NCBI RefSeq assembly: GCF_019923745.1
Contig: NZ_JAANOG010000012.1
Coordinates: 24,348-88,305, forward strand
Source: Aquirufa aurantiipilula
Lineage (GTDB): Bacteria > Bacteroidota > Bacteroidia > Cytophagales > Spirosomataceae
Direction of reading: 5' to 3'
DNA: 63,958 nucleotides
This document shows positions 1 through 63,958 of the stretch, piece by piece. The notes beneath the pieces are model-generated. The model did no database searches. It had not been told where the DNA came from and saw only the letters and a program-made list of their open reading frames with translations. Position numbers and translations under genes: made by a program. The first letter of the stretch is position 1, and every line of letters starts with the position of its first letter.

Positions 1-3000
1 GAATGTAGGCACAGCGACGAGCATCAGCTTCAGCAATGGAGTAGCGACAGCTAGCTTGAACTTGTACCAAGTAGAATCAGCGGTATTGGCTGCCACGGAT
101 GGTAGCATATCAGCCGCAGGTTCAGATCGATTGACTGTAGCAGTTTCTGCAGGAAGCTTCTCAACTTTTGTAGTTACTATTAGTAGTCCGCAACAAAGTG
201 GAACAGGATTTACTTTCGGTGGTACCAATACCTTGACTGCGAAAGATGCCTATGGAAATACAGTAACGACTTTTGATGCATCGGCGAACAATATCACAGT
301 TACTAGTAGCCTTGTAGGTACTATTACTGGCTTATCAGGTACAAATAAATTGACAGGAGCTGGTGACTTTGTAAATGGTATAGCCAACATCAGTAATTTA
401 ACCTATACAGGAGCTGCTGGAGTTGGAACATTTACCTTTACTCCAGCGACAGGTACAGCGGCAACAAGTGCTAATGTAACAATCAGTGCTGGAGCTGTTA
501 CCAAGTTCATTGTAACTGGAACAGGTACACAGACAGCCGGTTCAAGCCAGAACATCACGATTATAGCGAAAGATGCAAGTGGCAATACGGCTACTGGATA
601 TACCGGAGCTAAGTCGATTACCTTCAGCGGAGCAAATGCATCCTCTAGTCCAGCTACTAACCCAACGGTAGCCGGAACCAACTTTGGTACAGCCACTAGC
701 GTAACCTTCAGTAATGGAGTAGCGACTGTGAGCATGAGCTTATACAAAGTTGAGTCTGCCTCAGTGGTAGCAACCGATGGTTCAGTAACCACGAGTGGAT
801 CAGATCGTTTGAGTGTAACTGTGAGCCCAGCAACCTTCAGCAAATTAGCATTAAGCTTGGCAGGACCACAGACCAATGGAATTGCGTTCAGTGGCACGAA
901 TAGCTTAACAGCCTTGGATGCTTATGGCAACGTGGTAACAGGCTTTGATGCATCTGGTAATAATGTGACAGTAACGACAAGTTTAACAGGAAGTATTACA
1001 GGCTTATCGGGCACGAATAAATTAACTAGTGCAAGTGACTTTGTGAATGGAGTGGCGAACTTGACAAGCTTAGGCTTGAAGTTCACAGGAACAGTAGGTT
1101 CAGGAACTTTCACGTTCACTCCAGCAACAGGAACCGCAGTAACTAGTGGAAGTATTACCATAAACCCTGGTTCAGCTAATAGACTTGTAATTACTGGTAC
1201 AGGCACTCAGACAGCAGGAGCAACACAAACGATTACGATCACAGCGAAAGATGCTAATGGAAATACGATAACATCATATGCTGGTGATAAAGCACTTACC
1301 TTCTCAGGTGCACTTAGTTCATTGAGTCCGGTAACTGCACCTAAGGTGACAGATAAAAATTCGAATCAAATTAGCTTAGGCTCAGCGGCAACCATCACAT
1401 TTACGAATGGTGTGGCAACGACTAATCTGTCCTTGTATTTGGCAGAAACTGTGAATATTGCAGTTAGTGATGGAACCTTAACTGCATCAGGCGCTGATCG
1501 TTTGGCAGTTACAGTGGGAGTAGGTGCATTCAGTAAACTAGGATTAACCATGGCTGCGTCCCAATCTAGTGGAACAGCCTTTACGGGAACCAATACCTTA
1601 ACTGCTTTAGATGCATATGGCAATACGGTTACAGGCTTTGATGCATCTAGCAATAATGTGACAGTAACGACAAGCTTAACAGGTAGCATTAGCGGCTTGT
1701 CGGGTACGAATAAATTATCGGCTGCTGGAGATTTTGTTAATGGTGTAGCTAACTTAAGTAGTTTAGGATTAACATTTACTGGAACTGCAGGAACAGGAAC
1801 CTTTACCTTTAGCCCAGCTTCAGGTTTAGCTGTAACTAGTTCCAACGTAAGTATCAGTTCTGGTGCAGCTACACGTTTAGTAATTACTGGTGCATCATCA
1901 ACTCAAACAGCGGGTGCAGCACAGTCCATTACCATCACGGCAAAAGATGCAAATGGAAATACGGTAACTTCCTTCACGGGCGATAAAACACTTGTATTCT
2001 CAGGAGCAAGCCTTTCACCTAATGGAAACTTTACTGCCAGTGCAAGCAATAAAACAGCAGTGGCTACCAATTTTGGTACAAATACTATTCTTACATTTAG
2101 TAATGGTGTCGCAAGCTCTAGTCTAATCGTTTATGCAGCCGAAACGGCTAATATTGCTGCAAGCACTGCTGGAATTACAGCTTCCGCGGGTTCAGATAGA
2201 TTAACGGTAACAGTAAATGCTGGAGCGTTTAATCAATTAACCTTAAGTTTAGCTGCTTCGCAATCAAATGGTGTTGCTTGGACGGGTACGAATACTTTGA
2301 CAGCAAAAGATACTTACGGAAATACGGTGACTAACTTTAATGCTAGTTCCAATGTAATCACAGTAAGTTCAAGCTTAACAGGTAGTATCACGGGATTGTC
2401 AGGTATCAATAAATTGAATGCTGCAAGTGATTTTGTGAATGGTGTAGCCAATTTAACTAGTCTAGGTATTGTTTACTCCGGTTTGGCTGGATCTGTGAAC
2501 TTCACATTTACCCCAACTACAGGAACAGCAAGTACAGGCGGACCAGTGACCATTAATCCTGGTGCTTTAAATAAATTGATTATCACGGGAGCAAGTACCC
2601 AAGTGGCTGGTACGGCTCAAACCATTACTTTGACTGCCAAAGATTCTGGTGGAAATACCATTACAAGCTATACAGGTACGAAGAGCATAACCTTCTCAGG
2701 AGCTTCAGCTTCCACACTTCCAGTAACTAGTCCAACAGTTGCCGGTACCGCCTTTGGAACAGCTACTAGTGTCGTATTTACCAATGGTATCGCTACGGCA
2801 AGCATGAATTTGTTTAAAGCAGAAAATGCGATTGTTTCAGCAACCGACGGAAGTATTACTTCTACGGGTACGGATCGTTTGACCGTGAATGTAAGTACTG
2901 CTGTCTTTAACAAGTTGCAAGTGGCTTTAGCTAGTACACAAGCTAACGATGTCGCCTTTACAGGTACCAATACCTTGACGGCCATAGATGCCTACGGTAA

Positions 3001-5900
3001 TACGGTAACTAGTTTTGATGCTTCTGCCAATAACATTACAGTGACCTCAAGTTTAACGGGAACGATCACCGGATTATCCGGCACGAATAAACTTGTCAAT
3101 ACGGGAGACTTCATTAATGGAGTGGCTAACTTGACGAATTTAGGATTGAAGTTTACAGGTACTGCCGGCACAGGAACATTCACATTCACTCCTGCAACGG
3201 GAACCGCTGTGACCAGTACAAACGTAAGCTTCACCAGCGGAAGTGCTACGAAATTCATAATCACAGGAGCAGCCAATCAAGTAGCAGGTGTGGCTCAAAC
3301 CATCACCATCACAGCGAAAGATGCTAGTGGAAACACAGTAAGCTCTTACACTGGGGCTAAATTATTGACCTTCTCAGGAGCTAATCCTTCGACCAGTCCT
3401 GTGACTCCTGCTACTGTAGCTACTACAGATTTTGAAACAGAAACGTCCATCAACTTTAGTAGTGGTGTGGCAACAGCAAGTATGATTTTATATCAAGCTG
3501 AATCCGCTGTCGTGACGGTATCTGATGGAACTATTTCTGCAGAAGGAACAGATCGCTTAAGTGTGACAGTTGTCCCAGGAAGCTTTAGTAAGTTAGTTGT
3601 CAGCTTAGCAAGTCCTCAAAACAATGCAGAAACTTTCAAAGGCACGAATACATTAACGGCTAAAGATACTTATGGAAATACCGTAACAGGATTTAATGCT
3701 GCTACGAATAACATTACTGTTAGTGCTAGCTTGACTGGAACTATCAGTGGTTTATCGGGTACCAATAAATTAAATGCTGCCGCTGACTTTGTGAATGGTG
3801 TGGCTAACTTAACTAGCCTGGGTATGATTTACACAGGAAACCCAGGTACTGGTACATTTACCTTTACTCCAGCCTCGGGAACTGCTGTAACCAGTGGGAA
3901 TATTCTAATCAATGGTGGTGAAGCGACTAAATTGGTCATTACTTCAGCTGCAACAACTGTAGCAGCGGGAGTAGCTCAAAGTATCACCATTACGGCTAAA
4001 GATAGTAATGGCAATACTTCGACGATTTATACAGGAACTAAGTCATTGATATTCTCGGGTGCTAATTCATCAGCTAGTCCGGTTACTTCACCTGTAGCCA
4101 CCAACATTGCCTTCGGAACAGCCACTCCAGTCACATTTGTGAATGGTGTAGCTACCTTGAATGTTACCTTGTATAAAGCAGAGACAGCTTTACTTGCAGC
4201 TACTGATGGAACCATCACTAGTGCAGGTTCAGATCGTTTAAGTTTACCTGTGACAGCTGCTACATTCTCTAAATTGGCGGTGAGCTTAGCTTCCCCTCAA
4301 AATAGTGCAATCGCTTTCTCAGGAATTAATACCTTAACAGCATTAGATGCTTATGGAAACACTGTCACAGGGTTTAATGCATCTACCAATAATATTACCG
4401 TAACAAGCAGCTTAGCTGGTACCATCACAGGTTTATCTGGTACTAATAAATTAACAAGTGCGGCGGATTTTGTGGCTGGTGTTTCTACCTTAACAGGATT
4501 AACTTATTCAGGTGTAACAGGTACAGGAACATTTACCTTTACTCCAGCTACAGGAACAGCCATAAGCAGCAGTTCGATTGTCATTAATGCCAATGTAGCT
4601 AGTGCAGCTACGTCTACATTAACTCCAATAAGTGCTAGTTTAGTAGCTGGAGCTACTCCACAGACATTAACTGTAACGGCTAAAGATGCTTTAGGTAACG
4701 CCATTACTACAGGTGGAGCCACCGTTATTATCTCCAAATTGTCAGGTGTAGGAACAGTTTCTGCTGTAACAGATAATGCCAATGGAACTTACACAGCTAC
4801 TGTAAGCTCATTAGTAGCTGGTACAGGAGTATTCGTAGCCACAATCAATGCAAATCCAGTATTGAGCGGTGCGGCTACTCAAACTCAAGCAAGCATTAGT
4901 TTTACAGTGGGTGCAGCCAATGCGACGGCTTCTACCTTAACTCCTAGTACGGCTAGTTTATTAGCAGATGGTAGTACACAAACATTGACTGTAACGGCCA
5001 AAGACTTAAATGGAAATACCATTACTACTGGTGGTGCTACTGTATTAATTACTAAATCTTCTGGAGTAGGAACAGTTTCTGCAGTAACAGATAATGGTAA
5101 TGGTACTTATACCGCAACAGTGAGCTCTACCACACCTGGTACAGGCGTATTTGTGGCCAGCTTAAATGGTAACCCTGTATTAAGTGGAACAAGCAGTCAA
5201 ACCACAGCAACGATCACGTTCAATGCAGGAGCAGCTACGAAATTGGTCATTACAGGTTCTGGAACACAAACTGCTGGTGGACAACAAATCATTACAATTA
5301 CAGCTAGAGATGCTAGCGGAAATACGGCATTAGGATATACAGGATCTAAATTAGTAACATTCAGTGGTGCAACTAGCTCAGCTAGTCCAGTTACGGCTCC
5401 AACCATTGATGGTACCAATTTGGGTACAGCTACCAACTTAAACTTCACGTCTGGTGTAGCTACCGCAGTGATGAGATTGTACAAAGCTGAAACTGCAACA
5501 ATCGCTGCATCTGAAGGAACCATCACAGCGAGTGGTTCTGACCGATTAACTGTGGCTGTAAGTGCAGCAAGTATGTCTAAGTTTGAGTTGAATTTGACTA
5601 GTCCTCAAATTGCCGGAGTGGCCTTTGTAGGAGTCAATACCCTTACAGCACAAGATGCCTTTGGTAATATCATTAGCAACTTCAATGCAAGCTCAAATAA
5701 TGTGACAGTAACGACCAACTTGGTGGGCACTATCACAGGATTGTCAGGTACCAATAAATTGAACGCTGCGACTGATTTCGTAAATGGAGTAGCTAATTTA
5801 ACTAGCCTAGGTTTAACCTACACAGGTGAAATCGGTGCAGGTACATTCACATTTACAGCATCTACGGGTGCGACAGTAACCAGTCCTAGTATCACCTTAA
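1..5900 (+). repeat. Tandem in-gene repeats, period about 670-700 bp
   Basis: The codons for the LSGTNKL motif recur near 335, 1005, 1697, 2396, 3074, 3753, 4434 and 5742, giving spacings of about 670-700 bp. The last spacing is about 1.3 kb because two Big_1-like domains sit in between. Units share long stretches of nucleotide identity as well as protein similarity, which suggests recent duplication or gene conversion. Such regions change length by recombination and are prone to assembly collapse. Confidence 0.85.
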
Positions 5901-8900
5901 GTTCTGGTGAAGCAGCTAAAATTAAGTTAAGTACCATCGCGAATCATTCTGCAGGATTAACTCAAACAGTGACAGCTACCTTGGTAGATGTAACGAACAA
6001 TCCTGTAAAAGCGACAGCAAATGGTGTGATTACTTTAACGGTTAAAACTGGTACAGGAACAATCTCAGGAACTGTTTCAGCTACCTTGTTGGCCGGTTCA
6101 AGCTCTGTGGATATCAGTGGATGGTCATATACGAAGAGTGAAACGGGGGTTGTATTATTAGCAACAGGTAGTGGATTGACTTCAAGCAATGTAACTGGTA
6201 AAACAGGTGAAAGCAATGCCTTTAATGTAACGGCTGGTGCTCCTGCGAAATTTATTATCACATCCAGTCAAACGACTGTTGAAGCAGGTTCTACTATTAC
6301 GGTAACTGTGAAGGCCGTGGATTTATTTGACAACGTTGTGACGGATTTCACAGGGGATCAATTGATGCAGTTCTTGGGAGCTTCGCAGTCACCAAATAAT
6401 TTATTCAATCCTCAAGTAGGAGCTACCCAGATCTCCACTTCGTCTATTCCAAGTGATGGCAAGACTCAAGCAAGAGTAGAGACTAGTAAGAAAACGACAA
6501 GCTCTACCGTGAATATTTTAAGTAACGCAACTGGTGGTGCAAGTTTAGGTTCTGTTAATACTGGAAACGCAAATGCTAGTGCTAACCAAACATTGAATGG
6601 TATGACTCCATTCGGTGCAAGTTTCACTGTGAAATTTGTCAACGGGGTGGCTACTTTACAATTGGTGTTATTCACAGCTGAAGTGGCCAACTTAGAAGCA
6701 AAAACTCCGACAGGATCGATTGTTACTAAGCCAGAAGATAAATTACCAGTAACGGTATTGCCTTCTACCTTCTCAACTTTGGAAGTGGAATTAGATCCAC
6801 AACAAGAAGCAGGTAAGCCAATTACAGGTTCGATGACTGCCATTGATGATTACGGTAATACGGTAACTTCATTTAATGCGGCAACTAATCCGGTGAAAAT
6901 TGTAGTGACCAATGTGTCTGGAACGACGAGTACAACACAAAGTACTTACGTGTTGTCAAAACCTACCGACTTTGTGAATGGGGTGGCAGACTTCTCTGTA
7001 CTTGGAATTACGTACAAACAAGGAACTTCGGGATCAAGTAAATTTACCATTACACCAACAGAAGGAACTACTGTTCAAACTCCTGAAATCGTAGTAGTAT
7101 CTGCTGATTCTGATGGCGATAGCGTATCGGATGAGCAAGAAATAACGGATAAGACAGACATGAATGATGGTTGTTCTTATTTGATGAGCTCATTCGTGAT
7201 GTCGAAAACATCGTCAGCTTGGAAAGCGATGGATTGCGATGGTGACGGTTCTCCAAATGGAACGGATATTGAACCATCCAACGCTTGTTCAGGTGGTGTA
7301 GCAGGTTATATTCCTCCAAAAGGAAGTATTGGTTATGCCAAGTATTTTGCGGGAGATTGTGATAGCGACGGTATTTCTAATGAAATGGAATGTAACGGAG
7401 GATACCTAGGAACAGGTACATGCCAAGACTTTGATTCAGACGGAATTCCTAACTTCCTTGATCCAGATTCGGATAATGATGGAATTCTAGATATGATCGA
7501 GAAGAACGTGGATAGCGATGGGGATGGAGATGCCAACTACTTGGATTTAGATTCAGATAACGATGGTATTTTAGATACTCAAGAAAGATCAGTTGATACC
7601 GATGGAGATGGAATCATGAACTTCCTAGATGTGGATTCTGATAATGACGGAATTTTGGATGCTTGGGAAGGAACAGATAACAAACGTGGTACTATTGATG
7701 ATAACTACGATGGACGTGTGGATAAAAATGGTGCTGCTCCAGATGTTAATGGAAACGGTTTGGCTGACTTCTTAGAAGGTAACCCTGCTCCAGTTCCAGA
7801 TACAGATAAAGACGGATTGCCAGATTATATCGACTTAGATTCGGATGGTGATGGTATTGCGGATAAAATCGAATTAACCAATGACCCTGATAAAGACGGA
7901 AGACCAAACTACCGAGATAAAGATTCAGACGGAGATTGGTTAGGAGATAGCGATGAGCGCGATACCGATAACGATGGAGATCGTATACCAAATTACTTGG
8001 ATGATGATTCCGACGGTGATGGTATTCCGGATGCTTGGGAAGGAAAAGATAAGTGTAGAGATTGCGATAATTCCAACGATGGAAATGACAATGGATGGGA
8101 TGATCGTGGAGAATACAAAGCTGTGATGGATTCTGACAAAGACGGATCTCCAGACTTCTTAGACCTAGATTCAGATAATGACTGCATCCGTGATGGTGTT
8201 GAGGGTGGAGCTGATTGGGATCTAGACAAATTAGCCAACTTCCGTGATACAGATTCAGACGGAGATGGTATTTTGGATATCGTAGAAGTAGGAGATTGTG
8301 CTAAACCTTGGGATACAGACGGCGATGGTTTGAAAAACTTCGAGGATACAGATTCTGATGGTGATGGTATTCCTGATGCCGTTGAAGCAGGTAAAGATTT
8401 ATCTAAACCAGTGGATACAGATGGTGATGGTATTCCTGATATGTTGGAATTGGATGCTGACAATGATACCATTCCAGATAAAGTGGAAGTAGGTGGCGAC
8501 GTTTGGAAACCATTGGATTCTGATAAGGATGGTAAATATGACTTCCAAGATACAGATTCAGATAATGATACGGTATTGGATAAAATGGAGGTTGGTCCTA
8601 ACCCTAACATGCCAAGAGATACAGACAAGGATGGTTTAGCTGACTTCCGTGATGTTGACTCTGATAATGACACCATGCCAGACGGAGTGGAAGTAGGTAT
8701 CATCAACGATATACCTGTGGATACAGATAAAGATGGTTTAGCGGATATGTTGGATACGGATTCTGATAATGATACAATTCCAGATAGCGTAGAAGCAGGA
8801 AATATTCCATTAGTACCATTGGATTCTGATGGCGACTTATTCCCAGATTACCGTGACATTGATTCGGATAATGATGGTATGCTAGACAGTATTGAAGTTG

Positions 8901-10000
8901 GTGCTGATGTCAATAATCCATGGAATACAGATAGTGACCTTTTAGTGGATGGTACTCCGAAATATGATTACCGCGATACAGATTCCGACAATGACGGTAT
9001 CCCAGATTTCATTGAGGCAGGTGCTAATCCATCGAAACCTCAGGATTCTGATGGAGATAATGTACCAGATTACCGTGAATTAGATGCGGATAATGATGGT
9101 ATACCTGATAGTGTTGAGGCAGGTAAAGATCCAATGATTCCAGTAGATTCTGATAAAGATGGAAAAGCCAACTACACCGATGTGGATTCAGATAATGATA
9201 CCATCTCAGATAAAATTGAAGCCGGTGATAGTCCAAAAGTGCCAGTAGATACAGATAAGGATGGCTTACCAGATTACTTGGATCTAGATACAGATTCGGA
9301 TACCATTCCAGATATCGTGGAAGTAGGTTCAGATCCTAGTAGACCAGTAGATACCGACAAAGACGGATTGTATGATTTCCGTGATTTAGATTCAGATGCC
9401 GACGGTATTCCGGATAAGATGGAAGCAGGTTCTGATCCGAACAAACCTTCGGATACTGATTTAGATGGATTAGCAGATTACCGCGATACGGATTCCGATA
9501 ATAACGGCATCTCGGATAAAGAGGAGGTTGGTCCAGATCCATTGCGTCCAATTGATACGGATGGTGACGGCGTACCAGATTACAAAGATCCAGATGATGA
9601 TGGTGATAGCATCCCAGATAAGTTAGAGGATGACTTGAACTATGGCGCATTACCAGATTGCGATAAGGATGGTATTCCAAATAGTAAGGATAAGGATATT
9701 TGCGAACCATTTGTGACGCAAGGATTCTCGCCAAATGGAGATGGTATCAACGATAAGTTTGTGATTCCAGGAATCATGAGCATGCCAAGCCACCATTTAA
9801 GCATCTTTAACCGTTGGGGTAATATTGTTTACGAAACCGACAATTATAAAAATGATTGGGGTGGCGAGATACCAAAAGGCATAGGTGTCGTTCAAGGAGA
9901 AGGTACAATTACAGATGGTGTATATTTCTACGTCATCGACTTCAAAGGAGCGAAACCAAATATTCAATCATTCATTTATGTGAATAGATTGGATAAATAA
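2..10000 (+). CDS. Giant T9SS type B surface protein, 5'-truncated by window edge
   Basis: The frame is open from base 2, so the true start lies upstream and more than 3,300 residues are visible. The first two thirds consist of paired Ig-like beta domains of about 228 residues per pair. One subdomain carries an ITGxxTQxAG...ITAKDxxGN motif and the other an LTAxDAYGNTVTxF...LSGTNKL motif. A variant pair resembling invasin/Big_1 domains (nt about 4590-5230) interrupts the series. From about nt 7100 a thrombospondin type 3-like rod follows, rich in DSDxDGxxD calcium-binding loops. It is broken by an AWEGKxKCxxC segment near nt 8040. The last 97 residues (SPNGDGxND...NRWGNxVYE...YFYVIDF) match the gliding-motility-associated C-terminal (CHU_C) type B sorting domain. 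The protein is inferred to be exported by T9SS and attached to or shed from the cell surface, perhaps as an adhesin; its ligand is unknown. Confidence 0.9.
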   Translation, partial: NVGTATSISFSNGVATASLNLYQVESAVLAATDGSISAAGSDRLTVAVSAGSFSTFVVTISSPQQSGTGFTFGGTNTLTAKDAYGNTVTTFDASANNITVTSSLVGTITGLSGTNKLTGAGDFVNGIANISNLTYTGAAGVGTFTFTPATGTAATSANVTISAGAVTKFIVTGTGTQTAGSSQNITIIAKDASGNTATGYTGAKSITFSGANASSSPATNPTVAGTNFGTATSVTFSNGVATVSMSLYKVESASVVATDGSVTTSGSDRLSVTVSPATFSKLALSLAGPQTNGIAFSGTNSLTALDAYGNVVTGFDASGNNVTVTTSLTGSITGLSGTNKLTSASDFVNGVANLTSLGLKFTGTVGSGTFTFTPATGTAVTSGSITINPGSANRLVITGTGTQTAGATQTITITAKDANGNTITSYAGDKALTFSGALSSLSPVTAPKVTDKNSNQISLGSAATITFTNGVATTNLSLYLAETVNIAVSDGTLTASGADRLAVTVGVGAFSKLGLTMAASQSSGTAFTGTNTLTALDAYGNTVTGFDASSNNVTVTTSLTGSISGLSGTNKLSAAGDFVNGVANLSSLGLTFTGTAGTGTFTFSPASGLAVTSSNVSISSGAATRLVITGASSTQTAGAAQSITITAKDANGNTVTSFTGDKTLVFSGASLSPNGNFTASASNKTAVATNFGTNTILTFSNGVASSSLIVYAAETANIAASTAGITASAGSDRLTVTVNAGAFNQLTLSLAASQSNGVAWTGTNTLTAKDTYGNTVTNFNASSNVITVSSSLTGSITGLSGINKLNAASDFVNGVANLTSLGIVYSGLAGSVNFTFTPTTGTASTGGPVTINPGALNKLIITGASTQVAGTAQTITLTAKDSGGNTITSYTGTKSITFSGASASTLPVTSPTVAGTAFGTATSVVFTNGIATASMNLFKAENAIVSATDGSITSTGTDRLTVNVSTAVFNKLQVALASTQANDVAFTGTNTLTAIDAYGNTVTSFDASANNITVTSSLTGTITGLSGTNKLVNTGDFINGVANLTNLGLKFTGTAGTGTFTFTPATGTAVTSTNVSFTSGSATKFIITGAANQVAGVAQTITITAKDASGNTVSSYTGAKLLTFSGANPSTSPVTPATVATTDFETETSINFSSGVATASMILYQAESAVVTVSDGTISAEGTDRLSVTVVPGSFSKLVVSLASPQNNAETFKGTNTLTAKDTYGNTVTGFNAATNNITVSASLTGTISGLSGTNKLNAAADFVNGVANLTSLGMIYTGNPGTGTFTFTPASGTAVTSGNILINGGEATKLVITSAATTVAAGVAQSITITAKDSNGNTSTIYTGTKSLIFSGANSSASPVTSPVATNIAFGTATPVTFVNGVATLNVTLYKAETALLAATDGTITSAGSDRLSLPVTAATFSKLAVSLASPQNSAIAFSGINTLTALDAYGNTVTGFNASTNNITVTSSLAGTITGLSGTNKLTSAADFVAGVSTLTGLTYSGVTGTGTFTFTPATGTAISSSSIVINANVASAATSTLTPISASLVAGATPQTLTVTAKDALGNAITTGGATVIISKLSGVGTVSAVTDNANGTYTATVSSLVAGTGVFVATINANPVLSGAATQTQASISFTVGAANATASTLTPSTASLLADGSTQTLTVTAKDLNGNTITTGGATVLITKSSGVGTVSAVTDNGNGTYTATVSSTTPGTGVFVASLNGNPVLSGTSSQTTATITFNAGAATKLVITGSGTQTAGGQQIITITARDASGNTALGYTGSKLVTFSGATSSASPVTAPTIDGTNLGTATNLNFTSGVATAVMRLYKAETATIAASEGTITASGSDRLTVAVSAASMSKFELNLTSPQIAGVAFVGVNTLTAQDAFGNIISNFNASSNNVTVTTNLVGTITGLSGTNKLNAATDFVNGVANLTSLGLTYTGEIGAGTFTFTASTGATVTSPSITLSSGEAAKIKLSTIANHSAGLTQTVTATLVDVTNNPVKATANGVITLTVKTGTGTISGTVSATLLAGSSSVDISGWSYTKSETGVVLLATGSGLTSSNVTGKTGESNAFNVTAGAPAKFIITSSQTTVEAGSTITVTVKAVDLFDNVVTDFTGDQLMQFLGASQSPNNLFNPQVGATQISTSSIPSDGKTQARVETSKKTTSSTVNILSNATGGASLGSVNTGNANASANQTLNGMTPFGASFTVKFVNGVATLQLVLFTAEVANLEAKTPTGSIVTKPEDKLPVTVLPSTFSTLEVELDPQQEAGKPITGSMTAIDDYGNTVTSFNAATNPVKIVVTNVSGTTSTTQSTYVLSKPTDFVNGVADFSVLGITYKQGTSGSSKFTITPTEGTTVQTPEIVVVSADSDGDSVSDEQEITDKTDMNDGCSYLMSSFVMSKTSSAWKAMDCDGDGSPNGTDIEPSNACSGGVAGYIPPKGSIGYAKYFAGDCDSDGISNEMECNGGYLGTGTCQDFDSDGIPNFLDPDSDNDGILDMIEKNVDSDGDGDANYLDLDSDNDGILDTQERSVDTDGDGIMNFLDVDSDNDGILDAWEGTDNKRGTIDDNYDGRVDKNGAAPDVNGNGLADFLEGNPAPVPDTDKDGLPDYIDLDSDGDGIADKIELTNDPDKDGRPNYRDKDSDGDWLGDSDERDTDNDGDRIPNYLDDDSDGDGIPDAWEGKDKCRDCDNSNDGNDNGWDDRGEYKAVMDSDKDGSPDFLDLDSDNDCIRDGVEGGADWDLDKLANFRDTDSDGDGILDIVEVGDCAKPWDTDGDGLKNFEDTDSDGDGIPDAVEAGKDLSKPVDTDGDGIPDMLELDADNDTIPDKVEVGGDVWKPLDSDKDGKYDFQDTDSDNDTVLDKMEVGPNPNMPRDTDKDGLADFRDVDSDNDTMPDGVEVGIINDIPVDTDKDGLADMLDTDSDNDTIPDSVEAGNIPLVPLDSDGDLFPDYRDIDSDNDGMLDSIEVGADVNNPWNTDSDLLVDGTPKYDYRDTDSDNDGIPDFIEAGANPSKPQDSDGDNVPDYRELDADNDGIPDSVEAGKDPMIPVDSDKDGKANYTDVDSDNDTISDKIEAGDSPKVPVDTDKDGLPDYLDLDTDSDTIPDIVEVGSDPSRPVDTDKDGLYDFRDLDSDADGIPDKMEAGSDPNKPSDTDLDGLADYRDTDSDNNGISDKEEVGPDPLRPIDTDGDGVPDYKDPDDDGDSIPDKLEDDLNYGALPDCDKDGIPNSKDKDICEPFVTQGFSPNGDGINDKFVIPGIMSMPSHHLSIFNRWGNIVYETDNYKNDWGGEIPKGIGVVQGEGTITDGVYFYVIDFKGAKPNIQSFIYVNRLDK

Positions 10001-10073
10001 AGAGATTGATTTGATGCCCTATACATCATTTCAATGAGAGGGAAACCTCTAAAACATTAGAACACGGATTGCA

Positions 10074-10107
10074 GAAAGTCGGGACTTTTTAAGTTTCGAC
10101 TTTTTTA
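10074..10107 (+). terminator. Intrinsic terminator after the first giant gene
   Basis: A 7-bp stem AAAGTCG/CGACTTT with a 15-nt loop is followed by a T run. It lies about 75 bp after the stop codon. Confidence 0.75.
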
Positions 10108-10281
10108 TTGGTGAAATTTGAACCTTCAAAATGCTAGTAAAAAGAGAACAAATTTCTTGCCATTTCATAAGTATTTTTCCCATCAATATTTTGATATTTG
10201 CAGGGCAATGAATAATTGCTCATTTTAACCACTAATAGCCAAATCAAACACCCCAAGGTGCTAGGTTGGCGTATATAAAAC

Positions 10282-13200
10282 ATGTGTTCTAAAAAATTAT
10301 CCGAGAGGGAAAGCGTTCGCTTTTTCTTTTCTAGTCGACAGACGTATCGTCTACTTATTTATTTTTTTCTTATGAGTTGTATGTTTTGGCCCTCAAAGGT
10401 CCAAGGCAAATCAATTTCATTTTCAACTTTTTCCTTGGCTAAAGAATGGAGGGAAAAGGATTATGCTTATTCTGAATCGAATCAAAAAAAACAATCAAGA
10501 CTGGTGGGTGGTGCTACCCGACTGAAAATCACGGGGAATCTTACACAAGTAGCAGGAGAAACACAAACCATCACCATTTCTGCTTTAGATAATCAAGGGC
10601 ATTTGGATGAAACATTTAATCAAACGTTACCACTAAAATTTTATGGAGCCAATCCTGTTGATTTTATTGATTCAACCAACTTACAATCACCTGGAGGTTC
10701 CGTTTTTAGGTATTCCATTGTTCCTAAAATAAATAATAAATCAATAGGACTAGATACTAGTGCCATTACCTTTAATCATGGTATTGCCCAAGTAGATATG
10801 CAATTGTTTAAAAATGAAGTGGCAACAATTAGGTTAGAAGATCTTGATAATACCTTAACCTGTCAAGGTTCTGACCAATTGACGGTAGATGTTAGATATG
10901 GAACTAAGCGTCAAATTAATATTCAAGGTAGATATAGGCAATATAATCGGATACCATTAGAAGGAAAGTATAAGCTGACCATTGTTGACCAGTATTATAA
11001 TGTCATCAAGGATTTCGATCCCGTTAGTAATCCGGTAGGATTAAGATTAAGCAATTTGCCTGGAACATTTTATATTCCATCCGAACAAAGAAGCATTTTA
11101 AATAGAGCAAGCGATTTTCAGCAAGGGGTGGCTGATTTACAAGCATTAGGTTTTATTTATTCGGGAAAAGTTTCGTCAGGAGGGAACCTTCATGCTTTTT
11201 TTGAAAATAATCAATTAGATTCATATTCTATTCCGATTGTATTTTATGGGGGTAAGGGACAGACCTTGCAACTTAAAGTTGGAAGTAGTAATTCGATTAC
11301 TAGAAATGCAGGATCAATAATAGCTATCTCTCTTAATTTTTTTGATGTAGATGGAAATCTTGCAGCTTATTCCTTGAATGGAACAGCTGAAAATGTGACG
11401 AGGGAAGCGGTTTTTCAAGCTAGTCCGCAAGCAGCTTTGACAGGTCAAATCCCAAAAATTGGTAATAAAAGCATAGGAGAAAAAATCGATGTATTATTTT
11501 CCCCTGGTGGAAATCAAAGTAGTAACCTAAATGCTCAATTTTATTTCCCAGAAACCCTTATTGTATCGGCCACTATGTGGTTGGCAGATGGTTCTCAAAT
11601 ATCGACTAATACGCCTACTGAAAAACTCCAAATTACCATTAATCCTGGAGTAGTAAATAAATTTCGACTCAACTTAACTAGCCCCCAAATCAGCGGTATT
11701 TCCTTTGTCAGTACCAATGAACTCACCGCTTTAGATGCATTTGATAATGTTGTGACCAGCTACAATGCAGCGATTACTAGCAATGCTGTATCCATCACTA
11801 GTTCGGGTTTGAATGGAGCCTCATCCTTGACTTTGGGTGGGAATGTATTGAATCGTTCCACGGATTTTGTCAACGGAGTGGCTAATTTAAGCAATTTGGG
11901 ACTCAAGTTTGTAGGAGATGAAGGAGCAGGAATCTATACTTTCAGAAAACAATCTGGAAATATTTCAGTGAGTGCCCCTATGACTATTTTACCAGGGGAT
12001 CGAGATAATGATAATTTAAACGATACCTATGAGCGGGGCGGAAACCTTCTAGCTTTGCAAGACATTGACAGCGATGGAGATGGTATACCTGATTATTTGG
12101 ATGCTGATTCAGATTTGGATGGAATTTCGGATAGAATGGAATTAGGCAATGATACTGACAGCGATGGTATTCCCAATTATTTAGATAGCGATTCAGACAA
12201 TGATGGCATACCAGATCAAGTAGAAAGTAATCAAGATAATGATGGAGATGGAATAGCCAATTACCAAGACTTAGATTCCGATAATGATGGAATTTTGGAT
12301 GGGAAAGAAGGACATGGTGATAAGGACCAAGATGGAAAACTCAATTTTTTGGATGCAGATTCGGATAATGATGGTATTCTAGATGTGTGGGAGGCTGTGG
12401 ATATCAATCGAGGAACCATAGATCAGAATTATGACGGGAAAGTCGATATTGGAGGAGTATTCCAAGATAGCAATGGAAATGGAATCGGGGATATGTTGGA
12501 AATAGGTATTGGAGGTAAACCTGCTAATCTACCAGATACTGACAAGGATGGTATTCCTGATTATTGGGATGAGGATTCAGATGGAGATTCATTGTTAGAT
12601 CGGATTGAGCTTACTTCCGATCCCGATGGTGATGGCATTCCCAATTACCGAGATTTGGATTCAGATGGGGATTGGTTAGGTGATAGCGATGAGCGAGATG
12701 GCGATAATGACTTAGATGGGAAGTTCAATTTCTTAGACGATGATTCGGATAATGATGGCATTCCAGATGCATGGGAAGGGAAAACCAAATGTGCAACATG
12801 TCAGTCCTTACAAGATGAAAATGGAGATGGCTGGGATGATCGAGGACAATACATGCCGGTTATTGATACAGATAAAGATGGACAAGCCGATTATTTGGAT
12901 GCAGATTCGGATAACGATACAATTCCCGATCGAGTGGAATTAGGGGCTGATTTTGATGGAGATGAATTGGCCAATTTTAGAGATTTGGATTCAGATAATG
13001 ATGGTATTTTAGACCAAATGGAAGTTGGAAGTGATGTATATCATCCTCGAGATTCAGATCGGGATGGTTTAGCAGATTTTGAAGATGCTGATTCAGACAA
13101 TGATGGTTTATTGGATATTATTGAAGTTGGAAAAGATTCAAACCATCCTGTAGACTTTGACCTGGATGGAGTTCCTGATTACATCGATGTGGATGCGGAT

Positions 13201-14826
13201 GGTGATGGTATTTTGGATGTAAATGAAGTGGGAAACAATCCCGTATCTCCTGTGGATTCCGATCAAGATGGAAGCCCAGATTATTTGGATATGGACTCAG
13301 ATAATGATGGTATTGTAGATGCTGTAGAAAAAGGTGCAAATTCTGGAAAGCCAATGGATAGTGATTTAGATACGATTCCAGACTTTAGAGATTTGGATTC
13401 TGACCAGGATGGTATTCCTGATAAATTGGAAGCAGGGAAAAATCCGAGTAATCCTGTTGATACCGATGCCGATGGAATAGCCAATTATTTGGATGTAGAT
13501 TCTGATAATGATGGACGCTGGGATAATCTAGAAGCGGGCAAGGTTACTACTAATCCATTAGATACCGATGCAGACGGATTCTTTGATTATGAAGAAATAG
13601 ACGCAGATAATGATTTTATTAAGGACAGTATTGAATATGCAGGCGACCCTATTAATCCAGTTGATACTGATGCCGATGGATCATTTGATTACTTGGATTT
13701 GGATTCAGACAATGACGGTATTCCAGATAAAATAGAAGTAGGATCTAAGCCAAGTGAACCTATAGATTCAGATTCTGATGGTAAAATGGATTTCCGAGAT
13801 GAAGATTCCGATGGAGACCAAATTTCGGATGCCATCGAAGCTGGCTTAGATCCTAGTCGCCCAATTGATACCGATGGAGATGGAATTCTCAATTATTTGG
13901 ATTTAGATTCTGATAATGATGGATATGTAGATTCACTCGAACGTGGACCACAAGGTATACCCATTGATTTTGACCAAGATGGCTTAGCTGACTACATAGA
14001 CTTAGATTCAGATAATGATAAAATTTCAGATAAAATCGAGGTTCAACCTTTTAGTTTAGGAAAGGCTACAGATACAGATAAAGACGTTAAACCTGATTAC
14101 CAGGATCTAGATTCAGACAATGATACCATACTAGATTTTATGGAATTAGGACCTAATTTCAATCTGCCAATGGATTCAGATCAAGATGGAATTCCAGATT
14201 TTAGAGATGTAGATTCTGATGGAGATGGAATACCTGATAAAATGGAAGTTGGAAAAAATCCCCTTAAACCATTGGACTCCGATAAAGATGGGATTCCTGA
14301 TTTTCAAGATATGGATTCAGATAATAATGGAGTCAATGACAGGGAAGAAGTAGGACCTGATCCAAGTAATCCTCTGGACACCGATAAGGATGGAATATTT
14401 AATTATTTGGATTCAGATGATGATGGAGATGGCTTATTGGACTATTTAGAAAATGATATCAATTTTGGAGGAATAACTGATTGTGATCATGATGGAATAC
14501 CTAATCAATTGGATAGTGATATTTGCGATACTTACCTAACAAATGGTTTTTCACCCAATGGTGATGGTACGAATGATACATTTGTTATACCAGGTATCAT
14601 GAATTTACCCAACCACCACATAAGCATTTTTAATCGCTGGGGGAATTTGGTATATGAAACGGATAATTATAAAAATGATTGGGATGGCGTGTCCAATAAT
14701 GCAGACGCCCTATTAACGATGGATGGTAAAATAGTGGATGGTATTTATTATTATATCATTGATTTTGGAAATGTTCGGCCCATGATTCAATCCTATTTGT
14801 ACATAAATCGATTGAAGAATAATTAG
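10282..14826 (+). CDS. Second giant surface protein with Ca-binding rod and T9SS type B domain
   Basis: 1,514 residues. The N-terminus has an unusually long polar stretch before a hydrophobic segment (LLIYFFLMSCMF, residues about 27-38), which probably acts as a signal peptide. Residues about 75-565 hold degenerate copies of the Ig-like pairs seen in the upstream paralogue; the best preserved is near nt 11650-12000. Residues about 570-1415 form a DSDxDGxxD rod with repeats of about 32 residues, including the AWEGKxKCxxC landmark near residue 836. The last ~97 residues are the type B sorting domain (FSPNGDGTND, FNRWGNLVYE, YYYIIDF). The ATG start is followed by MCSK, as in the next paralogue. 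The protein is likely secreted by T9SS; a role in adhesion or the surface layer is inferred. Confidence 0.9.
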   Translation: MCSKKLSERESVRFFFSSRQTYRLLIYFFLMSCMFWPSKVQGKSISFSTFSLAKEWREKDYAYSESNQKKQSRLVGGATRLKITGNLTQVAGETQTITISALDNQGHLDETFNQTLPLKFYGANPVDFIDSTNLQSPGGSVFRYSIVPKINNKSIGLDTSAITFNHGIAQVDMQLFKNEVATIRLEDLDNTLTCQGSDQLTVDVRYGTKRQINIQGRYRQYNRIPLEGKYKLTIVDQYYNVIKDFDPVSNPVGLRLSNLPGTFYIPSEQRSILNRASDFQQGVADLQALGFIYSGKVSSGGNLHAFFENNQLDSYSIPIVFYGGKGQTLQLKVGSSNSITRNAGSIIAISLNFFDVDGNLAAYSLNGTAENVTREAVFQASPQAALTGQIPKIGNKSIGEKIDVLFSPGGNQSSNLNAQFYFPETLIVSATMWLADGSQISTNTPTEKLQITINPGVVNKFRLNLTSPQISGISFVSTNELTALDAFDNVVTSYNAAITSNAVSITSSGLNGASSLTLGGNVLNRSTDFVNGVANLSNLGLKFVGDEGAGIYTFRKQSGNISVSAPMTILPGDRDNDNLNDTYERGGNLLALQDIDSDGDGIPDYLDADSDLDGISDRMELGNDTDSDGIPNYLDSDSDNDGIPDQVESNQDNDGDGIANYQDLDSDNDGILDGKEGHGDKDQDGKLNFLDADSDNDGILDVWEAVDINRGTIDQNYDGKVDIGGVFQDSNGNGIGDMLEIGIGGKPANLPDTDKDGIPDYWDEDSDGDSLLDRIELTSDPDGDGIPNYRDLDSDGDWLGDSDERDGDNDLDGKFNFLDDDSDNDGIPDAWEGKTKCATCQSLQDENGDGWDDRGQYMPVIDTDKDGQADYLDADSDNDTIPDRVELGADFDGDELANFRDLDSDNDGILDQMEVGSDVYHPRDSDRDGLADFEDADSDNDGLLDIIEVGKDSNHPVDFDLDGVPDYIDVDADGDGILDVNEVGNNPVSPVDSDQDGSPDYLDMDSDNDGIVDAVEKGANSGKPMDSDLDTIPDFRDLDSDQDGIPDKLEAGKNPSNPVDTDADGIANYLDVDSDNDGRWDNLEAGKVTTNPLDTDADGFFDYEEIDADNDFIKDSIEYAGDPINPVDTDADGSFDYLDLDSDNDGIPDKIEVGSKPSEPIDSDSDGKMDFRDEDSDGDQISDAIEAGLDPSRPIDTDGDGILNYLDLDSDNDGYVDSLERGPQGIPIDFDQDGLADYIDLDSDNDKISDKIEVQPFSLGKATDTDKDVKPDYQDLDSDNDTILDFMELGPNFNLPMDSDQDGIPDFRDVDSDGDGIPDKMEVGKNPLKPLDSDKDGIPDFQDMDSDNNGVNDREEVGPDPSNPLDTDKDGIFNYLDSDDDGDGLLDYLENDINFGGITDCDHDGIPNQLDSDICDTYLTNGFSPNGDGTNDTFVIPGIMNLPNHHISIFNRWGNLVYETDNYKNDWDGVSNNADALLTMDGKIVDGIYYYIIDFGNVRPMIQSYLYINRLKNN

Positions 14827-14855
14827 TATACAAGTGGTTTTATTAGTTAGGTTAT

Positions 14856-14890
14856 AAAAAAGCGAGCGATGTTTATTGCTCGTTTTTTTT
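14856..14890 (+). terminator. Intrinsic terminator
   Basis: The stem AAAAAGCGAGC/GCTCGTTTTTT has one G-T wobble and a loop of about 10 nt, and runs into nine T residues, 30 bp after the stop codon. It separates the second and third paralogues into independent transcripts. Confidence 0.85.
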
Positions 14891-15061
14891 TGTAGTTTAA
14901 ATTTTACTTTTAAAACGAGAACATATTTTGCTTTTAATTGAATATATTTTCATATTTTTTTTGTAATTAGATATTCAAATTTTATAAATAATTCCCTGTG
15001 TTAGAATGGTTCTAGTATTTCTAGTCTGTTCATTTAAATTTATAAACTGATTCCTTGTATT

Positions 15062-18000
15062 ATGTGTTCTAAAACTGTTGATTTTCGGCAGGAGAGATTC
15101 TCTGCTGGAATTTTCCACTTTGATCAATTTCAATCATTTTTTGTGATAGTTTTGATTTGCTTTGGGTTACTTATGCTCCCAAATGAAAGTCAAGCCTCAG
15201 CTGAAATTGGTGTCGCCGTTAAATTTAAAATTACTGGATCGGCAACTCAAACCGCAGGTGTATCCCAAACCATCACCATTACTGCTGTGGATGGCTTAGG
15301 GATTACTGATAACTCCTATGTTGGATTTCATGATTTAATATTTTCGGGAGCCAATAGTTCTATTTTAGGGAATACACCAAAGGTTAATTCTGTTGCGTTT
15401 GGAACCAGTTCTAGTATTACATTTACTAATGGAGTTGCCACGGCAACTTTGGATTTGTTTCGTGCCGAAACAGCTCTTATTCAAGTTTCAGACGGAACCT
15501 TGTCTTCCTCTGGGGCAGATGGATTAAGCATTGTAGTTGGCTTTGGAGCCTTAGGTAGATTTGATCAGGTTTTATCAAGCCCAGAGCAAATTGTTGATAG
15601 AAATTTTACTGGGACCTATACCGTAACGGCTCAAGATAGTTATGCCAATGTCATTACTAATTTTAATTCAGCCATTACACCTTTAACGGTCATAGGGAAT
15701 AGTAGTTATGCTGCAGGTACATTTACCTTAGGTTATGGAGGGAATGTGTTAAATCGTGCAAGTGATTTTGTCAATGGAGTGGCCAATTTGCAAGCCATTG
15801 GAATTAAGTATTCAGGAACTACCAACGCTTCAGGTAACATTTTGATTCGAAATGCTGATTTAACAATTATCTCTCCTATTTCTGCAAACATTCGAGGAGG
15901 AAATGCCGTTCGATTAGCAATAACAGGTGGAACCACGAGAGTAGCTGGAACTAGTTCTGCCGTTACCATAACAGCATTAGATACCTATGGTAATACTTCT
16001 TATGAATATACAGGTATCAAATCTTTGCTCTTTTCAGGAGCAAATACGTCGACAAGTGGAAATATTCCACGTATATCTACTACCAACTTTGGAACAAATA
16101 CCAATTTAACGTTCTCTGCTGGTTTTGTAACTAGCACTATGACCTTGTTTAAAGTAGAAAATCCTACTATTTCAGTAAGTGATGGAACACTTTCTTCTTC
16201 TGGATCAAGTAATTTGACAGTAACGGTTAATCCAGCCGTTTTAAATAAATTCGAGGTAGTCATTCAAAATCCTCAACAAAGCGAACGAAATTTGGCGGGT
16301 GTAAATACCGTAACAGCACAGGATCTGTATAACAATACGGTTACCTCATTTAATGCAGCTACTAATAATGTAACTGTTTCAACGACCTTATCGGGTAGTA
16401 TTACGGGACTTTCAGGTGGAAATAAACTAAACTCTGCATCCGATTTTGTAAATGGAATAGCTAATTTGACAACCCTAGGGATGATTTACTTAGGTGCAGA
16501 AGGTTCGGGTACATTTACTTTTAGAGCCAATACAGGACCTACGGGTACTAGTCAGATTATAGAAACTGCATTTGCAGATGATGATAGTGATGGGATACCA
16601 AATTCCATGGAATGTTTCGGAACATCTTCGTTATTAGGCACTTGTGCAGATTTTGATGGGGATGGACGGATGAATTCTCGTGATACTGATTCAGATAATG
16701 ATGGAATCAATGATTCCTTAGAAAGAAATATGGATTCGGATGGGGATCGACAAGCCAACTATTTAGATTTGGATTCAGATAATGATGGAATACCGGATGC
16801 CACAGAAGGGATTCAGGATACGGATGGAGATGGAACCCCCAATTACATTGACCTTGATTCCGATGGCGATGGCTTGATGGATGCTTGGGAGGCTAGTGAT
16901 AATGCTCGAGGAACTGTAGATCAGAATTATGATGGGAAAATTGATATGAATGGAGTTTTTGCTGATGTTAATGCCAATGGATTAGCTGATGTATTGGAAA
17001 CCATTTTGAGCGGGAAAGTATTGCCATTACCTGATACAGACCGAGATGGGACAAAGGATTATGTTGATACAGATTCAGATAATGATGGGATTTCAGATAA
17101 GCTTGAGGGCAGTTCAGACCCCGACAAAGATGCATTTCCCAATTACCGCGATTTAGATTCGGATGGGGATTGGTTGGGAGATCAAGATGAAAGAAATGTG
17201 GATAATGATGGAGATGGAGTTAGTAATTATCTAGATGCAGATTCAGACGGAGATGGAATTCCAGATGCCTGGGAAGGAAAAAATAAATGTGCCACCTGTA
17301 CAACTTTGAAAGATGATTGGAATGATGGTTGGGACGATCGAGGTCAATATGTGCTTGTCATAGATACAGATAAAGACGGTAGTTCCGATTTTTTGGATTT
17401 AGATTCTGATAATGATTGCCTTCCCGATGCTGTGGAATTGGGAGATGATTTGGATGGTGATGAACTTGCCAATTTTCGGGATTTGGATTCAGATAACGAT
17501 GGAATAGGGGATAGCATAGAAGCTGTTTTTTGTACTAAGCCTGTTGATTCAGACAAAGACGGTAAAGCTGATTTTGAGGATGCTGATTCAGATAATGATT
17601 TGATCCCTGATAAAATTGAGGTGGGGTCTAATCCTGCAAAACCCCTGGATTCAGATGGGGATGGATTAGTAGATTATCAAGATGTTGATAGTGATGGAGA
17701 TGGATTATTGGATTCTGCGGAGGCAGGAAAAGAGGTGAATAATCCTTTGGATTCAGATTCGGATGGTATTTTGGATTTTAGAGATACTGACTCCGACAAT
17801 GATACCATATTAGATAAAATAGAAGTGGGGGCCAATACGCTAAAACCATTGGATTCTGATAATGATGGAATTTTTGATCATTTAGATATTGATTCAGATA
17901 ATGACAGTATTGCTGATAAATTGGAAGCAGGTACAGACCCTAGCATTCCTGTTGATACGGATGCAGATGGTCAACGAGATTACGTGGATACTGATTCGGA

Positions 18001-19219
18001 TGCAGATGCTATTCCAGATCAAATTGAAATGGGAGCTGATCTAACAAAACCACAGGATACAGATGGAGATGGCAAATGGGATTTTCGTGATACGGATTCT
18101 GACAATGACGGAATTTTAGATTTAATAGAAGCGGGTCAAAATCCCAATAAACCGATTGATTCTGATGGAGATATTATAGCTGACTTCATGGATATAGATT
18201 CAGATAATGATAGTATTTTAGATAAAATAGAGGCAGGTTCAGATTCGGCAAAACCAAGGGATACCGACCTTGATGCTAAGCCAGATTATATTGATTCTGA
18301 CTCCGATAATGATGGATTATTGGATTCATTAGAAGTGGGAACCAATAGTAGCATTCCATTAGATACCGATCAAGATGGCGTGGCTAATTATCGCGATTTG
18401 GATTCAGATAATGACGGTTTATTGGACAAATTAGAAGCCGGGAATGACCTTTCCAAGCCCTTGGATACGGATAAGGATGGATTTGCTGATTATATAGACA
18501 TCGATTCAGATAATGATTCTATGGCGGACCGATTGGAAGCGGGTGCTGATTTTAATCGACCTGTAAATACCGACAGAGATGCATTACCCGATTATCGGGA
18601 TACGGATTCCGATAATGATTTGATTCCGGATAAGGTAGAAGTAGGTTCTGATCCGACTAAACCTATGGATTCTGACCGAGATGGCATATTTGATTATCAA
18701 GATGTGGATTCCGACAATAATGGGATATTAGATGCCACAGAATTAGGACTAGATGGTAATAATCCCATAGATACCGACAAAAATGGAATTCCAGATTACC
18801 GTGATTTGGACAATGATGGAGATGGAATCAGTGATCTACTAGAATTGGATGTGAATTATGGAGGTTTGGCAGATTGCGACAATGACGGCATCAGTAATAT
18901 GCAGGATAAGGATGTTTGTGAGCCCTTTGCCCCTCAGGGGATTTCTCCTAATGGAGATGGTAAAAACGATAAATTGATTATTCCTGGATTATTAAGTTTT
19001 CCCAAACATCACATTTCAGTCTTTAATCGAGCTGGTTCGATCATTTTTGAATCGGACAACTATAAAAATGATTGGGGAGGAGAATTGAATTTTGTGAGTG
19101 GTCAATCGAACTCATCTCAGCTTGTTCCTGATGGGGTTTATTATTATGTCGTGGACTTTGCAGGAGTGAAGCCCTCCATTCAATCCTTTTTATATGTCAA
19201 TCGATTAAACCTGAAATAA
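15062..19219 (+). CDS. Third giant surface protein with Ca-binding rod and T9SS type B domain
   Basis: 1,385 residues and a paralogue of the two preceding genes. It starts MCSK and has a hydrophobic signal segment near residues 28-41 (FFVIVLICFGLLML). Residues about 50-495 contain two clear Ig-like pairs with TQTAGVSQTITITAVD and VTAQDLYNNTVTSF motifs. Residues about 500-1285 form the DSDNDGIxD rod, with the CxxC landmark near residue 742. The last 97 residues are the gliding-motility-associated sorting domain (GISPNGDGKND, FNRAGSIIFES, YYYVVDF). In the sorting domain the usual NRWGN is NRAGS, a mild divergence. Intergenic spacing and separate terminators argue for three independent units rather than an operon. 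Confidence 0.9.
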   Translation: MCSKTVDFRQERFSAGIFHFDQFQSFFVIVLICFGLLMLPNESQASAEIGVAVKFKITGSATQTAGVSQTITITAVDGLGITDNSYVGFHDLIFSGANSSILGNTPKVNSVAFGTSSSITFTNGVATATLDLFRAETALIQVSDGTLSSSGADGLSIVVGFGALGRFDQVLSSPEQIVDRNFTGTYTVTAQDSYANVITNFNSAITPLTVIGNSSYAAGTFTLGYGGNVLNRASDFVNGVANLQAIGIKYSGTTNASGNILIRNADLTIISPISANIRGGNAVRLAITGGTTRVAGTSSAVTITALDTYGNTSYEYTGIKSLLFSGANTSTSGNIPRISTTNFGTNTNLTFSAGFVTSTMTLFKVENPTISVSDGTLSSSGSSNLTVTVNPAVLNKFEVVIQNPQQSERNLAGVNTVTAQDLYNNTVTSFNAATNNVTVSTTLSGSITGLSGGNKLNSASDFVNGIANLTTLGMIYLGAEGSGTFTFRANTGPTGTSQIIETAFADDDSDGIPNSMECFGTSSLLGTCADFDGDGRMNSRDTDSDNDGINDSLERNMDSDGDRQANYLDLDSDNDGIPDATEGIQDTDGDGTPNYIDLDSDGDGLMDAWEASDNARGTVDQNYDGKIDMNGVFADVNANGLADVLETILSGKVLPLPDTDRDGTKDYVDTDSDNDGISDKLEGSSDPDKDAFPNYRDLDSDGDWLGDQDERNVDNDGDGVSNYLDADSDGDGIPDAWEGKNKCATCTTLKDDWNDGWDDRGQYVLVIDTDKDGSSDFLDLDSDNDCLPDAVELGDDLDGDELANFRDLDSDNDGIGDSIEAVFCTKPVDSDKDGKADFEDADSDNDLIPDKIEVGSNPAKPLDSDGDGLVDYQDVDSDGDGLLDSAEAGKEVNNPLDSDSDGILDFRDTDSDNDTILDKIEVGANTLKPLDSDNDGIFDHLDIDSDNDSIADKLEAGTDPSIPVDTDADGQRDYVDTDSDADAIPDQIEMGADLTKPQDTDGDGKWDFRDTDSDNDGILDLIEAGQNPNKPIDSDGDIIADFMDIDSDNDSILDKIEAGSDSAKPRDTDLDAKPDYIDSDSDNDGLLDSLEVGTNSSIPLDTDQDGVANYRDLDSDNDGLLDKLEAGNDLSKPLDTDKDGFADYIDIDSDNDSMADRLEAGADFNRPVNTDRDALPDYRDTDSDNDLIPDKVEVGSDPTKPMDSDRDGIFDYQDVDSDNNGILDATELGLDGNNPIDTDKNGIPDYRDLDNDGDGISDLLELDVNYGGLADCDNDGISNMQDKDVCEPFAPQGISPNGDGKNDKLIIPGLLSFPKHHISVFNRAGSIIFESDNYKNDWGGELNFVSGQSNSSQLVPDGVYYYVVDFAGVKPSIQSFLYVNRLNLK

Positions 19220-19222
19220 GGT

Positions 19223-19256
19223 AAATCAAAAGGGAGCTTCAGCTCCCTTTTGATTT
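19223..19256. terminator. Bidirectional intrinsic terminator
   Basis: A perfect 15-bp stem with a TTCA loop; each arm is AT-rich outside a GGGAGC/GCTCCC core. It lies 4 bp after the third giant gene and can serve both strands, because the minus-strand metallophosphoesterase gene converges on it. Confidence 0.85.
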
Positions 19257-19331
19257 CAAATGGATTATCAATTTCTTGGACAATTTATATAAAATCTCAT
19301 TCGTTAAACGGCTGATTAAACCTGCTTCCGC

Positions 19332-19364
19332 AACGCTGGCAAGGTTTTGAACCTTGACAGCGTT
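19332..19364. repeat. REP-like stem-loop, family 1, copy A
   Basis: The arms AACGCTG/CAGCGTT enclose an inner stem CAAGGTT/AACCTTG with a 3-nt loop. A single unpaired base on each side separates the stems. It lies between convergent genes. The same architecture recurs near 43807 and 55420. Confidence 0.8.
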
Positions 19365-19412
19365 AGGAGTTTCACCAATTTCGCGCGGGAATACACGGTT
19401 TAATCCTGGCGT

Positions 19413-20252
19413 TTAGAAAGATAATTCTTCCATTTTTACTTCAGGATTCATCATATAAGTGATTAAAGTGCCATCATTCAATATTTCTCCTACACGGTAA
19501 CCTTTATAGGGAGTACCCCAATTACCTCCAATGTGGGAATCAAATAAAAATGGCGTATTGTTCATCATTTTTACTCCGTCTTGATCATGCTCATGTCCAT
19601 GAAAGGCAGCTTTTACATTGGGATAGTTTTTCAACAAATCAAAAAATTCAGGATGATCTATGCCATGTTTGGTCCATTTGGCTTGCGGGATATGCAAAAA
19701 CAACAAGACTTGCTTGTACTTTTTATGGGCGTCTAATTGCTCTTTCAGCCAAGTTAAATCGGGGCAGAGGTATTTGCCTTGCTCATTGGATGTGTCTCCT
19801 AATAATATTCCGACCTTTTTATGTGCCACCTGATGATTCAATGGTGTTCCCCAAATGTCTTTCCAGTATTCAGGACTTACTAAATCATGGTTACCTCGTG
19901 TAACATAATAGGGCATTTTTAAACCATCAATTTTGACCTTTGCCTTTGGCATCCAAGTCTTATCATCATGGACGATATCCCCATTCATAACACAAAAATC
20001 CAACGGATTTTCTGAGTGAAACTGGTTAATCTGCGCAATGGCCTTGTCCAACATTTCTTCAAATGGCGTATTGGGCTGTCCATAATGAATGTCTGAAGCT
20101 ACAATAAATCGCAATTTTACTTTCTTGCGAAAGGTCTCAACTTCGCTAGGACTTAAAGCTTTGACTTGTCCAGAAAGTAGAAATATAGAGGCAAAAGAAA
20201 CTTGCTGAATGAAATTTCTTCTGCTAAGGGATAGCTGTTCTTTTTTTGACAT
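19413..20252 (-). CDS. Exported calcineurin-like metallophosphoesterase
   Basis: 279 residues. The N-terminus carries a twin-arginine-like motif (SRRNFIQ) followed by a hydrophobic stretch, so folded export by Tat is likely. Metal-binding motifs of the metallophosphoesterase superfamily are in order: ASDIHYG (D-x-H), NGDIVHD (G-D-x-x-D), RGNHD (G-N-H-D) and HGHEHD (G-H-x-H). These would hold two divalent metal ions and hydrolyse phosphomonoesters or diesters; the substrate cannot be read from sequence. It is encoded downstream of a glycoside hydrolase on the same strand, with a gap of about 100 bp. Confidence 0.85.
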   Translation of the reverse strand: MSKKEQLSLSRRNFIQQVSFASIFLLSGQVKALSPSEVETFRKKVKLRFIVASDIHYGQPNTPFEEMLDKAIAQINQFHSENPLDFCVMNGDIVHDDKTWMPKAKVKIDGLKMPYYVTRGNHDLVSPEYWKDIWGTPLNHQVAHKKVGILLGDTSNEQGKYLCPDLTWLKEQLDAHKKYKQVLLFLHIPQAKWTKHGIDHPEFFDLLKNYPNVKAAFHGHEHDQDGVKMMNNTPFLFDSHIGGNWGTPYKGYRVGEILNDGTLITYMMNPEVKMEELSF

Positions 20253-20354
20253 TGAGGTTTAGATTAAGAAACTAATTTATCTTTTTTTGGCTAAAATATA
20301 GTCCTTGCTTATGAATATTAATCCTTTCTTAATAAGTAAGCAATTGTATTTTCT

Positions 20355-21965
20355 TTATCGAATTTCCCTTATTCTTAGTGCTAAATAAGGCTTTTCTGGT
20401 AATCTGATTTTTTGATGATCTTTATCAAAAAAACGGTAATCACTTTCTTTACCTGTTTCAAAGATCTCGGGCAATGTTTGAATTGTCATTCCATAAGTAT
20501 CAATGATATCTACTCGAAAACGAGTTCCAGCAGTCAATTTGCCAAAGACTCCATTATTGATGGGTAAATTAAACATCCAATATTCTTGAATTTGTTTACC
20601 AAAATAGATCAAATAATTACCCTTTCCTCCGGAGGAGGTCTGGTTATCGCGAGATACATCCGATAAGCTTAATGGCCCTGGTCCTTCCTCCAGGATTTGT
20701 CTCAAAAAGCGGACTCTCTTCCAGCTTTCTCCTCTAAATATTCCTCCTTTAGCCCAAAATATGGTATCTCGGTGGTCTTTGAACATAAAGGATTCTCCAT
20801 GTGTAACATATGTACCACCCATGACTCCATTCCAAATCAAATGCGTCATGGTTTCTGAACTGTAGCGACCCCAGCGTGATTTGAGATTGCCTTCATAGCC
20901 GACTTCATCTAAGACGACAGGTTTATGGTAAACATTGCGCAGCATCGCTGCTGAATTGGGACTTTGTACAGGCGATTCATCCTGTACACTGATGTGGGTA
21001 AATTCCGGTTTCCAATACTCATAATACGTAGCTGTAGCACCATGGATGGAACATAAATGACGGTAAGGGTCAGATTTGACCACTGTTTTAGTTAATTCAT
21101 CCCAATCCGCAATCGTTTTTGATTTTACATAATCCCACTCATTTGCCATCGACCACCACACATTTCTAAAAGAAGAGATTCGGGCCAAGAGATACTGAAT
21201 ATAACGAATGTTGACTTCTCTAGGCATGGCATCAAATCCCCATCTTCCTTTGTCGTATGGATGAAAAAGTATCAAATCAGCTTCTATGCCCAAGCTTTGT
21301 AAAGCATCGATTTGTTTTTCCAATTGCTGGAAAAAGGCTGGATTAAATTGATTGTAATCCCATATTTTTACTTCATTTCCTTGAGCATTTATTTTGGATT
21401 CTTTTAGGACAAAAGGATAAAGTCGAGGTTCTTCTTTAACCAAATCATAATTTTTGGGAAACACACACATTCTGATTTTATTAAAACCTGATTTTTTAAG
21501 GGAATTCAAGGTCAATTGTTGCAATTCAGCACCCATGTGATTCCAGGCATAGGCTGTTGTTCCAAATGGATAATAGGTTTTACCATCTGCATAAGTAAAA
21601 TGAACCGAACCATTTGTACGCACCATACCATGATTTTCAGAAGAAGGGGCAATGCATTCCACAGTGCCAGTTTTTTTGGCTAGTCCAGCTATATTACTCT
21701 GAGTTGTATATTTCCATATTCCCAATCGAGTAGGCATGAATCTAAGCTTGAAGGTTTGATTTCCATCATAAAAACCTGAAATAGTGATTGTGGTATCGGC
21801 ATGAACAAATATGGCTTTAAATTCTACATCTTGATATCCGTTTCCATTAAATGCAGATTGATAGGATAATTCCACGCGGTTCCAACGTTCCACTGACTCT
21901 TGTGCCATAAGGCCAAATGAAAGAAATAAAAGAAAGCTTATTCCTAAAAGAAATGATTTTTTCAT
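20355..21965 (-). CDS. Secreted glycoside hydrolase, DUF5060/DUF4038-type
   Basis: 536 residues with a clear Sec signal peptide (MKKSFLLGISFLLFLSFG...MAQE). The N-terminal ~85 residues look like the DUF5060 beta-sandwich (YQDVEFKAIF, GFYDGNQTFKLRF, LGIWKY). It is followed by a TIM-barrel like that of DUF4038/GH140-type enzymes: PFGTTAYAWNHM, FNKIRMCVFPK, WWSMANEWDY, which would place an acid/base Glu after Asn, and VVLDEVGYEG, a candidate nucleophile Glu. The C-terminal ~90 residues look like the DUF5605 beta domain. The family acts on plant or algal polysaccharide side chains; the exact linkage is unknown. The start codon is supported by the signal peptide. Confidence 0.8.
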   Translation of the reverse strand: MKKSFLLGISFLLFLSFGLMAQESVERWNRVELSYQSAFNGNGYQDVEFKAIFVHADTTITISGFYDGNQTFKLRFMPTRLGIWKYTTQSNIAGLAKKTGTVECIAPSSENHGMVRTNGSVHFTYADGKTYYPFGTTAYAWNHMGAELQQLTLNSLKKSGFNKIRMCVFPKNYDLVKEEPRLYPFVLKESKINAQGNEVKIWDYNQFNPAFFQQLEKQIDALQSLGIEADLILFHPYDKGRWGFDAMPREVNIRYIQYLLARISSFRNVWWSMANEWDYVKSKTIADWDELTKTVVKSDPYRHLCSIHGATATYYEYWKPEFTHISVQDESPVQSPNSAAMLRNVYHKPVVLDEVGYEGNLKSRWGRYSSETMTHLIWNGVMGGTYVTHGESFMFKDHRDTIFWAKGGIFRGESWKRVRFLRQILEEGPGPLSLSDVSRDNQTSSGGKGNYLIYFGKQIQEYWMFNLPINNGVFGKLTAGTRFRVDIIDTYGMTIQTLPEIFETGKESDYRFFDKDHQKIRLPEKPYLALRIREIR

Positions 21966-22094
21966 CCAGAGATTTTTTTATTGTGTTGGGTTTTTGGAGT
22001 AGTAAAGTACGAATTATTGTTTCAAGATAAATAGGTTTCCAATCAAATATTATCAAGATTTTTGTTCTAAATTGATTAATTTGCAAGCCTATTT

Positions 22095-22166
22095 GGCGCC
22101 ATAGTTCAACGGATAGAATAGACGTTTCCTAAACGTTAGATGTGGGTTCGATTCCCGCTGGGGCCA
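22095..22166 (+). tRNA. tRNA-Arg (CCT anticodon) with an acceptor-stem mismatch
   Basis: A full cloverleaf can be drawn: D-stem GTTC/GAAT, anticodon stem GACGT/ACGTT with loop TTCCTAA, T-stem GTGGG/CCCGC with loop TTCGATT. The acceptor arms are GGCGCCA and TGGGGCC, leaving a G-G mismatch at the fourth pair. CCA is not encoded. The 3' part of this tRNA is repeated four more times downstream. Confidence 0.85.
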
Positions 22167-22727
22167 CAATGAAATGATAAATTATAGGTTATAATTTATC
22201 AATGGGGTTTGAGTCCAATTCCTCATTTTAATCAATTTTCTTTCCTAAACGTTAGATGTGCCGGGGTCGCGTTCGACTCGATTCCCGCTGGGGCCACAAT
22301 GAAATGATAAATTATAGGTTATAATTTATCAATGGGGTTTGAGTCCAATTCCTCATTTTAATCAATTCTCTTTCCTAAACGTTTGATGTGCCGGGGTCGC
22401 GTTCGACTCGATTCCCGCTGGGGCCACACAGAAATGATAAATTATAGGTTATAATTTATAAATGGGGTATTAGTACCATACTTCCATCTAATCAGGTTTA
22501 TTTTCTAAACGTTTGATGTGCCGGGGTCGCGTTCGACTCGATTCCCGCTGGGGCCACACAGAAATGATAAATTATAGGTTATAATTTATAAATGGGGTAT
22601 TAGTACCATACTTCCATCTAATCAGGTTTATTTTCTAAACGTTTGATGTGCCGGGGTCGCGTTCGACTCGATTCCCGCTGGGGCCACAATGAAATGATAA
22701 ATTATAGGTTATAATTTATAAATGGGG
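22167..22727 (+). repeat. 130-bp tandem array carrying tRNA-Arg 3' ends
   Basis: The acceptor end GGGCCACA occurs at 22161 (the intact tRNA), 22291, 22421, 22551 and 22681, which is exactly 130 bp each time. Each unit contains a palindrome (AAATTATA, 3 nt, TATAATTT), a variable stretch of about 40 bp, and the tRNA from the anticodon loop to the 3' end. In all four extra copies the T-arm sequence GGTTC is replaced by a 19-nt segment able to form the hairpin GGGTCG-CGTT-CGACTC. Units 1-2 resemble each other, and units 3-4 are identical over 130 bp. The copies start at 22241, 22371, 22501 and 22631; none has a tRNA 5' half. Confidence 0.9.
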
Positions 22728-22770
22728 GTAATTCAATACTACATTCTACATTTTCCATTCTACAATTAAC

Positions 22771-23310
22771 GGTTAATCCTACGAAAGATGGGAACGTAGC
22801 ATGAGCGAAGCGGAAGGCGGATATTTGACCCAGTGCGTGGGCCTGAGTGTAAACGTCAAAGATTAAAGCCGTATGCGGAGTGAACATCGGTTCCGCAAAG
22901 CGGAATTCGTATTGGATTAACCGAAACCATCCTGTTTTTTTGTTTCTTTTTTTTTTAAAAGAAATACCAAAGTAATGATCTTAAAGTAGTGAGTGATTAA
23001 AGCTGTAGAAGATTAACTTGATTAAGCATAGATTATTGCGGATTATCTTTTTTTGAAAAAAAAGAAACAAAAAAACTTGTTTTTTGTCGTTCCGCCAAGG
23101 CGAATTCTGCTACGCAGAATCGTGATTCTCTCCGCTATCGCCTATACTTTTGACGCGGACGCGCATCGCTTATGCGCAAGGTCAAAACCTCGTCTACCGC
23201 TGCGTTCATCACATTTCGCAGGGCTGAACGACGGGATTAAATATGCAAAATTCTACATACTATCTACATTTTACATTGAAAGGTTAATCCTACGAAAGAT
23301 GGGAACGGAG
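22771..23310. repeat. Inverted pair of diverged structured elements plus a third fragment
   Basis: A segment on the plus strand (22771 to about 22956) has a diverged counterpart in inverse orientation (about 23260 back to 23047). Shared landmarks are AGCGGxAGxCG, TTTTGACC/ATTTGACC, a GTCAAA block, a small palindrome before GAATTCG, and a final TTTTTTTGTTTCTTTTTT tract. The two T tracts face each other across about 90 bp. A third copy of the start motif (TTAATCCTACGAAAGATGGG) lies at 23284-23303 in direct orientation. No convincing gene lies in this stretch. It resembles a non-autonomous, MITE-like insertion, but no family was recognised. Confidence 0.6.
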
Positions 23311-23348
23311 CTTTTTTTGATTTATCATTTTACCGCAAAATTCTTGCT

Positions 23349-23356
23349 TATATTTG
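23349..23356 (+). promoter_or_regulatory. Putative -7 element for the copper ATPase gene
   Basis: TATATTTG matches the Bacteroidota -7 consensus TAnnTTTG and lies 75 bp before the start codon. A good -33 element at normal spacing is not obvious. Confidence 0.4.
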
Positions 23357-23398
23357 AATGCTTAGTACCTGAATTTTGTTTTAGTATTTTATGATTAT

Positions 23399-23429
23399 TT
23401 CTACATTCTTCATTCTACATTCTTCATTT
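23399..23429 (+). repeat. TACATTC-type AT-rich repeat abutting the copper ATPase start
   Basis: Two runs of the motif TTCTACATTCTTCATT end 3 bp before the ATG of the next gene. The same motif appears inverted directly after that gene's stop codon. Confidence 0.7.
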
Positions 23430-23431
23430 AA

Positions 23432-25804
23432 ATGAAACATACCTACCCCATATCCGGAATGAGTTGCCAAGGTTGCCGGAGCCACGTTGAAAAAGCACTG
23501 AATTCAGTTGAAGGTGCCATCGCTACTGTCGATCTAGAAAAAGCAGAAGCGACCATCCAAATGGAACACCATATTCCGACCGAGGTCTTTGAAAAAGCCC
23601 TGCAAGCTAGTGGGGGCAATTATCATATCGGGCAAAGTCCTCAGCCTATGTTGTCCAAACCTAAACCTGTCGCCATTCAAGGGGCATTGTATTATTGCCC
23701 CATGCATTGTGAAGGAGATAAAACCTACGATAAACCTGGTTCTTGCCCGGTTTGTGGCATGGACCTGGTGGCTCAAGCAGGAAGCTCAGAGAATGAAAAT
23801 AGTACTTATAACAAGCTGCTCTTCAAACTGAAAATTGCCATAGCATTTACTTTGCCTATTTTCATCATTTCCATGACAGACATGATTCCTGGGAATCCAT
23901 TATTTCAATGGGCTACCATGACCACCTGGAATTGGGTTGAATTGGTTTTATCCATTCCAGTCGTATTTTATGCCACTTGGATGTTCTTTGAACGCGCATG
24001 GCAATCCTTAATAAGTCGGCATTTTAACATGTTCACACTCATTGGTATCGGAGCTGGAGCGGCTTGGCTTTTTTCAGTGATTGCCCTCTTTTTTCCATCC
24101 ATTTTTCCTCATCAATTCCATTCACACCACGGAACAGTCTATGTGTATTTTGAAGCTGCTACCGTGATTTTAACCTTGGTGCTGTTGGGACAAGTCCTCG
24201 AAGCTCGAGCCCATGGAAAGACCAATGCCGCCATTCGGGAATTATTGAAATTAGTGCCAAACGAGGCGACTCTATTACGTGATGGCAAGGAAATGATCGT
24301 GCCAATTGACCAAATACAAAAACAGGATTTGATTCGAGTAAAACCAGGGGAGAAGATTCCGGTCGACGGGCACATTCAGGAAGGTCATGCCTCCATCGAT
24401 GAGTCCATGATTTCGGGAGAGCCAATACCGGTCGACAAGCAAGTGGGAGATGTTGTGCGGGCGGGTTCGATCAATGGGAATACCAGTTTTATCATGCAAA
24501 CTGATAAAGTGGGAGCGGAGACCTTATTGGCACAAATCATTGATTTAGTACATCAAGCAAGTAGTTCCAAAGCGCCCATCCAAAAAATGGCGGATACGAT
24601 TTCTTCCTATTTTGTGCCTGCGGTGGTACTTTCTTCGCTACTTACTTTTATTGCTTGGGCCATGTTGGCCAACGAAAATGCCTACACATTTGCATTCGTG
24701 AATGCCATTGCTGTGTTGATTATCGCTTGTCCTTGTGCGCTGGGTCTAGCCACACCGATGTCGGTGATGGTCGGAGTGGGGAAAGGGGCTCAGAACGGTA
24801 TTTTGATTAAGAATGCTGAGGCTTTGGAGAAATTGGCAGAGGTGAATGTGGTGATTATCGACAAGACAGGTACTGTGACGGAAGGTAAACCTTCTTTGGA
24901 GAAAATGTTGGTCAGTTCGGAGGAGATTATCGAGAAGGATGTTTGGCAAAAAATCCTTTCTTTGAATAGCTTGAGTGAGCATCCTTTGGCTAAAGCCAGT
25001 GTGGTTTTTGCCAAGAGTTTAGGTATTAATTCTGTCAAAGTAAATCAATTTGAAACTATATTAGGCAAAGGTGTTTTGGGGCAAATAGAGGGTAAAACGT
25101 TTGCCATTGGAAACCAAAAACTGATGGAAGAGCGAGCTATCAATATTCCCGTGGATTTATTTAAACAAGTGATAGCGGAGCAAAAACAAGGCAAAACGAT
25201 TTCCTATTTTGCGGATGAAAAAGAGGCTCAAGTAGCCTTGGTAATTAGTGATAAGATCAAAGAATCGAGTCAGCAAGCTATCCAAGAATTGCAGGCAGAA
25301 GGATTACAAGTGATTATGCTAACGGGCGACAACCAAGAAACGGCGGATTTAGTCGGTAAGAAATTAGGTCTAGATGCTTGGAAAGCGCAGATGCTGCCAC
25401 AGTCTAAATTGGATGAAATAGTACGTTTACAGGCAGAAGGCAAAAAGGTAGCGATGGCAGGTGATGGCATCAACGATGCACCAGCTTTATCTCAAGCGGA
25501 TATTGGCATTGCCATGGGTACAGGCACCGACGTAGCCATAGAAAGTGCCGAAATAACGTTAATTAAGGGAGATTTACGGGATATAGCCAAAGCTAGAAAG
25601 CTTAGCCAGATGGTCATTCGAAACATCAAAGAAAACTTATTCTTTGCTCTGGGTTACAATGTACTGGGTATTCCCATTGCCGCAGGAGTCCTTTACCCAT
25701 TCTTTGGTACTTTATTATCTCCGATGCTCGCCGCCCTTGCCATGAGCTTCAGCTCGGTATCAGTGATTTCGAATTCCTTGAGGTTGAGGGGGAAGGTGTT
25801 GTAA
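23432..25804 (+). CDS. copA: Copper-exporting P1B-type ATPase
   Basis: 790 residues. Domains in order: an HMA metal-binding domain (GMSCQGC, residues about 6-12), a second small heavy-metal-binding domain with CPMHC...CPVCGM (about 88-115), and a P-type ATPase core. The core shows SGEP (actuator, about 328), the intramembrane CPC motif in CPCALG (about 433), DKTGT with the phosphorylated Asp (about 477), SEHPLAKA, and GDGINDAPAL (hinge, about 677). The last membrane segments carry YN and MSFSSVSVISNS, typical of Cu(I) transporters. It pumps copper out of the cytoplasm. Inverted TACATTC repeats touch both ends of the gene and no copper regulator gene is adjacent. Confidence 0.93.
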   Translation: MKHTYPISGMSCQGCRSHVEKALNSVEGAIATVDLEKAEATIQMEHHIPTEVFEKALQASGGNYHIGQSPQPMLSKPKPVAIQGALYYCPMHCEGDKTYDKPGSCPVCGMDLVAQAGSSENENSTYNKLLFKLKIAIAFTLPIFIISMTDMIPGNPLFQWATMTTWNWVELVLSIPVVFYATWMFFERAWQSLISRHFNMFTLIGIGAGAAWLFSVIALFFPSIFPHQFHSHHGTVYVYFEAATVILTLVLLGQVLEARAHGKTNAAIRELLKLVPNEATLLRDGKEMIVPIDQIQKQDLIRVKPGEKIPVDGHIQEGHASIDESMISGEPIPVDKQVGDVVRAGSINGNTSFIMQTDKVGAETLLAQIIDLVHQASSSKAPIQKMADTISSYFVPAVVLSSLLTFIAWAMLANENAYTFAFVNAIAVLIIACPCALGLATPMSVMVGVGKGAQNGILIKNAEALEKLAEVNVVIIDKTGTVTEGKPSLEKMLVSSEEIIEKDVWQKILSLNSLSEHPLAKASVVFAKSLGINSVKVNQFETILGKGVLGQIEGKTFAIGNQKLMEERAINIPVDLFKQVIAEQKQGKTISYFADEKEAQVALVISDKIKESSQQAIQELQAEGLQVIMLTGDNQETADLVGKKLGLDAWKAQMLPQSKLDEIVRLQAEGKKVAMAGDGINDAPALSQADIGIAMGTGTDVAIESAEITLIKGDLRDIAKARKLSQMVIRNIKENLFFALGYNVLGIPIAAGVLYPFFGTLLSPMLAALAMSFSSVSVISNSLRLRGKVL

Positions 25805-25808
25805 TGAA

Positions 25809-25953
25809 GAATGAAGAATGTAGAATTAAGAATGAAGTGTGAAAAATGTAGATAATTTAAGACTAAAAATTTTTGTCTGTTTAATTTTTTACTGTTCCAA
25901 TCAATTCACAAATTAGAATTACTTATAAATTCTACATTCTACATTCTTCATTC
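25809..25953. repeat. 18-bp perfect inverted repeat between convergent copA and hflX
   Basis: GAATGAAGAATGTAGAAT at 25809-25826 is the exact reverse complement of 25936-25953, leaving a 109-bp AT-rich spacer. The left arm lies 4 bp after the copA stop codon and the right arm 7 bp from the hflX stop codon. Nothing coding is seen inside. Confidence 0.8.
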
Positions 25954-25960
25954 CCACAGC

Positions 25961-27232
25961 CTACTCTGGTACATACTCATCACTATGTCCCATCAAGTGA
26001 TTGCCGCTTAGCCAGTTCGGGAAGATTTGGTAGTGCTTATCTTTGATTAGGTTCATGACGGTTTCACGCAATTCGTTCAAATTACTCTTTTGCTCAGCCG
26101 AAATAAAGACAGTTTTAGGTTGATTGGTTTGCCAGTGGGTCTGTTTCAAGAATTGGGTTACTCGATCCATTTTGCTCAATTCTGGTTCTCCATCCTCATT
26201 CAAGGCTGCCCCTTCAAAGAACACGTCTTCCACTGGGAATAAGTCAATTTTATTAAATACTAGGATGGTTGGCTTATCACCCGCACCCATTTCATTCAAA
26301 ATTCCTTGAACGATTTCTATTTGTTCCTCAAAATTTGGATGGGAAATGTCAACGACGTGTAAGAGTATATCCGCTTCTCTTACCTCATCCAAAGTAGATT
26401 TAAAGGATTCAATCAGCAGGGTAGGGAGTTTACGAATAAAACCTACGGTGTCGGTCAAAAGAAATGGAATGCCTTCCCAGCTTACCTTACGTACCGTTGA
26501 GTCTACCGTTGCAAATAACTTATTTTCAGCAAAGACTTCAGCCTTAGCCAATTTTTGCATCAAAGTAGATTTCCCCACGTTGGTATAACCCACCAATGAC
26601 ACACGCACCATGCGATCGCGGTTCTTCCGCTGGGTGAATGTTTGTCGATCTATGGCTTCTAACTTCTCTTTCAAAAAGGCAATGCGGTCATTGGCAATAC
26701 GACGGTCAGTTTCCAATTCCTTTTCACCTGGACCACGCATACCCACACCACCACGTTGCTTGGAAAGGTGAGACCACATGCGGGTCAAACGAGGTAGCAT
26801 GTATTGGTACTGAGCCAATTCCACTTGGGTTTTGGCTTGTACTGTTTTAGCTCTTTGTGCAAATATGTTCAAAATCAACAAACTGCGGTCTAAGACTTTC
26901 ATCTCCTTACCACATAATGAGATCTCATATTCAATGTTTCTTACTTGAGAGGGCGACAAATCATCGTCAAAGATGATCATATCCACATCTTTGTCAATCA
27001 CATAGCGAATTACATCATCCAATTTTCCTTTACCCACATAAGTACGGTTATCAGGCTTGGCTAGTTTTTGAGTAAAACTTTGCAAGGTCAATACCCCTGA
27101 GGTAGAGGCCAAAAAAGCTAGCTCGGCCAAGTACTCGGCCGTTTGCTGTGCATTTTGTTTTTGAGTAGTCACAGCCACCAAGACGGCGGTTTCTTGCTCT
27201 TTATCAGTACTATATCCCTTTTCTTCTCCCAT
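25961..27232 (-). CDS. hflX: Ribosome-associated GTPase HflX
   Basis: 423 residues. An N-terminal HflX-specific domain (GKGKLDDV near residue 68, FDDDLSPSQVRNIE near 88) and the linker GGVGMRGPGEKELE (161-174) are followed by a TRAFAC GTPase domain. That domain has G1 GYTNVGKST (215-223), G3 DTVGF (261-265) and G4 NKID (about 328). The family binds the 50S subunit and splits stalled or idle ribosomes, especially under stress. The G2 region reads ATVDSTVRKV where many family members have a TLDPTTR-like sequence. It converges with copA across a short inverted repeat. Confidence 0.93.
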   Translation of the reverse strand: MGEEKGYSTDKEQETAVLVAVTTQKQNAQQTAEYLAELAFLASTSGVLTLQSFTQKLAKPDNRTYVGKGKLDDVIRYVIDKDVDMIIFDDDLSPSQVRNIEYEISLCGKEMKVLDRSLLILNIFAQRAKTVQAKTQVELAQYQYMLPRLTRMWSHLSKQRGGVGMRGPGEKELETDRRIANDRIAFLKEKLEAIDRQTFTQRKNRDRMVRVSLVGYTNVGKSTLMQKLAKAEVFAENKLFATVDSTVRKVSWEGIPFLLTDTVGFIRKLPTLLIESFKSTLDEVREADILLHVVDISHPNFEEQIEIVQGILNEMGAGDKPTILVFNKIDLFPVEDVFFEGAALNEDGEPELSKMDRVTQFLKQTHWQTNQPKTVFISAEQKSNLNELRETVMNLIKDKHYQIFPNWLSGNHLMGHSDEYVPE

Positions 27233-27243
27233 ATATAAGCTAA

Positions 27244-27273
27244 AAAAAGCCTTCCCGTAAAGAAAGGCTTTTT
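27244..27273 (-). terminator. Intrinsic terminator after the DUF2911 gene
   Basis: On the minus strand, the stem AAAAAGCCTT/AAGGCTTTTT with a 10-nt loop ends in T residues, about 20 bp beyond the DUF2911 stop codon and just before hflX. It separates the atp transcript from hflX. Confidence 0.8.
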
Positions 27274-27292
27274 CAAATTAAGCAATTCTATT

Positions 27293-28117
27293 TTATAAGC
27301 CCTTAATTAATTTCTCATTAAGTGCTACATAATCATCATTTTTTGCAGCTTTCGCCAATTCAATGGATTTCAAAGCCGTTGCTTTGGCACCCGCTTTATC
27401 TCCCAATTTAGCTTGAATCTTCGCTTTTAAATGGAATACCCAAAAAGCAGTTGGATTCGAAGAGGTAGCTTTCGTTGCCCATTCTAAAGCCTTGTTTAAA
27501 TCACGTCCTGTTTCAAAATAATAGGAAGCAGATTCAAAATAAGGTTTAGTATCAGCACTCATCACTTGCTCAATGGAAGCAGCAATCTTAGCATCAATCT
27601 CTGTTTCTACCGGAATAGAGACAAAGGTCTTTTCCCAAGATATCTGTATGAACATCTTATTGGCTGCAACTAGTTCAAATTGATATGCCAAAGATTCCAC
27701 AGGGTACTGTAAGGTAGCTGTAGGAACAGTAGCAGTCAATACATTTTCCTCTGGGTGATAATTGAAAACGCCGTCTGTTCCTTTGTTGAAGATTATCTCC
27801 CAAGATTTCTCAGAAGGATTAATCATCAATTGATAAGAACCAGCCTTCAGGCTTTTGCCCATAATTTTTACATCTTCACCAAAAGTGACTTTGGTAGGAG
27901 CATTGGCACCCGCTCTCCATAATTTTCCGAAAGGAACGATATCACCAAAAATCTTACGGCCACGAAGGGCAGGACGAGAATAGGTGATCTCTACGGATGA
28001 TAAAGAAAACTCTTGTTTGATGGTTTGTGCAGGACTAGGAGTAGGGACTTTGAACGATTGCGCATTCGCATTCATTCCTAATGTAGTCAATACCAAAAAC
28101 AATAGTAACTTTTTCAT
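27293..28117 (-). CDS. DUF2911 secreted protein
   Basis: The ATG at 28117 is chosen because it gives a clean signal peptide (MKKLLLFLVLTTLGMNANAQ); a longer frame reaching into atpG is unlikely. The protein begins 4 bp after the atpG stop codon. DUF2911-type motifs are visible: PSPAQTIKQEFSLSSVEITYSRP and GRKIFGDIVPFGKLWRAGAN. A C-terminal helical segment of about 90 residues (ALEWATKATSSNPTAFW, HLKAKIQAKLGDKAGA) resembles TPR repeats. Its biochemical role is unknown. Placement suggests co-transcription with the ATP synthase genes, but no functional link is established. Confidence 0.8.
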   Translation of the reverse strand: MKKLLLFLVLTTLGMNANAQSFKVPTPSPAQTIKQEFSLSSVEITYSRPALRGRKIFGDIVPFGKLWRAGANAPTKVTFGEDVKIMGKSLKAGSYQLMINPSEKSWEIIFNKGTDGVFNYHPEENVLTATVPTATLQYPVESLAYQFELVAANKMFIQISWEKTFVSIPVETEIDAKIAASIEQVMSADTKPYFESASYYFETGRDLNKALEWATKATSSNPTAFWVFHLKAKIQAKLGDKAGAKATALKSIELAKAAKNDDYVALNEKLIKGL

Positions 28118-28121
28118 AAAT

Positions 28122-29003
28122 CTAAGCAGATAAAGCCTCTGCACCACCTACGATCTCTAGGATCTCGTTGGTAATAGCGGCTTGGCGTGAACGGTTATAC
28201 TCTAATTTCAAAGCTTTAATCAATTCACCGGCATTGTCCGTAGCCTTATCCATGGCCGTCATACGAGCTCCATGCTCAGAAGCATTGGACTCTAATAAAG
28301 CACGGAAGATGGACAATTTGATGGATTTTGGAATCAACTCGTTGATGATTTCCGCTTCTGATGGTTCGAAAATGTAATCCACAGCAGAAGGTTTTACATC
28401 ACCTGTATTGCTTTCTTGCAAAGGCAATAATTGTTCGGTACGAATGATTTGAGTGGCTACGTTTTTGAATTCGTTGAAAACGATTTCTACCACGTCATAT
28501 TGTTTCTCCGCAAATCCATTCAATACTTCTTCTCCAATCAAACGCGCATTGCCAAAATTCAATTTGGTGTAAATATCTTGGTGCTCAGCGTTTAGCTTAT
28601 AGCCTCTACGACCTAAATATTCACCACCTTTTTTACCCAATGGCATTACAGTTACTTGACCTGCTTGGTGCAAAGTCGCATATTTTTGCTGAATTAAAGC
28701 GATGGTTGCTTTACCAATGTTCGCATTAAAAGCACCACATAGACCACGGTCAGAAGTTACCACCAAGATCAATACGTTTTTAATATCACGTACTTCTGTG
28801 AATGGATTCTCTTTTCCTGCATCCGTACGTCCTGATACTGTCGCAATCATTTCTGATAACTTCTTAGAATAAGGGCGCATTTGGACAATGGCATCAGTGG
28901 CACGACGCAACTTCGCTGCCGAAACCATTTTCATGGCTTTGGTGATTTGTTGCGTCGAATTAACTGAAACGATTCTATTTCTTACTTCTTTTAAGGAAGC
29001 CAT
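28122..29003 (-). CDS. atpG: ATP synthase gamma subunit
   Basis: 293 residues. The N-terminal helix begins MASLKEVRNRIVSVNSTQQITKAMKMV and the C-terminal helix contains ARMTAMDKATDNAGELI and LEYNRSRQAAITNEILEIVGGAEAL, both hallmarks of the rotor gamma subunit. VTSDRGLCGAFN lies near residues 82-93. It couples proton flow through F0 to catalysis in F1. It lies 14 bp after atpA on the same strand. Genes for the delta, a, b and c subunits are not adjacent in this window. Confidence 0.95.
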   Translation of the reverse strand: MASLKEVRNRIVSVNSTQQITKAMKMVSAAKLRRATDAIVQMRPYSKKLSEMIATVSGRTDAGKENPFTEVRDIKNVLILVVTSDRGLCGAFNANIGKATIALIQQKYATLHQAGQVTVMPLGKKGGEYLGRRGYKLNAEHQDIYTKLNFGNARLIGEEVLNGFAEKQYDVVEIVFNEFKNVATQIIRTEQLLPLQESNTGDVKPSAVDYIFEPSEAEIINELIPKSIKLSIFRALLESNASEHGARMTAMDKATDNAGELIKALKLEYNRSRQAAITNEILEIVGGAEALSA

Positions 29004-29017
29004 ACGATTCTAATTTT

Positions 29018-30598
29018 TTAAACTGCGTATTTAGCTGCTACTTCATTTCCTACACGCTTCAGTGTAGCTGTCAAGGTATCATCAAATTTACCTGCTCCTA
29101 AAGCATCTAATGTTGCTTTTTCAGTGGCACGTAATACTTGGATGAAATCTTTTTCAAATTCACGTACTTTCTCTACTGGTACTTTATCCAAGTTACCTGT
29201 AGTAGCCAAGTAAATCATAGCTACTTGATCTTCTACACGTTGTGGAGAGAATTGAGGTTGTTTCAACATCTCTAAGTTACGACGACCACGGTCAATCGTT
29301 AATTTAGTAGAAGCATCCAAATCAGAACCAAACTTAGCGAATGCTTCCAATTCACGGAATTGAGCTTGATCTAATTTTAAGGTACCAGCAACTTTCTTCA
29401 TTGACTTAATCTGTGCATTACCACCTACACGTGATACCGAGATACCTACGTTGATCGCTGGACGAATACCTGCGTTGAACAAGTTAGACTCCAAGAAGAT
29501 CTGACCATCTGTAATCGAAATTACGTTGGTAGGGATATAAGCAGAAACGTCACCTGCTTGTGTTTCAATGATTGGAAGAGCTGTTAAGCTACCACCACCT
29601 TTTACCAAGTGCTTGATAGAATCTGGTAAGTCATTCATTGACTGAGCAATGGCATCCGAAGCATTCACTTTAGCTGCACGCTCCAATAAACGAGAGTGAA
29701 GGTAGAATACGTCACCTGGATATGCTTCACGTCCTGGTGGGCGACGAAGTAATAGGGACACTTCACGATAAGCTACGGCTTGCTTAGAAAGGTCATCATA
29801 AACAACCAAAGCAGCACGACCTGTATCACGGAAGAATTCACCAATTGCTGCACCAGTAAATGGAGCGTAGAATTGCATTGGAGCTGGATCAGCAGCACTC
29901 GCCGAAACGATTACCGTATACTCCATAGCACCTGCTTTACGCAATGTTTGCTCTACTTGTTTGATGGTAGAAGCTTTCTGACCGATGGCTACATAGATAC
30001 AGAAAACTGGCTCACCTTTATCGTAAAATTCTTTTTGATTAATAATCGTATCGATACAAACAGCTGTTTTACCTGTTTGACGGTCACCAATAACTAACTC
30101 ACGTTGACCACGTCCTACTGGGATCATGGCATCAATCGCTTTGATACCTGTTTGAAGAGGTTCTGTTACAGGTTGACGGAAAATTACCCCTGGGGCTTTA
30201 CGCTCCAATGGCATTTCGTATAAATCTCCAGTGATAGGACCATTACCGTCGATAGGCTCACCTAATGTGTTTACTACACGACCTAAAATACCATCACCCA
30301 CTTTAACCGAAGCAATTAACTTGGTTCTCTTTACGGTATCACCCTCTTTTACCAAAGTGGATTCGCCTAATAATACGGCTCCCACATTGTCTTCTTCTAG
30401 GTTCAATGCCAATGCTTTAAGTCCGTTTTCAAAAACGATCAACTCACCTGCTTGTACATTGGATAACCCGTAAATACGAGCCACACCATCACCCACTTGG
30501 AGTACGGTACCTACTTCTTCTAATTCTGCTTGGGTCTTAGCCTGAGATAATTGCTCCCTAAGGATGGCTGAAACTTCGTCTGGTCTTACTGATGCCAT
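29018..30598 (-). CDS. atpA: ATP synthase alpha subunit
   Basis: 526 residues, normal for the family. It contains the P-loop GDRQTGKT (about 169-176), [11 protein letters not shown], and the conserved [15 protein letters not shown] segment with the arginine finger. The N-terminus [17 protein letters not shown] is typical. It is the first gene of the minus-strand unit atpA-atpG-DUF2911. Upstream lies a divergent FKBP gene rather than atpH, so this F1 pair is separate from the rest of the ATP synthase genes, at least locally. Confidence 0.96.
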
Positions 30599-30656
30599 GT
30601 TAAAATGGAGTTTTCTGGGATGTTAAATACTTATTTTGAACTAAATTTTCGGGTGC

Positions 30657-30664
30657 AAAATTAG
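30657..30664 (-). promoter_or_regulatory. Putative -7 element for atpA
   Basis: On the minus strand TAATTTTG matches TAnnTTTG, about 60 bp before the atpA ATG. Confidence 0.5.
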
Positions 30665-30800
30665 TTATGAAATTTCAATATTCCCATAACTATTGCAAAA
30701 AATGTATGAATTCATAAGACTTTTTTTAGATACTTACCGTTAGGTCATTATCCGTTCCGTTAAATGGCGTTAAAATAATTGAGATAGAGCCATTTTTCTG

Positions 30801-30808
30801 TATCTTAG
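30801..30808 (+). promoter_or_regulatory. Putative promoter for the FKBP gene
   Basis: TATCTTAG resembles the -7 element TAnnTTTG, and a TTG lies 19 bp upstream (30779-30781), close to the -33 spacing known for Bacteroidota. The ATG follows 30 bp later. Confidence 0.4.
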
Positions 30809-30838
30809 AGCCTTTGTTTGACTATATTAATAAATTCT

Positions 30839-31615
30839 ATGAAATTTCCATTGACACGATTAACAACAATTCTTACGCTAACAGTTCTATCATTTTCCAC
30901 TTTTGCTCAGACAAAACCTGCTACCAAAGCGAAAGTAGCTGCTAAACCTGCTGCTGCAGCTCCTAAAGTGAAATCAGCTAACCATTCTGGCGCTCATTTT
31001 GCTAGTACCTTGGATTCTGTTTCCTATGCTGTAGGAGTTTTAGTTGCTCAAAATTTCAAATCACAAAATGTGGTCTTAAATCCTGAAACCGTAGCCAAAG
31101 GTTTTGCCGCAGCTACACAAGGTAGCACTTTAAGCCTCAGCGAACAAGAATGCCAAAAAGTAGTCAATAATTTCATGATGCGTAATCAAGAAAGACAAAT
31201 GGCAGAAGGAGCCAAACAATATTTGCCTAATAAAGAAGCTGGGGAAAAGTTTTTAGCTGAAAACAAAAAGAAAGCAGGAGTGTTAGTAACCCCAAGTGGT
31301 TTACAATACGAAATCATTAAGGCTGGAGATGGTCCTAAACCTACTTCCGCCGACAAAGTAAAAACCCATTATCATGGAACTCTGATTGATGGCACCGTGT
31401 TTGATTCTTCTGTGGATCGTGGTGAGCCAATTTCTTTTCCAGTTACGGGTGTAATACCAGGTTGGGTAGAAGCTTTGCAAATGATGACTGTAGGTTCTAA
31501 ATGGAAACTTTACATTCCTCAAGAACTTGCTTATGGAATCCGCGGTGGTGGAGCAGCCATTAAACCCTATTCTGCTTTAATTTTTGAAGTAGAATTGATT
31601 GCTATCGAAAAATAA
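30839..31615 (+). CDS. FKBP-type peptidyl-prolyl cis-trans isomerase
   Basis: The ATG at 30839 gives a signal peptide ending at FSTFAQ; the longer frame adds only seven unlikely residues. An Ala/Lys/Pro-rich linker is followed by an FkpA/Mip-like N-terminal dimerisation region (LDSVSYAVGVLVAQNFKSQ) and a C-terminal FKBP domain. That domain shows GLQYEIIKAGDGPKP, VKTHYHGTLIDGTVFDSS, VIPGWVEALQMM, and LAYGIRGGGAAIKPYSALIFEVEL. It catalyses prolyl isomerisation and probably acts as a periplasmic folding helper. The processing protease gene follows after 18 bp. Confidence 0.92.
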   Translation: MKFPLTRLTTILTLTVLSFSTFAQTKPATKAKVAAKPAAAAPKVKSANHSGAHFASTLDSVSYAVGVLVAQNFKSQNVVLNPETVAKGFAAATQGSTLSLSEQECQKVVNNFMMRNQERQMAEGAKQYLPNKEAGEKFLAENKKKAGVLVTPSGLQYEIIKAGDGPKPTSADKVKTHYHGTLIDGTVFDSSVDRGEPISFPVTGVIPGWVEALQMMTVGSKWKLYIPQELAYGIRGGGAAIKPYSALIFEVELIAIEK

Positions 31616-31633
31616 CATAACGCATCTCGGTAT

Positions 31634-33763
31634 ATGAAAAAGATACTGCCTATTTTAATCCCTCTATCACTTTTGGTGGTATTGTTTTTGCACGGCAAAA
31701 ACCAGACTAGCTTCCCATCCACCAAATCTTTGGTGTATCAGGAAGGTGATTTACAACCTACCGATACCCAGCGTAAGGTGGAGCGATTGGTTTTTGGCAT
31801 CTTAAGTAACTACCATTACCGCAAGATTCCAGTGAACGACTCATTATCTTCTAAAATCTATGATGCTTATTTAAAAGAGCTTGATCCTAATAAGGTGTTC
31901 TTTTTAGCTTCTGATATGGAAGAATTAGAGAAATACCGCTTGACCATAGATGATCAATTGAATGATGGAGATTTGACTTCAGCATTTGCGATTTACAACC
32001 GCTATCAGCAACGCATGAAGGAGCGCTATGCCTACATTGATCAAATCTTGCAAAAGATACCCGATTTTACAGTAGATGAGAATTACCAGCCTGGTCGCGA
32101 GAAAGCAAAATATGCTGCCTCAAAGGAAGAGCTAAATGATTTTTGGCGTAAAGATGTCAAAAGACAATTGTTGGACTGGAGGATATCCGGAAAAGCAGAT
32201 ACCACTGCTTTACGTGAATTGAAAGAGCGTTACAAGCGCTCCGAAAAATACATGGCGCGTACTCGCTCGGAAGATGTTTTCCAAGTATTCATGAATGCTT
32301 ACACAGAAAGTATTGACCCACATACTTCTTACATGATTCCTCGCACAGCGCAGGCTTTCAATACCGACATGGCACAAAGCTTTGAAGGAATTGGTGCTAC
32401 GCTTCGTTTGGAAGGAGATTATGTGACCATACAAGATTTAATTCCAGGTGGTCCGGCATTCAGAAGTAAGCAAATCAATCCTAAAGACCGCATTATTGGA
32501 GTAGCGCAAGGTGACGATGGTAGTTTTGTGGATGTAATTGGCTGGTTTACGGATGATGCAGTCAAGCTAATTCGTGGGCCGAAAAACACCGTAGTTCGTT
32601 TGAAGTTATTGCCAGCAGGAGCTGGTGCAGGTTCTCCAGGAAATGAAGTGCGACTGGTACGTGAGAAAATTAAATTGGAAGAGCAAACGGCTAAAAAAGA
32701 AATTTTGACTTATAACCAAGGGGATAAGAAAATCAAATTAGGTTTAATCACCATCCCAATGTTCTACCGGGATTTTGAAGGAGCTCGCAAAAGAGAGTCT
32801 GATTTTAAATCTACTTCGGCTGATGTGAAGAAATTCTTAACAGAGTTTAAGTCGGAAGGGGTAGATGGTTTGATCATTGACTTACGTAATAATGGTGGAG
32901 GTTCATTGATTGAAGCTGTCGATTTAACAGGCTTATTCATACCCAAAGGCCCGGTGGTGCAAAGAAAACAATCCGATGGAAAGATTACGCAAGAAGTAGA
33001 TAAAGACCCAGAGCAATTCTACGATGGTCCTATGGCGGTGTTAATTAACCGTTTCTCTGCTTCGGCATCAGAAATTTTTGCCGCTGCTATTCAAGACTAT
33101 AAGCGTGGAATTATTGTAGGAGAACAATCCTATGGTAAAGGTACGGTGCAGTCGGTGGTGGATTTAGATAATTACATGAATAACGAGAAAGAGCCTGTAG
33201 GTCAATTGAAAATTACCTTGGAGAAATTCTATCGTATAAATGGTAGTTCCACCCAACATAAAGGTGTAAGTCCTGACTTTGCATTGCCTTCGGCATTTTC
33301 CGCAGAAGAGTTTGGCGAGAGTTCCCAACCGAGTGCATTGCCTTGGGATATGATTTCCCCGACCAATTATCAAATTACATCCAACATAAATCCCGGATTA
33401 ATCAATAAGATGCAGGCTAGCTTCCAGGCTCGTTTGAAAACGAAACCTGATTTGATCAAATTGAAGGATGATTTTGAGCGTTGGAAGAAAATCAAAGAAT
33501 TGAATTCTATTTCTTTACAATTCGATAAGCGGAAGAAAGAATTGGATGATCAAAAGAAAAAGCCTGATGAGTCGCAAGCAGTAATGGATAATATTGCAGG
33601 TTCCGCAGCAGATACTCCTGAAGGTGAAAAAGATAAAAAATCATCTACAGCAGATAAGCATGCCAAAGATGTCTATTTAAAAGAAACACAACAATTATTG
33701 GCAGACTGGGTCTTAGGACCATTACCTACCAAAGTAGCAGCTAAACCTGCAGCAAAGAAATAA
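31634..33763 (+). CDS. prc: Carboxy-terminal processing (tail-specific) protease, S41 family
   Basis: 709 residues with an N-terminal membrane or signal segment (ILPILIPLSLLVVLFLHG). Order: N-terminal helical domain (RLVFGILSNYHYRK, LDPNKVFFLASDME), PDZ domain (about 250-320), then the S41 catalytic core. The nucleophile Ser lies in RFSASASEIF (about 475) and the Lys in GEQSYGKGTVQ (about 501). The C-terminal ~170 residues are Lys-rich and match the tail-specific protease extension (DUF3340-like). It degrades or trims periplasmic proteins from their C-termini. The stop codon overlaps the next start by one base (TAATG). Confidence 0.92.
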   Translation: MKKILPILIPLSLLVVLFLHGKNQTSFPSTKSLVYQEGDLQPTDTQRKVERLVFGILSNYHYRKIPVNDSLSSKIYDAYLKELDPNKVFFLASDMEELEKYRLTIDDQLNDGDLTSAFAIYNRYQQRMKERYAYIDQILQKIPDFTVDENYQPGREKAKYAASKEELNDFWRKDVKRQLLDWRISGKADTTALRELKERYKRSEKYMARTRSEDVFQVFMNAYTESIDPHTSYMIPRTAQAFNTDMAQSFEGIGATLRLEGDYVTIQDLIPGGPAFRSKQINPKDRIIGVAQGDDGSFVDVIGWFTDDAVKLIRGPKNTVVRLKLLPAGAGAGSPGNEVRLVREKIKLEEQTAKKEILTYNQGDKKIKLGLITIPMFYRDFEGARKRESDFKSTSADVKKFLTEFKSEGVDGLIIDLRNNGGGSLIEAVDLTGLFIPKGPVVQRKQSDGKITQEVDKDPEQFYDGPMAVLINRFSASASEIFAAAIQDYKRGIIVGEQSYGKGTVQSVVDLDNYMNNEKEPVGQLKITLEKFYRINGSSTQHKGVSPDFALPSAFSAEEFGESSQPSALPWDMISPTNYQITSNINPGLINKMQASFQARLKTKPDLIKLKDDFERWKKIKELNSISLQFDKRKKELDDQKKKPDESQAVMDNIAGSAADTPEGEKDKKSSTADKHAKDVYLKETQQLLADWVLGPLPTKVAAKPAAKK

Positions 33764-34563
33764 TGGATGATTTAGCAAAAATTTTAGAGCAATCATTACC
33801 TGTGGTTCGTGAAACAGGCCAATGGATACAATCCATGGTCAATCAGATAGCCATTGAACATATTCAGTACAAAGGCAAAAACGATTTAGTCTCTTTTGTA
33901 GATCAAACAGCAGAGGCAAGATTGAAAGAAAGCTTGTCAAACATTTTTCCAGAAGCAGGATTCATAGCTGAAGAGTCGGCTTCTGATTTCTCAGAAGTTG
34001 GGGATGGTTATTATTGGGTAATTGATCCTTTGGATGGAACGACCAATTTCTTGCATCAATTGCCTATTTATGCGGTTTCTGTTGGTTTGATTTATCAAAA
34101 GCAACCAGTATTAGGTATGATTTATGAGCCTAATCGGGATGAACTGTTTTACGCTGTCAAAGGAGCAGGGGCACATTTGAATGGTTTGCCTATTCAGGTT
34201 TCATCACAGCCAACTTTGGAAAAGAGTTTATTAGCAACGGGTTTCCCTTACCATGATTTTTCCTATCAAGATAAATATTTAACCCTCTTGAAGGAACTCA
34301 TGCAAAAAAGTCATGGTTTGAGACGTATGGGCGCTGCCGCCATTGATCTAGCTTATACTGCCTGCGGTCGATTTGAAGGCTTTTTTGAAGCTAATTTGAA
34401 ACCTTGGGATGTAGCAGCAGGTAAAATCATCATTGAAGAAGCAGGAGGGAGGGTGACCAACTTTTCAGGTGGTTCCGATGTGATTTTTACGGGTCAAATT
34501 ATTGGCGCAGGGGCTATATTTGAAGAATTTTTAGGAACTTTGCAGATGCATTGGAAAAACTAA
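33763..34563 (+). CDS. suhB: Inositol monophosphatase family protein
   Basis: 266 residues. Metal-binding signature motifs of the family are present: EES (70-72), DPLDGTTN (88-95) and WDVAAG (215-220). It needs Mg2+ and dephosphorylates inositol-1-phosphate or a related sugar phosphate; in some bacteria SuhB also acts in rRNA transcription. Which applies here cannot be told from sequence. Translational coupling to the upstream protease is suggested by the one-base overlap. Confidence 0.9.
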   Translation: MDDLAKILEQSLPVVRETGQWIQSMVNQIAIEHIQYKGKNDLVSFVDQTAEARLKESLSNIFPEAGFIAEESASDFSEVGDGYYWVIDPLDGTTNFLHQLPIYAVSVGLIYQKQPVLGMIYEPNRDELFYAVKGAGAHLNGLPIQVSSQPTLEKSLLATGFPYHDFSYQDKYLTLLKELMQKSHGLRRMGAAAIDLAYTACGRFEGFFEANLKPWDVAAGKIIIEEAGGRVTNFSGGSDVIFTGQIIGAGAIFEEFLGTLQMHWKN

Positions 34564-34570
34564 TCCGCTC

Positions 34571-34723
34571 ATGGAAAAAATCGTCATCGGTCTCGTATTT
34601 GTAGGAGCTCTTGTTTACCTAGGGAGAATGGTCTATCGGATGTTTTTTTCCAAACAAGTGGGTTGTGCCAAAGGTTGCGGAACTTGTTCAGCAATGCCCA
34701 CGGAAACCAACAATCCCGTTTAA
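34571..34723 (+). CDS. Small Cys-rich membrane protein, FeoB-associated type
   Basis: A 50-residue product, MEKIVIGLVFVGALVYLGRM onward: one N-terminal membrane helix (about 4-19), a basic patch (VYRMFFSK), then a cluster GCAKGCGTCS. The layout matches the FeoB-associated Cys-rich membrane protein family (one helix, C-x3-C-x2-C), though no feoB is nearby. It starts 7 bp after the monophosphatase stop and ends 3 bp before the ABC transporter start, so it is part of the operon. The Cys cluster could bind iron or another soft metal; this is inference. Confidence 0.75.
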   Translation: MEKIVIGLVFVGALVYLGRMVYRMFFSKQVGCAKGCGTCSAMPTETNNPV

Positions 34724-34726
34724 GCT

Positions 34727-36484
34727 TTGAAAGAGACGTCCAGCGGTAAAATAGTCGACTTACACATCATTCGCAGAATATATGGGTTTATCCAACCCTA
34801 TAAATTCCGTTTTTGGTTACTAGTATTTTTGATTCTTTGCATGGCAGGTGTTTCTCCTGTAGTCCCACTACTTATTCGTTATACGCTTGATCATTATGTC
34901 GATGTGACTCATATTCAAGATCTCTTGCGTATGTTTTTCATTATGCTTGCTGTATTGTTTTTACAAACAGGTTTACAATTTTCTACCAGTTATTTAGCGG
35001 GTTATTTAGGTCAAACGGTGATTCGGGACATTCGGGTAACCTTGTATCAAAAAATCATCAACCTTCGATTAGCTTTCTTCGATGCTACACCCATTGGTCG
35101 CTTAGTGACCAGAACTGTTTCTGATATTGAAACCTTGAACGATGTTTTTTCTGAAGGTCTAGCTTCCATTGCAGGGGATTTATTGCAATTGTTTTTGATT
35201 GTTGGCGTCATGTTTTATACCGATTGGCGTTTGACCTTGATCATTTTGGCCACAGTACCCTTCATGGTTTTGTCGACCTACATTTTCAAAGAACATATCA
35301 AAAAGTCCTTCAATGAAGTACGTTTAGCCGTAGCAAACTTAAATTCCTTTGTACAGGAACATATTTCAGGAATGATGATTGTGCAATTATTTCATGCGGA
35401 AAAAAGAGAATTAGTCAAATTTCAAGAAATCAACAAGGAACATCGGGATGCCAATATCAAGAGTATTTGGGCCTATTCTGTTTATTTTCCTGTGGCGGAT
35501 GTGATTGCAGCCGTGGGTACCGGTTTAGTAGTGTGGATGGCTTCTACTTATATTTTAAAAGAACAACAAAGCGTGGGGACTTTGACGGCCTTCATCATGT
35601 TTATTAACTTGTTTTTTAGACCCATCCGTATGTTGGCCGACAGATTCAATACCTTACAAATGGGAATTGTCTCTACAGAAAGGATTTTAACACTTTTGGA
35701 TTCAAAGGATTATATCCAAAATAATGGCACACATTTGGCAGATAAATTGGAAGGAAATGTGGAGTTTAAAGACGTGACATTTGCTTATAATGAACCAGAA
35801 TGGGTGGTTCGAAATGTGAGTTTCGAGGTTGAGGCCGGTAAAACTTTGGCCATTGTAGGTGCGACTGGGGCAGGTAAATCTTCCATCATAGGATTATTAA
35901 GTAGGATGTATGATTGTCAATCTGGTCAAATAATGATTGATGGCATTGCATTGACGGAGTATGAAATCGGAAGTTTACGAAAAAACATAGCCGTGGTATT
36001 GCAAGACGTATTTTTGTTCAGTTCAACCATTGCTTATAATATCAATTTAGGAGATGAATCCATCAGTCAAAATAAGATGGAGGAGGCGGCAAAAGCAGTA
36101 GGAGTGCATGATTTTATCATGTCATTACCAGGTGGATACCAGTATCAAGTGATGGAAAGAGGGGCAACCTTGAGTGTTGGTCAGCGACAATTGATATCAT
36201 TTGTTCGGGCCTTGGTGCACGACCCCAAGATTATTATTTTAGATGAGGCTACATCTTCGGTAGATACAGAAACAGAATTGATGATTCAGGAGGCTATAGC
36301 TACTTTAATGAAAGGACGTACTGCGGTAGTGATTGCTCATCGATTATCGACAATACGACATGCTCACCAGATTTTAGTGATGGACAAAGGGGAAATTAAA
36401 GAACGAGGAAATCACGATAATTTGATTAAAAAAGACGGTTTATACGCTCAATTATATCATTTGCAATTTAGTAAAGCAGTTTAA
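34727..36484 (+). CDS. ABC exporter, fused membrane and ATPase domains
   Basis: 585 residues. The start is probably TTG (34727), since no ATG occurs in frame before residue 39, inside the first membrane helix. Six transmembrane segments lie within residues about 15-310. The nucleotide-binding domain has Walker A GATGAGKSS (about 378), Q-loop LQDVFLFS, signature LSVGQRQ (a variant of LSGGQ), Walker B IIILDEATSSVD (about 503) and the H-loop AHRLSTI. It resembles MsbA-like lipid or multidrug half-transporters that work as dimers; the substrate is unknown. It follows the Cys-rich small protein by 3 bp. Confidence 0.9.
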   Translation: MKETSSGKIVDLHIIRRIYGFIQPYKFRFWLLVFLILCMAGVSPVVPLLIRYTLDHYVDVTHIQDLLRMFFIMLAVLFLQTGLQFSTSYLAGYLGQTVIRDIRVTLYQKIINLRLAFFDATPIGRLVTRTVSDIETLNDVFSEGLASIAGDLLQLFLIVGVMFYTDWRLTLIILATVPFMVLSTYIFKEHIKKSFNEVRLAVANLNSFVQEHISGMMIVQLFHAEKRELVKFQEINKEHRDANIKSIWAYSVYFPVADVIAAVGTGLVVWMASTYILKEQQSVGTLTAFIMFINLFFRPIRMLADRFNTLQMGIVSTERILTLLDSKDYIQNNGTHLADKLEGNVEFKDVTFAYNEPEWVVRNVSFEVEAGKTLAIVGATGAGKSSIIGLLSRMYDCQSGQIMIDGIALTEYEIGSLRKNIAVVLQDVFLFSSTIAYNINLGDESISQNKMEEAAKAVGVHDFIMSLPGGYQYQVMERGATLSVGQRQLISFVRALVHDPKIIILDEATSSVDTETELMIQEAIATLMKGRTAVVIAHRLSTIRHAHQILVMDKGEIKERGNHDNLIKKDGLYAQLYHLQFSKAV

Positions 36485-36508
36485 TTCGGACGTACGCACA
36501 ATTATGAT

Positions 36509-36516
36509 TATCTTTG
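36509..36516 (+). promoter_or_regulatory. Strong -7 element directly before bamD
   Basis: TATCTTTG is a perfect TAnnTTTG match and ends only 7 bp before the bamD ATG. Transcription would start at or very near the start codon, giving a leaderless or nearly leaderless mRNA. Confidence 0.6.
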
Positions 36517-36523
36517 CGCTCTT

Positions 36524-37414
36524 ATGAAGTTGAAAAATTTAGTATTGATTCTTTCGGTAGCCATAATTGGCTTAAGTTCTTGTGGAAAATTTGAGAAATT
36601 CCGTAAGAGTGCCAGTGTACCTACCAAATACAAAGCTGCGGTAGATTATTATAAAAAGAAGGATTTTGCCAAAGCGGGCATACTTTTTGATGAAATTTTA
36701 CCTTTGTTGAAGGGTGATTCTACACAAGAATTAGCTACTTTTTATCAGGCTTATTGTGATTTCAACACAGGGAACTACACGCTAGCCAATTCTCATTTCA
36801 AGAAATTTGCAGAAGTATTTTCACGTAGTGAGTATGCGGAAGAAGCTATATACATGTCGGCATTTGCTTTGTATAAGGATTCTCCCAACTTCAATTTGGA
36901 CCAAACTGGGACCTTATCGGCCATCAACGAAATTCAGAGTTATTTAAATAATTATCCAGATACAAAGTTTAAAGAAGAGTGTAGTAATATCATTCGTGAG
37001 TTGCGTAAGAAATTAGAGCGTAAAGCCTACGAAAAAGCGCGTTTGTATTATAAAACATCACCTTTCAATATTGCTACATTGAAGTCTTCAGTAATTGAAA
37101 TCACCAATTTTCAACGAGATTTCCCTGATTCGGATTACAATGAAGAAATGGCTTATTTGAAAGTTTTATCTCAATTTGAGTTAGCGAATAGCACCATTGA
37201 GATGAAGCAAAAAGAACGTTACACAGATGCTTCGAAGTTTTATTTGGAGCTAGTGGATAAATATCCGAACAGCAATTATTTAAAATTGGCTGAGAAGATG
37301 TACACGAAAAGTATAGAAGAGGTAGCTCGAATCACCAAATTGGAAGATGAGTATAAGGCTGCCGTGGAAAAAGAGAAGGCAAAAACATCCAAATTGGCCA
37401 CCAGTCCTCAATAG
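36524..37414 (+). CDS. bamD: Outer membrane assembly lipoprotein BamD
   Basis: 296 residues with a lipoprotein signal peptide whose lipobox is LSSC (Cys 20). TPR-like helical pairs follow: YYKKKDFAKAGILFDEIL, ATFYQAYCDFNTGNYTLA, SEYAEEAIYMSAFALY and SNYLKLAEKMYTKS. BamD is the essential scaffold that holds BamA during outer membrane protein insertion. The neighbours rpoZ and DUF4835 form an order common in Bacteroidota, which supports the call. Confidence 0.9.
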   Translation: MKLKNLVLILSVAIIGLSSCGKFEKFRKSASVPTKYKAAVDYYKKKDFAKAGILFDEILPLLKGDSTQELATFYQAYCDFNTGNYTLANSHFKKFAEVFSRSEYAEEAIYMSAFALYKDSPNFNLDQTGTLSAINEIQSYLNNYPDTKFKEECSNIIRELRKKLERKAYEKARLYYKTSPFNIATLKSSVIEITNFQRDFPDSDYNEEMAYLKVLSQFELANSTIEMKQKERYTDASKFYLELVDKYPNSNYLKLAEKMYTKSIEEVARITKLEDEYKAAVEKEKAKTSKLATSPQ

Positions 37415-37434
37415 TTTTTACCAAAAATTTAGTC

Positions 37435-37442
37435 TAAATTTG
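37435..37442 (+). promoter_or_regulatory. -7 element for rpoZ
   Basis: TAAATTTG matches TAnnTTTG and lies 19 bp before the ATG, just after the bamD stop codon, so rpoZ can be transcribed on its own. Confidence 0.55.
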
Positions 37443-37461
37443 CAATCTTAAATTTATAGAG

Positions 37462-37788
37462 ATGTCTAAGATCCAAACAAACCCATCGATCATCACCCGT
37501 GATGTTGATAAAATTGCCGAAAAGACGGGAAATGTGTATGAATCAATTTCCATTATTTCGCAAAGAGCGCGTCAAATCTCTAGTAAGATGAAGGAAGAAT
37601 TATCAGGTAAACTTTCTGAGTTTGCTTCCTCTGTAGATAATTTAGAGGAGATATTTGAGAACCGCGAGCAAATTGAAATTTCCAAATATTACGAGCGTAT
37701 GCCTAAGCCATCGGCTTTAGCTATCGACGACTTTATGGCTGATAAAGTTGATTTTCGTATCCGTGAGGAAGGTACAGACGAAAAATAA
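37462..37788 (+). CDS. rpoZ: RNA polymerase omega subunit, Bacteroidota type
   Basis: 108 residues. The motif TGNVYESISIISQRARQIS (about 23-41) is the Rpb6/omega core that clamps the beta' C-terminus. The rest is the Bacteroidota-type extension (KPSALAIDDFMADKVDFR). It promotes RNA polymerase assembly. It sits between bamD and the DUF4835 gene and has its own -7 element. Confidence 0.88.
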   Translation: MSKIQTNPSIITRDVDKIAEKTGNVYESISIISQRARQISSKMKEELSGKLSEFASSVDNLEEIFENREQIEISKYYERMPKPSALAIDDFMADKVDFRIREEGTDEK

Positions 37789-37812
37789 TTTTATTTCGTT
37801 TGATTTCTAACC

Positions 37813-38721
37813 ATGAAATCTACTCCCTTTTTTCTGAGCTTAATCTTGTTGCTAACTTCCTGGGGACTTCGTGCCCAGGAGTTACAAGCAACAGTGACCA
37901 TCAATACAGAGCAATTACAGCTCGATCAGCAGCGCGGAAGCAATCAAATTTACCCAGAATTACAAAGGACCATGCAAGAATTCTTGAATGGAAGACGTTG
38001 GTCCAATGATAATTTTGCTCCTGAAGAAAAAATCAAAGTAAACATCAATTTATTATTGACCAAAGCCACCTCTCAGGGCGACTTTGAAGCGAATGCTCGT
38101 GTACAAGTATTGCGTCCAGTCTTTGGAACATCGTATGAGACGATTGTGTTGAACATCATCGATAAGAACTTTAATTTCAAGTATTTATTGGGTATGCCAT
38201 TGACATACAATGACAATTCCTACATTGAGAATTTAAGTGCGATGTTGGCCTATTATGCTTATTTAGCTTGTGCCTATCAATATGATTCTTTTGGGAAAAT
38301 GGGTGGCGATGTATTTACTCAGAAGTTGTTTAATTTAACCAATTTGGCTCAAACTTCCGGTACTGGTTGGGGTGTTGTGAGTGATGTACGCAGTCGGGTA
38401 GCAATTTCCGAGAGTTTAATGAACCAACAACTACAAGGTATACGAGAGGTAAATTACACGTACCACAGATTATTATTGGATACCTACAAAGTTCAGCCAG
38501 ATGAAACCCGAAAAGGCATTTTGGAATTGTTAAATCAAATTCGACAAATCAATCAAATTCGTCCGGGAGCTGCTAGTATCCGTATTTTCTTTGATGCCAA
38601 GGCCGATGAAATCTTCTCCATCATGGATGAAGCTAGTCCTAGCGAACGCCAGCAGGCCTTTGCCTACCTGAGTTTATTAGACCCTATCCGGACAGAGACT
38701 TATAGGAAGTTGATTAGGTAA
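37813..38721 (+). CDS. DUF4835 secreted protein
   Basis: 302 residues with a signal peptide (FFLSLILLLTSWGLRAQE). Motifs ELQATVTINTEQLQ, YPELQRTMQEFLNGRRW and YNDNSYIENLSAMLAYYAYL match the Bacteroidota family DUF4835, which usually follows rpoZ. It is probably periplasmic. Its role is unknown; association with envelope assembly is inferred from bamD nearby. Confidence 0.85.
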   Translation: MKSTPFFLSLILLLTSWGLRAQELQATVTINTEQLQLDQQRGSNQIYPELQRTMQEFLNGRRWSNDNFAPEEKIKVNINLLLTKATSQGDFEANARVQVLRPVFGTSYETIVLNIIDKNFNFKYLLGMPLTYNDNSYIENLSAMLAYYAYLACAYQYDSFGKMGGDVFTQKLFNLTNLAQTSGTGWGVVSDVRSRVAISESLMNQQLQGIREVNYTYHRLLLDTYKVQPDETRKGILELLNQIRQINQIRPGAASIRIFFDAKADEIFSIMDEASPSERQQAFAYLSLLDPIRTETYRKLIR

Positions 38722-38731
38722 GGATTTATCT

Positions 38732-38914
38732 TTGAAGTTTTATCGTTGAAGTATCTCTTTAAGTCTTACCCTTGTGTTTTGTAGTTGAGATTTATCCTTG
38801 AGATTTATCGTTGTGGTTTGTCCTTGAGATTTATTGTTGAGGTTTGACGTTGTGGTTTGTCGGTGAGGTTTATCGTTTAGGTTTGACGTTAAGGTTTGTC
38901 GTAGAGATTTGTCA
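38732..38914 (+). repeat. 13-bp tandem array, about 14 units
   Basis: Thirteen units start every 13 bp from 38746 to 38902, with consensus TTGAGGTTTGTCG, preceded by one 14-bp unit at 38732. Conserved cores are TTGAG/TTGTG and TTTATC/TTTGTC; units differ by 1-5 bases. The period is not a multiple of three and no gene spans it, so it is non-coding. It fills most of the 352-bp gap between DUF4835 and the Fic gene. Confidence 0.9.
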
Positions 38915-38937
38915 AATCTTGAAGATTTGACAAATCT
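38905..38937. repeat. Perfect 15-bp palindrome at the end of the 13-bp array
   Basis: AGATTTGTCAAATCT and its exact complement flank the 3-nt loop TGA. The left arm overlaps the last array unit. No T run follows, so it is not a standard terminator. Confidence 0.85.
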
Positions 38938-39073
38938 AAGCGGGATACACATCATTTACAAATTATAGAATCCTTACAGTATTTATTATCAAATAGCTTA
39001 TTTAATGTAGAACATTTACACGTTTAAGTTGTTAAAACGTAAACTGTGTTTTGTGATTCAATAATAGACATTA

Positions 39074-39868
39074 ATGGAATTACTCCCAATTCAAAATATT
39101 CAAATTAATTGGCGAAAAATAGCTGAAATAGACAGTGTGGTGAAGTCTATTTATCGCTTAATTATTTATAGTAGGTATCATTTGGACGATGATTTGTTGG
39201 ATATTTATGTTTCGGGAGTCAATGATTTAAAAGAACAATTGAGTATAAAAAATGCTCAAATGGAAGCCCAAAATGAAGAAGAAGCGGAAGAATATGTGAA
39301 GAATTTAAAAGTTTCACTTGATTTTGTTATTGCAGAAATCGTGCTTCATCAAAACTTAAGTAAGGAAATTCAATTGTTCCAATTGCTTCGGTTAGTCTCT
39401 CCTGAGACAAATGCTCTTCATCCTAATCGCTACCGTCATACCATGGTACAAATAGGTGCACATATTTGTCCAGAACCGTTGATGGTACCAAGTTTGGTAG
39501 CTGAACTTTTTTATAGAATACAGCACATTTCTAATCCTATCATACGGGCCATATATTTTCATCACGAGTTAATTCGAATACATCCTTTTGCTGATGGTAA
39601 TGGCAGAGTTACCCGTATTGCCAAAAATTGGATGCTGATGTATGAATTATATCCACCCATATTCATTAATGATGCTCCTCAAAAAAAAGAGTACATTTCT
39701 ACCTTAGCCAATAGTTTTAGAGAACTAGAAAAAGCACCGAATCAGTGGAATAAGTATACGGAATTGTTTTTTGAACAAGAACTTGACCGTCTGTTGATTA
39801 ATGCTAATTGGCTGTATGAAAGTATTAATTTAAAAGGCTTATCTAGGGAAAGTCAGATTGAAAAATAA
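39074..39868 (+). CDS. Fic family protein
   Basis: 264 residues. The complete active-site motif HPFADGNGR (170-178) followed by VTRIAKN is present, so the protein is probably an active AMP- or other nucleotidyl-transferase that modifies hydroxyl groups on target proteins. A Fic_N-like helical region precedes it. No clear inhibitory (S/T)xxxE(G/N) motif was seen at the N-terminus. It stands alone: the upstream gap holds the 13-bp array, and the stop codon lies at the edge of a stem-loop repeat. No antitoxin gene is adjacent. Confidence 0.87.
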   Translation: MELLPIQNIQINWRKIAEIDSVVKSIYRLIIYSRYHLDDDLLDIYVSGVNDLKEQLSIKNAQMEAQNEEEAEEYVKNLKVSLDFVIAEIVLHQNLSKEIQLFQLLRLVSPETNALHPNRYRHTMVQIGAHICPEPLMVPSLVAELFYRIQHISNPIIRAIYFHHELIRIHPFADGNGRVTRIAKNWMLMYELYPPIFINDAPQKKEYISTLANSFRELEKAPNQWNKYTELFFEQELDRLLINANWLYESINLKGLSRESQIEK

Positions 39869-39897
39869 ATGTGACTTCGAGAACCTCAGCCACATTT
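39867..39897. repeat. REP-like element, family 2, copy 1
   Basis: The core CTTCGAGAACCTCAG is flanked by the perfect arms AAATGTG/CACATTT. It begins within the Fic stop codon. Confidence 0.75.
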
Positions 39898-40005
39898 GCT
39901 CCAACACTAATGATTTGTTTTTCTGTAATTAATTATGACTTCAATGTCAAAGTTGTTTATTTATACTAAGGTGCGCGAGACACTTTCAAAGGAGTTTATT
40001 CCTAT

Positions 40006-40036
40006 CAAGGTGCCTGATGTTCTCGAAGACACCTTG
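40006..40036. repeat. REP-like element, family 2, copy 2
   Basis: The inverse-orientation core CTGATGTTCTCGAAG sits between the perfect arms CAAGGTG/CACCTTG. Arm sequences differ from copy 1 but stay complementary. A degenerate relative may lie at 39968-39987. Confidence 0.75.
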
Positions 40037-40083
40037 CCTCTCAAGTGAATTTCTTAAGTTTTAAGTTAATTTTTGCGATTTTC

Positions 40084-40110
40084 AGGTGCCTGAGGTTCTC
40101 GAAGGTACCT
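40084..40110. repeat. REP-like element, family 2, copy 3
   Basis: The core CTGAGGTTCTCGAAG, exactly the reverse complement of the core in copy 1, lies between arms AGGTG/TACCT (one G-T pair). Confidence 0.72.
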
Positions 40111-40121
40111 TTTCTTTATTT

Positions 40122-41480
40122 TCAGGCTGAGGTCCCCGAAGCCACCTGCTTATTTTCCAAAGTTAAAATACACAGGCCCTCCGTTTTATCCGTTACCTTA
40201 TTCCGGTTATCTATTCGATAGCCCATTACCCAAACCACAGAACCCTTACTCAAGACCAATTGCACGTTTTTCTTTAAATTCAAAGGCACTTTTTTGTCCG
40301 TCAGAAAATCAGAAATCAGTTTCTTTTGATTCATTCCAAGTGGACAAAACCAATCACCTTCCTGATATTTTCTAATTTCTAATGGAAAATGCAAAGTCTC
40401 TGCATCCAAACAAGCTACGTTTGACCCTGTCGGAGGAGTAAATCCTTTTTCATTTTCTCCAAAATCAATGTGTAAAATTTGATTTCCTAAATCCACATCA
40501 TCCGCTTCTTCATCTACTAGGATAGGTTTAAATTCTGATTGATCTTTCGGACTAAGCACCCATTGTTGTCGATCTATATTCAAGATATGACTAGGAGATT
40601 CAAATATTTTACCAACTTGTTGATCTCCAGCATCTAAAATATGTCCCATAGCATCCGCTGTAAATCGATAGGCCAATAAAAGTTGTTGGCGCATAACCGT
40701 TTCTTTTTCAGCTAAACTTGGGTCACTTAATTGTACAAATATGTTTCCTTGCACATCCACATGGCAGCGTTCCTGTTTCCAAATTTCAAATTCTGCTTGC
40801 AGCCATTTCTCTATCGAGGCTATATTGGCACTACTTTGTGCTACGCTCTGCTCAAATTGAGGATTTAATTCAATGAACTTCGGAATTATTTCATGTCGAA
40901 TAAAATTTCTTTGGTATTTCGTGGATGCATTAGACGAATCTTCTCTCCAAGCCAATTTATGACTAACCACAAAATCAAATATTTGCTCTTGATTGGCAAA
41001 TGCCATAGGGCGAATGATATGCCCATTTTTAACGGGAATGCCATGAAATCCTGCTAGCCCAGACCCGCGACTCAAATTCATTAAGACCGTTTCTGCACTA
41101 TCCATCTGGTGGTGCGCCGTGGCAATAAAATCATAACCTTCCTTTTGTCGAATCTCCTCAAACCAATCATAACGCAATATTCTGGCAGCCATTTGAGAAG
41201 ATAGTTTTTCTTTCTCCGCGAAAGCTTTAGTATCAAAGCAAATGCTATGATAGGGTACTTTTAAAGTCTTGGCCATTTTTTTGACAAACACCTCATCTGC
41301 CAGAGATTCTTCTCCACGTAAACTGAAGTTTACATGTGCTATCCCGAAATTGAATTTGGCAAGCGAAAACAATTTAGACATGATGACCGAGTCAATTCCG
41401 CCACTGACAGCCAGTAAAATTTTTTGATCCGCCTGGAATAAATTCTCTTTTCGGACAAATTGGATGAAATCTTCCAGCAT
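40122..41480 (-). CDS. tilS: tRNA(Ile)-lysidine synthase
   Basis: 452 residues. The PP-loop SGGIDS (26-31) binds ATP, and further family motifs AHVNFSLRGEES, ATAHHQMDSAET and NFIRHEIIP are present. The C-terminal domain runs to KVTDKTEGLCILTLENK. The enzyme modifies cytidine 34 of the CAU-anticodon tRNA-Ile so that it reads AUA. The last residues, QVASGTSA, are encoded by a family-2 stem-loop repeat, so the C-terminus was probably altered by repeat insertion. It is divergent from the OstA-like gene. Confidence 0.93.
   Translation of the reverse strand: MLEDFIQFVRKENLFQADQKILLAVSGGIDSVIMSKLFSLAKFNFGIAHVNFSLRGEESLADEVFVKKMAKTLKVPYHSICFDTKAFAEKEKLSSQMAARILRYDWFEEIRQKEGYDFIATAHHQMDSAETVLMNLSRGSGLAGFHGIPVKNGHIIRPMAFANQEQIFDFVVSHKLAWREDSSNASTKYQRNFIRHEIIPKFIELNPQFEQSVAQSSANIASIEKWLQAEFEIWKQERCHVDVQGNIFVQLSDPSLAEKETVMRQQLLLAYRFTADAMGHILDAGDQQVGKIFESPSHILNIDRQQWVLSPKDQSEFKPILVDEEADDVDLGNQILHIDFGENEKGFTPPTGSNVACLDAETLHFPLEIRKYQEGDWFCPLGMNQKKLISDFLTDKKVPLNLKKNVQLVLSKGSVVWVMGYRIDNRNKVTDKTEGLCILTLENKQVASGTSA
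40123..40148. repeat. REP-like element, family 2, copy 4, inside the tilS 3' end
   Basis: The core CTGAGGTCCCCGAAG lies between CAGG and CCACCTG. It supplies the last codons and the stop codon of tilS. Confidence 0.7.
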
Positions 41481-41532
41481 AAAAATGGTAAATTGCGTGA
41501 TAAAGCCACGAAATTAACGATTCGCTTTCAAG

Positions 41533-43077
41533 ATGCGTTATAAATCGCCCATTTTCCTGTTTATTCTATTGCTTTTTCCTGTCTTGGCATATTGCCAAAG
41601 CCAAGTTCAAGTGGTTTACGCGGATAGCCTTAACGGTATTCAAGTAGAATCCTCCATAATTAAGAAATTGATTGGGAAAGTAGTTCTTCGACAAGGTACA
41701 ACGACCCTAACTTGTGATCAAGCTATTCTTAATAGCACAACTAACAATGTAGAAGCTTACGGTCGTGTAAAGATTATTCAAGCAGATACTGTGACCATCA
41801 CGGGAGATTCTGCTTTGTACAATGGAGATCTCCGCCAAGCTTATATGTTGGGAAGGGTAAAATTAGATGATCATACCATTGTTTTGAATACCAATAAGTT
41901 GGATTATGATATGAATACCAAAATGGCTGTATATCATACTGGAGCCAAGATTTTGGATAAGAAAACCACCTTGACAAGTAAGCAAGGCTTTTATAATACA
42001 GTCACAAAAAACTTTTTGTTTAAAGAAAAAGTCCGAGTGGTTGATAAAGAAGGAGGCGCACTTAAGGCAGATTCTTTGCGATATAATACAGCCACCAAAG
42101 AAGCCTTTTTCATTTGTCCGACAGAAATTATCAATAATAAAGATACCGTTTATACTAAATCTGGATTTTATAATACCCAAACCAAAGTCTCCAATTTTAC
42201 TGGTAGGTCAACTGCCAAAATGGAAGATTATACCTTAACCGCAGATTCCTTATTTTATGATAGTCCTACCAAGATTGGGGTGGCTAAAGGAAATGTTGAG
42301 TTTTTAAGTCAAAAAGATAAAGTGGTATTGACAGGGAAAAATGGTCGCTATAACGGTAAAACTGGGATTACCCGAGTATATGGTCATGCATTGATGCGTA
42401 ATATCATGGAAAAAGATACCTTGTATCTGACCGCTGATACTTTGGTTTCATTTGATAATAAGAAAGATTCCGTACGTAAATTATATGCCTACAAGCATGT
42501 GCAGATATATAAGTCGGACTTATCCGCCCGATGCGACTCTTTGGGATATGATATGCGCGATTCTGTCATACATTTTTATCAAAAACCCATTATTTGGACC
42601 AATGATTCTCAGTCGACGGCTGATTCAATTTCTTTATTCATGGTCAAACAAAAGTTAAAAGAAATGCGTCTAAGGGGTCACTCTTTTGTGATTTCAGCTG
42701 ATTCGGCTTCTCATTTTAATCAGATAAAAGGTCGAAAGGTTTGGGTATTCTTTAATGATGATTCGAAACTCAGGCGAGTGAATGTAGAGGGAAATGGAGA
42801 AAGTATCTATTATGTAATGGACGATAAAAAAGTGACCACTGGATTAAATCGTGTAGAGTGCAGTCGGATGAATCTTTTTTTTGAAGAAAATAAAGTCAAG
42901 AGAATTACGTTTATCACCAAACCTGAAGCGAGATTTGTTCCTCCCAAAGAATGGAACGAAGATTTACAAGTTTTAGATGGCTATCGTTGGCGAATCAATG
43001 AAAAGGTTACTTACAAAAAGTTAATGGAGACGGTTAATGCACCGGAAATATCCATTCCAATTGTTAAAAATCCTTAA
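41533..43077 (+). CDS. OstA/LptA-like envelope protein
   Basis: 514 residues with a signal peptide (FLFILLLFPVLAYCQ). Multiple beta repeats of the OstA/LptA type follow: LTCDQAILNSTTNNVEAYGRVKIIQADTV is the first, then ALYNGDLRQAYMLGRVKL, and TADSLFYDSPTKIGVAKGNVEF. The fold carries lipid A-type molecules across the periplasm in LPS transport. The length (several repeated units) is larger than E. coli LptA, as is usual in Bacteroidota. It probably takes part in LPS or lipid transport to the outer membrane. Confidence 0.83.
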   Translation: MRYKSPIFLFILLLFPVLAYCQSQVQVVYADSLNGIQVESSIIKKLIGKVVLRQGTTTLTCDQAILNSTTNNVEAYGRVKIIQADTVTITGDSALYNGDLRQAYMLGRVKLDDHTIVLNTNKLDYDMNTKMAVYHTGAKILDKKTTLTSKQGFYNTVTKNFLFKEKVRVVDKEGGALKADSLRYNTATKEAFFICPTEIINNKDTVYTKSGFYNTQTKVSNFTGRSTAKMEDYTLTADSLFYDSPTKIGVAKGNVEFLSQKDKVVLTGKNGRYNGKTGITRVYGHALMRNIMEKDTLYLTADTLVSFDNKKDSVRKLYAYKHVQIYKSDLSARCDSLGYDMRDSVIHFYQKPIIWTNDSQSTADSISLFMVKQKLKEMRLRGHSFVISADSASHFNQIKGRKVWVFFNDDSKLRRVNVEGNGESIYYVMDDKKVTTGLNRVECSRMNLFFEENKVKRITFITKPEARFVPPKEWNEDLQVLDGYRWRINEKVTYKKLMETVNAPEISIPIVKNP

Positions 43078-43146
43078 AATTGGGCCTTTGGTCATTCAAA
43101 TTGTACCATTTGACCTATTTGCATTTTTCTAACACAATATCTGTCT

Positions 43147-43154
43147 TACTTTTG
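43147..43154 (+). promoter_or_regulatory. Putative -7 element for the T9SS cargo gene
   Basis: TACTTTTG matches TAnnTTTG, 20 bp before the ATG; a TTTG lies about 25 bp further upstream. Confidence 0.45.
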
Positions 43155-43174
43155 TTTCACCATTCTTTGGATAG

Positions 43175-43780
43175 ATGAACCGATTTTTACCTATATTGAT
43201 TTCTTGTGTGCTCGTTTTACTCTTAATTGAGAGTTCATGGAATGTCAATGCGCAAGGTGAAAGCAAATCTCGCTCGCGTTTAGAAATGAAAGCGAAACCA
43301 AACCCAGTTCGATTACCCATTTTATTGGCTAAGAGAAGTTTTAAAATTAATCCTCAGTTACAAACTAATTTAAATATTCACGAGAATACCTACATCAGTC
43401 AGTTTTTGAAGAATACTTATGCACAAGCTAGCACAACGAAATCAACAGAACCGATTAGTATGGACCGTAAAGTTTCTGAAGAGACTGGAGCCAATGACAA
43501 TTATTTGTTTCAGTCGGACCGCCTAGTAGTTTCTAATTTATACCCCAATCCGGCAAGTGATTATGCCGATATTGATTTCCAAATGGCCACATCCAACCAG
43601 GAGGTGAAAATTGTGGTATACAATATTTTAGGTCAAGAAATCAAGGAGTTGATTTTAGATAAAGATCAGCGCAATGCACGTATTTCTTTGCGTGATATCA
43701 ATAGTGGAATGTATATGTATCAACTAATGATTGATGGTCGATCAATCGTTACCAAGAAGTTGATTGTCAGAAAGCAATAA
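43175..43780 (+). CDS. T9SS type A sorting-domain protein
   Basis: 201 residues. The signal peptide (LPILISCVLVLLLIESSWNVNAQ) is followed by a charged region without a recognisable domain. From about residue 122 a C-terminal sorting domain of type A follows: VSNLYPNPASDYADIDF, VKIVVYNILGQEIKEL and MYMYQLMIDGRSIVTKKLIVRK. The protein is exported by T9SS and probably anchored to the surface. With almost no passenger domain, its function cannot be inferred. Confidence 0.85.
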   Translation: MNRFLPILISCVLVLLLIESSWNVNAQGESKSRSRLEMKAKPNPVRLPILLAKRSFKINPQLQTNLNIHENTYISQFLKNTYAQASTTKSTEPISMDRKVSEETGANDNYLFQSDRLVVSNLYPNPASDYADIDFQMATSNQEVKIVVYNILGQEIKELILDKDQRNARISLRDINSGMYMYQLMIDGRSIVTKKLIVRKQ

Positions 43781-43806
43781 ATTCAATTTGAAATTCGTTC
43801 GTTTAA

Positions 43807-43845
43807 AACAACGTCGTCAAGGTTCCAAACCTTGCCGACGTTGTT
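43807..43845. repeat. REP-like stem-loop, family 1, copy B
   Basis: Perfect 10-bp outer arms AACAACGTCG/CGACGTTGTT, a T-C mismatch, then inner stem CAAGGTT/AACCTTG with loop CCA. It lies between convergent genes. Confidence 0.82.
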
Positions 43846-43855
43846 CAAAGCATCA

Positions 43856-45682
43856 TTAAAATCCACTTACGGTTCTCTTAATAAATGCTGTTAAATCTGC
43901 TCCAGTAAGAAGGTTCTGAGATAATAAAGCCAAATCAGCAATTTGCTTAGCTAAATTTTTCTTTTCCTCTTCAGAAGGTAAATCAATTAATTTATTGATC
44001 AATGGGTGATTGGCATTGATAGTAATTTGGTAGGTCATTGGCATATTGCCAAACATTCCCATTCCTCCACCACCTGTTTTCGACATATCACTCATACGTC
44101 GCATGAATTCGTTCTGAGTCACGATTGCAGGTAATTCATCCGGAGACATGGCTTCTACACTCACTTGCTTTTGCTTATCATTTAGAGTTTCTTCAAAGAT
44201 TGATTTCACGGCATTCTTTTGATCATCTGTCAAAATAGCCTCTAATTGTATGCCAGTATCAATCAATTTATCAATGGAATCAGCATCTACACGTTTCCAC
44301 TGTGTTTTTTCAATTTTAGATTCCATTTGGTTGATAAAGTGAGCATCAATCATGGAATCCATTTTTAATACGGAATAACCTTTTTGAATGGCGGACTGAA
44401 TAAAGGCATCTTGTTGCTGTACATCTGTCGTGTATAAATACACTTTTTGTCCATCTTTATCCGTTTGCAAGGCTTGAACTTCTTCAGCATATTCGTCCAA
44501 GGTAAAGAGCTTGTTGGCAGTAGTTTCTACCAAACAAAAATCTTTCGCTTTTTCGAAGAATTTTTCATCGGAAATCATGCCATACTTAATGAATAAGCCG
44601 ATGTTGGCAAATTTCTCCTCGAAACCTGGTCTGTCTGATTTAAATAATTCTTGTAATTTATCCGCTACCTTTTTGGTAATGTAACTATTGATTTTCTTGA
44701 CATTGGAATCTGCTTGTAAGAAACTGCGCGAAACATTTAAAGGGATATCTGGAGAATCAATAACTCCGTGCAATAGCATTAAAAACTCAGGTACAATGTC
44801 TTTAACTTCATCAGTAATAAATACCTGTCGACTGTACAACTGGATTTTTTCACGTTGTAATTGGAACTCGTTTTTCACTTTTGGGAAATACAATATTCCA
44901 GTCAAATTGAATGGATAATCTACATTCAAGTGAATCCAAAACAATGGTTTCTCTTGGAATGGATACAATTCCTCGTAAAATTTCAAATAATCCTCATCAG
45001 TTAATTCCGAAGGAGATTTAGTCCAAAGTGGAGAAGGATTGTTGATGATTTTCTCTTGGAATTCAATAGGGATTGGTAGGAATTTACCATATTTTTCCAA
45101 AATGGATTTTAAACGAAACTCTTCTAAAAATTCTTCTGAATCTTCAGCAATATGTAAAATGATATCGGTTCCTCTTTCCGCTTTTTCAGCAGAATTGATG
45201 GTGTATTCCGTCGAACCATCACAAATCCACTGAGCAGCTTCTGAACCCTCTTGGAATGATTTGGAGATGATTTCTACTTCTGAGGCAACCATAAATGCCG
45301 AATAGAATCCTAATCCAAAATGTCCTATAATACCCTTGTCATCTCCTTTATCTTTGTATTTCTCTACAAATTCTGTGGCTCCCGAAAAGGCAATTTGATT
45401 GATGTATTTTTTAATTTCTTCAGCTGTCATACCAATACCATTGTCTGAAATGGTAATGGTTTTAGCTTCTTTGTCAAAACTTACTTTGACTTTCAATTCT
45501 CCTAATTCGCCATTGAATTCTCCGATGGAACTTAATCTTTTGATTTTCTGACTAGCATCTACCGCATTGGAGACTAATTCACGAAGGAAAATTTCGTGAT
45601 CCGAATAAAGGAATTTCTTAATGATCGGAAAAATGTTCTCGGTGTGAATGGAGATATTACCTGATTCTTTCATATTGTTCAT
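43856..45682 (-). CDS. htpG: Molecular chaperone HtpG (Hsp90)
   Basis: 608 residues. The N-terminal ATPase domain shows FLRELVSNAVDASQK, ISDNGIGMTAEEI, and HFGLGFYSAFMVA. The middle domain has GVIDSPDIPLNVSRSFLQ, the conserved catalytic Arg region. The C-terminal dimerisation domain ends at LTAFIKRTVSGF and includes GGGGMGMF, a glycine-rich loop. It is an ATP-dependent chaperone that remodels client proteins. It is slightly shorter than E. coli HtpG (624). It converges with the T9SS cargo gene. Confidence 0.95.
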   Translation of the reverse strand: MNNMKESGNISIHTENIFPIIKKFLYSDHEIFLRELVSNAVDASQKIKRLSSIGEFNGELGELKVKVSFDKEAKTITISDNGIGMTAEEIKKYINQIAFSGATEFVEKYKDKGDDKGIIGHFGLGFYSAFMVASEVEIISKSFQEGSEAAQWICDGSTEYTINSAEKAERGTDIILHIAEDSEEFLEEFRLKSILEKYGKFLPIPIEFQEKIINNPSPLWTKSPSELTDEDYLKFYEELYPFQEKPLFWIHLNVDYPFNLTGILYFPKVKNEFQLQREKIQLYSRQVFITDEVKDIVPEFLMLLHGVIDSPDIPLNVSRSFLQADSNVKKINSYITKKVADKLQELFKSDRPGFEEKFANIGLFIKYGMISDEKFFEKAKDFCLVETTANKLFTLDEYAEEVQALQTDKDGQKVYLYTTDVQQQDAFIQSAIQKGYSVLKMDSMIDAHFINQMESKIEKTQWKRVDADSIDKLIDTGIQLEAILTDDQKNAVKSIFEETLNDKQKQVSVEAMSPDELPAIVTQNEFMRRMSDMSKTGGGGMGMFGNMPMTYQITINANHPLINKLIDLPSEEEKKNLAKQIADLALLSQNLLTGADLTAFIKRTVSGF

Positions 45683-45767
45683 GAGGAGTGATTAAAAATC
45701 TTTAATTTGATGCAGAAATAACAATTTCAAGTCCAAATTCAGTTGAGGTGTCATATTGTCAGGAATT

Positions 45768-46712
45768 ATGTCGAAAATTAACTTACGAAGTGAAACAGAT
45801 TGTCTCAATTGCGGTCATCAAGTGACGGAACGTTACTGTTCTCATTGTGGCCAAGAAAATCGTGAACCCTATGAATCTTTTTGGTCATTAGTGATTCATT
45901 TTGTGGAAGATATCACTCATTTTGATGGTGCATTATTTAGAACTTGTAAGTCATTATTTTTTGCTCCAGGAAAATTAACCCAGGCTTATTTGGATGGGAA
46001 AAGGAATAGTTTCCTGCACCCTATACGCTTCTACTTATTTACTTCTGCCTTTTTCTTTTTGACTTTGTTTTATGTATTTCAACCTTTGCAGTCCAAACTG
46101 AATAAAAATTCAAAGGCAATAGAAGTTGCTTCATTTCAAGTGAAGTTAGATAAACGAGATGCTTTTTTGAATTCTAGTGAGATTCAAGCCTATAAAATAA
46201 ATCAATTAGCTAAACCTGAATCCGAGCGAGATTCCCCTTTGTTTCAAAATATCATTTTTCATTTTTTTGAGCTTCAGAAAAAGTATCCTGAAAGCAAAGA
46301 ATTTTACCTGGCATTATATGATGGAGTTACCCATAAAATGTCTCAAGTGTTGTTTTTGACAATACCCCTTTTAGCATTGATTTTACAGCTAGTATTCATT
46401 CGGAGAAAGTATTATTACTTCATGCACCATGGGATATTCGTTTTGCATATAGCAACTAGTTTATTCATTACATTATTTATTAGGAATGTATTAAATATTG
46501 CGCAGTTGACCTTATCCTGGGAATTCATTGATGTTATTAAAAATATCTTGATGCTTGCTTGGTTTTATTTTTATTATCGAAGTTTTAAAAACTTTTACCA
46601 ATTAAAAGCAGTTAAGTCTGTTGGATTATTTTTGACATCATTCATTGCGCAATTGACTTTAGTATTGATTGTTTTTGTGTCTTTGGTTTTATTCTCATTT
46701 TTTAGCCTATAA
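45768..46712 (+). CDS. DUF3667 membrane protein with zinc ribbon
   Basis: The ATG at 45768 is preferred over an upstream TTG. A zinc-ribbon-like motif CLNCGHQVTERYCSHCGQ (about 11-28) is followed by FWSLVIHFVEDITHFDGALFRTCKSLFFAPGKLTQAYLDGKR, the DUF3667 signature. About five membrane helices follow (FYLFTSAFFFLTLF, FLTIPLLALILQLVF, and others). The function is unknown. The stop codon is immediately followed by the start of the PorP/SprF gene, so the two are co-transcribed. Confidence 0.85.
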   Translation: MSKINLRSETDCLNCGHQVTERYCSHCGQENREPYESFWSLVIHFVEDITHFDGALFRTCKSLFFAPGKLTQAYLDGKRNSFLHPIRFYLFTSAFFFLTLFYVFQPLQSKLNKNSKAIEVASFQVKLDKRDAFLNSSEIQAYKINQLAKPESERDSPLFQNIIFHFFELQKKYPESKEFYLALYDGVTHKMSQVLFLTIPLLALILQLVFIRRKYYYFMHHGIFVLHIATSLFITLFIRNVLNIAQLTLSWEFIDVIKNILMLAWFYFYYRSFKNFYQLKAVKSVGLFLTSFIAQLTLVLIVFVSLVLFSFFSL

Positions 46713-47657
46713 ATGATTCTCACACGCAGCATTTTACTTGGAGTATTGAGTTTTTGTACCTGGTCACTTTTTGCCCAACAAGAATCATTACGCATGGTAT
46801 ATCCTTTCATTCCCTTGTCTATCAATCCAGCCGAGGCGGGAAGTAAAGGAGTGGCCTCAGTGACGGGTATATTCAGAAGAAAGCCTTTGTTTCAGCAGGG
46901 TGGTGCTACAGTTTCCTCCCAACAGTATTTTAGTTTTGATATGCCAATCCGGCAAGAGCAATGGGGCATTGGTTTTTTGGCCTATAACACAGATCAATCC
47001 TATGGTCCATTGGGTGGAGGAATTGCAGCCAATTTGGGTTTAGCTGGATTAGTAGCTAAACGATTTGTTATCGGAAAAGGGCAGGGGCTTCAGTTGGGAT
47101 TAAATCTTGGTTTGAATCAGTATCCCGTGCTAGGTCGAAATGGAACTTCTGAGTTTGGAGGAAGTATTGGCTTTGGAATTGCCTATCAATATGAGAAATT
47201 AGAATTGGGGATAAGTCGGCCGACTCAAAGTTTACGTAGTTTGGAATGGACGAATCCCAATCCTATCTATGCTAAAATAGGTTATCATCTTTCTCCTGGT
47301 CAAGGGAATTTATTGAAGTTGGGAGCCTTGATGCGCCAACAATATTCGGAAACTCGCTTTGATTTGAATGCTGTTTTCTGGTGGCAAGAAAAATTTGGAT
47401 TGGGTATTTGGTGGCAAAATACAGGCTCAGAATTCTCTAATGAGGCACTTTTGGGCAGCATTGAGGTTCCTTTTGGTCGTAATTTTCGGGTAGGTTATGC
47501 CTATGATTTTTTGGGTAAAAACTCTGTGTATCTAAGTCCAGGTACTACGAATACCGGTACAAGCAGCACCCAAACTGCGGTATCAGCTTTTCATCAGATT
47601 TTTATGCGGTATGAAATTGATTTAGGTAATGGAAAAATTGCCAATTTCAGACCTTAA
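46713..47657 (+). CDS. PorP/SprF family type IX secretion protein
   Basis: 314 residues with a signal peptide ending near SLFAQ. PorP/SprF features are visible: SINPAEAGSKGVASVTGIFRR, FGIAYQYEKLELGISRP and GYAYDFLGK, all beta-barrel-like strands. This outer membrane family helps secrete or anchor T9SS cargo, notably proteins ending in the gliding-motility type B domain like the three giants at the start of the window. The gene starts on the base after the DUF3667 stop codon. Confidence 0.87.
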   Translation: MILTRSILLGVLSFCTWSLFAQQESLRMVYPFIPLSINPAEAGSKGVASVTGIFRRKPLFQQGGATVSSQQYFSFDMPIRQEQWGIGFLAYNTDQSYGPLGGGIAANLGLAGLVAKRFVIGKGQGLQLGLNLGLNQYPVLGRNGTSEFGGSIGFGIAYQYEKLELGISRPTQSLRSLEWTNPNPIYAKIGYHLSPGQGNLLKLGALMRQQYSETRFDLNAVFWWQEKFGLGIWWQNTGSEFSNEALLGSIEVPFGRNFRVGYAYDFLGKNSVYLSPGTTNTGTSSTQTAVSAFHQIFMRYEIDLGNGKIANFRP

Positions 47658-47805
47658 GCATGTGGCTAAATAATTTGATTATCTGTAGATATAATGATAA
47701 ATTTTAAAGATTTTTTTTGGGTTAGACTAAACAGTCGGAAATCCTTGGAAATTTGTGCTCCAAACGGGAAAAAACCCCAATTTTTTTGGGGATAATTATA
47801 ATCCC

Positions 47806-47830
47806 CTTCGTAAATTGCGAAGATTTTTTT
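47806..47830 (+). terminator. Intrinsic terminator after porP/sprF
   Basis: The stem CTTCG/CGAAG with a 7-nt loop runs into ATTTTTTT. A second hairpin (CCCC/GGGG around T residues) lies just upstream at 47775-47791. Confidence 0.6.
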
Positions 47831-47902
47831 AGACAAGATTAAATAAAATTAACCAATCAATAACGTTTGAAACTTTTCTGGATTTAGGCCAGATTTTACA
47901 TT

Positions 47903-50632
47903 ATGGATTCATTTTCCTACGTTGCCAATGCTGATACCCAAGTTATTTCTGACTTGTTTGATGCATATCGAGTTGACCCCAATTCAGTAGACAGTTCTTG
48001 GAGAGATTTTTTCAAGGGATTTGAGTTTGCTCAAACTTGGCAAGGAGAAGGCGCTTCGCCTTCAGGTGCTGCCTTAGAACCTTCACATGTTCAGAAAGAA
48101 ATGTCGGTAATCAGTTTGATTAAGGCATTCCGTTCAAGAGGTCACTTACTTTCCAAAACCAATCCTGTACGTGATCGTAAGGATCGTCAACCTCGTTTAG
48201 AAATCAAGGATTATTCCTTAACTGAGGCAGATTTAGATACGGTTTTCCAAGCGGGAAGTTTCTTAGGAATAGGGCCAGCGACCTTGCGTAAAATTTGTGA
48301 AGTATTAGAAAAAGTTTACGCCGGATCCATTGGATTTGAGTATTCATACATTCGTGAGGTTCGCGTAAAAGAATGGTTAAGAAATAAAATAGAAAAGGAG
48401 GCATTATCTTTTACGCCTTCCATTGAAGAGAAAAAGCAGATTTTACAAAAGCTCAATGAAGCAGTTGTATTTGAGAATTTCTTAGGTACAAAATATTTAG
48501 GTCAAAAGCGTTTTGGTTTAGAGGGAGGAGAAAGTACCATTGCAGGTTTGGATGCCATCATCAACAAGGCTGCTGATTTTGGTGTGAAGCAAGCGATGAT
48601 AGGGATGGCTCACCGGGGTCGTTTGAATGTACTTGCTAACATCATGCACAAATCTTATGAAGCCATTTTCGATGGTTTTGAGGGAAATGTACCTGATCAA
48701 ATTCATGGGGATGGCGACGTAAAATATCACTTAGGTTATTCTAGCCAGCATACAAGTCCTAATGGAAATGAGATTTCATTGAAATTAGCGCCTAATCCTT
48801 CTCATCTTGAGGCTGTAAATCCATTAGTAGAAGGTTTTTGTCGTGCCAGTGCAGATGCACATTACGACGGAGATTATTCTAAAGTACTACCCATATTAAT
48901 TCACGGAGATGCTGCATTAGCAGGTCAAGGAATTGTATATGAAGTAACCCAAATGGCTAAATTGAAGGGTTATTCTACTGGAGGAACCATTCACTTTGTG
49001 ATCAATAATCAGGTTGGTTTTACTACCGACTTTGAAGATGCACGTTCAGCTATTTATTGTACAGATGTTGCTAAAATCATTGATGCTCCCGTATTTCACG
49101 TGAATGGAGATGATCCAGAAGCGGTTGTATTTGTATCTCGCATGGCTGCTGAATTCCGTCAGGAGTTTGGTCGTGATGTATTTGTTGATATGGTTTGTTA
49201 CCGTAGAAATGGTCATAACGAGTCGGATGAGCCACGTTTTACTCAGCCTACTTTATATGCTAACATTACTAACCACCCTAATCCCAGAGAAATTTACACG
49301 CAAACGTTAATTAAACGTGGAGATATTGATGCCAAATTGGCTAGTCAAATGGATTCTGAATTTAAAGCGGAATTACAGGCTCGTTTGGATATGGTGAAAC
49401 AAAAAGTGAAACCTCCTTATGTGCCATTGAAATTGGATAACAAGTGGTCTACTTTGCGTTTTTCTAAAGCGGAGGATTTTGCGGCTTCACCGAATACAGC
49501 TATAAAAAAGGCGACTATTGACTTGGTTGCTAAAGCCATCACTTCATTGCCTGCAGGTTTTGTGGCATTGAAGCAAATAGAGAAAGTTATTTCAGACCGT
49601 AAAGGTTATTTTGAAAAAGGAGAATTAAATTGGGCCACTGCTGAGTTATTGGCATATGGTTCTATTTTGGCAGAAGGTAAAACAGTACGCTTGTCGGGCC
49701 AAGATGTTCAAAGAGGTACATTCTCTCACCGTCATGCAGTATTGCATGATGCCAATACTAACAATAATTATTGTAATCTAGATCATATCAAAGATGGTCA
49801 AGAGAAGATGCAAATCTTCAACTCCTTACTTTCTGAATATGGTGTATTGGGTTTTGAGTTTGGATATGCCTTAGCTAATCCAGATGCATTAGTTATTTGG
49901 GAAGCGCAGTTTGGTGATTTTGCCAATGGAGCTCAAACCATGATTGATCAATTTGTTAGTTCTCATGAATCAAAATGGGGTACACAAAATGGATTAGTTA
50001 TGCTTTTGCCTCATGGATATGAAGGTCAAGGTCCAGAGCACTCGAATGCACGTCCAGAGCGTTTCTTGCAGTTAGCTTCGGAAAATAACATGGTAGTAGC
50101 TAATTTAACTACTCCTGCTAATATTTTCCATGCATTGCGCCGCCAATTGACTTGGGAATTCCGTAAGCCATTGGTAGTGATGTCGCCAAAATCTATTTTC
50201 CGTCATCCAAAAGTGGTTTCTCCGATTGAAGCATTTACAAAAGGTAAATTTCAGGAGGTTATTGGAGATACTTACGCCGAAAAAGCGAAAGTTAAAAAAG
50301 TGTTATTGTGTAGCGGTAAAGTGTATTTTGACTTGTTAGAAAAGCAAGAAAAAGACGCTCGTAAAGATGTAGCAATCATTCGTATCGAGCAATTACATCC
50401 ACTACCTACAGCTCAAATTGAAAAGGAATTAGCTCAATACAAAAATGCAGATGTATATTTTGTCCAAGAAGAACCAGAAAATATGGGGTATTGGTCATAC
50501 ATCATTCGTGAATTTGGTTGGTCTAAATTCAAAGGATTGGTTGCACGTAAGAAAAGTGCATCTCCTGCAACAGGATTCTTAAAGGTTCATGCTGAAGAGC
50601 AGGCTGCCTTGGTTAATAAAGCATTTGAATAA
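47903..50632 (+). CDS. sucA: 2-oxoglutarate dehydrogenase E1 component
   Basis: 909 residues. The N-terminal motif YVANADTQVISDLFDAYRVDP is the E2-contacting segment. GMAHRGRLNVLANIM and the thiamine diphosphate region NGDDPEAVVFVSRMAAEFRQEFGRDVFVDMVCYRRNGHNESDEP are typical. The transketolase-like C-terminal half includes QDVQRGTFSHRHAVLHD. It decarboxylates 2-oxoglutarate in the TCA cycle and passes the succinyl group to E2, encoded 22 bp downstream. Confidence 0.96.
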   Translation: MDSFSYVANADTQVISDLFDAYRVDPNSVDSSWRDFFKGFEFAQTWQGEGASPSGAALEPSHVQKEMSVISLIKAFRSRGHLLSKTNPVRDRKDRQPRLEIKDYSLTEADLDTVFQAGSFLGIGPATLRKICEVLEKVYAGSIGFEYSYIREVRVKEWLRNKIEKEALSFTPSIEEKKQILQKLNEAVVFENFLGTKYLGQKRFGLEGGESTIAGLDAIINKAADFGVKQAMIGMAHRGRLNVLANIMHKSYEAIFDGFEGNVPDQIHGDGDVKYHLGYSSQHTSPNGNEISLKLAPNPSHLEAVNPLVEGFCRASADAHYDGDYSKVLPILIHGDAALAGQGIVYEVTQMAKLKGYSTGGTIHFVINNQVGFTTDFEDARSAIYCTDVAKIIDAPVFHVNGDDPEAVVFVSRMAAEFRQEFGRDVFVDMVCYRRNGHNESDEPRFTQPTLYANITNHPNPREIYTQTLIKRGDIDAKLASQMDSEFKAELQARLDMVKQKVKPPYVPLKLDNKWSTLRFSKAEDFAASPNTAIKKATIDLVAKAITSLPAGFVALKQIEKVISDRKGYFEKGELNWATAELLAYGSILAEGKTVRLSGQDVQRGTFSHRHAVLHDANTNNNYCNLDHIKDGQEKMQIFNSLLSEYGVLGFEFGYALANPDALVIWEAQFGDFANGAQTMIDQFVSSHESKWGTQNGLVMLLPHGYEGQGPEHSNARPERFLQLASENNMVVANLTTPANIFHALRRQLTWEFRKPLVVMSPKSIFRHPKVVSPIEAFTKGKFQEVIGDTYAEKAKVKKVLLCSGKVYFDLLEKQEKDARKDVAIIRIEQLHPLPTAQIEKELAQYKNADVYFVQEEPENMGYWSYIIREFGWSKFKGLVARKKSASPATGFLKVHAEEQAALVNKAFE

Positions 50633-50654
50633 TTAAAATAAAAGCCGAACAACA

Positions 50655-52199
50655 ATGGCCATAGAAATGAAAGTGCCCGCTGTGGGCGAATCGATTACGG
50701 AAGTTACCGTTGCTACTTGGAACAAGAAAGAGGGTGATGTGGTGAAGTTGGACGAAGTTCTTTGTGAATTGGAGTCAGATAAGGCAACTTTTGAATTGCC
50801 TGCAGAAGCAGAAGGAATTTTACACATTGTAGCAAAAGAAGGGGATGTATTGCCCATTGGTGCTGTAATTTGTACCATAGAGGTTGTTGGTGCTCAAGCC
50901 GCAGCTCCTTCTCCTGCCCCAGCAGTTGTAGTAGCAGACAGTCCTGCTCCTGCGCCAGTAGCTGCTTCACCAGCGGCTCCAGCAGCAGAAAGTAAGGTAT
51001 TGGAAGTAAAGGTTCCTCCTGTAGGAGAATCTATCACAGAAGTGACCGTTTCTGTTTGGAATAAAAAATCGGGCGATACTGTTGCCCTAGATGAAGTTTT
51101 ATGTGAATTAGAATCTGATAAAGCCACCTTTGAATTACCCGCTGAATCAGCTGGTGTATTACAAATTGTAGCTGAATCAGGTGCTGTGGTACCTATTGGA
51201 GGTATTTTGGCAACCATCACAGTTGGTGCATCTGCTAGCACAGTCGTTTCAAGTGCATCGCCTCAAGCAGTTGCCTCAGTGGTTGCACCTGCAGCAGCTC
51301 CTGTTTCTGCAGAATCCTATGCAGCCGGTCACCCTTCTCCAGCAGCAGCTAAAATTTTAGATGAAAAAGGAATTGCTGCCTCACAAGTAGCAGGAACGGG
51401 TGTTGGAGGAAGAATTACTAAGGACGATGCTCAAAATGCACAGCCACCTGTAGCCGCACCAGTTGCGTCTGCACCAGCAGCAGCATCAGCTTCTGATGTA
51501 CGAGGTTCTCGTCGTGAAAAAATGAGCTCATTGCGTAAAACAGTGGCTCGTCGATTAGTAGCTGTGAAAAACGAAACGGCCATGTTAACCACATTTAATG
51601 AGGTTGATATGAAGCCAGTAATGGATTTGAGATCCAAATACAAGGATAAGTTTAAAGAAAAGCACGGTGTAGGATTAGGCTTTATGTCATTCTTTACCAA
51701 AGCAGTTTGTGTTGCCTTGAAGGAGTTTCCTTCAGTAAACGCTAAGATTGATGGAGATGAAATGGTATTCCATGATTTCTGTGATATTTCTATTGCCGTA
51801 TCTGCTCCAAAAGGTTTAGTGGTACCGGTTATTCGCAATGCAGAGAATTTAAGTCTTGCTGGTATAGAATCAGAAGTGGTTCGATTGGCGGTAAAGGCAC
51901 GCGATAATAAATTGAGTTTAGAAGAAATGACAGGAGGAACATTTACGATCACGAATGGTGGCGTATTTGGTTCCATGATGTCAACTCCTATCATCAATGC
52001 CCCTCAAGTAGCTATTTTGGGTATGCACAATATAGTTGAGCGTCCAGTAGTAGTGGATGGTCAAATTGTAATCAGACCCATGATGTATTTAGCTTTATCT
52101 TATGATCACCGTATTATCGACGGTCGTGAGTCAGTAAGCTTCTTAGTACGCGTGAAGCAGTTGTTGGAAGATCCTGCTCGTTTTTTATTAGATATTTAA
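50655..52199 (+). CDS. odhB: 2-oxoglutarate dehydrogenase E2 with two lipoyl domains
   Basis: 514 residues. Two lipoyl domains in tandem: residues about 2-77 with the lipoyl Lys in ESDKATF (Lys 43), and about 115-190 with the same ESDKATF motif near 153-159. Ala/Pro-rich linkers separate them. A peripheral subunit-binding domain ([20 protein letters not shown]) and the catalytic acyltransferase domain with DHRIIDGRE (about 486) follow. Many E2o proteins have a single lipoyl domain, so the duplication is notable. It transfers succinyl groups to CoA and works with E1 upstream and E3 downstream. Confidence 0.95.
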
Positions 52200-52205
52200 C
52201 AACGT

Positions 52206-52236
52206 GAATAGGCCTTAAGGGGCCTATTCCTTTTTT
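52206..52236 (+). terminator. Strong intrinsic terminator between odhB and lpdA
   Basis: Perfect 9-bp stem GAATAGGCC/GGCCTATTC with a 6-nt loop, then CTTTTTT. The lpdA ATG lies only 10 bp after the T run, so there is no room for a promoter between them. Confidence 0.85.
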
Positions 52237-52246
52237 CCATTGCCTT

Positions 52247-53653
52247 ATGTTAGAATTTGATGTTGTTGTAATTGGTTCAGGTCCTGGTGGTTATGTCGCA
52301 GCTATTCGTGCGTCACAGTTAGGATTTAAAACTGCCATTATTGAGAAATATGCTGTTATGGGAGGTACCTGCTTAAACGTGGGTTGTATTCCTTCTAAAG
52401 CTCTTTTAGATTCTTCGGAACACTTTTATAATGCCATTCACCATTTTGAAGAACACGGTATTGTGGGAGGAAAACCTAAGGTTGATTTGGAAAAAATGAT
52501 TGCCCGTAAAGCAGGTGTGGTGGAGAAAATGAATGGCGGAATATCCTTTTTAATGAAGAAAAATAAGGTAACAGTATTTCATGGTTTAGGCTCATTTGAA
52601 AGTGCCAAAGTAGTGAAAGTTACCCAAGCTGACGGAAAAGAAGAATTGTTGTCGGCTAAAAATGTTATTGTAGCTACGGGTTCAAAGCCAACGAATTTGC
52701 CTTTTATTCCTGTCGATAAAACACGTATTATTACATCTACGGAGGCATTGAAATTGAAAGAAATCCCTAAGCATTTAATCGTTATTGGTGCAGGGGTGAT
52801 TGGTGCTGAGTTAGGATCTGTATATGCACGTTTAGGTTCAAAAGTTAGTTTTGTAGAATATGCAGATGGTATGATTCCCACCATGGATAGAACCATGGGT
52901 AAGGAATTGCAGAAGTCTATTGCCAAATTAGGGGCTGATTTTTATTTCTCTCACCAAGTTACTGGGGCAGAAAATAAAGGTAAGGAAGTAGTGGTTAAAG
53001 CGAAAAATGCCGCAGGAGAAGAAGTGGAAATTAAAGGAGATTACTGTTTGGTATGTATCGGTCGTAAACCATATACGGAAGGTTTAAATCTATCTGCAGC
53101 TGGATTGCAAGCGGATGAGCGTGGAAGAATTGCCGTAGATGAGCATACTTTGCAAACATCCGTTCCAGGTATTTATGCCATTGGCGACTTGATTCGTGGA
53201 GCAATGTTAGCCCATAAAGCAGAAGAGGAAGGTGTTTTTGTTGCGGAAGTAATTGCGGGTCAAAAGCCGCATATTAATTATAATTTGATTCCAGGTGTTG
53301 TTTATACTTGGCCTGAAGTTGCCTCTGTTGGTAAGACAGAACAAGAGCTTAAGGCTGCAGGTATTGCTTATAAAGATGGTTCTTTTCCATTTAAAGCACT
53401 TGGACGCGCCGTTGCTTCCATGGATGTAGACGGTTTGGTGAAAGTGTTAGCAGATGCTAAAACGGATGAAATTTTAGGAGTTCATATCATTGGTGCGCGT
53501 GCAGCTGATATGATAGCAGAAGCTGTTGTTGCGATGGAATTCAGAGCCAGTGCAGAAGATGTGGCACGTATGTCACATGCCCATCCTACATACACAGAAG
53601 CAATGAAAGAAGCTTGTTTAGCTGCAACCAGCAAACGCGCAATTCACGCCTAA
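52247..53653 (+). CDS. lpdA: Dihydrolipoyl dehydrogenase (E3)
   Basis: 468 residues. An N-terminal FAD-binding motif (VVIGSGPGGYVAAIRASQLG), the redox disulfide GGTCLNVGCIPSK (about 39-51), an NAD-binding motif (VIGAGVIGAELGSVYARLG) and the C-terminal catalytic HAHPTYTEAMKEA (His and Glu) are all present. It reoxidises lipoyl groups of 2-ketoacid dehydrogenase complexes. It follows odhB behind a strong terminator, and its stop codon lies one base from the convergent mscL stop. Confidence 0.96.
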   Translation: MLEFDVVVIGSGPGGYVAAIRASQLGFKTAIIEKYAVMGGTCLNVGCIPSKALLDSSEHFYNAIHHFEEHGIVGGKPKVDLEKMIARKAGVVEKMNGGISFLMKKNKVTVFHGLGSFESAKVVKVTQADGKEELLSAKNVIVATGSKPTNLPFIPVDKTRIITSTEALKLKEIPKHLIVIGAGVIGAELGSVYARLGSKVSFVEYADGMIPTMDRTMGKELQKSIAKLGADFYFSHQVTGAENKGKEVVVKAKNAAGEEVEIKGDYCLVCIGRKPYTEGLNLSAAGLQADERGRIAVDEHTLQTSVPGIYAIGDLIRGAMLAHKAEEEGVFVAEVIAGQKPHINYNLIPGVVYTWPEVASVGKTEQELKAAGIAYKDGSFPFKALGRAVASMDVDGLVKVLADAKTDEILGVHIIGARAADMIAEAVVAMEFRASAEDVARMSHAHPTYTEAMKEACLAATSKRAIHA

Positions 53654-53654
53654 T

Positions 53655-54008
53655 TTATTCACCTGCTTTTTCTTCTGAAGATTTAAAGCGGTTGGTCATT
53701 TTGATTAGTAAAAACATCACAAAAGCGACTAATATAAAGTCGATGAAAATGGTGATGAAATTACCGTATTGAATGGCATTTTCAGGAGAAAGGATTTTGC
53801 CGCTGGCATCATATTGAGCTTCGCTCAAAACATATTTCATGGCTTTGAAATCGACTCCAGTGGTTAATTCACCCACAATCGGCATGATAACTCCATCAAT
53901 CAATGCTGTGGTGACCTTACCAAATGCAGCTCCCATAATAAAGGCAACTGAAATTTCAATAAGGCTGCCTTTCATGGCAAATTCTTTGAATTCTTTGATA
54001 ATACTCAT
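53655..54008 (-). CDS. mscL: Large-conductance mechanosensitive channel MscL
   Basis: 117 residues. The first helix (AFIMGAAFGKVTTALIDGVIMPIVGELTTG) is the pore-lining TM1 with the conserved Gly/Ala pattern, preceded by FKEFAMKGSLIEISVA. TM2 (ITIFIDFILVAFVMFLLIKMTNR) follows a periplasmic loop, and the tail is charged. It opens under membrane tension to release solutes on osmotic downshock. It is convergent with lpdA, with only one base between the stop codons. Confidence 0.94.
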   Translation of the reverse strand: MSIIKEFKEFAMKGSLIEISVAFIMGAAFGKVTTALIDGVIMPIVGELTTGVDFKAMKYVLSEAQYDASGKILSPENAIQYGNFITIFIDFILVAFVMFLLIKMTNRFKSSEEKAGE

Positions 54009-54204
54009 GGTGAAATTATTTTTAAGGGATTAAGGAATGGTATACAAAAAGGTCTGATAATTTCGTTTGTTTACTGATAATCTAAATGTAAGGCTTCTCA
54101 AATATCAGGTTTCTAGAAACTTGAGTTCAAATACTTGATTTTTTTTTAATTTTCAATCCTAAGTTTGAAATTGTTTCAAAACAAATTTCTAAGCAATTAA
54201 TGAG

Positions 54205-54212
54205 TAAATTTG
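54205..54212 (+). promoter_or_regulatory. -7 element for the sialidase gene
   Basis: TAAATTTG matches TAnnTTTG, 18 bp before the chosen ATG. Confidence 0.5.
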
Positions 54213-54230
54213 ATTTTACCGTTCTTCGTC

Positions 54231-55391
54231 ATGAAAACAGCACTCATTTTTTCGACTTTTTGTTTATTTTCTTGGGGACTTTTTGCGCAAAAGTCTGACC
54301 GAGTAAACGTTTTTCAATCTGGACAGGATTCCTATGCCAGTTTCCGTATTCCTGCTATCATTAAACTTCCTCATGGTGAATTATTAGCTTTTGCTGAAGG
54401 GAGAAAAGGAAGTGCAGCCGATTTTGGGAATATTGATATCGTTTCGAAAACGAGTAAGGATGGAGGGAGAACTTGGTCCCCAATTCAAAAGGTGGTGGAT
54501 GTAGATTCTTTACAAGCTGGTAATCCTGCTCCCGTGGTTGATTATTGGGATCCAGAATATCCACAAGGACGAATCTTTTTATTTTATAATACAGGCAATA
54601 ACCATGAAAATTTAGTACGACAAGGCAAGGGACTAAGAGAGGTTTGGTACATTACCTCCACTGATGAAGGTAAAACATGGTCAGCACCAGTGAATATTAC
54701 TAAATCCGTACATCGCCCTGCTCAAGAGCCATATAAATTTGCCGAAGATTGGCGGTCTTATGCCAACACGCCGGGCCATGCTATGCAAATTAGTTCCGGG
54801 AGGTATCGTGGAAGGATATATGTAGCAGCGAATCATTCTAGTGGGGCGCCCAAATCTGATTTTTCCGATTATGTTTCTCATGGTTTTTATACCGATAATC
54901 ATGGTCAAAGTTTTCAATTAAGTCAATCTTTAGGATTACTAGGCAGTAATGAAGCAACAGCGGCAGAATTATCGGATAATCGCTTATTATTGAATGCTAG
55001 AAATCAAAAAGGGGATGTTCGCACGCGAATTGCAGCTATCAGTTCAGATGGGGGTAATACCTGGGAAAAAACATACTATGAAACTTCTTTACCCGATCCA
55101 GTTTGTGAAGGATCTTTACTATCCATAGGTTATAGACAGGGCAAAAGTGTATTGGCATTTTCCAATGCAGCAGACCAAGAAAAACGTAATCATTTGACCT
55201 TACGCATCAGCTTTGATGAAGGATTAACCTGGCCCATTAGCCATGAAATTGATTCTACAAATGATCCCACAAAAAATCCTGATTTTACAGCATATTCTGA
55301 TATTGTCAAAATTGATGAAAATCGAATAGGTGTTTTATACGAACGAAATGATTATGCCGAAATCGTTTTTGTCAGCGTTAAATGGGAGTAA
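54231..55391 (+). CDS. Secreted sialidase (BNR/Asp-box family)
   Basis: The ATG at 54231 gives a signal peptide (TALIFSTFCLFSWGLFAQ). A FRIP motif (SFRIPAII) that supplies a catalytic Arg is followed by FAEGR and four Asp boxes: SKDGGRTW, STDEGKTW, SSDGGNTW and SFDEGLTW. This is a six-bladed propeller exo-sialidase that releases terminal sialic acid (GH33-like); the residue GSEA-like region NEATAAELSDNRLLLNARN fits the active site. There are no sialic acid catabolism genes nearby. It could scavenge host or algal glycans. Confidence 0.88.
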   Translation: MKTALIFSTFCLFSWGLFAQKSDRVNVFQSGQDSYASFRIPAIIKLPHGELLAFAEGRKGSAADFGNIDIVSKTSKDGGRTWSPIQKVVDVDSLQAGNPAPVVDYWDPEYPQGRIFLFYNTGNNHENLVRQGKGLREVWYITSTDEGKTWSAPVNITKSVHRPAQEPYKFAEDWRSYANTPGHAMQISSGRYRGRIYVAANHSSGAPKSDFSDYVSHGFYTDNHGQSFQLSQSLGLLGSNEATAAELSDNRLLLNARNQKGDVRTRIAAISSDGGNTWEKTYYETSLPDPVCEGSLLSIGYRQGKSVLAFSNAADQEKRNHLTLRISFDEGLTWPISHEIDSTNDPTKNPDFTAYSDIVKIDENRIGVLYERNDYAEIVFVSVKWE

Positions 55392-55419
55392 AAATGTGTT
55401 TTTTGGCTAAGGCTAGCCA

Positions 55420-55452
55420 AACGCTGTCAAGGTTTGGAACCTTGCCAGCGTT
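55420..55452. repeat. REP-like stem-loop, family 1, copy C
   Basis: Arms AACGCTG/CAGCGTT, a T-C mismatch, inner stem CAAGGTT/AACCTTG, loop TGG. It lies between convergent genes and may serve as a transcript end for both. A small extra palindrome (GGCTAGCC) lies just upstream. Confidence 0.82.
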
Positions 55453-55549
55453 AGCGATTTAGCTCATTCAATTTGAAGGATAGCTTCCTTAGCCAAACGA
55501 TTGAAAATTCAAAAAAAGTATATGAAGTATTAAACTATCAAGTACTTGA

Positions 55550-56923
55550 TTAATCTTCTACTTGAAGCGAATTGAAATCAATCACTTGTGTGCGGGCATA
55601 GAAACGCCAAGATAATAATGCTGCTGAACAGATTAGGCTGCAAGTTAATCCAATCCAGATTCCTACAGCACCTAGATCGCCATAAATGCCTAAGTAATAG
55701 CTCAATGGAATTCCTACGCCCCAGTAGGAAACAACGGTAATAGCTGTCGGAATTTTGACATCTTGAAGTCCACGAAGTAAGCCCAATGATACGGCTTGGA
55801 TTCCATCAAAAAGTTGGAATATCGCGCCCCAAGTCACCAAACTAACAGCAATGGCTATGACATCCGCTTCTTGGGTATATCCACGTACTAACCAAGGTTT
55901 ACAGGTAAACATAATGATGGCGCAAATCCCCATGAAGATGATGGATAGGAGTAAGGCTGCGTTTCCCGAAATAAATATTCCTGCCCGATTTTTCTCTCCG
56001 ATATCTGTACCTACGTGGATTCCACCCGCAGCAGCAATACCCGTAGCCATCATATAGGTCAAGGAAGCCATATTAATGGCCACAATATGAGCTGCTTGTG
56101 CAGTAGAAGAAATCCATCCCATCATAACTACTGCCATGCCGAAGGTCGCGATTTCAAAAAAACCTTGAAATCCGGCTGGAATTCCCACTTTTAAAATTGT
56201 TTTTTCTAATACCCAAGTATGGTGTTCCGAACCCATGTGAGCAAAATACTTGGTAAATGATGGCGATTTGAAAATGTATAAACCAAGAGAAATGGCCATA
56301 AAAATACGACAAAGCAAAGTCGAAATACCTGCTCCAAACAAGCCCATCGCTGGAATTGGTCCTAAACCATTGATACAAATATGATTTCCAATCACATTTA
56401 ACACCAAAGCTAAGATGGTGATATTCATTGCGATACTGGTTCTTTTCAATCCATCCGAAAAACTCTTAAATGCCGCAAACAAGAAAGTAGGGATAACGGA
56501 AATGGCTATTAATACCAAGTAGGGAAGGGTTAACTCTTTATTGATGGAGCTTTGTTGGAAAAGGTCATAATTCCATCCAATAATGGCAATGATCAAAATT
56601 GTTAGTAATGAAAGAATTAAGGCTACTCGAATTCCCGCCCTCATTAAATTTCCGCACTCAGCGTCATTGTTTTCAGCCACTGATTTAGAAATCATAGGAG
56701 AAATGATTTGCAAACAAATCAAGCCAATGATGGCAATCGTGAAAAAGATGGACCCAGCCATACCTGATGCCCCTAGGCTCTCAGCTGCTTGGCTTTTCAT
56801 CTGACCTACTTGGATCGTATCAGCCAAACCCATCAACATGACACCTAATTGTCCAATAACAATCGGTAAAGCTAGTTTAATGGTGCTTTTAATTTTACCT
56901 ACAAGGCTGACTTTTTGCATCAT
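55550..56923 (-). CDS. MATE family efflux transporter
   Basis: 457 residues with about 12 hydrophobic segments. Family motifs are visible in both halves: VIGQLGVMLMGLADTIQVGQM at the start and GIHVGTDIGEKNRAG near the middle. MATE proteins export cationic drugs or metabolites using Na+ or H+ gradients; the substrate is unknown. The start abuts the murA stop codon with no gap, so the two are translationally linked in the run dgkA-DUF4290-murA-MATE. Confidence 0.9.
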   Translation of the reverse strand: MMQKVSLVGKIKSTIKLALPIVIGQLGVMLMGLADTIQVGQMKSQAAESLGASGMAGSIFFTIAIIGLICLQIISPMISKSVAENNDAECGNLMRAGIRVALILSLLTILIIAIIGWNYDLFQQSSINKELTLPYLVLIAISVIPTFLFAAFKSFSDGLKRTSIAMNITILALVLNVIGNHICINGLGPIPAMGLFGAGISTLLCRIFMAISLGLYIFKSPSFTKYFAHMGSEHHTWVLEKTILKVGIPAGFQGFFEIATFGMAVVMMGWISSTAQAAHIVAINMASLTYMMATGIAAAGGIHVGTDIGEKNRAGIFISGNAALLLSIIFMGICAIIMFTCKPWLVRGYTQEADVIAIAVSLVTWGAIFQLFDGIQAVSLGLLRGLQDVKIPTAITVVSYWGVGIPLSYYLGIYGDLGAVGIWIGLTCSLICSAALLSWRFYARTQVIDFNSLQVED

Positions 56924-58231
56924 TTAAATTCGAACTATTTCAGCTCCCAATGCATTTAATCGAGTATCTATGTTCTGATATCCACGGTCAATTTGCTCAA
57001 TATTATCAATTATTGAAGTACCTGTGGCCGACATAGCTGCAATTAATAAAGAAACACCAGCACGAATATCTGGTGACGACATGCGTATTCCTTTCAGGTT
57101 TTGCTTTCTATCGAAACCAACTACAGTAGCTCTATGTGGATCGCAAAGGATAATTTGAGCTCCCATTTCAATTAATCGGTCAACAAAGAATAGTCGACTT
57201 TCAAACATTTTTTGGTGAATCAATACAGTTCCTTTGGCCTGAATGGCAGTAACTAAGATAATGGAAAGTAAATCTGGAGTGAAACCTGGCCATGGATGGT
57301 CAGAAATGGTTAACATAGAACCATCAATGAAATTTTCTAATTCATAATGTTCTTGTGCTGGTACAAATATGTCATCTCCACGAAACTCTAATTTGATTCC
57401 GAGTTTACGAAAAACATCAGGAATAATGCCTAATTCAGGGATTTTACAGTTTTTGATGGTGATTTCAGACTGTGTCATTGCGGCCATCCCAATGAATGAG
57501 CCGATTTCAATCATATCTGGTAACATAGTATGCTCCGTTCCACCTAAAATCTCTACTCCCTCAATGGTCAATAAATTGGAACCGATGCCCGTAATTTTCG
57601 CCCCCATACGATTCAACATTTTGCATAATTGCTGAATGTAAGGTTCGCAGGCAGCATGGTAGATGGTGGTGGTACCTTTCGCTAATACAGCTGCCATCAA
57701 AATATTGGCTGTTCCAGTCACTGATGCCTCATCCAAAAGCATGTACGCTCCTGTTAAATGCGATGCGTCAACCTCGTAAAATCCTCCATCTTCGGCGCTG
57801 TAATTGAATTTGGCTCCCAATTTCATGAAACCTGTGAAGTGGGTATCCAATCTTCTACGTCCAATTTTGTCGCCTCCTGGAGAAGGAATACGACCTTTTT
57901 TGAAACGGGCCAAAGTTGGTCCTAGTAACATCACTGAACCACGTAGCGCGGCAGCTTTAGCTTTATATGTTTCTGATTCTAAGTATTCAATATTGACTTG
58001 AGAAGCATCAAATTCAATGCTTGATTCACTTAATCGACGAATTTTTACACCCATATCCCCTAATAAATCGATTAGTTGATTGACATCACGGATGTTGGGA
58101 ATATTGTGTATGGTGACAGGTTCAGCAGTTAATACGACAGCACATAGAATTTGTAATGCTTCGTTTTTTGCACCTTGTGGAGTGATTTCTCCTGATAATT
58201 TTCTACCACCTGTTACTTTAAATGAGGCCAT
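56924..58231 (-). CDS. murA: UDP-N-acetylglucosamine 1-carboxyvinyltransferase with Asp at the fosfomycin site
   Basis: The ATG at 58231 is preferred to the TTG nine bases upstream. Motifs fit MurA: ITPQGAKNEAL at the start with the catalytic Lys, PGGDKIGRRRLDTH (residues about 119-132), and GIRMSSPDIRAGVSLLIAAM. The position that is Cys 115 in E. coli MurA is Asp here (about 121). Known Asp variants are active but resist fosfomycin. It catalyses the first committed step of peptidoglycan synthesis. DUF4290 lies 9 bp upstream in the same run. Confidence 0.93.
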   Translation of the reverse strand: MASFKVTGGRKLSGEITPQGAKNEALQILCAVVLTAEPVTIHNIPNIRDVNQLIDLLGDMGVKIRRLSESSIEFDASQVNIEYLESETYKAKAAALRGSVMLLGPTLARFKKGRIPSPGGDKIGRRRLDTHFTGFMKLGAKFNYSAEDGGFYEVDASHLTGAYMLLDEASVTGTANILMAAVLAKGTTTIYHAACEPYIQQLCKMLNRMGAKITGIGSNLLTIEGVEILGGTEHTMLPDMIEIGSFIGMAAMTQSEITIKNCKIPELGIIPDVFRKLGIKLEFRGDDIFVPAQEHYELENFIDGSMLTISDHPWPGFTPDLLSIILVTAIQAKGTVLIHQKMFESRLFFVDRLIEMGAQIILCDPHRATVVGFDRKQNLKGIRMSSPDIRAGVSLLIAAMSATGTSIIDNIEQIDRGYQNIDTRLNALGAEIVRI

Positions 58232-58240
58232 ATTGGTCAA

Positions 58241-58897
58241 TTATTTTTTATGATTTCTTGGATTGAAATTCCGATTGTTTCTGAAGTTTTTTCTATAATT
58301 ATTTCCGCCGCGGTTGTTATTTGGGCTATTTGGGTATTCCGGAGCATTGTATGCATTACGGGCATTATTGGCTACTTTGGCATGACCTAAACCTTCTTGA
58401 GATAATTCATCTACGATAGATCCCAACAAATTTTCAGACATTTCTTTGATGTTTTGCCAAATAACCTGATCGTCTACCGTATCCTTATTCCAGGTTACAT
58501 AAAAACCTTTCATTAAACGTGCAATGTAGGCAACCAAAATCTTTTTATCTTCCATTTTTTCTTCGGCAATGGCACGAAGAATCAACAACTCTACATTACG
58601 ACCGTAGTGTTTGAATTTCAAATGATGTTGGTTATAATTTACTTTTTTAGGGGCTTTACCTACTGATTCTGGTGATGGAGGAGGGTAAGGTCCTTGTACG
58701 TCCAATTGGAAGTTAGACATGATGTACAAGTCGTCCCAAAGTTTTTTGGAATAGTCTTGGCTATTGTCCTTCATGCCTGGATGAATCTGCTTCATGAGTT
58801 CAATCATGAGGAAGGCATATTTGGTCCTTTTTTCACGATCTTGAATCGTCAAGATGTAATTGACCAATTTTTGTACACTAGACCCGTATTCTTTCAT
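58241..58897 (-). CDS. DUF4290 protein
   Basis: 218 residues, soluble. Motifs YGSSVQKLVNYILTIQDREKRTKYAFLMIELMKQIHP and NYNQHHLKFKHYGRNVELLI match the Bacteroidota family DUF4290, commonly found beside murA. The tail is rich in Asn, Arg and Gly (NNNRGGNNYRKNFRNN) and may bind nucleic acid. The function is unknown. It lies 9 bp before the murA start. Confidence 0.85.
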   Translation of the reverse strand: MKEYGSSVQKLVNYILTIQDREKRTKYAFLMIELMKQIHPGMKDNSQDYSKKLWDDLYIMSNFQLDVQGPYPPPSPESVGKAPKKVNYNQHHLKFKHYGRNVELLILRAIAEEKMEDKKILVAYIARLMKGFYVTWNKDTVDDQVIWQNIKEMSENLLGSIVDELSQEGLGHAKVANNARNAYNAPEYPNSPNNNRGGNNYRKNFRNNRNFNPRNHKK

Positions 58898-58912
58898 AAT
58901 GTTGTGTCAATC

Positions 58913-59290
58913 TTAATTACTAAATACCAATCTCATCCAAAGATGAGGAAAGGAAATAAGGCAAAATACAAAGGCTGCCCAAATGGCCATCACTAAAACA
59001 GCCCCAGCAGCGAAATCTTTTGCTTTTTTTGCCAAAGGATGATGTTCTGGCGCTACTATATTGGTAATGTTTTCCAAAGCAGAATTGATCAATTCTGCCA
59101 TCCAAACGCCTGCGATGGCTAAGCTTATCCAAAGCCACTCGATGGCCATAAAGCCTATATTAATACCCACTACAATAACTAAGATAGTGGAAGCTAAGTG
59201 AATTTTGGCATTATTTTCCTCTTTTATCAAGGTAATGATACCTGACCAAGCGATGGAAATGCTGCGAAAAGCTTTGGATAGATTGAACAT
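58913..59290 (-). CDS. dgkA: Diacylglycerol kinase family protein
   Basis: The ATG at 59290 (MFNLSKAFRSISIAWSG) is preferred; a longer frame would overlap asnS. About 125 residues with three membrane helices. The catalytic segment ELINSALENITNIVAPEHHPLAKKAKDFAAGAVLV carries the E-x-x-N-[ST]-A-[LI]-E motif of the DgkA/undecaprenol kinase family. It phosphorylates diacylglycerol or undecaprenol in the inner membrane. It starts one base after the asnS stop codon. Confidence 0.9.
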   Translation of the reverse strand: MFNLSKAFRSISIAWSGIITLIKEENNAKIHLASTILVIVVGINIGFMAIEWLWISLAIAGVWMAELINSALENITNIVAPEHHPLAKKAKDFAAGAVLVMAIWAAFVFCLISFPHLWMRLVFSN

Positions 59291-59291
59291 A

Positions 59292-60722
59292 TTAAAACTC
59301 TGCCGATTTTGGTGTTCTTGGGAATGGAATAACATCACGAATATTACTCATACCCGTTACAAATAGAACTAAACGCTCAAAACCTAAGCCAAAGCCTGCA
59401 TGGGGTGCAGACCCAAACTGCCTTGTTTGTAAATACCACCAAATGGAATCTTCCTCAATGCCTACATCTTTGGTACGTTGAAGCAGTTTTTCGTAATCAT
59501 CTTCTCTTTGAGAGCCACCAATGATTTCTCCAATACCTGGAAACAAAACGTCCATAGCGCGAACCGTTTTTCCATCATCTTCTAACTTCATGTAGAAAGC
59601 TTTGATTTCCTTTGGATAATGCGTTAAAATGACCGGCTTTTTGAAGTGCTTTTCTACTAAATAACGCTCATGCTCGCTTTGCAAGTCGATTCCCCATTCC
59701 ACTGGATAGTTGAATTTCCCTTGCTTATGAGGCTTAGATTGCAATAAAATTTCAATAGCTTCTGTATAAGTCAATCGCTCAAACGTATTTTCAGATACAA
59801 ACCGTAATTTCTCAGAAAGGGTCATTTCAGATTGTTCTTCTTTTTTCTTCATTTTTTCCTCTTCCAACAAGCGTTTTTCAAGGAAAGCAATATCATCAGC
59901 ACAATTTTCTAAGGCATATCGGATCAAACTTTTAGTAAAGTCCTCAGCCAAATTCATGTTGTCTGTCAGTTCAAAAAACGCCATTTCTGGTTCGACCATC
60001 CAGAATTCAGCCAAGTGACGAGTCGTATTAGAATTTTCAGCACGGAAAGTAGGGCCAAATGTGTAAATTTTAGAAAGTGCCATAGCCCCTAATTCCCCTT
60101 CTAATTGGCCAGAAACCGTCAAATTCGTTTCTTTTCCAAAAAAGTCTTCTTTGTAATCTATCTTTCCTTCTTCTGTTAATGGAGGATTGATAGCCGGTAA
60201 AGTGGTTACCCGGAACATTTCTCCAGCGCCTTCTGCATCAGACCCTGTGATAATTGGAGTATGCAAATAAAAGAAGCCGTGATCGTTGAAATATTGATGT
60301 ATTGCAAAGGCCAAAGCATGACGAATGCGTAGAATAGCTGAAAACGTATTGGTTCTAGGGCGAAGATGGGCTATCTCACGTAAGAATTCCAACGAGTGTT
60401 TTTTAGGCTGTAAAGGGTATTTTTCTGGATCAGCAGTTCCATACACTTGAATAGAAATAACCTGAACCTCTACGGTTTGGCCTTGTCCTTGAGAAGGAAT
60501 CAAAATCCCTGTGACCGCGATGCAGGATCCTGTAGTCACTAATTTTAATGTTTCTTCGGAAACAATGCCGTCTGAAACTACCGCTTGAATATTATGAATG
60601 GTAGATCCATCGTTCATGGCGATGAAAGCTACGGAAGAAGATACACGTTTGGTACGTACCCAACCTTTTACCGTGACTGTTTGTTGGCTCGGGGATTGGA
60701 GAAGTAATTCTTTAATTTGCAT
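59292..60722 (-). CDS. asnS: Asparaginyl-tRNA synthetase
   Basis: 476 residues. The OB-fold anticodon-binding domain ([27 protein letters not shown]) is followed by the class II core: motif 2 [25 protein letters not shown] and motif 3 [29 protein letters not shown]. The Asn-specific insertion pattern and the ending AEF are typical. It charges tRNA-Asn. The leader holds a GC-rich palindrome CCCCAATTGGGG about 20 bp before the start. Confidence 0.95.
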
Positions 60723-60766
60723 ATAAATAAATGGTCAAATGGCCCCCAATTGGGGCAAACTAGTCT

Positions 60767-60774
60767 CAAAATTA
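60767..60774 (-). promoter_or_regulatory. -7 element for asnS
   Basis: TAATTTTG on the minus strand matches TAnnTTTG, about 45 bp before the ATG. Confidence 0.5.
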
Positions 60775-60847
60775 CGTACAAAAAACGGAATAATTTTATT
60801 TATTTGTGAATTACAGGTATTTTTAAAAACAGGCCGTCAAATCAGCG

Positions 60848-60855
60848 TATATTTG
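60848..60855 (+). promoter_or_regulatory. -7 element for rpoN
   Basis: TATATTTG matches TAnnTTTG, 17 bp before the ATG. Confidence 0.5.
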
Positions 60856-60872
60856 TTTAATAGATTAAAGAT

Positions 60873-62312
60873 ATGCAGGGATTATCACTCAAAATTTCTC
60901 AGCAACAGCGGCTTTCTCCACAACAAATTCAGTTTGTTAAATTGCTTCAAATACCTACAGCAGAATTAGCTGCTAGGATCGAGGAGGAATTGGAGGAAAA
61001 TCCTGCTTTGGAAGAGGGTTTAGATATTCGGGATTCGGATGAATTCGATGAAAAGGAAAGAGAGACTGTCGAGGATTTGGAACGGGAGGAGTTGGAAATA
61101 GGTGATTATTTACAAGATGATTATGCCGGCTATAAAATGGCGGGAGATTCCTATGATTCCAATGACGAATCCAAGGAAAGGCCCATGGCAACTGTAGCCA
61201 GTGCAGAAGATTATTTGTTGATGCAAATAGGATTTGTGCTGAAAAATGAGCGGGAAGAAATCATTGCGCATCAATTGATTGGATCATTAGAAGAGGATGG
61301 ATATTTGAGGAGGAATATTGAAAGTATTGTGAATGATTTAGCTTTTACTCAAGGATTTACTACCGATTTTCACGAAGTTGAAGGGGTTTTGAAGAAAATT
61401 CAGGCTTTGGACCCAGCTGGAATTGGTGCTAGAGATTTGCAAGAATGTTTATCCATTCAATTGCATCGTAGGGAATCCGATTATCCTACTTGTTTATTGG
61501 CAATTCGATTGATTGATGAGTTTTTTGATGAATTTTCGAAAAAACATTTTGTTCAGTTGCAACAAAAATTGGGTATTGATGAGAGTGAATTAAAAAAAGC
61601 GATCAATTTAATCAAGCGATTAAATCCTAAGCCTGGTGGAGCCGAAGGAGGCAATTTGGCACCTTATTTACAACCTGATTTTGTGGTGACTAACCAACAT
61701 GGGAAGTTAGATATTAAGTTGAATGGTAAGAATGCCCCAGAATTACGCGTCAGTAAATCTTTTCAGGAGATGTTGCAAACCTATGATCAGGGCAATAAGC
61801 AACAAAAAGAAATTAAGGAAGCTGTAACCTTTATCAAGCATAAGTTGGATGCGGCTTCTTGGTTTATTCAAGCGATACAACAAAGGCAAGGAACATTAAT
61901 GAAAACAATGCATAGCATTGTGACTCAGCAGTATGACTTCTTTTTAACGGGTGATGATGCTAGTTTGAAACCAATGAAGATGAAAGAAATTGCAGCTTTG
62001 ATTGAAATGGATGTTTCAACAGTTTCAAGAGTAGTTTCTGCCAAATCAGTACAGACGGATTTTGGTATTTATCCTCTAAAATATTTCTTTTCTGAAGGAA
62101 TTACCCATGAATCAGGAGAGGATGTATCTACTCGAGAAGTGAAAAATATTTTGAGGGAAATTATTGAGCAAGAACCCACTCATGAACCTTATCCTGATGA
62201 AACCTTGGAATTATTATTAGCAGAAAAGGGGTTTGTGGTAAAACGCCGCACTGTTGCTAAATACCGCGAACAATTGGGTATACCAGTTGCGAGGCTTAGA
62301 AGGAAATTGTAA
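60873..62312 (+). CDS. rpoN: RNA polymerase sigma-54 factor
   Basis: 479 residues. The Gln/Leu-rich N-terminal region (SLKISQQQRLSPQQIQFVKLLQIP) interacts with bacterial enhancer-binding proteins. An acidic linker follows, then the core-binding domain, with LDPAGIGARDLQECL. The C-terminal DNA-binding domain ends in the RpoN box RRTVAKYREQLGIPVARLRR. It directs transcription from -24/-12 promoters and needs activator ATPases. No such activator is in this window. It stands alone; its stop codon is followed directly by the left arm of a 34-bp inverted repeat. Confidence 0.95.
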   Translation: MQGLSLKISQQQRLSPQQIQFVKLLQIPTAELAARIEEELEENPALEEGLDIRDSDEFDEKERETVEDLEREELEIGDYLQDDYAGYKMAGDSYDSNDESKERPMATVASAEDYLLMQIGFVLKNEREEIIAHQLIGSLEEDGYLRRNIESIVNDLAFTQGFTTDFHEVEGVLKKIQALDPAGIGARDLQECLSIQLHRRESDYPTCLLAIRLIDEFFDEFSKKHFVQLQQKLGIDESELKKAINLIKRLNPKPGGAEGGNLAPYLQPDFVVTNQHGKLDIKLNGKNAPELRVSKSFQEMLQTYDQGNKQQKEIKEAVTFIKHKLDAASWFIQAIQQRQGTLMKTMHSIVTQQYDFFLTGDDASLKPMKMKEIAALIEMDVSTVSRVVSAKSVQTDFGIYPLKYFFSEGITHESGEDVSTREVKNILREIIEQEPTHEPYPDETLELLLAEKGFVVKRRTVAKYREQLGIPVARLRRKL

Positions 62313-62879
62313 ATGAATTGTAAATGGTGAATTATAAATTATAAATTAATGGGTGAGGTAAAATTTTAATGCCAAAATGGGTATTTAAATCAATTAATTG
62401 ATAATAATAGAGATTGCATTTTATTAAAATGATGAACATGTAGATTTGGTAATAAAATTTTATCAAGTGAAACATGAGAATATCATAAAATCAAAATCGT
62501 TTTTTTTCGCCATTCAAATCTGGCATTTATATCAATATCTAGTTAATGAGAGAAAAGAATTTATTCTTTCAAAGCAAATTTTAAGAAGTGGAACGGCAGT
62601 AGGGGCGATAATTAGAGAGGCAGAACATGCAGAATCAAAATTAGATTTCAAGCACAAAATGTCAATTGCTCAAAAGGAAATAAATGAAACTATATATTGG
62701 TTGGAATTATTAAACGAAATTGATTACTTGGAAGAAGTTCACTATGTTAAATTAATGTCTGAAAGTGATGAAATCTTAAGAATTATTACAAAAATCATAC
62801 TAACTGTAAAACATAATTTATCAATTAAATAATAAAGCATTCAGCATTTATAATTTATAATTCACCATTTACAATTCAT
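62313..62879. mobile_element. Cassette: four-helix-bundle gene between perfect 34-bp inverted repeats
   Basis: 62313-62346 is the exact reverse complement of 62846-62879; key parts are TTCACCATTTACAATTCAT and its complement. The left arm begins on the base after the rpoN stop codon; the right arm ends 25 bp before the next start codon. The only gene inside is the four-helix-bundle protein. No transposase is present, so if mobile it would be non-autonomous. The mobile label is inference. Confidence 0.45.
62467..62832 (+). CDS. Four-helix-bundle protein, 23S rRNA intervening-sequence/Avd type
   Basis: A GTG at 62467 is proposed as start, because it yields KHENIIKSKSFFFAIQIWHLYQYL, the usual N-terminus for this family; an upstream TTG adds seven residues. 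About 121 residues and all-helical. The motif SKQILRSGTAVGAIIREAEHAESKLDFKHKMSIAQKEINETIYWLELL is the family hallmark. Relatives are found in 23S rRNA intervening sequences and as the accessory Avd of diversity-generating retroelements. No reverse transcriptase, template repeat or rRNA gene is present here. The gene is AT-rich and sits inside a perfect inverted-repeat cassette. Confidence 0.85.
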   Translation: MKHENIIKSKSFFFAIQIWHLYQYLVNERKEFILSKQILRSGTAVGAIIREAEHAESKLDFKHKMSIAQKEINETIYWLELLNEIDYLEEVHYVKLMSESDEILRIITKIILTVKHNLSIK

Positions 62880-62904
62880 CATTTATAATTTATAATTTCC
62901 TCCC

Positions 62905-63684
62905 ATGTCTTCTTACCAATTTCTTCATCTTAGTCAAGTTAATGGAGTTTGGACCATTCATTTGAAACGTCCGGAAGTATTTAATGCCTTAAATGCAGGA
63001 TTGATTCATGAGATTCGTGATGTGGCGGAGAAAGCCAAGGCATCGGAATCTGCAAGGGTGTTGGTAATAACTGGAGAAGGGAAAGCCTTTTGTTCGGGAG
63101 CGGATTTAAAATCGGGAGCCAGTGATTCGGATTTGGGAGCGGTTTTACGTGCCACCTATAATCCAATGATTTTAGCACTGAGGGGTTTGGATAAACCGGT
63201 GATTGGAGCGATTAATGGTCCTGCAGCAGGAGCGGGTTGTTCGTTGGCATTAGCTTGTGATTATTTGATTGCAAAGGAAGGAGCATATTTTTCTGAGTTA
63301 TTCGTTCAGATTGGTTTGACATTAGATGCTGGTAGTACGGCCTTTTTAATGCAAAGTGTCGGGTATCATAAAGCTTTTGAATTGGCAGCTACTGCCAAAA
63401 AGATTGGGGCAGATGAAGCGAAAGATTTGGGATTTGTGGCAGAAGTTATTTCTGAGGAGAGTTGGGAGAGTCGATTACAAACAATCGGAGCAGAATTTGC
63501 TAGTAAACCGACTATGGCAATAGCTTTAATCAAGAGGGAATTGCAAAAGGCTCACCATCAGGACTTAGCCACGGTATTGGAGATGGAAGCCGAAGCACAG
63601 CGACAAGCTGGATACTCCAAAGATTTCCAAGAAGGTGTTGCTTCATTTCTTGAAAAACGAGCTCCACAATTTAGGGGCAAGTAA
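62905..63684 (+). CDS. Enoyl-CoA hydratase/isomerase family protein (PaaG-like)
   Basis: 259 residues. Crotonase-fold motifs: the oxyanion-hole segment GKAFCSGADLKSG (about 54-66) and NGPAAGAGCSLALACDYLIA (about 105-124). QIGLTLDAGSTAFL (about 133-146) resembles the PaaG-type active-site loop with a catalytic Asp, in place of the Glu of classical hydratases. It may isomerise ring-epoxide or unsaturated acyl-CoA. No phenylacetate genes are adjacent, so the exact substrate is unsure. Confidence 0.82.
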   Translation: MSSYQFLHLSQVNGVWTIHLKRPEVFNALNAGLIHEIRDVAEKAKASESARVLVITGEGKAFCSGADLKSGASDSDLGAVLRATYNPMILALRGLDKPVIGAINGPAAGAGCSLALACDYLIAKEGAYFSELFVQIGLTLDAGSTAFLMQSVGYHKAFELAATAKKIGADEAKDLGFVAEVISEESWESRLQTIGAEFASKPTMAIALIKRELQKAHHQDLATVLEMEAEAQRQAGYSKDFQEGVASFLEKRAPQFRGK

Positions 63685-63744
63685 AAAATCGAATAAAAAT
63701 GATTTTTTTTTCGACAAGGTCTTTTCATATTCCCAAAGAAATTC

Positions 63745-63752
63745 TACCTTTG
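63745..63752 (+). promoter_or_regulatory. -7 element for tRNA-Arg(ACG)
   Basis: TACCTTTG is a full TAnnTTTG match, ending 18 bp before the tRNA 5' end. Confidence 0.6.
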
Positions 63753-63770
63753 CAGTCCCGAATGGGAATT

Positions 63771-63844
63771 GGTTGCGTAGCTCAATTGGATAGAGCATCT
63801 CACTACGGATGAGAAGGTTTGGGGTTCGAATCCCTACGCGACCA
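63771..63844 (+). tRNA. tRNA-Arg (ACG anticodon)
   Basis: Cloverleaf with acceptor GGTTGCG/CGCGACC (one G-T pair), anticodon stem TCTCA/TGAGA, loop CTACGGA and T-loop TTCGAAT. The anticodon ACG is normally deaminated to ICG to read CGU, CGC and CGA. CCA is not encoded. Confidence 0.95.
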
Positions 63845-63861
63845 CAACCTTAAAATAATAG

Positions 63862-63893
63862 ACCCTTCTAATTCACTTTAGGAGGGTTTTTTA
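63862..63893 (+). terminator. Intrinsic terminator after tRNA-Arg(ACG)
   Basis: The stem CCCTTCTAA/TTAGGAGGG (one T-G pair) with a short loop is followed by a T-rich run. Confidence 0.75.
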
Positions 63894-63958
63894 TTGGCTT
63901 TTAAAACGAAGTGACCAAAACAGCTACCAAAATTAAGCTGAATTCATTATTTACTAGG

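Follow-up and report, generated by a model that had tools for sequence, protein, structure and literature searches.

A tandem array behind a tRNA-Arg gene of Aquirufa aurantiipilula, read as tRNA debris carrying a dispersed mini-hairpin

We analysed a stretch of 63,958 nucleotides from Aquirufa aurantiipilula (hereafter the window), in which an intact tRNA-Arg(CCT) gene is followed by a tandem array of tRNA 3' halves. The array is a variant of known tRNA-linked repeats, and the hairpin carried by its copies comes from a dispersed mini-hairpin family of which the paper titles and abstract beginnings searched gave no description. Our main reading, to which we assign a probability of about 0.6, is that the array arose by tandem amplification of tRNA debris, probably derived from integration, and that this debris carries a dispersed mini-hairpin that inserts precisely; the window array itself is best read as a small satellite of dead tRNA DNA.

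Firstly, we established the layout of the array (Table 1). The tRNA 3' end GGGGCCACA lies at positions 22160, 22290, 22420, 22550 and 22680, that is, at exact steps of 130 bp, and is absent elsewhere in the window on both strands. TRF reports a period of 130 over 22148-22727, with 4.5 copies and 95% matches, and equally spaced runs of five identical 9-mers number 34 in the real window and 0 in twenty mononucleotide shuffles. A first inspection of the bare letters by a model (the sequence-only reading) had described five 3' ends at exact 130-bp steps, the first belonging to a complete tRNA-Arg(CCT), and four extra copies beginning at the anticodon loop, all of which stands. ARAGORN and Rfam find a single intact tRNA-Arg(CCT) and detect no tRNA in the four unit copies; these lack the full cloverleaf, acceptor stem and T arm included, that defines a functional tRNA gene. 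Each 130-bp unit is made of a 76-bp spacer and a tRNA 3' half without any 5' half, running from the anticodon loop (TTTCCTAAACG or TTTTCTAAACG) to the tRNA 3' end. As had been noticed, the units come in pairs: units 1 and 2 are identical at 128/130 positions and units 3 and 4 at 130/130, and identity between the pairs is 113/130. The spacer after the intact tRNA differs by one base from the spacer after unit 1, implying that the tRNA's own 3' half is copy zero. A small palindrome, correctly picked out at the outset, is repeated in the spacer after each copy (ATAAATTATAGGTTATAATTTAT). In the T arm of the units, the 19-nt CCGGGGTCGCGTTCGACTC replaces the GGTTC of the tRNA, a net gain of 14 nt. 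The earlier description of a 19-nt replacement with its own hairpin applies to all four copies, and we refine it to a 17-nt hairpin module, CCGGGGTCGCGTTCGAC, followed by TC. The acceptor stem of the intact gene (GGCGCCA / TGGGGCC) has a G-G mismatch at position 4, which is kept in the other Aquirufa tRNA-Arg(CCT) genes compared (GGCGCTG / CGGGGCC).

Table 1. Features of the array, in window coordinates
Feature	Position	Strand	Basis
Intact tRNA-Arg(CCT)	22095..22167	+	ARAGORN; Rfam RF00005, 59.3 bits
Unit 1: AT-rich 76-bp spacer and module-bearing tRNA 3' half	22168..22297	+	Sequence, unit comparison
Unit 2	22298..22427	+	128/130 identity to unit 1
Unit 3	22428..22557	+	113/130 to units 1 and 2
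Unit 4	22558..22687	+	Identical to unit 3
Fifth unit, partial: spacer start only	22688..22727	+	TRF array end; sequence
Mini-hairpin module CCGGG-GTCG-CGTT-CGAC, unit 1	22261..22277	+	Hairpin scan; covariance model
Mini-hairpin module, unit 2	22391..22407	+	Hairpin scan; covariance model
Mini-hairpin module, unit 3	22521..22537	+	Hairpin scan; covariance model
Mini-hairpin module, unit 4	22651..22667	+	Hairpin scan; covariance model
AT-rich spacer palindrome, recurring after each copy	22177..22199	.	Sequence

The window genome is available as a 70-contig draft, and the array could in principle come from misassembly or be a chance repeat. This is, however, so improbable as to be negligible: the shuffled window yields no such array, and arrays of this kind occur in independent isolates, including one/two-contig genomes, with other unit lengths and counts (five-unit arrays at tRNA-Arg in G113 and at tRNA-Thr in G140; a single unit in G007). 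Other Aquirufa species with differing unit lengths and copy numbers, together with the arrays of the one/two-contig genomes, thus make an assembly artefact unlikely, and this objection, anticipated in the sequence-only reading, was not borne out.

Secondly, we searched for the 130-bp unit in relatives, as that reading had proposed. Besides the genome that contains the window, it matches 22 of 98 relatives, every one of the same genus as the window, with unit length and copy number varying. A scan for the core with one genome per species revealed it, beyond Aquirufa, in two Dyadobacter strains and in a bin labelled Flavobacterium whose contig is Aquirufa-like; core matches in Ancylobacter and in a Bryobacterales bin (L053, L062) were rejected as chance, the DNA being coding-like by eye. 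The pattern of stem-loop plus T loop, GTCGNNNNCGACTCGATTC, occurs in 29 of the 222 genomes of the family group (a search grouping; NCBI places Dyadobacter in Spirosomataceae and Aquirufa in Flectobacillaceae), namely in 23 of 38 Aquirufa, in three Dyadobacter and in three with coding-like DNA. These last three (G184, G187 and G245), in which the DNA looks coding by eye, were likewise put down to chance. At the Aquirufa loci inspected, the units stand behind two tRNA-Arg genes, CCT and CCG, and have variable lengths (about 80, 130 and 150 bp, and others); their tRNA-derived flanks track the local tRNA and the module is constant. The net T-arm insert is +14 or +15 in the Aquirufa units inspected outside the window, and not +16. 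At one locus (L021 3150-3720, G024:C4), inversion of the tRNA-Arg(CCT) with respect to its module-bearing units places these upstream, on the opposite strand.

Within Aquirufa the module hardly varies. Across 45 distinct units, the mean entropy is 0.07 bit over 15 module positions, against 1.42 and 1.05 bit at two module loop bases and 1.74 in the spacers. When up to 6 substitutions were allowed over 22 scored positions, 36 of the 45 tRNA-context units had none, 6 had one and 3 had two, and raising the limit from 3 to 6 brought in no additional tRNA-linked Aquirufa units; the loci for these counts were fetched by similarity, so that strongly decayed units could be missing from them. A near-invariant module with two varying loop bases argues against a purely neutral relic, and the module may have a selected role in Aquirufa, the debris perhaps having been put to use. 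A covariance model found five modules in the window genome, all within tRNA-Arg units, and missed a sixth, degenerate one near C41 244116, beside the fifth. The module is thus not dispersed in the window genome, and mobility is not seen within Aquirufa.

Thirdly, we looked at the sister locus for the origin of the copies. A 508-aa ORF of the window genome, which contains a tyrosine-recombinase domain, lies beside the 3' end of tRNA-Arg(CCG) on contig C41, and one plain 3'-half copy and two hairpin-bearing copies lie 27 kb from this tRNA. The stretch between the tRNA and the copies (L035/L036, G000:C41:244100-271500), with the tyrosine recombinase inside, is likely an integrative element; it also holds an ORF resembling, by eye, a ParB/DNA-methyltransferase fusion. 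Module-free 3'-half copies were found at C41:244558 and at one further locus (L034). Integration targeted to tRNA genes typically has its breakpoint in the anticodon loop. Like an att repeat, the window array repeats, downstream of the gene, the 3' part of the tRNA from the anticodon loop on; no integrase gene was found beside the tRNA or between the repeats, contig C3 as a whole giving no PF00589 match, whereas PF00589 is present at the CCG locus. The earlier suggestion of integration at an attachment site followed by tandem duplication thus gains from the anticodon-loop breakpoint and from the recombinase at the sister locus, but not from the array's own contig. A phage or plasmid source of the 130-bp unit was rejected after a search of 50,697 phage records and 72,556 plasmid records gave no match, and the exact core was not found in viral contigs.

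The T-arm insert has a dispersed nature (other loops, other tRNAs, non-tRNA sites) that is invisible from a single window. Among 23 Dyadobacter tRNA-Arg(CCT) regions, which were picked for long matches, each contains one intact tRNA-Arg(CCT), 21 contain pseudo-copies, and 14 have a copy upstream of the tRNA. Many of these copies are nearly whole tRNA-Arg(CCT) and others start close to the anticodon. Some are located immediately upstream of the gene; the rest follow it, and most of these show by eye a hairpin resembling a terminator. They are plainly dead tRNA copies, so that the initial verdict of "one family and not decayed tRNAs" holds for the hairpin and not for the copies. Short inserts interrupt their T loop, anticodon loop and D loop. 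The usual T-loop insert reads CCGGG, four stem bases, CGNN and four complementary bases. In an unselected listing, the net length of 39 bounded T-loop inserts was 16 nt in 31, 32 in 4, 15 in 2, 31 in 1 and 10 in 1, the last being a remnant; inserts that could not be bounded fall outside the 39, and two rows were misregistered by the script. Stem sequences differ between copies with compensating changes (GTCG/CGAC, GTTG/CAAC, GGCG/CGCC, GCCG/CGGC, GGTG/CACC, TTCG/CGAA, CGGC/GCCG), and an intermediate with one stem mismatch, GGCG/CGAC, appears in two rows of the unselected listing; the 100% pairing and the covariation score of alignment A1 (24 rows), mostly preselected for a perfect stem, are no independent evidence. 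The anticodon-loop insert is the module in opposite orientation, and D loops hold reversed inserts of similar build (10 matches).

In one Dyadobacter unit (G113), the anticodon- and T-loop modules pair into a single hairpin some 30 bp long (-62 kcal/mol, z -7.6); a Leaf189 unit forms a weaker one (-44.1, z -3.65). Such folds raise the alternative that the units are transcribed together with the tRNA and serve as decoys resembling tRNA, or as small RNAs, with a hairpin that is selected, for which the near-invariant Aquirufa module beside its freely varying loop bases, and the upstream copies in the 14 Dyadobacter regions, with no terminator seen by eye between copy and tRNA, could also speak; the E. 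coli rtT RNA is a precedent (PMC2965389). Yet folding better than that of shuffles was seen neither for two CY343 units (z -1.10, +0.40) nor for four Aquirufa units (z +0.93, -0.94, -0.82, -0.19), the Aquirufa units inspected lack the left arm of the Dyadobacter hairpin, the pattern is missing from 15 of 38 Aquirufa genomes (some of these incomplete), and one Aquirufa tRNA-Arg(CCT) locus (L020) has no unit at all. An RNA role for the locus is decidedly improbable. A functional tRNA-like RNA in Aquirufa was dropped on account of the four unit folds, and the sequence-only idea of an RNA array offering its ends to RNase Z or the CCA-adding enzyme found no support.

The module also occurs well beyond tRNA-Arg. 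Form A (CCGGGGTCGCGNNCGAC) gave 58 matches in 17 of 48 Dyadobacter genomes, against one match (G147) for the reversed-pattern control; matches with the loop CGCA (e.g. L145, L156, L160, L166, L169) lie in coding-like DNA and were rejected, and others sit in AT-rich DNA that lacks any open frame of 60 aa (L154, L165). Form B (CCGGGCGGCCGGTGCCG) is present in 68 of the 222 family-group genomes, where it reaches 27 copies, against 0 in every reversed-pattern control; outside the family group, matches in 6 of 390 genomes lie in contexts that are GC-rich or coding-like by eye and were not counted as real. Form B is found in the T loops of copies beside intact tRNA-Thr(GGT), tRNA-Arg(ACG) and tRNA-Lys genes, the array in G140 comprising five 96-bp units beside tRNA-Thr. 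An array of tRNA-like units bearing form A modules adjoins an intact tRNA-Met(CAT) (L219, G123:C1:831700-833300); further GC-rich inserts stack within it. At 7 of 8 loci tested, form B falls within or at ORF fragments matching transposase-type Pfam families, in some cases with scores under the curated cut-off (among the eight scanned, L187 had no transposase domain match), and at L193 an rve_3 domain changes frame at the module. The base to the left of form B is G in 30 of 32 contexts, 18 of the 32 being T loops; only this left-hand preference is informative, the right-hand G being built into the search pattern. Another module lies in a tRNA-like sequence close to an intact tRNA-His (L152, G140:C2 near 4324948), and a 14-bp tandem repeat, CCGGGTCGCGTAGA, has expanded next to it.

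A MITE-like repeat supplies empty sites for comparison. Among the matches listed, 144 of 150 copies of CATGCTGACGAAG^GAAGCATCTT are empty, and a search allowing any insert length between 2 and 30 nt found 17 filled copies in the 222 genomes, every one with exactly 16 nt. These are of two stem types, 8 of form B and 9 with CCGC/GCGG; two of the nine MITE-site inserts in G237 start with CCGTG and not CCGGG. At L204, the palindrome carries the same 16 nt in one arm only, its second arm being empty. The 17 filled copies come from five genomes of one genus and probably stand for few independent events, maybe only two, that may have multiplied later. The same hairpin at unrelated sites with empty counterparts, the mark of a mobile hairpin, is thus found in the relatives of Aquirufa and not within Aquirufa.

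From these comparisons we tentatively propose, at somewhat less than even odds, that Dyadobacter and its kin host a 16-nt mobile element defined by shape (a CCGGG tag, a 4-bp stem of free sequence and a CGNN loop), which would insert precisely and without target duplication beside a G of DNA able to form hairpins (tRNA T loops, for example), and which in Aquirufa would have been turned into a conserved part of a tRNA-linked array. Its mover would be a putative hairpin-reading enzyme, most likely a recombinase acting in trans. No mobilising enzyme was found. Y1 (PF01797) matches show no clear link to module copies, averaging 3.9 in 10 B-rich genomes (2 with none) versus 2.1 in 12 genomes without B (10 with some), and a Y1/RAYT transposase was set aside as mover. 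Integron attC sites were rejected, there being no consistent core triplets by eye and no cassettes.

The units might instead be att scars left by serial integrative elements, the 17-nt block being an element-side arm site beside a T-loop crossover and not a mobile module. The recombinase adjoining tRNA-Arg(CCG), with the repeats 27 kb off, agrees with this, as does the cut of the unit inside the T loop, right after CGATT, at two other Aquirufa loci (L019, L034), and a parallel may be drawn with the Dehalococcoides ssrA repeats (PMC3146451). However, it is local tRNA sequence that resumes left of the block, and not element DNA; the block sits at three T-arm offsets and reversed in the anticodon loop; the block or its B form is a 16-nt insert in MITE-like repeats and occurs in transposase genes; its stem varies with compensation; and the window's contig gave no integrase match. 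We consider this explanation rather unlikely.

Under our main reading of amplified tRNA debris, the array would have arisen in three steps. The 3' half of tRNA-Arg would first have been duplicated in the manner of integration at tRNA genes, the break falling in the anticodon loop, a step that the sister CCG locus supports; an intact gene would have been retained with a 3'-half copy behind it. To judge from the relatives compared, the T loop of the copy would then have gained the 17-nt GC-rich module CCGGG-N4-CGNN-N4', a member of a family that appears to insert precisely and mostly to add a net 16 nt; its sites in related bacteria are loops of tRNA copies, palindromes of MITE type, transposase genes, and AT-rich DNA that is apparently intergenic. 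The module breaks the T arm and is therefore presumably tolerated in extra tRNA copies only. Finally, the 130-bp unit would have been amplified in tandem and homogenised by unequal recombination, the tRNA-derived flanks staying close to the local tRNA; the pairing of units 1-2 and 3-4 fits such unequal exchange.

We compared the array with known systems. The E. coli tyrT repeats, which encode rtT RNA, resemble it in following a tRNA gene as tandem units that each repeat its 3' end; their unit is reportedly about 178 bp long with 19 tRNA bases copied, and we know of no T-loop hairpin module in them. They differ in the tRNA concerned, and the RtT covariance model gave no match at the gathering threshold in the whole window and none up to E = 10 in 22000-22900. 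In Salmonella, rtT RNA is described as a 175-bp variable-number repeat (PMC2658671). In Dehalococcoides islands, many copies of the ssrA 3' end lie behind the intact gene as tandem direct repeats, with a conserved motif beside the T-loop insertion point (PMC3146451); these are shared features, but the Dehalococcoides repeats flank gene-bearing islands with a serine recombinase, whereas here only 76-bp spacers separate the copies and the motif recurs outside tRNA context.

The module resembles mitochondrial hairpin elements, namely the Allomyces double-hairpin elements, the RHEs of sponges and the GC clusters of yeast, which PMC2800124 and PMC4478555 describe as short hairpins seemingly invading intergenic DNA and RNA genes by an unproven mechanism. 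It differs from them in being bacterial, in its length (16-17 nt versus e.g. 42 nt for GC42) and in its free stem, fixed CCGGG tag and CG in the loop, with no AG target duplication seen. REP elements, the repeats associated with RAYT transposases, are likewise short palindromes that bear a fixed tag and occur within genes as well, but REPs are 20-40 bp long with GTAG or CGTC tags (PMC3733652), and the module, with its CCGGG tag and 16-17 nt, falls outside that definition; a term search of the main text of the same article returned neither Spirosoma nor CCGG. No published description of the array or the module emerged from a literature search of titles and abstract beginnings.

If mobile, the module would be the bacterial equivalent of mitochondrial hairpin elements, which move by a mechanism still unsolved, and its cultivable hosts, which to our knowledge are not pathogens, would make that mechanism testable; as far as we know it would also be among the smallest mobile DNA units known. 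The array illustrates, moreover, that tRNA-like arrays can resemble a designed RNA system though made of dead copies, and the module offers annotators a marker for false tRNA genes. A candidate case is a module-bearing tRNA-Thr copy (L196 1450-1538, G151:C1 near 3497274) that ARAGORN calls a gene, the intact tRNA-Thr being at 1571-1643.

Other repeats were observed in the window. The sequence beginning TTAATCCTACGAAAGATGGGAACG, apparently a repeat dispersed in Aquirufa, occurs twice (22765-22860 and 23280-23320) and is also found after tRNA-Arg in relatives. Two adjacent, very long proteins of 1514 and 1385 aa (10282-14826 and 15062-19219) consist, by eye, of DxDxDG-rich repeats, and a tandem array of a 13-bp repeat, TTTGTCGTTGAGG and variants in about 10-14 copies, occupies 38723-38913.
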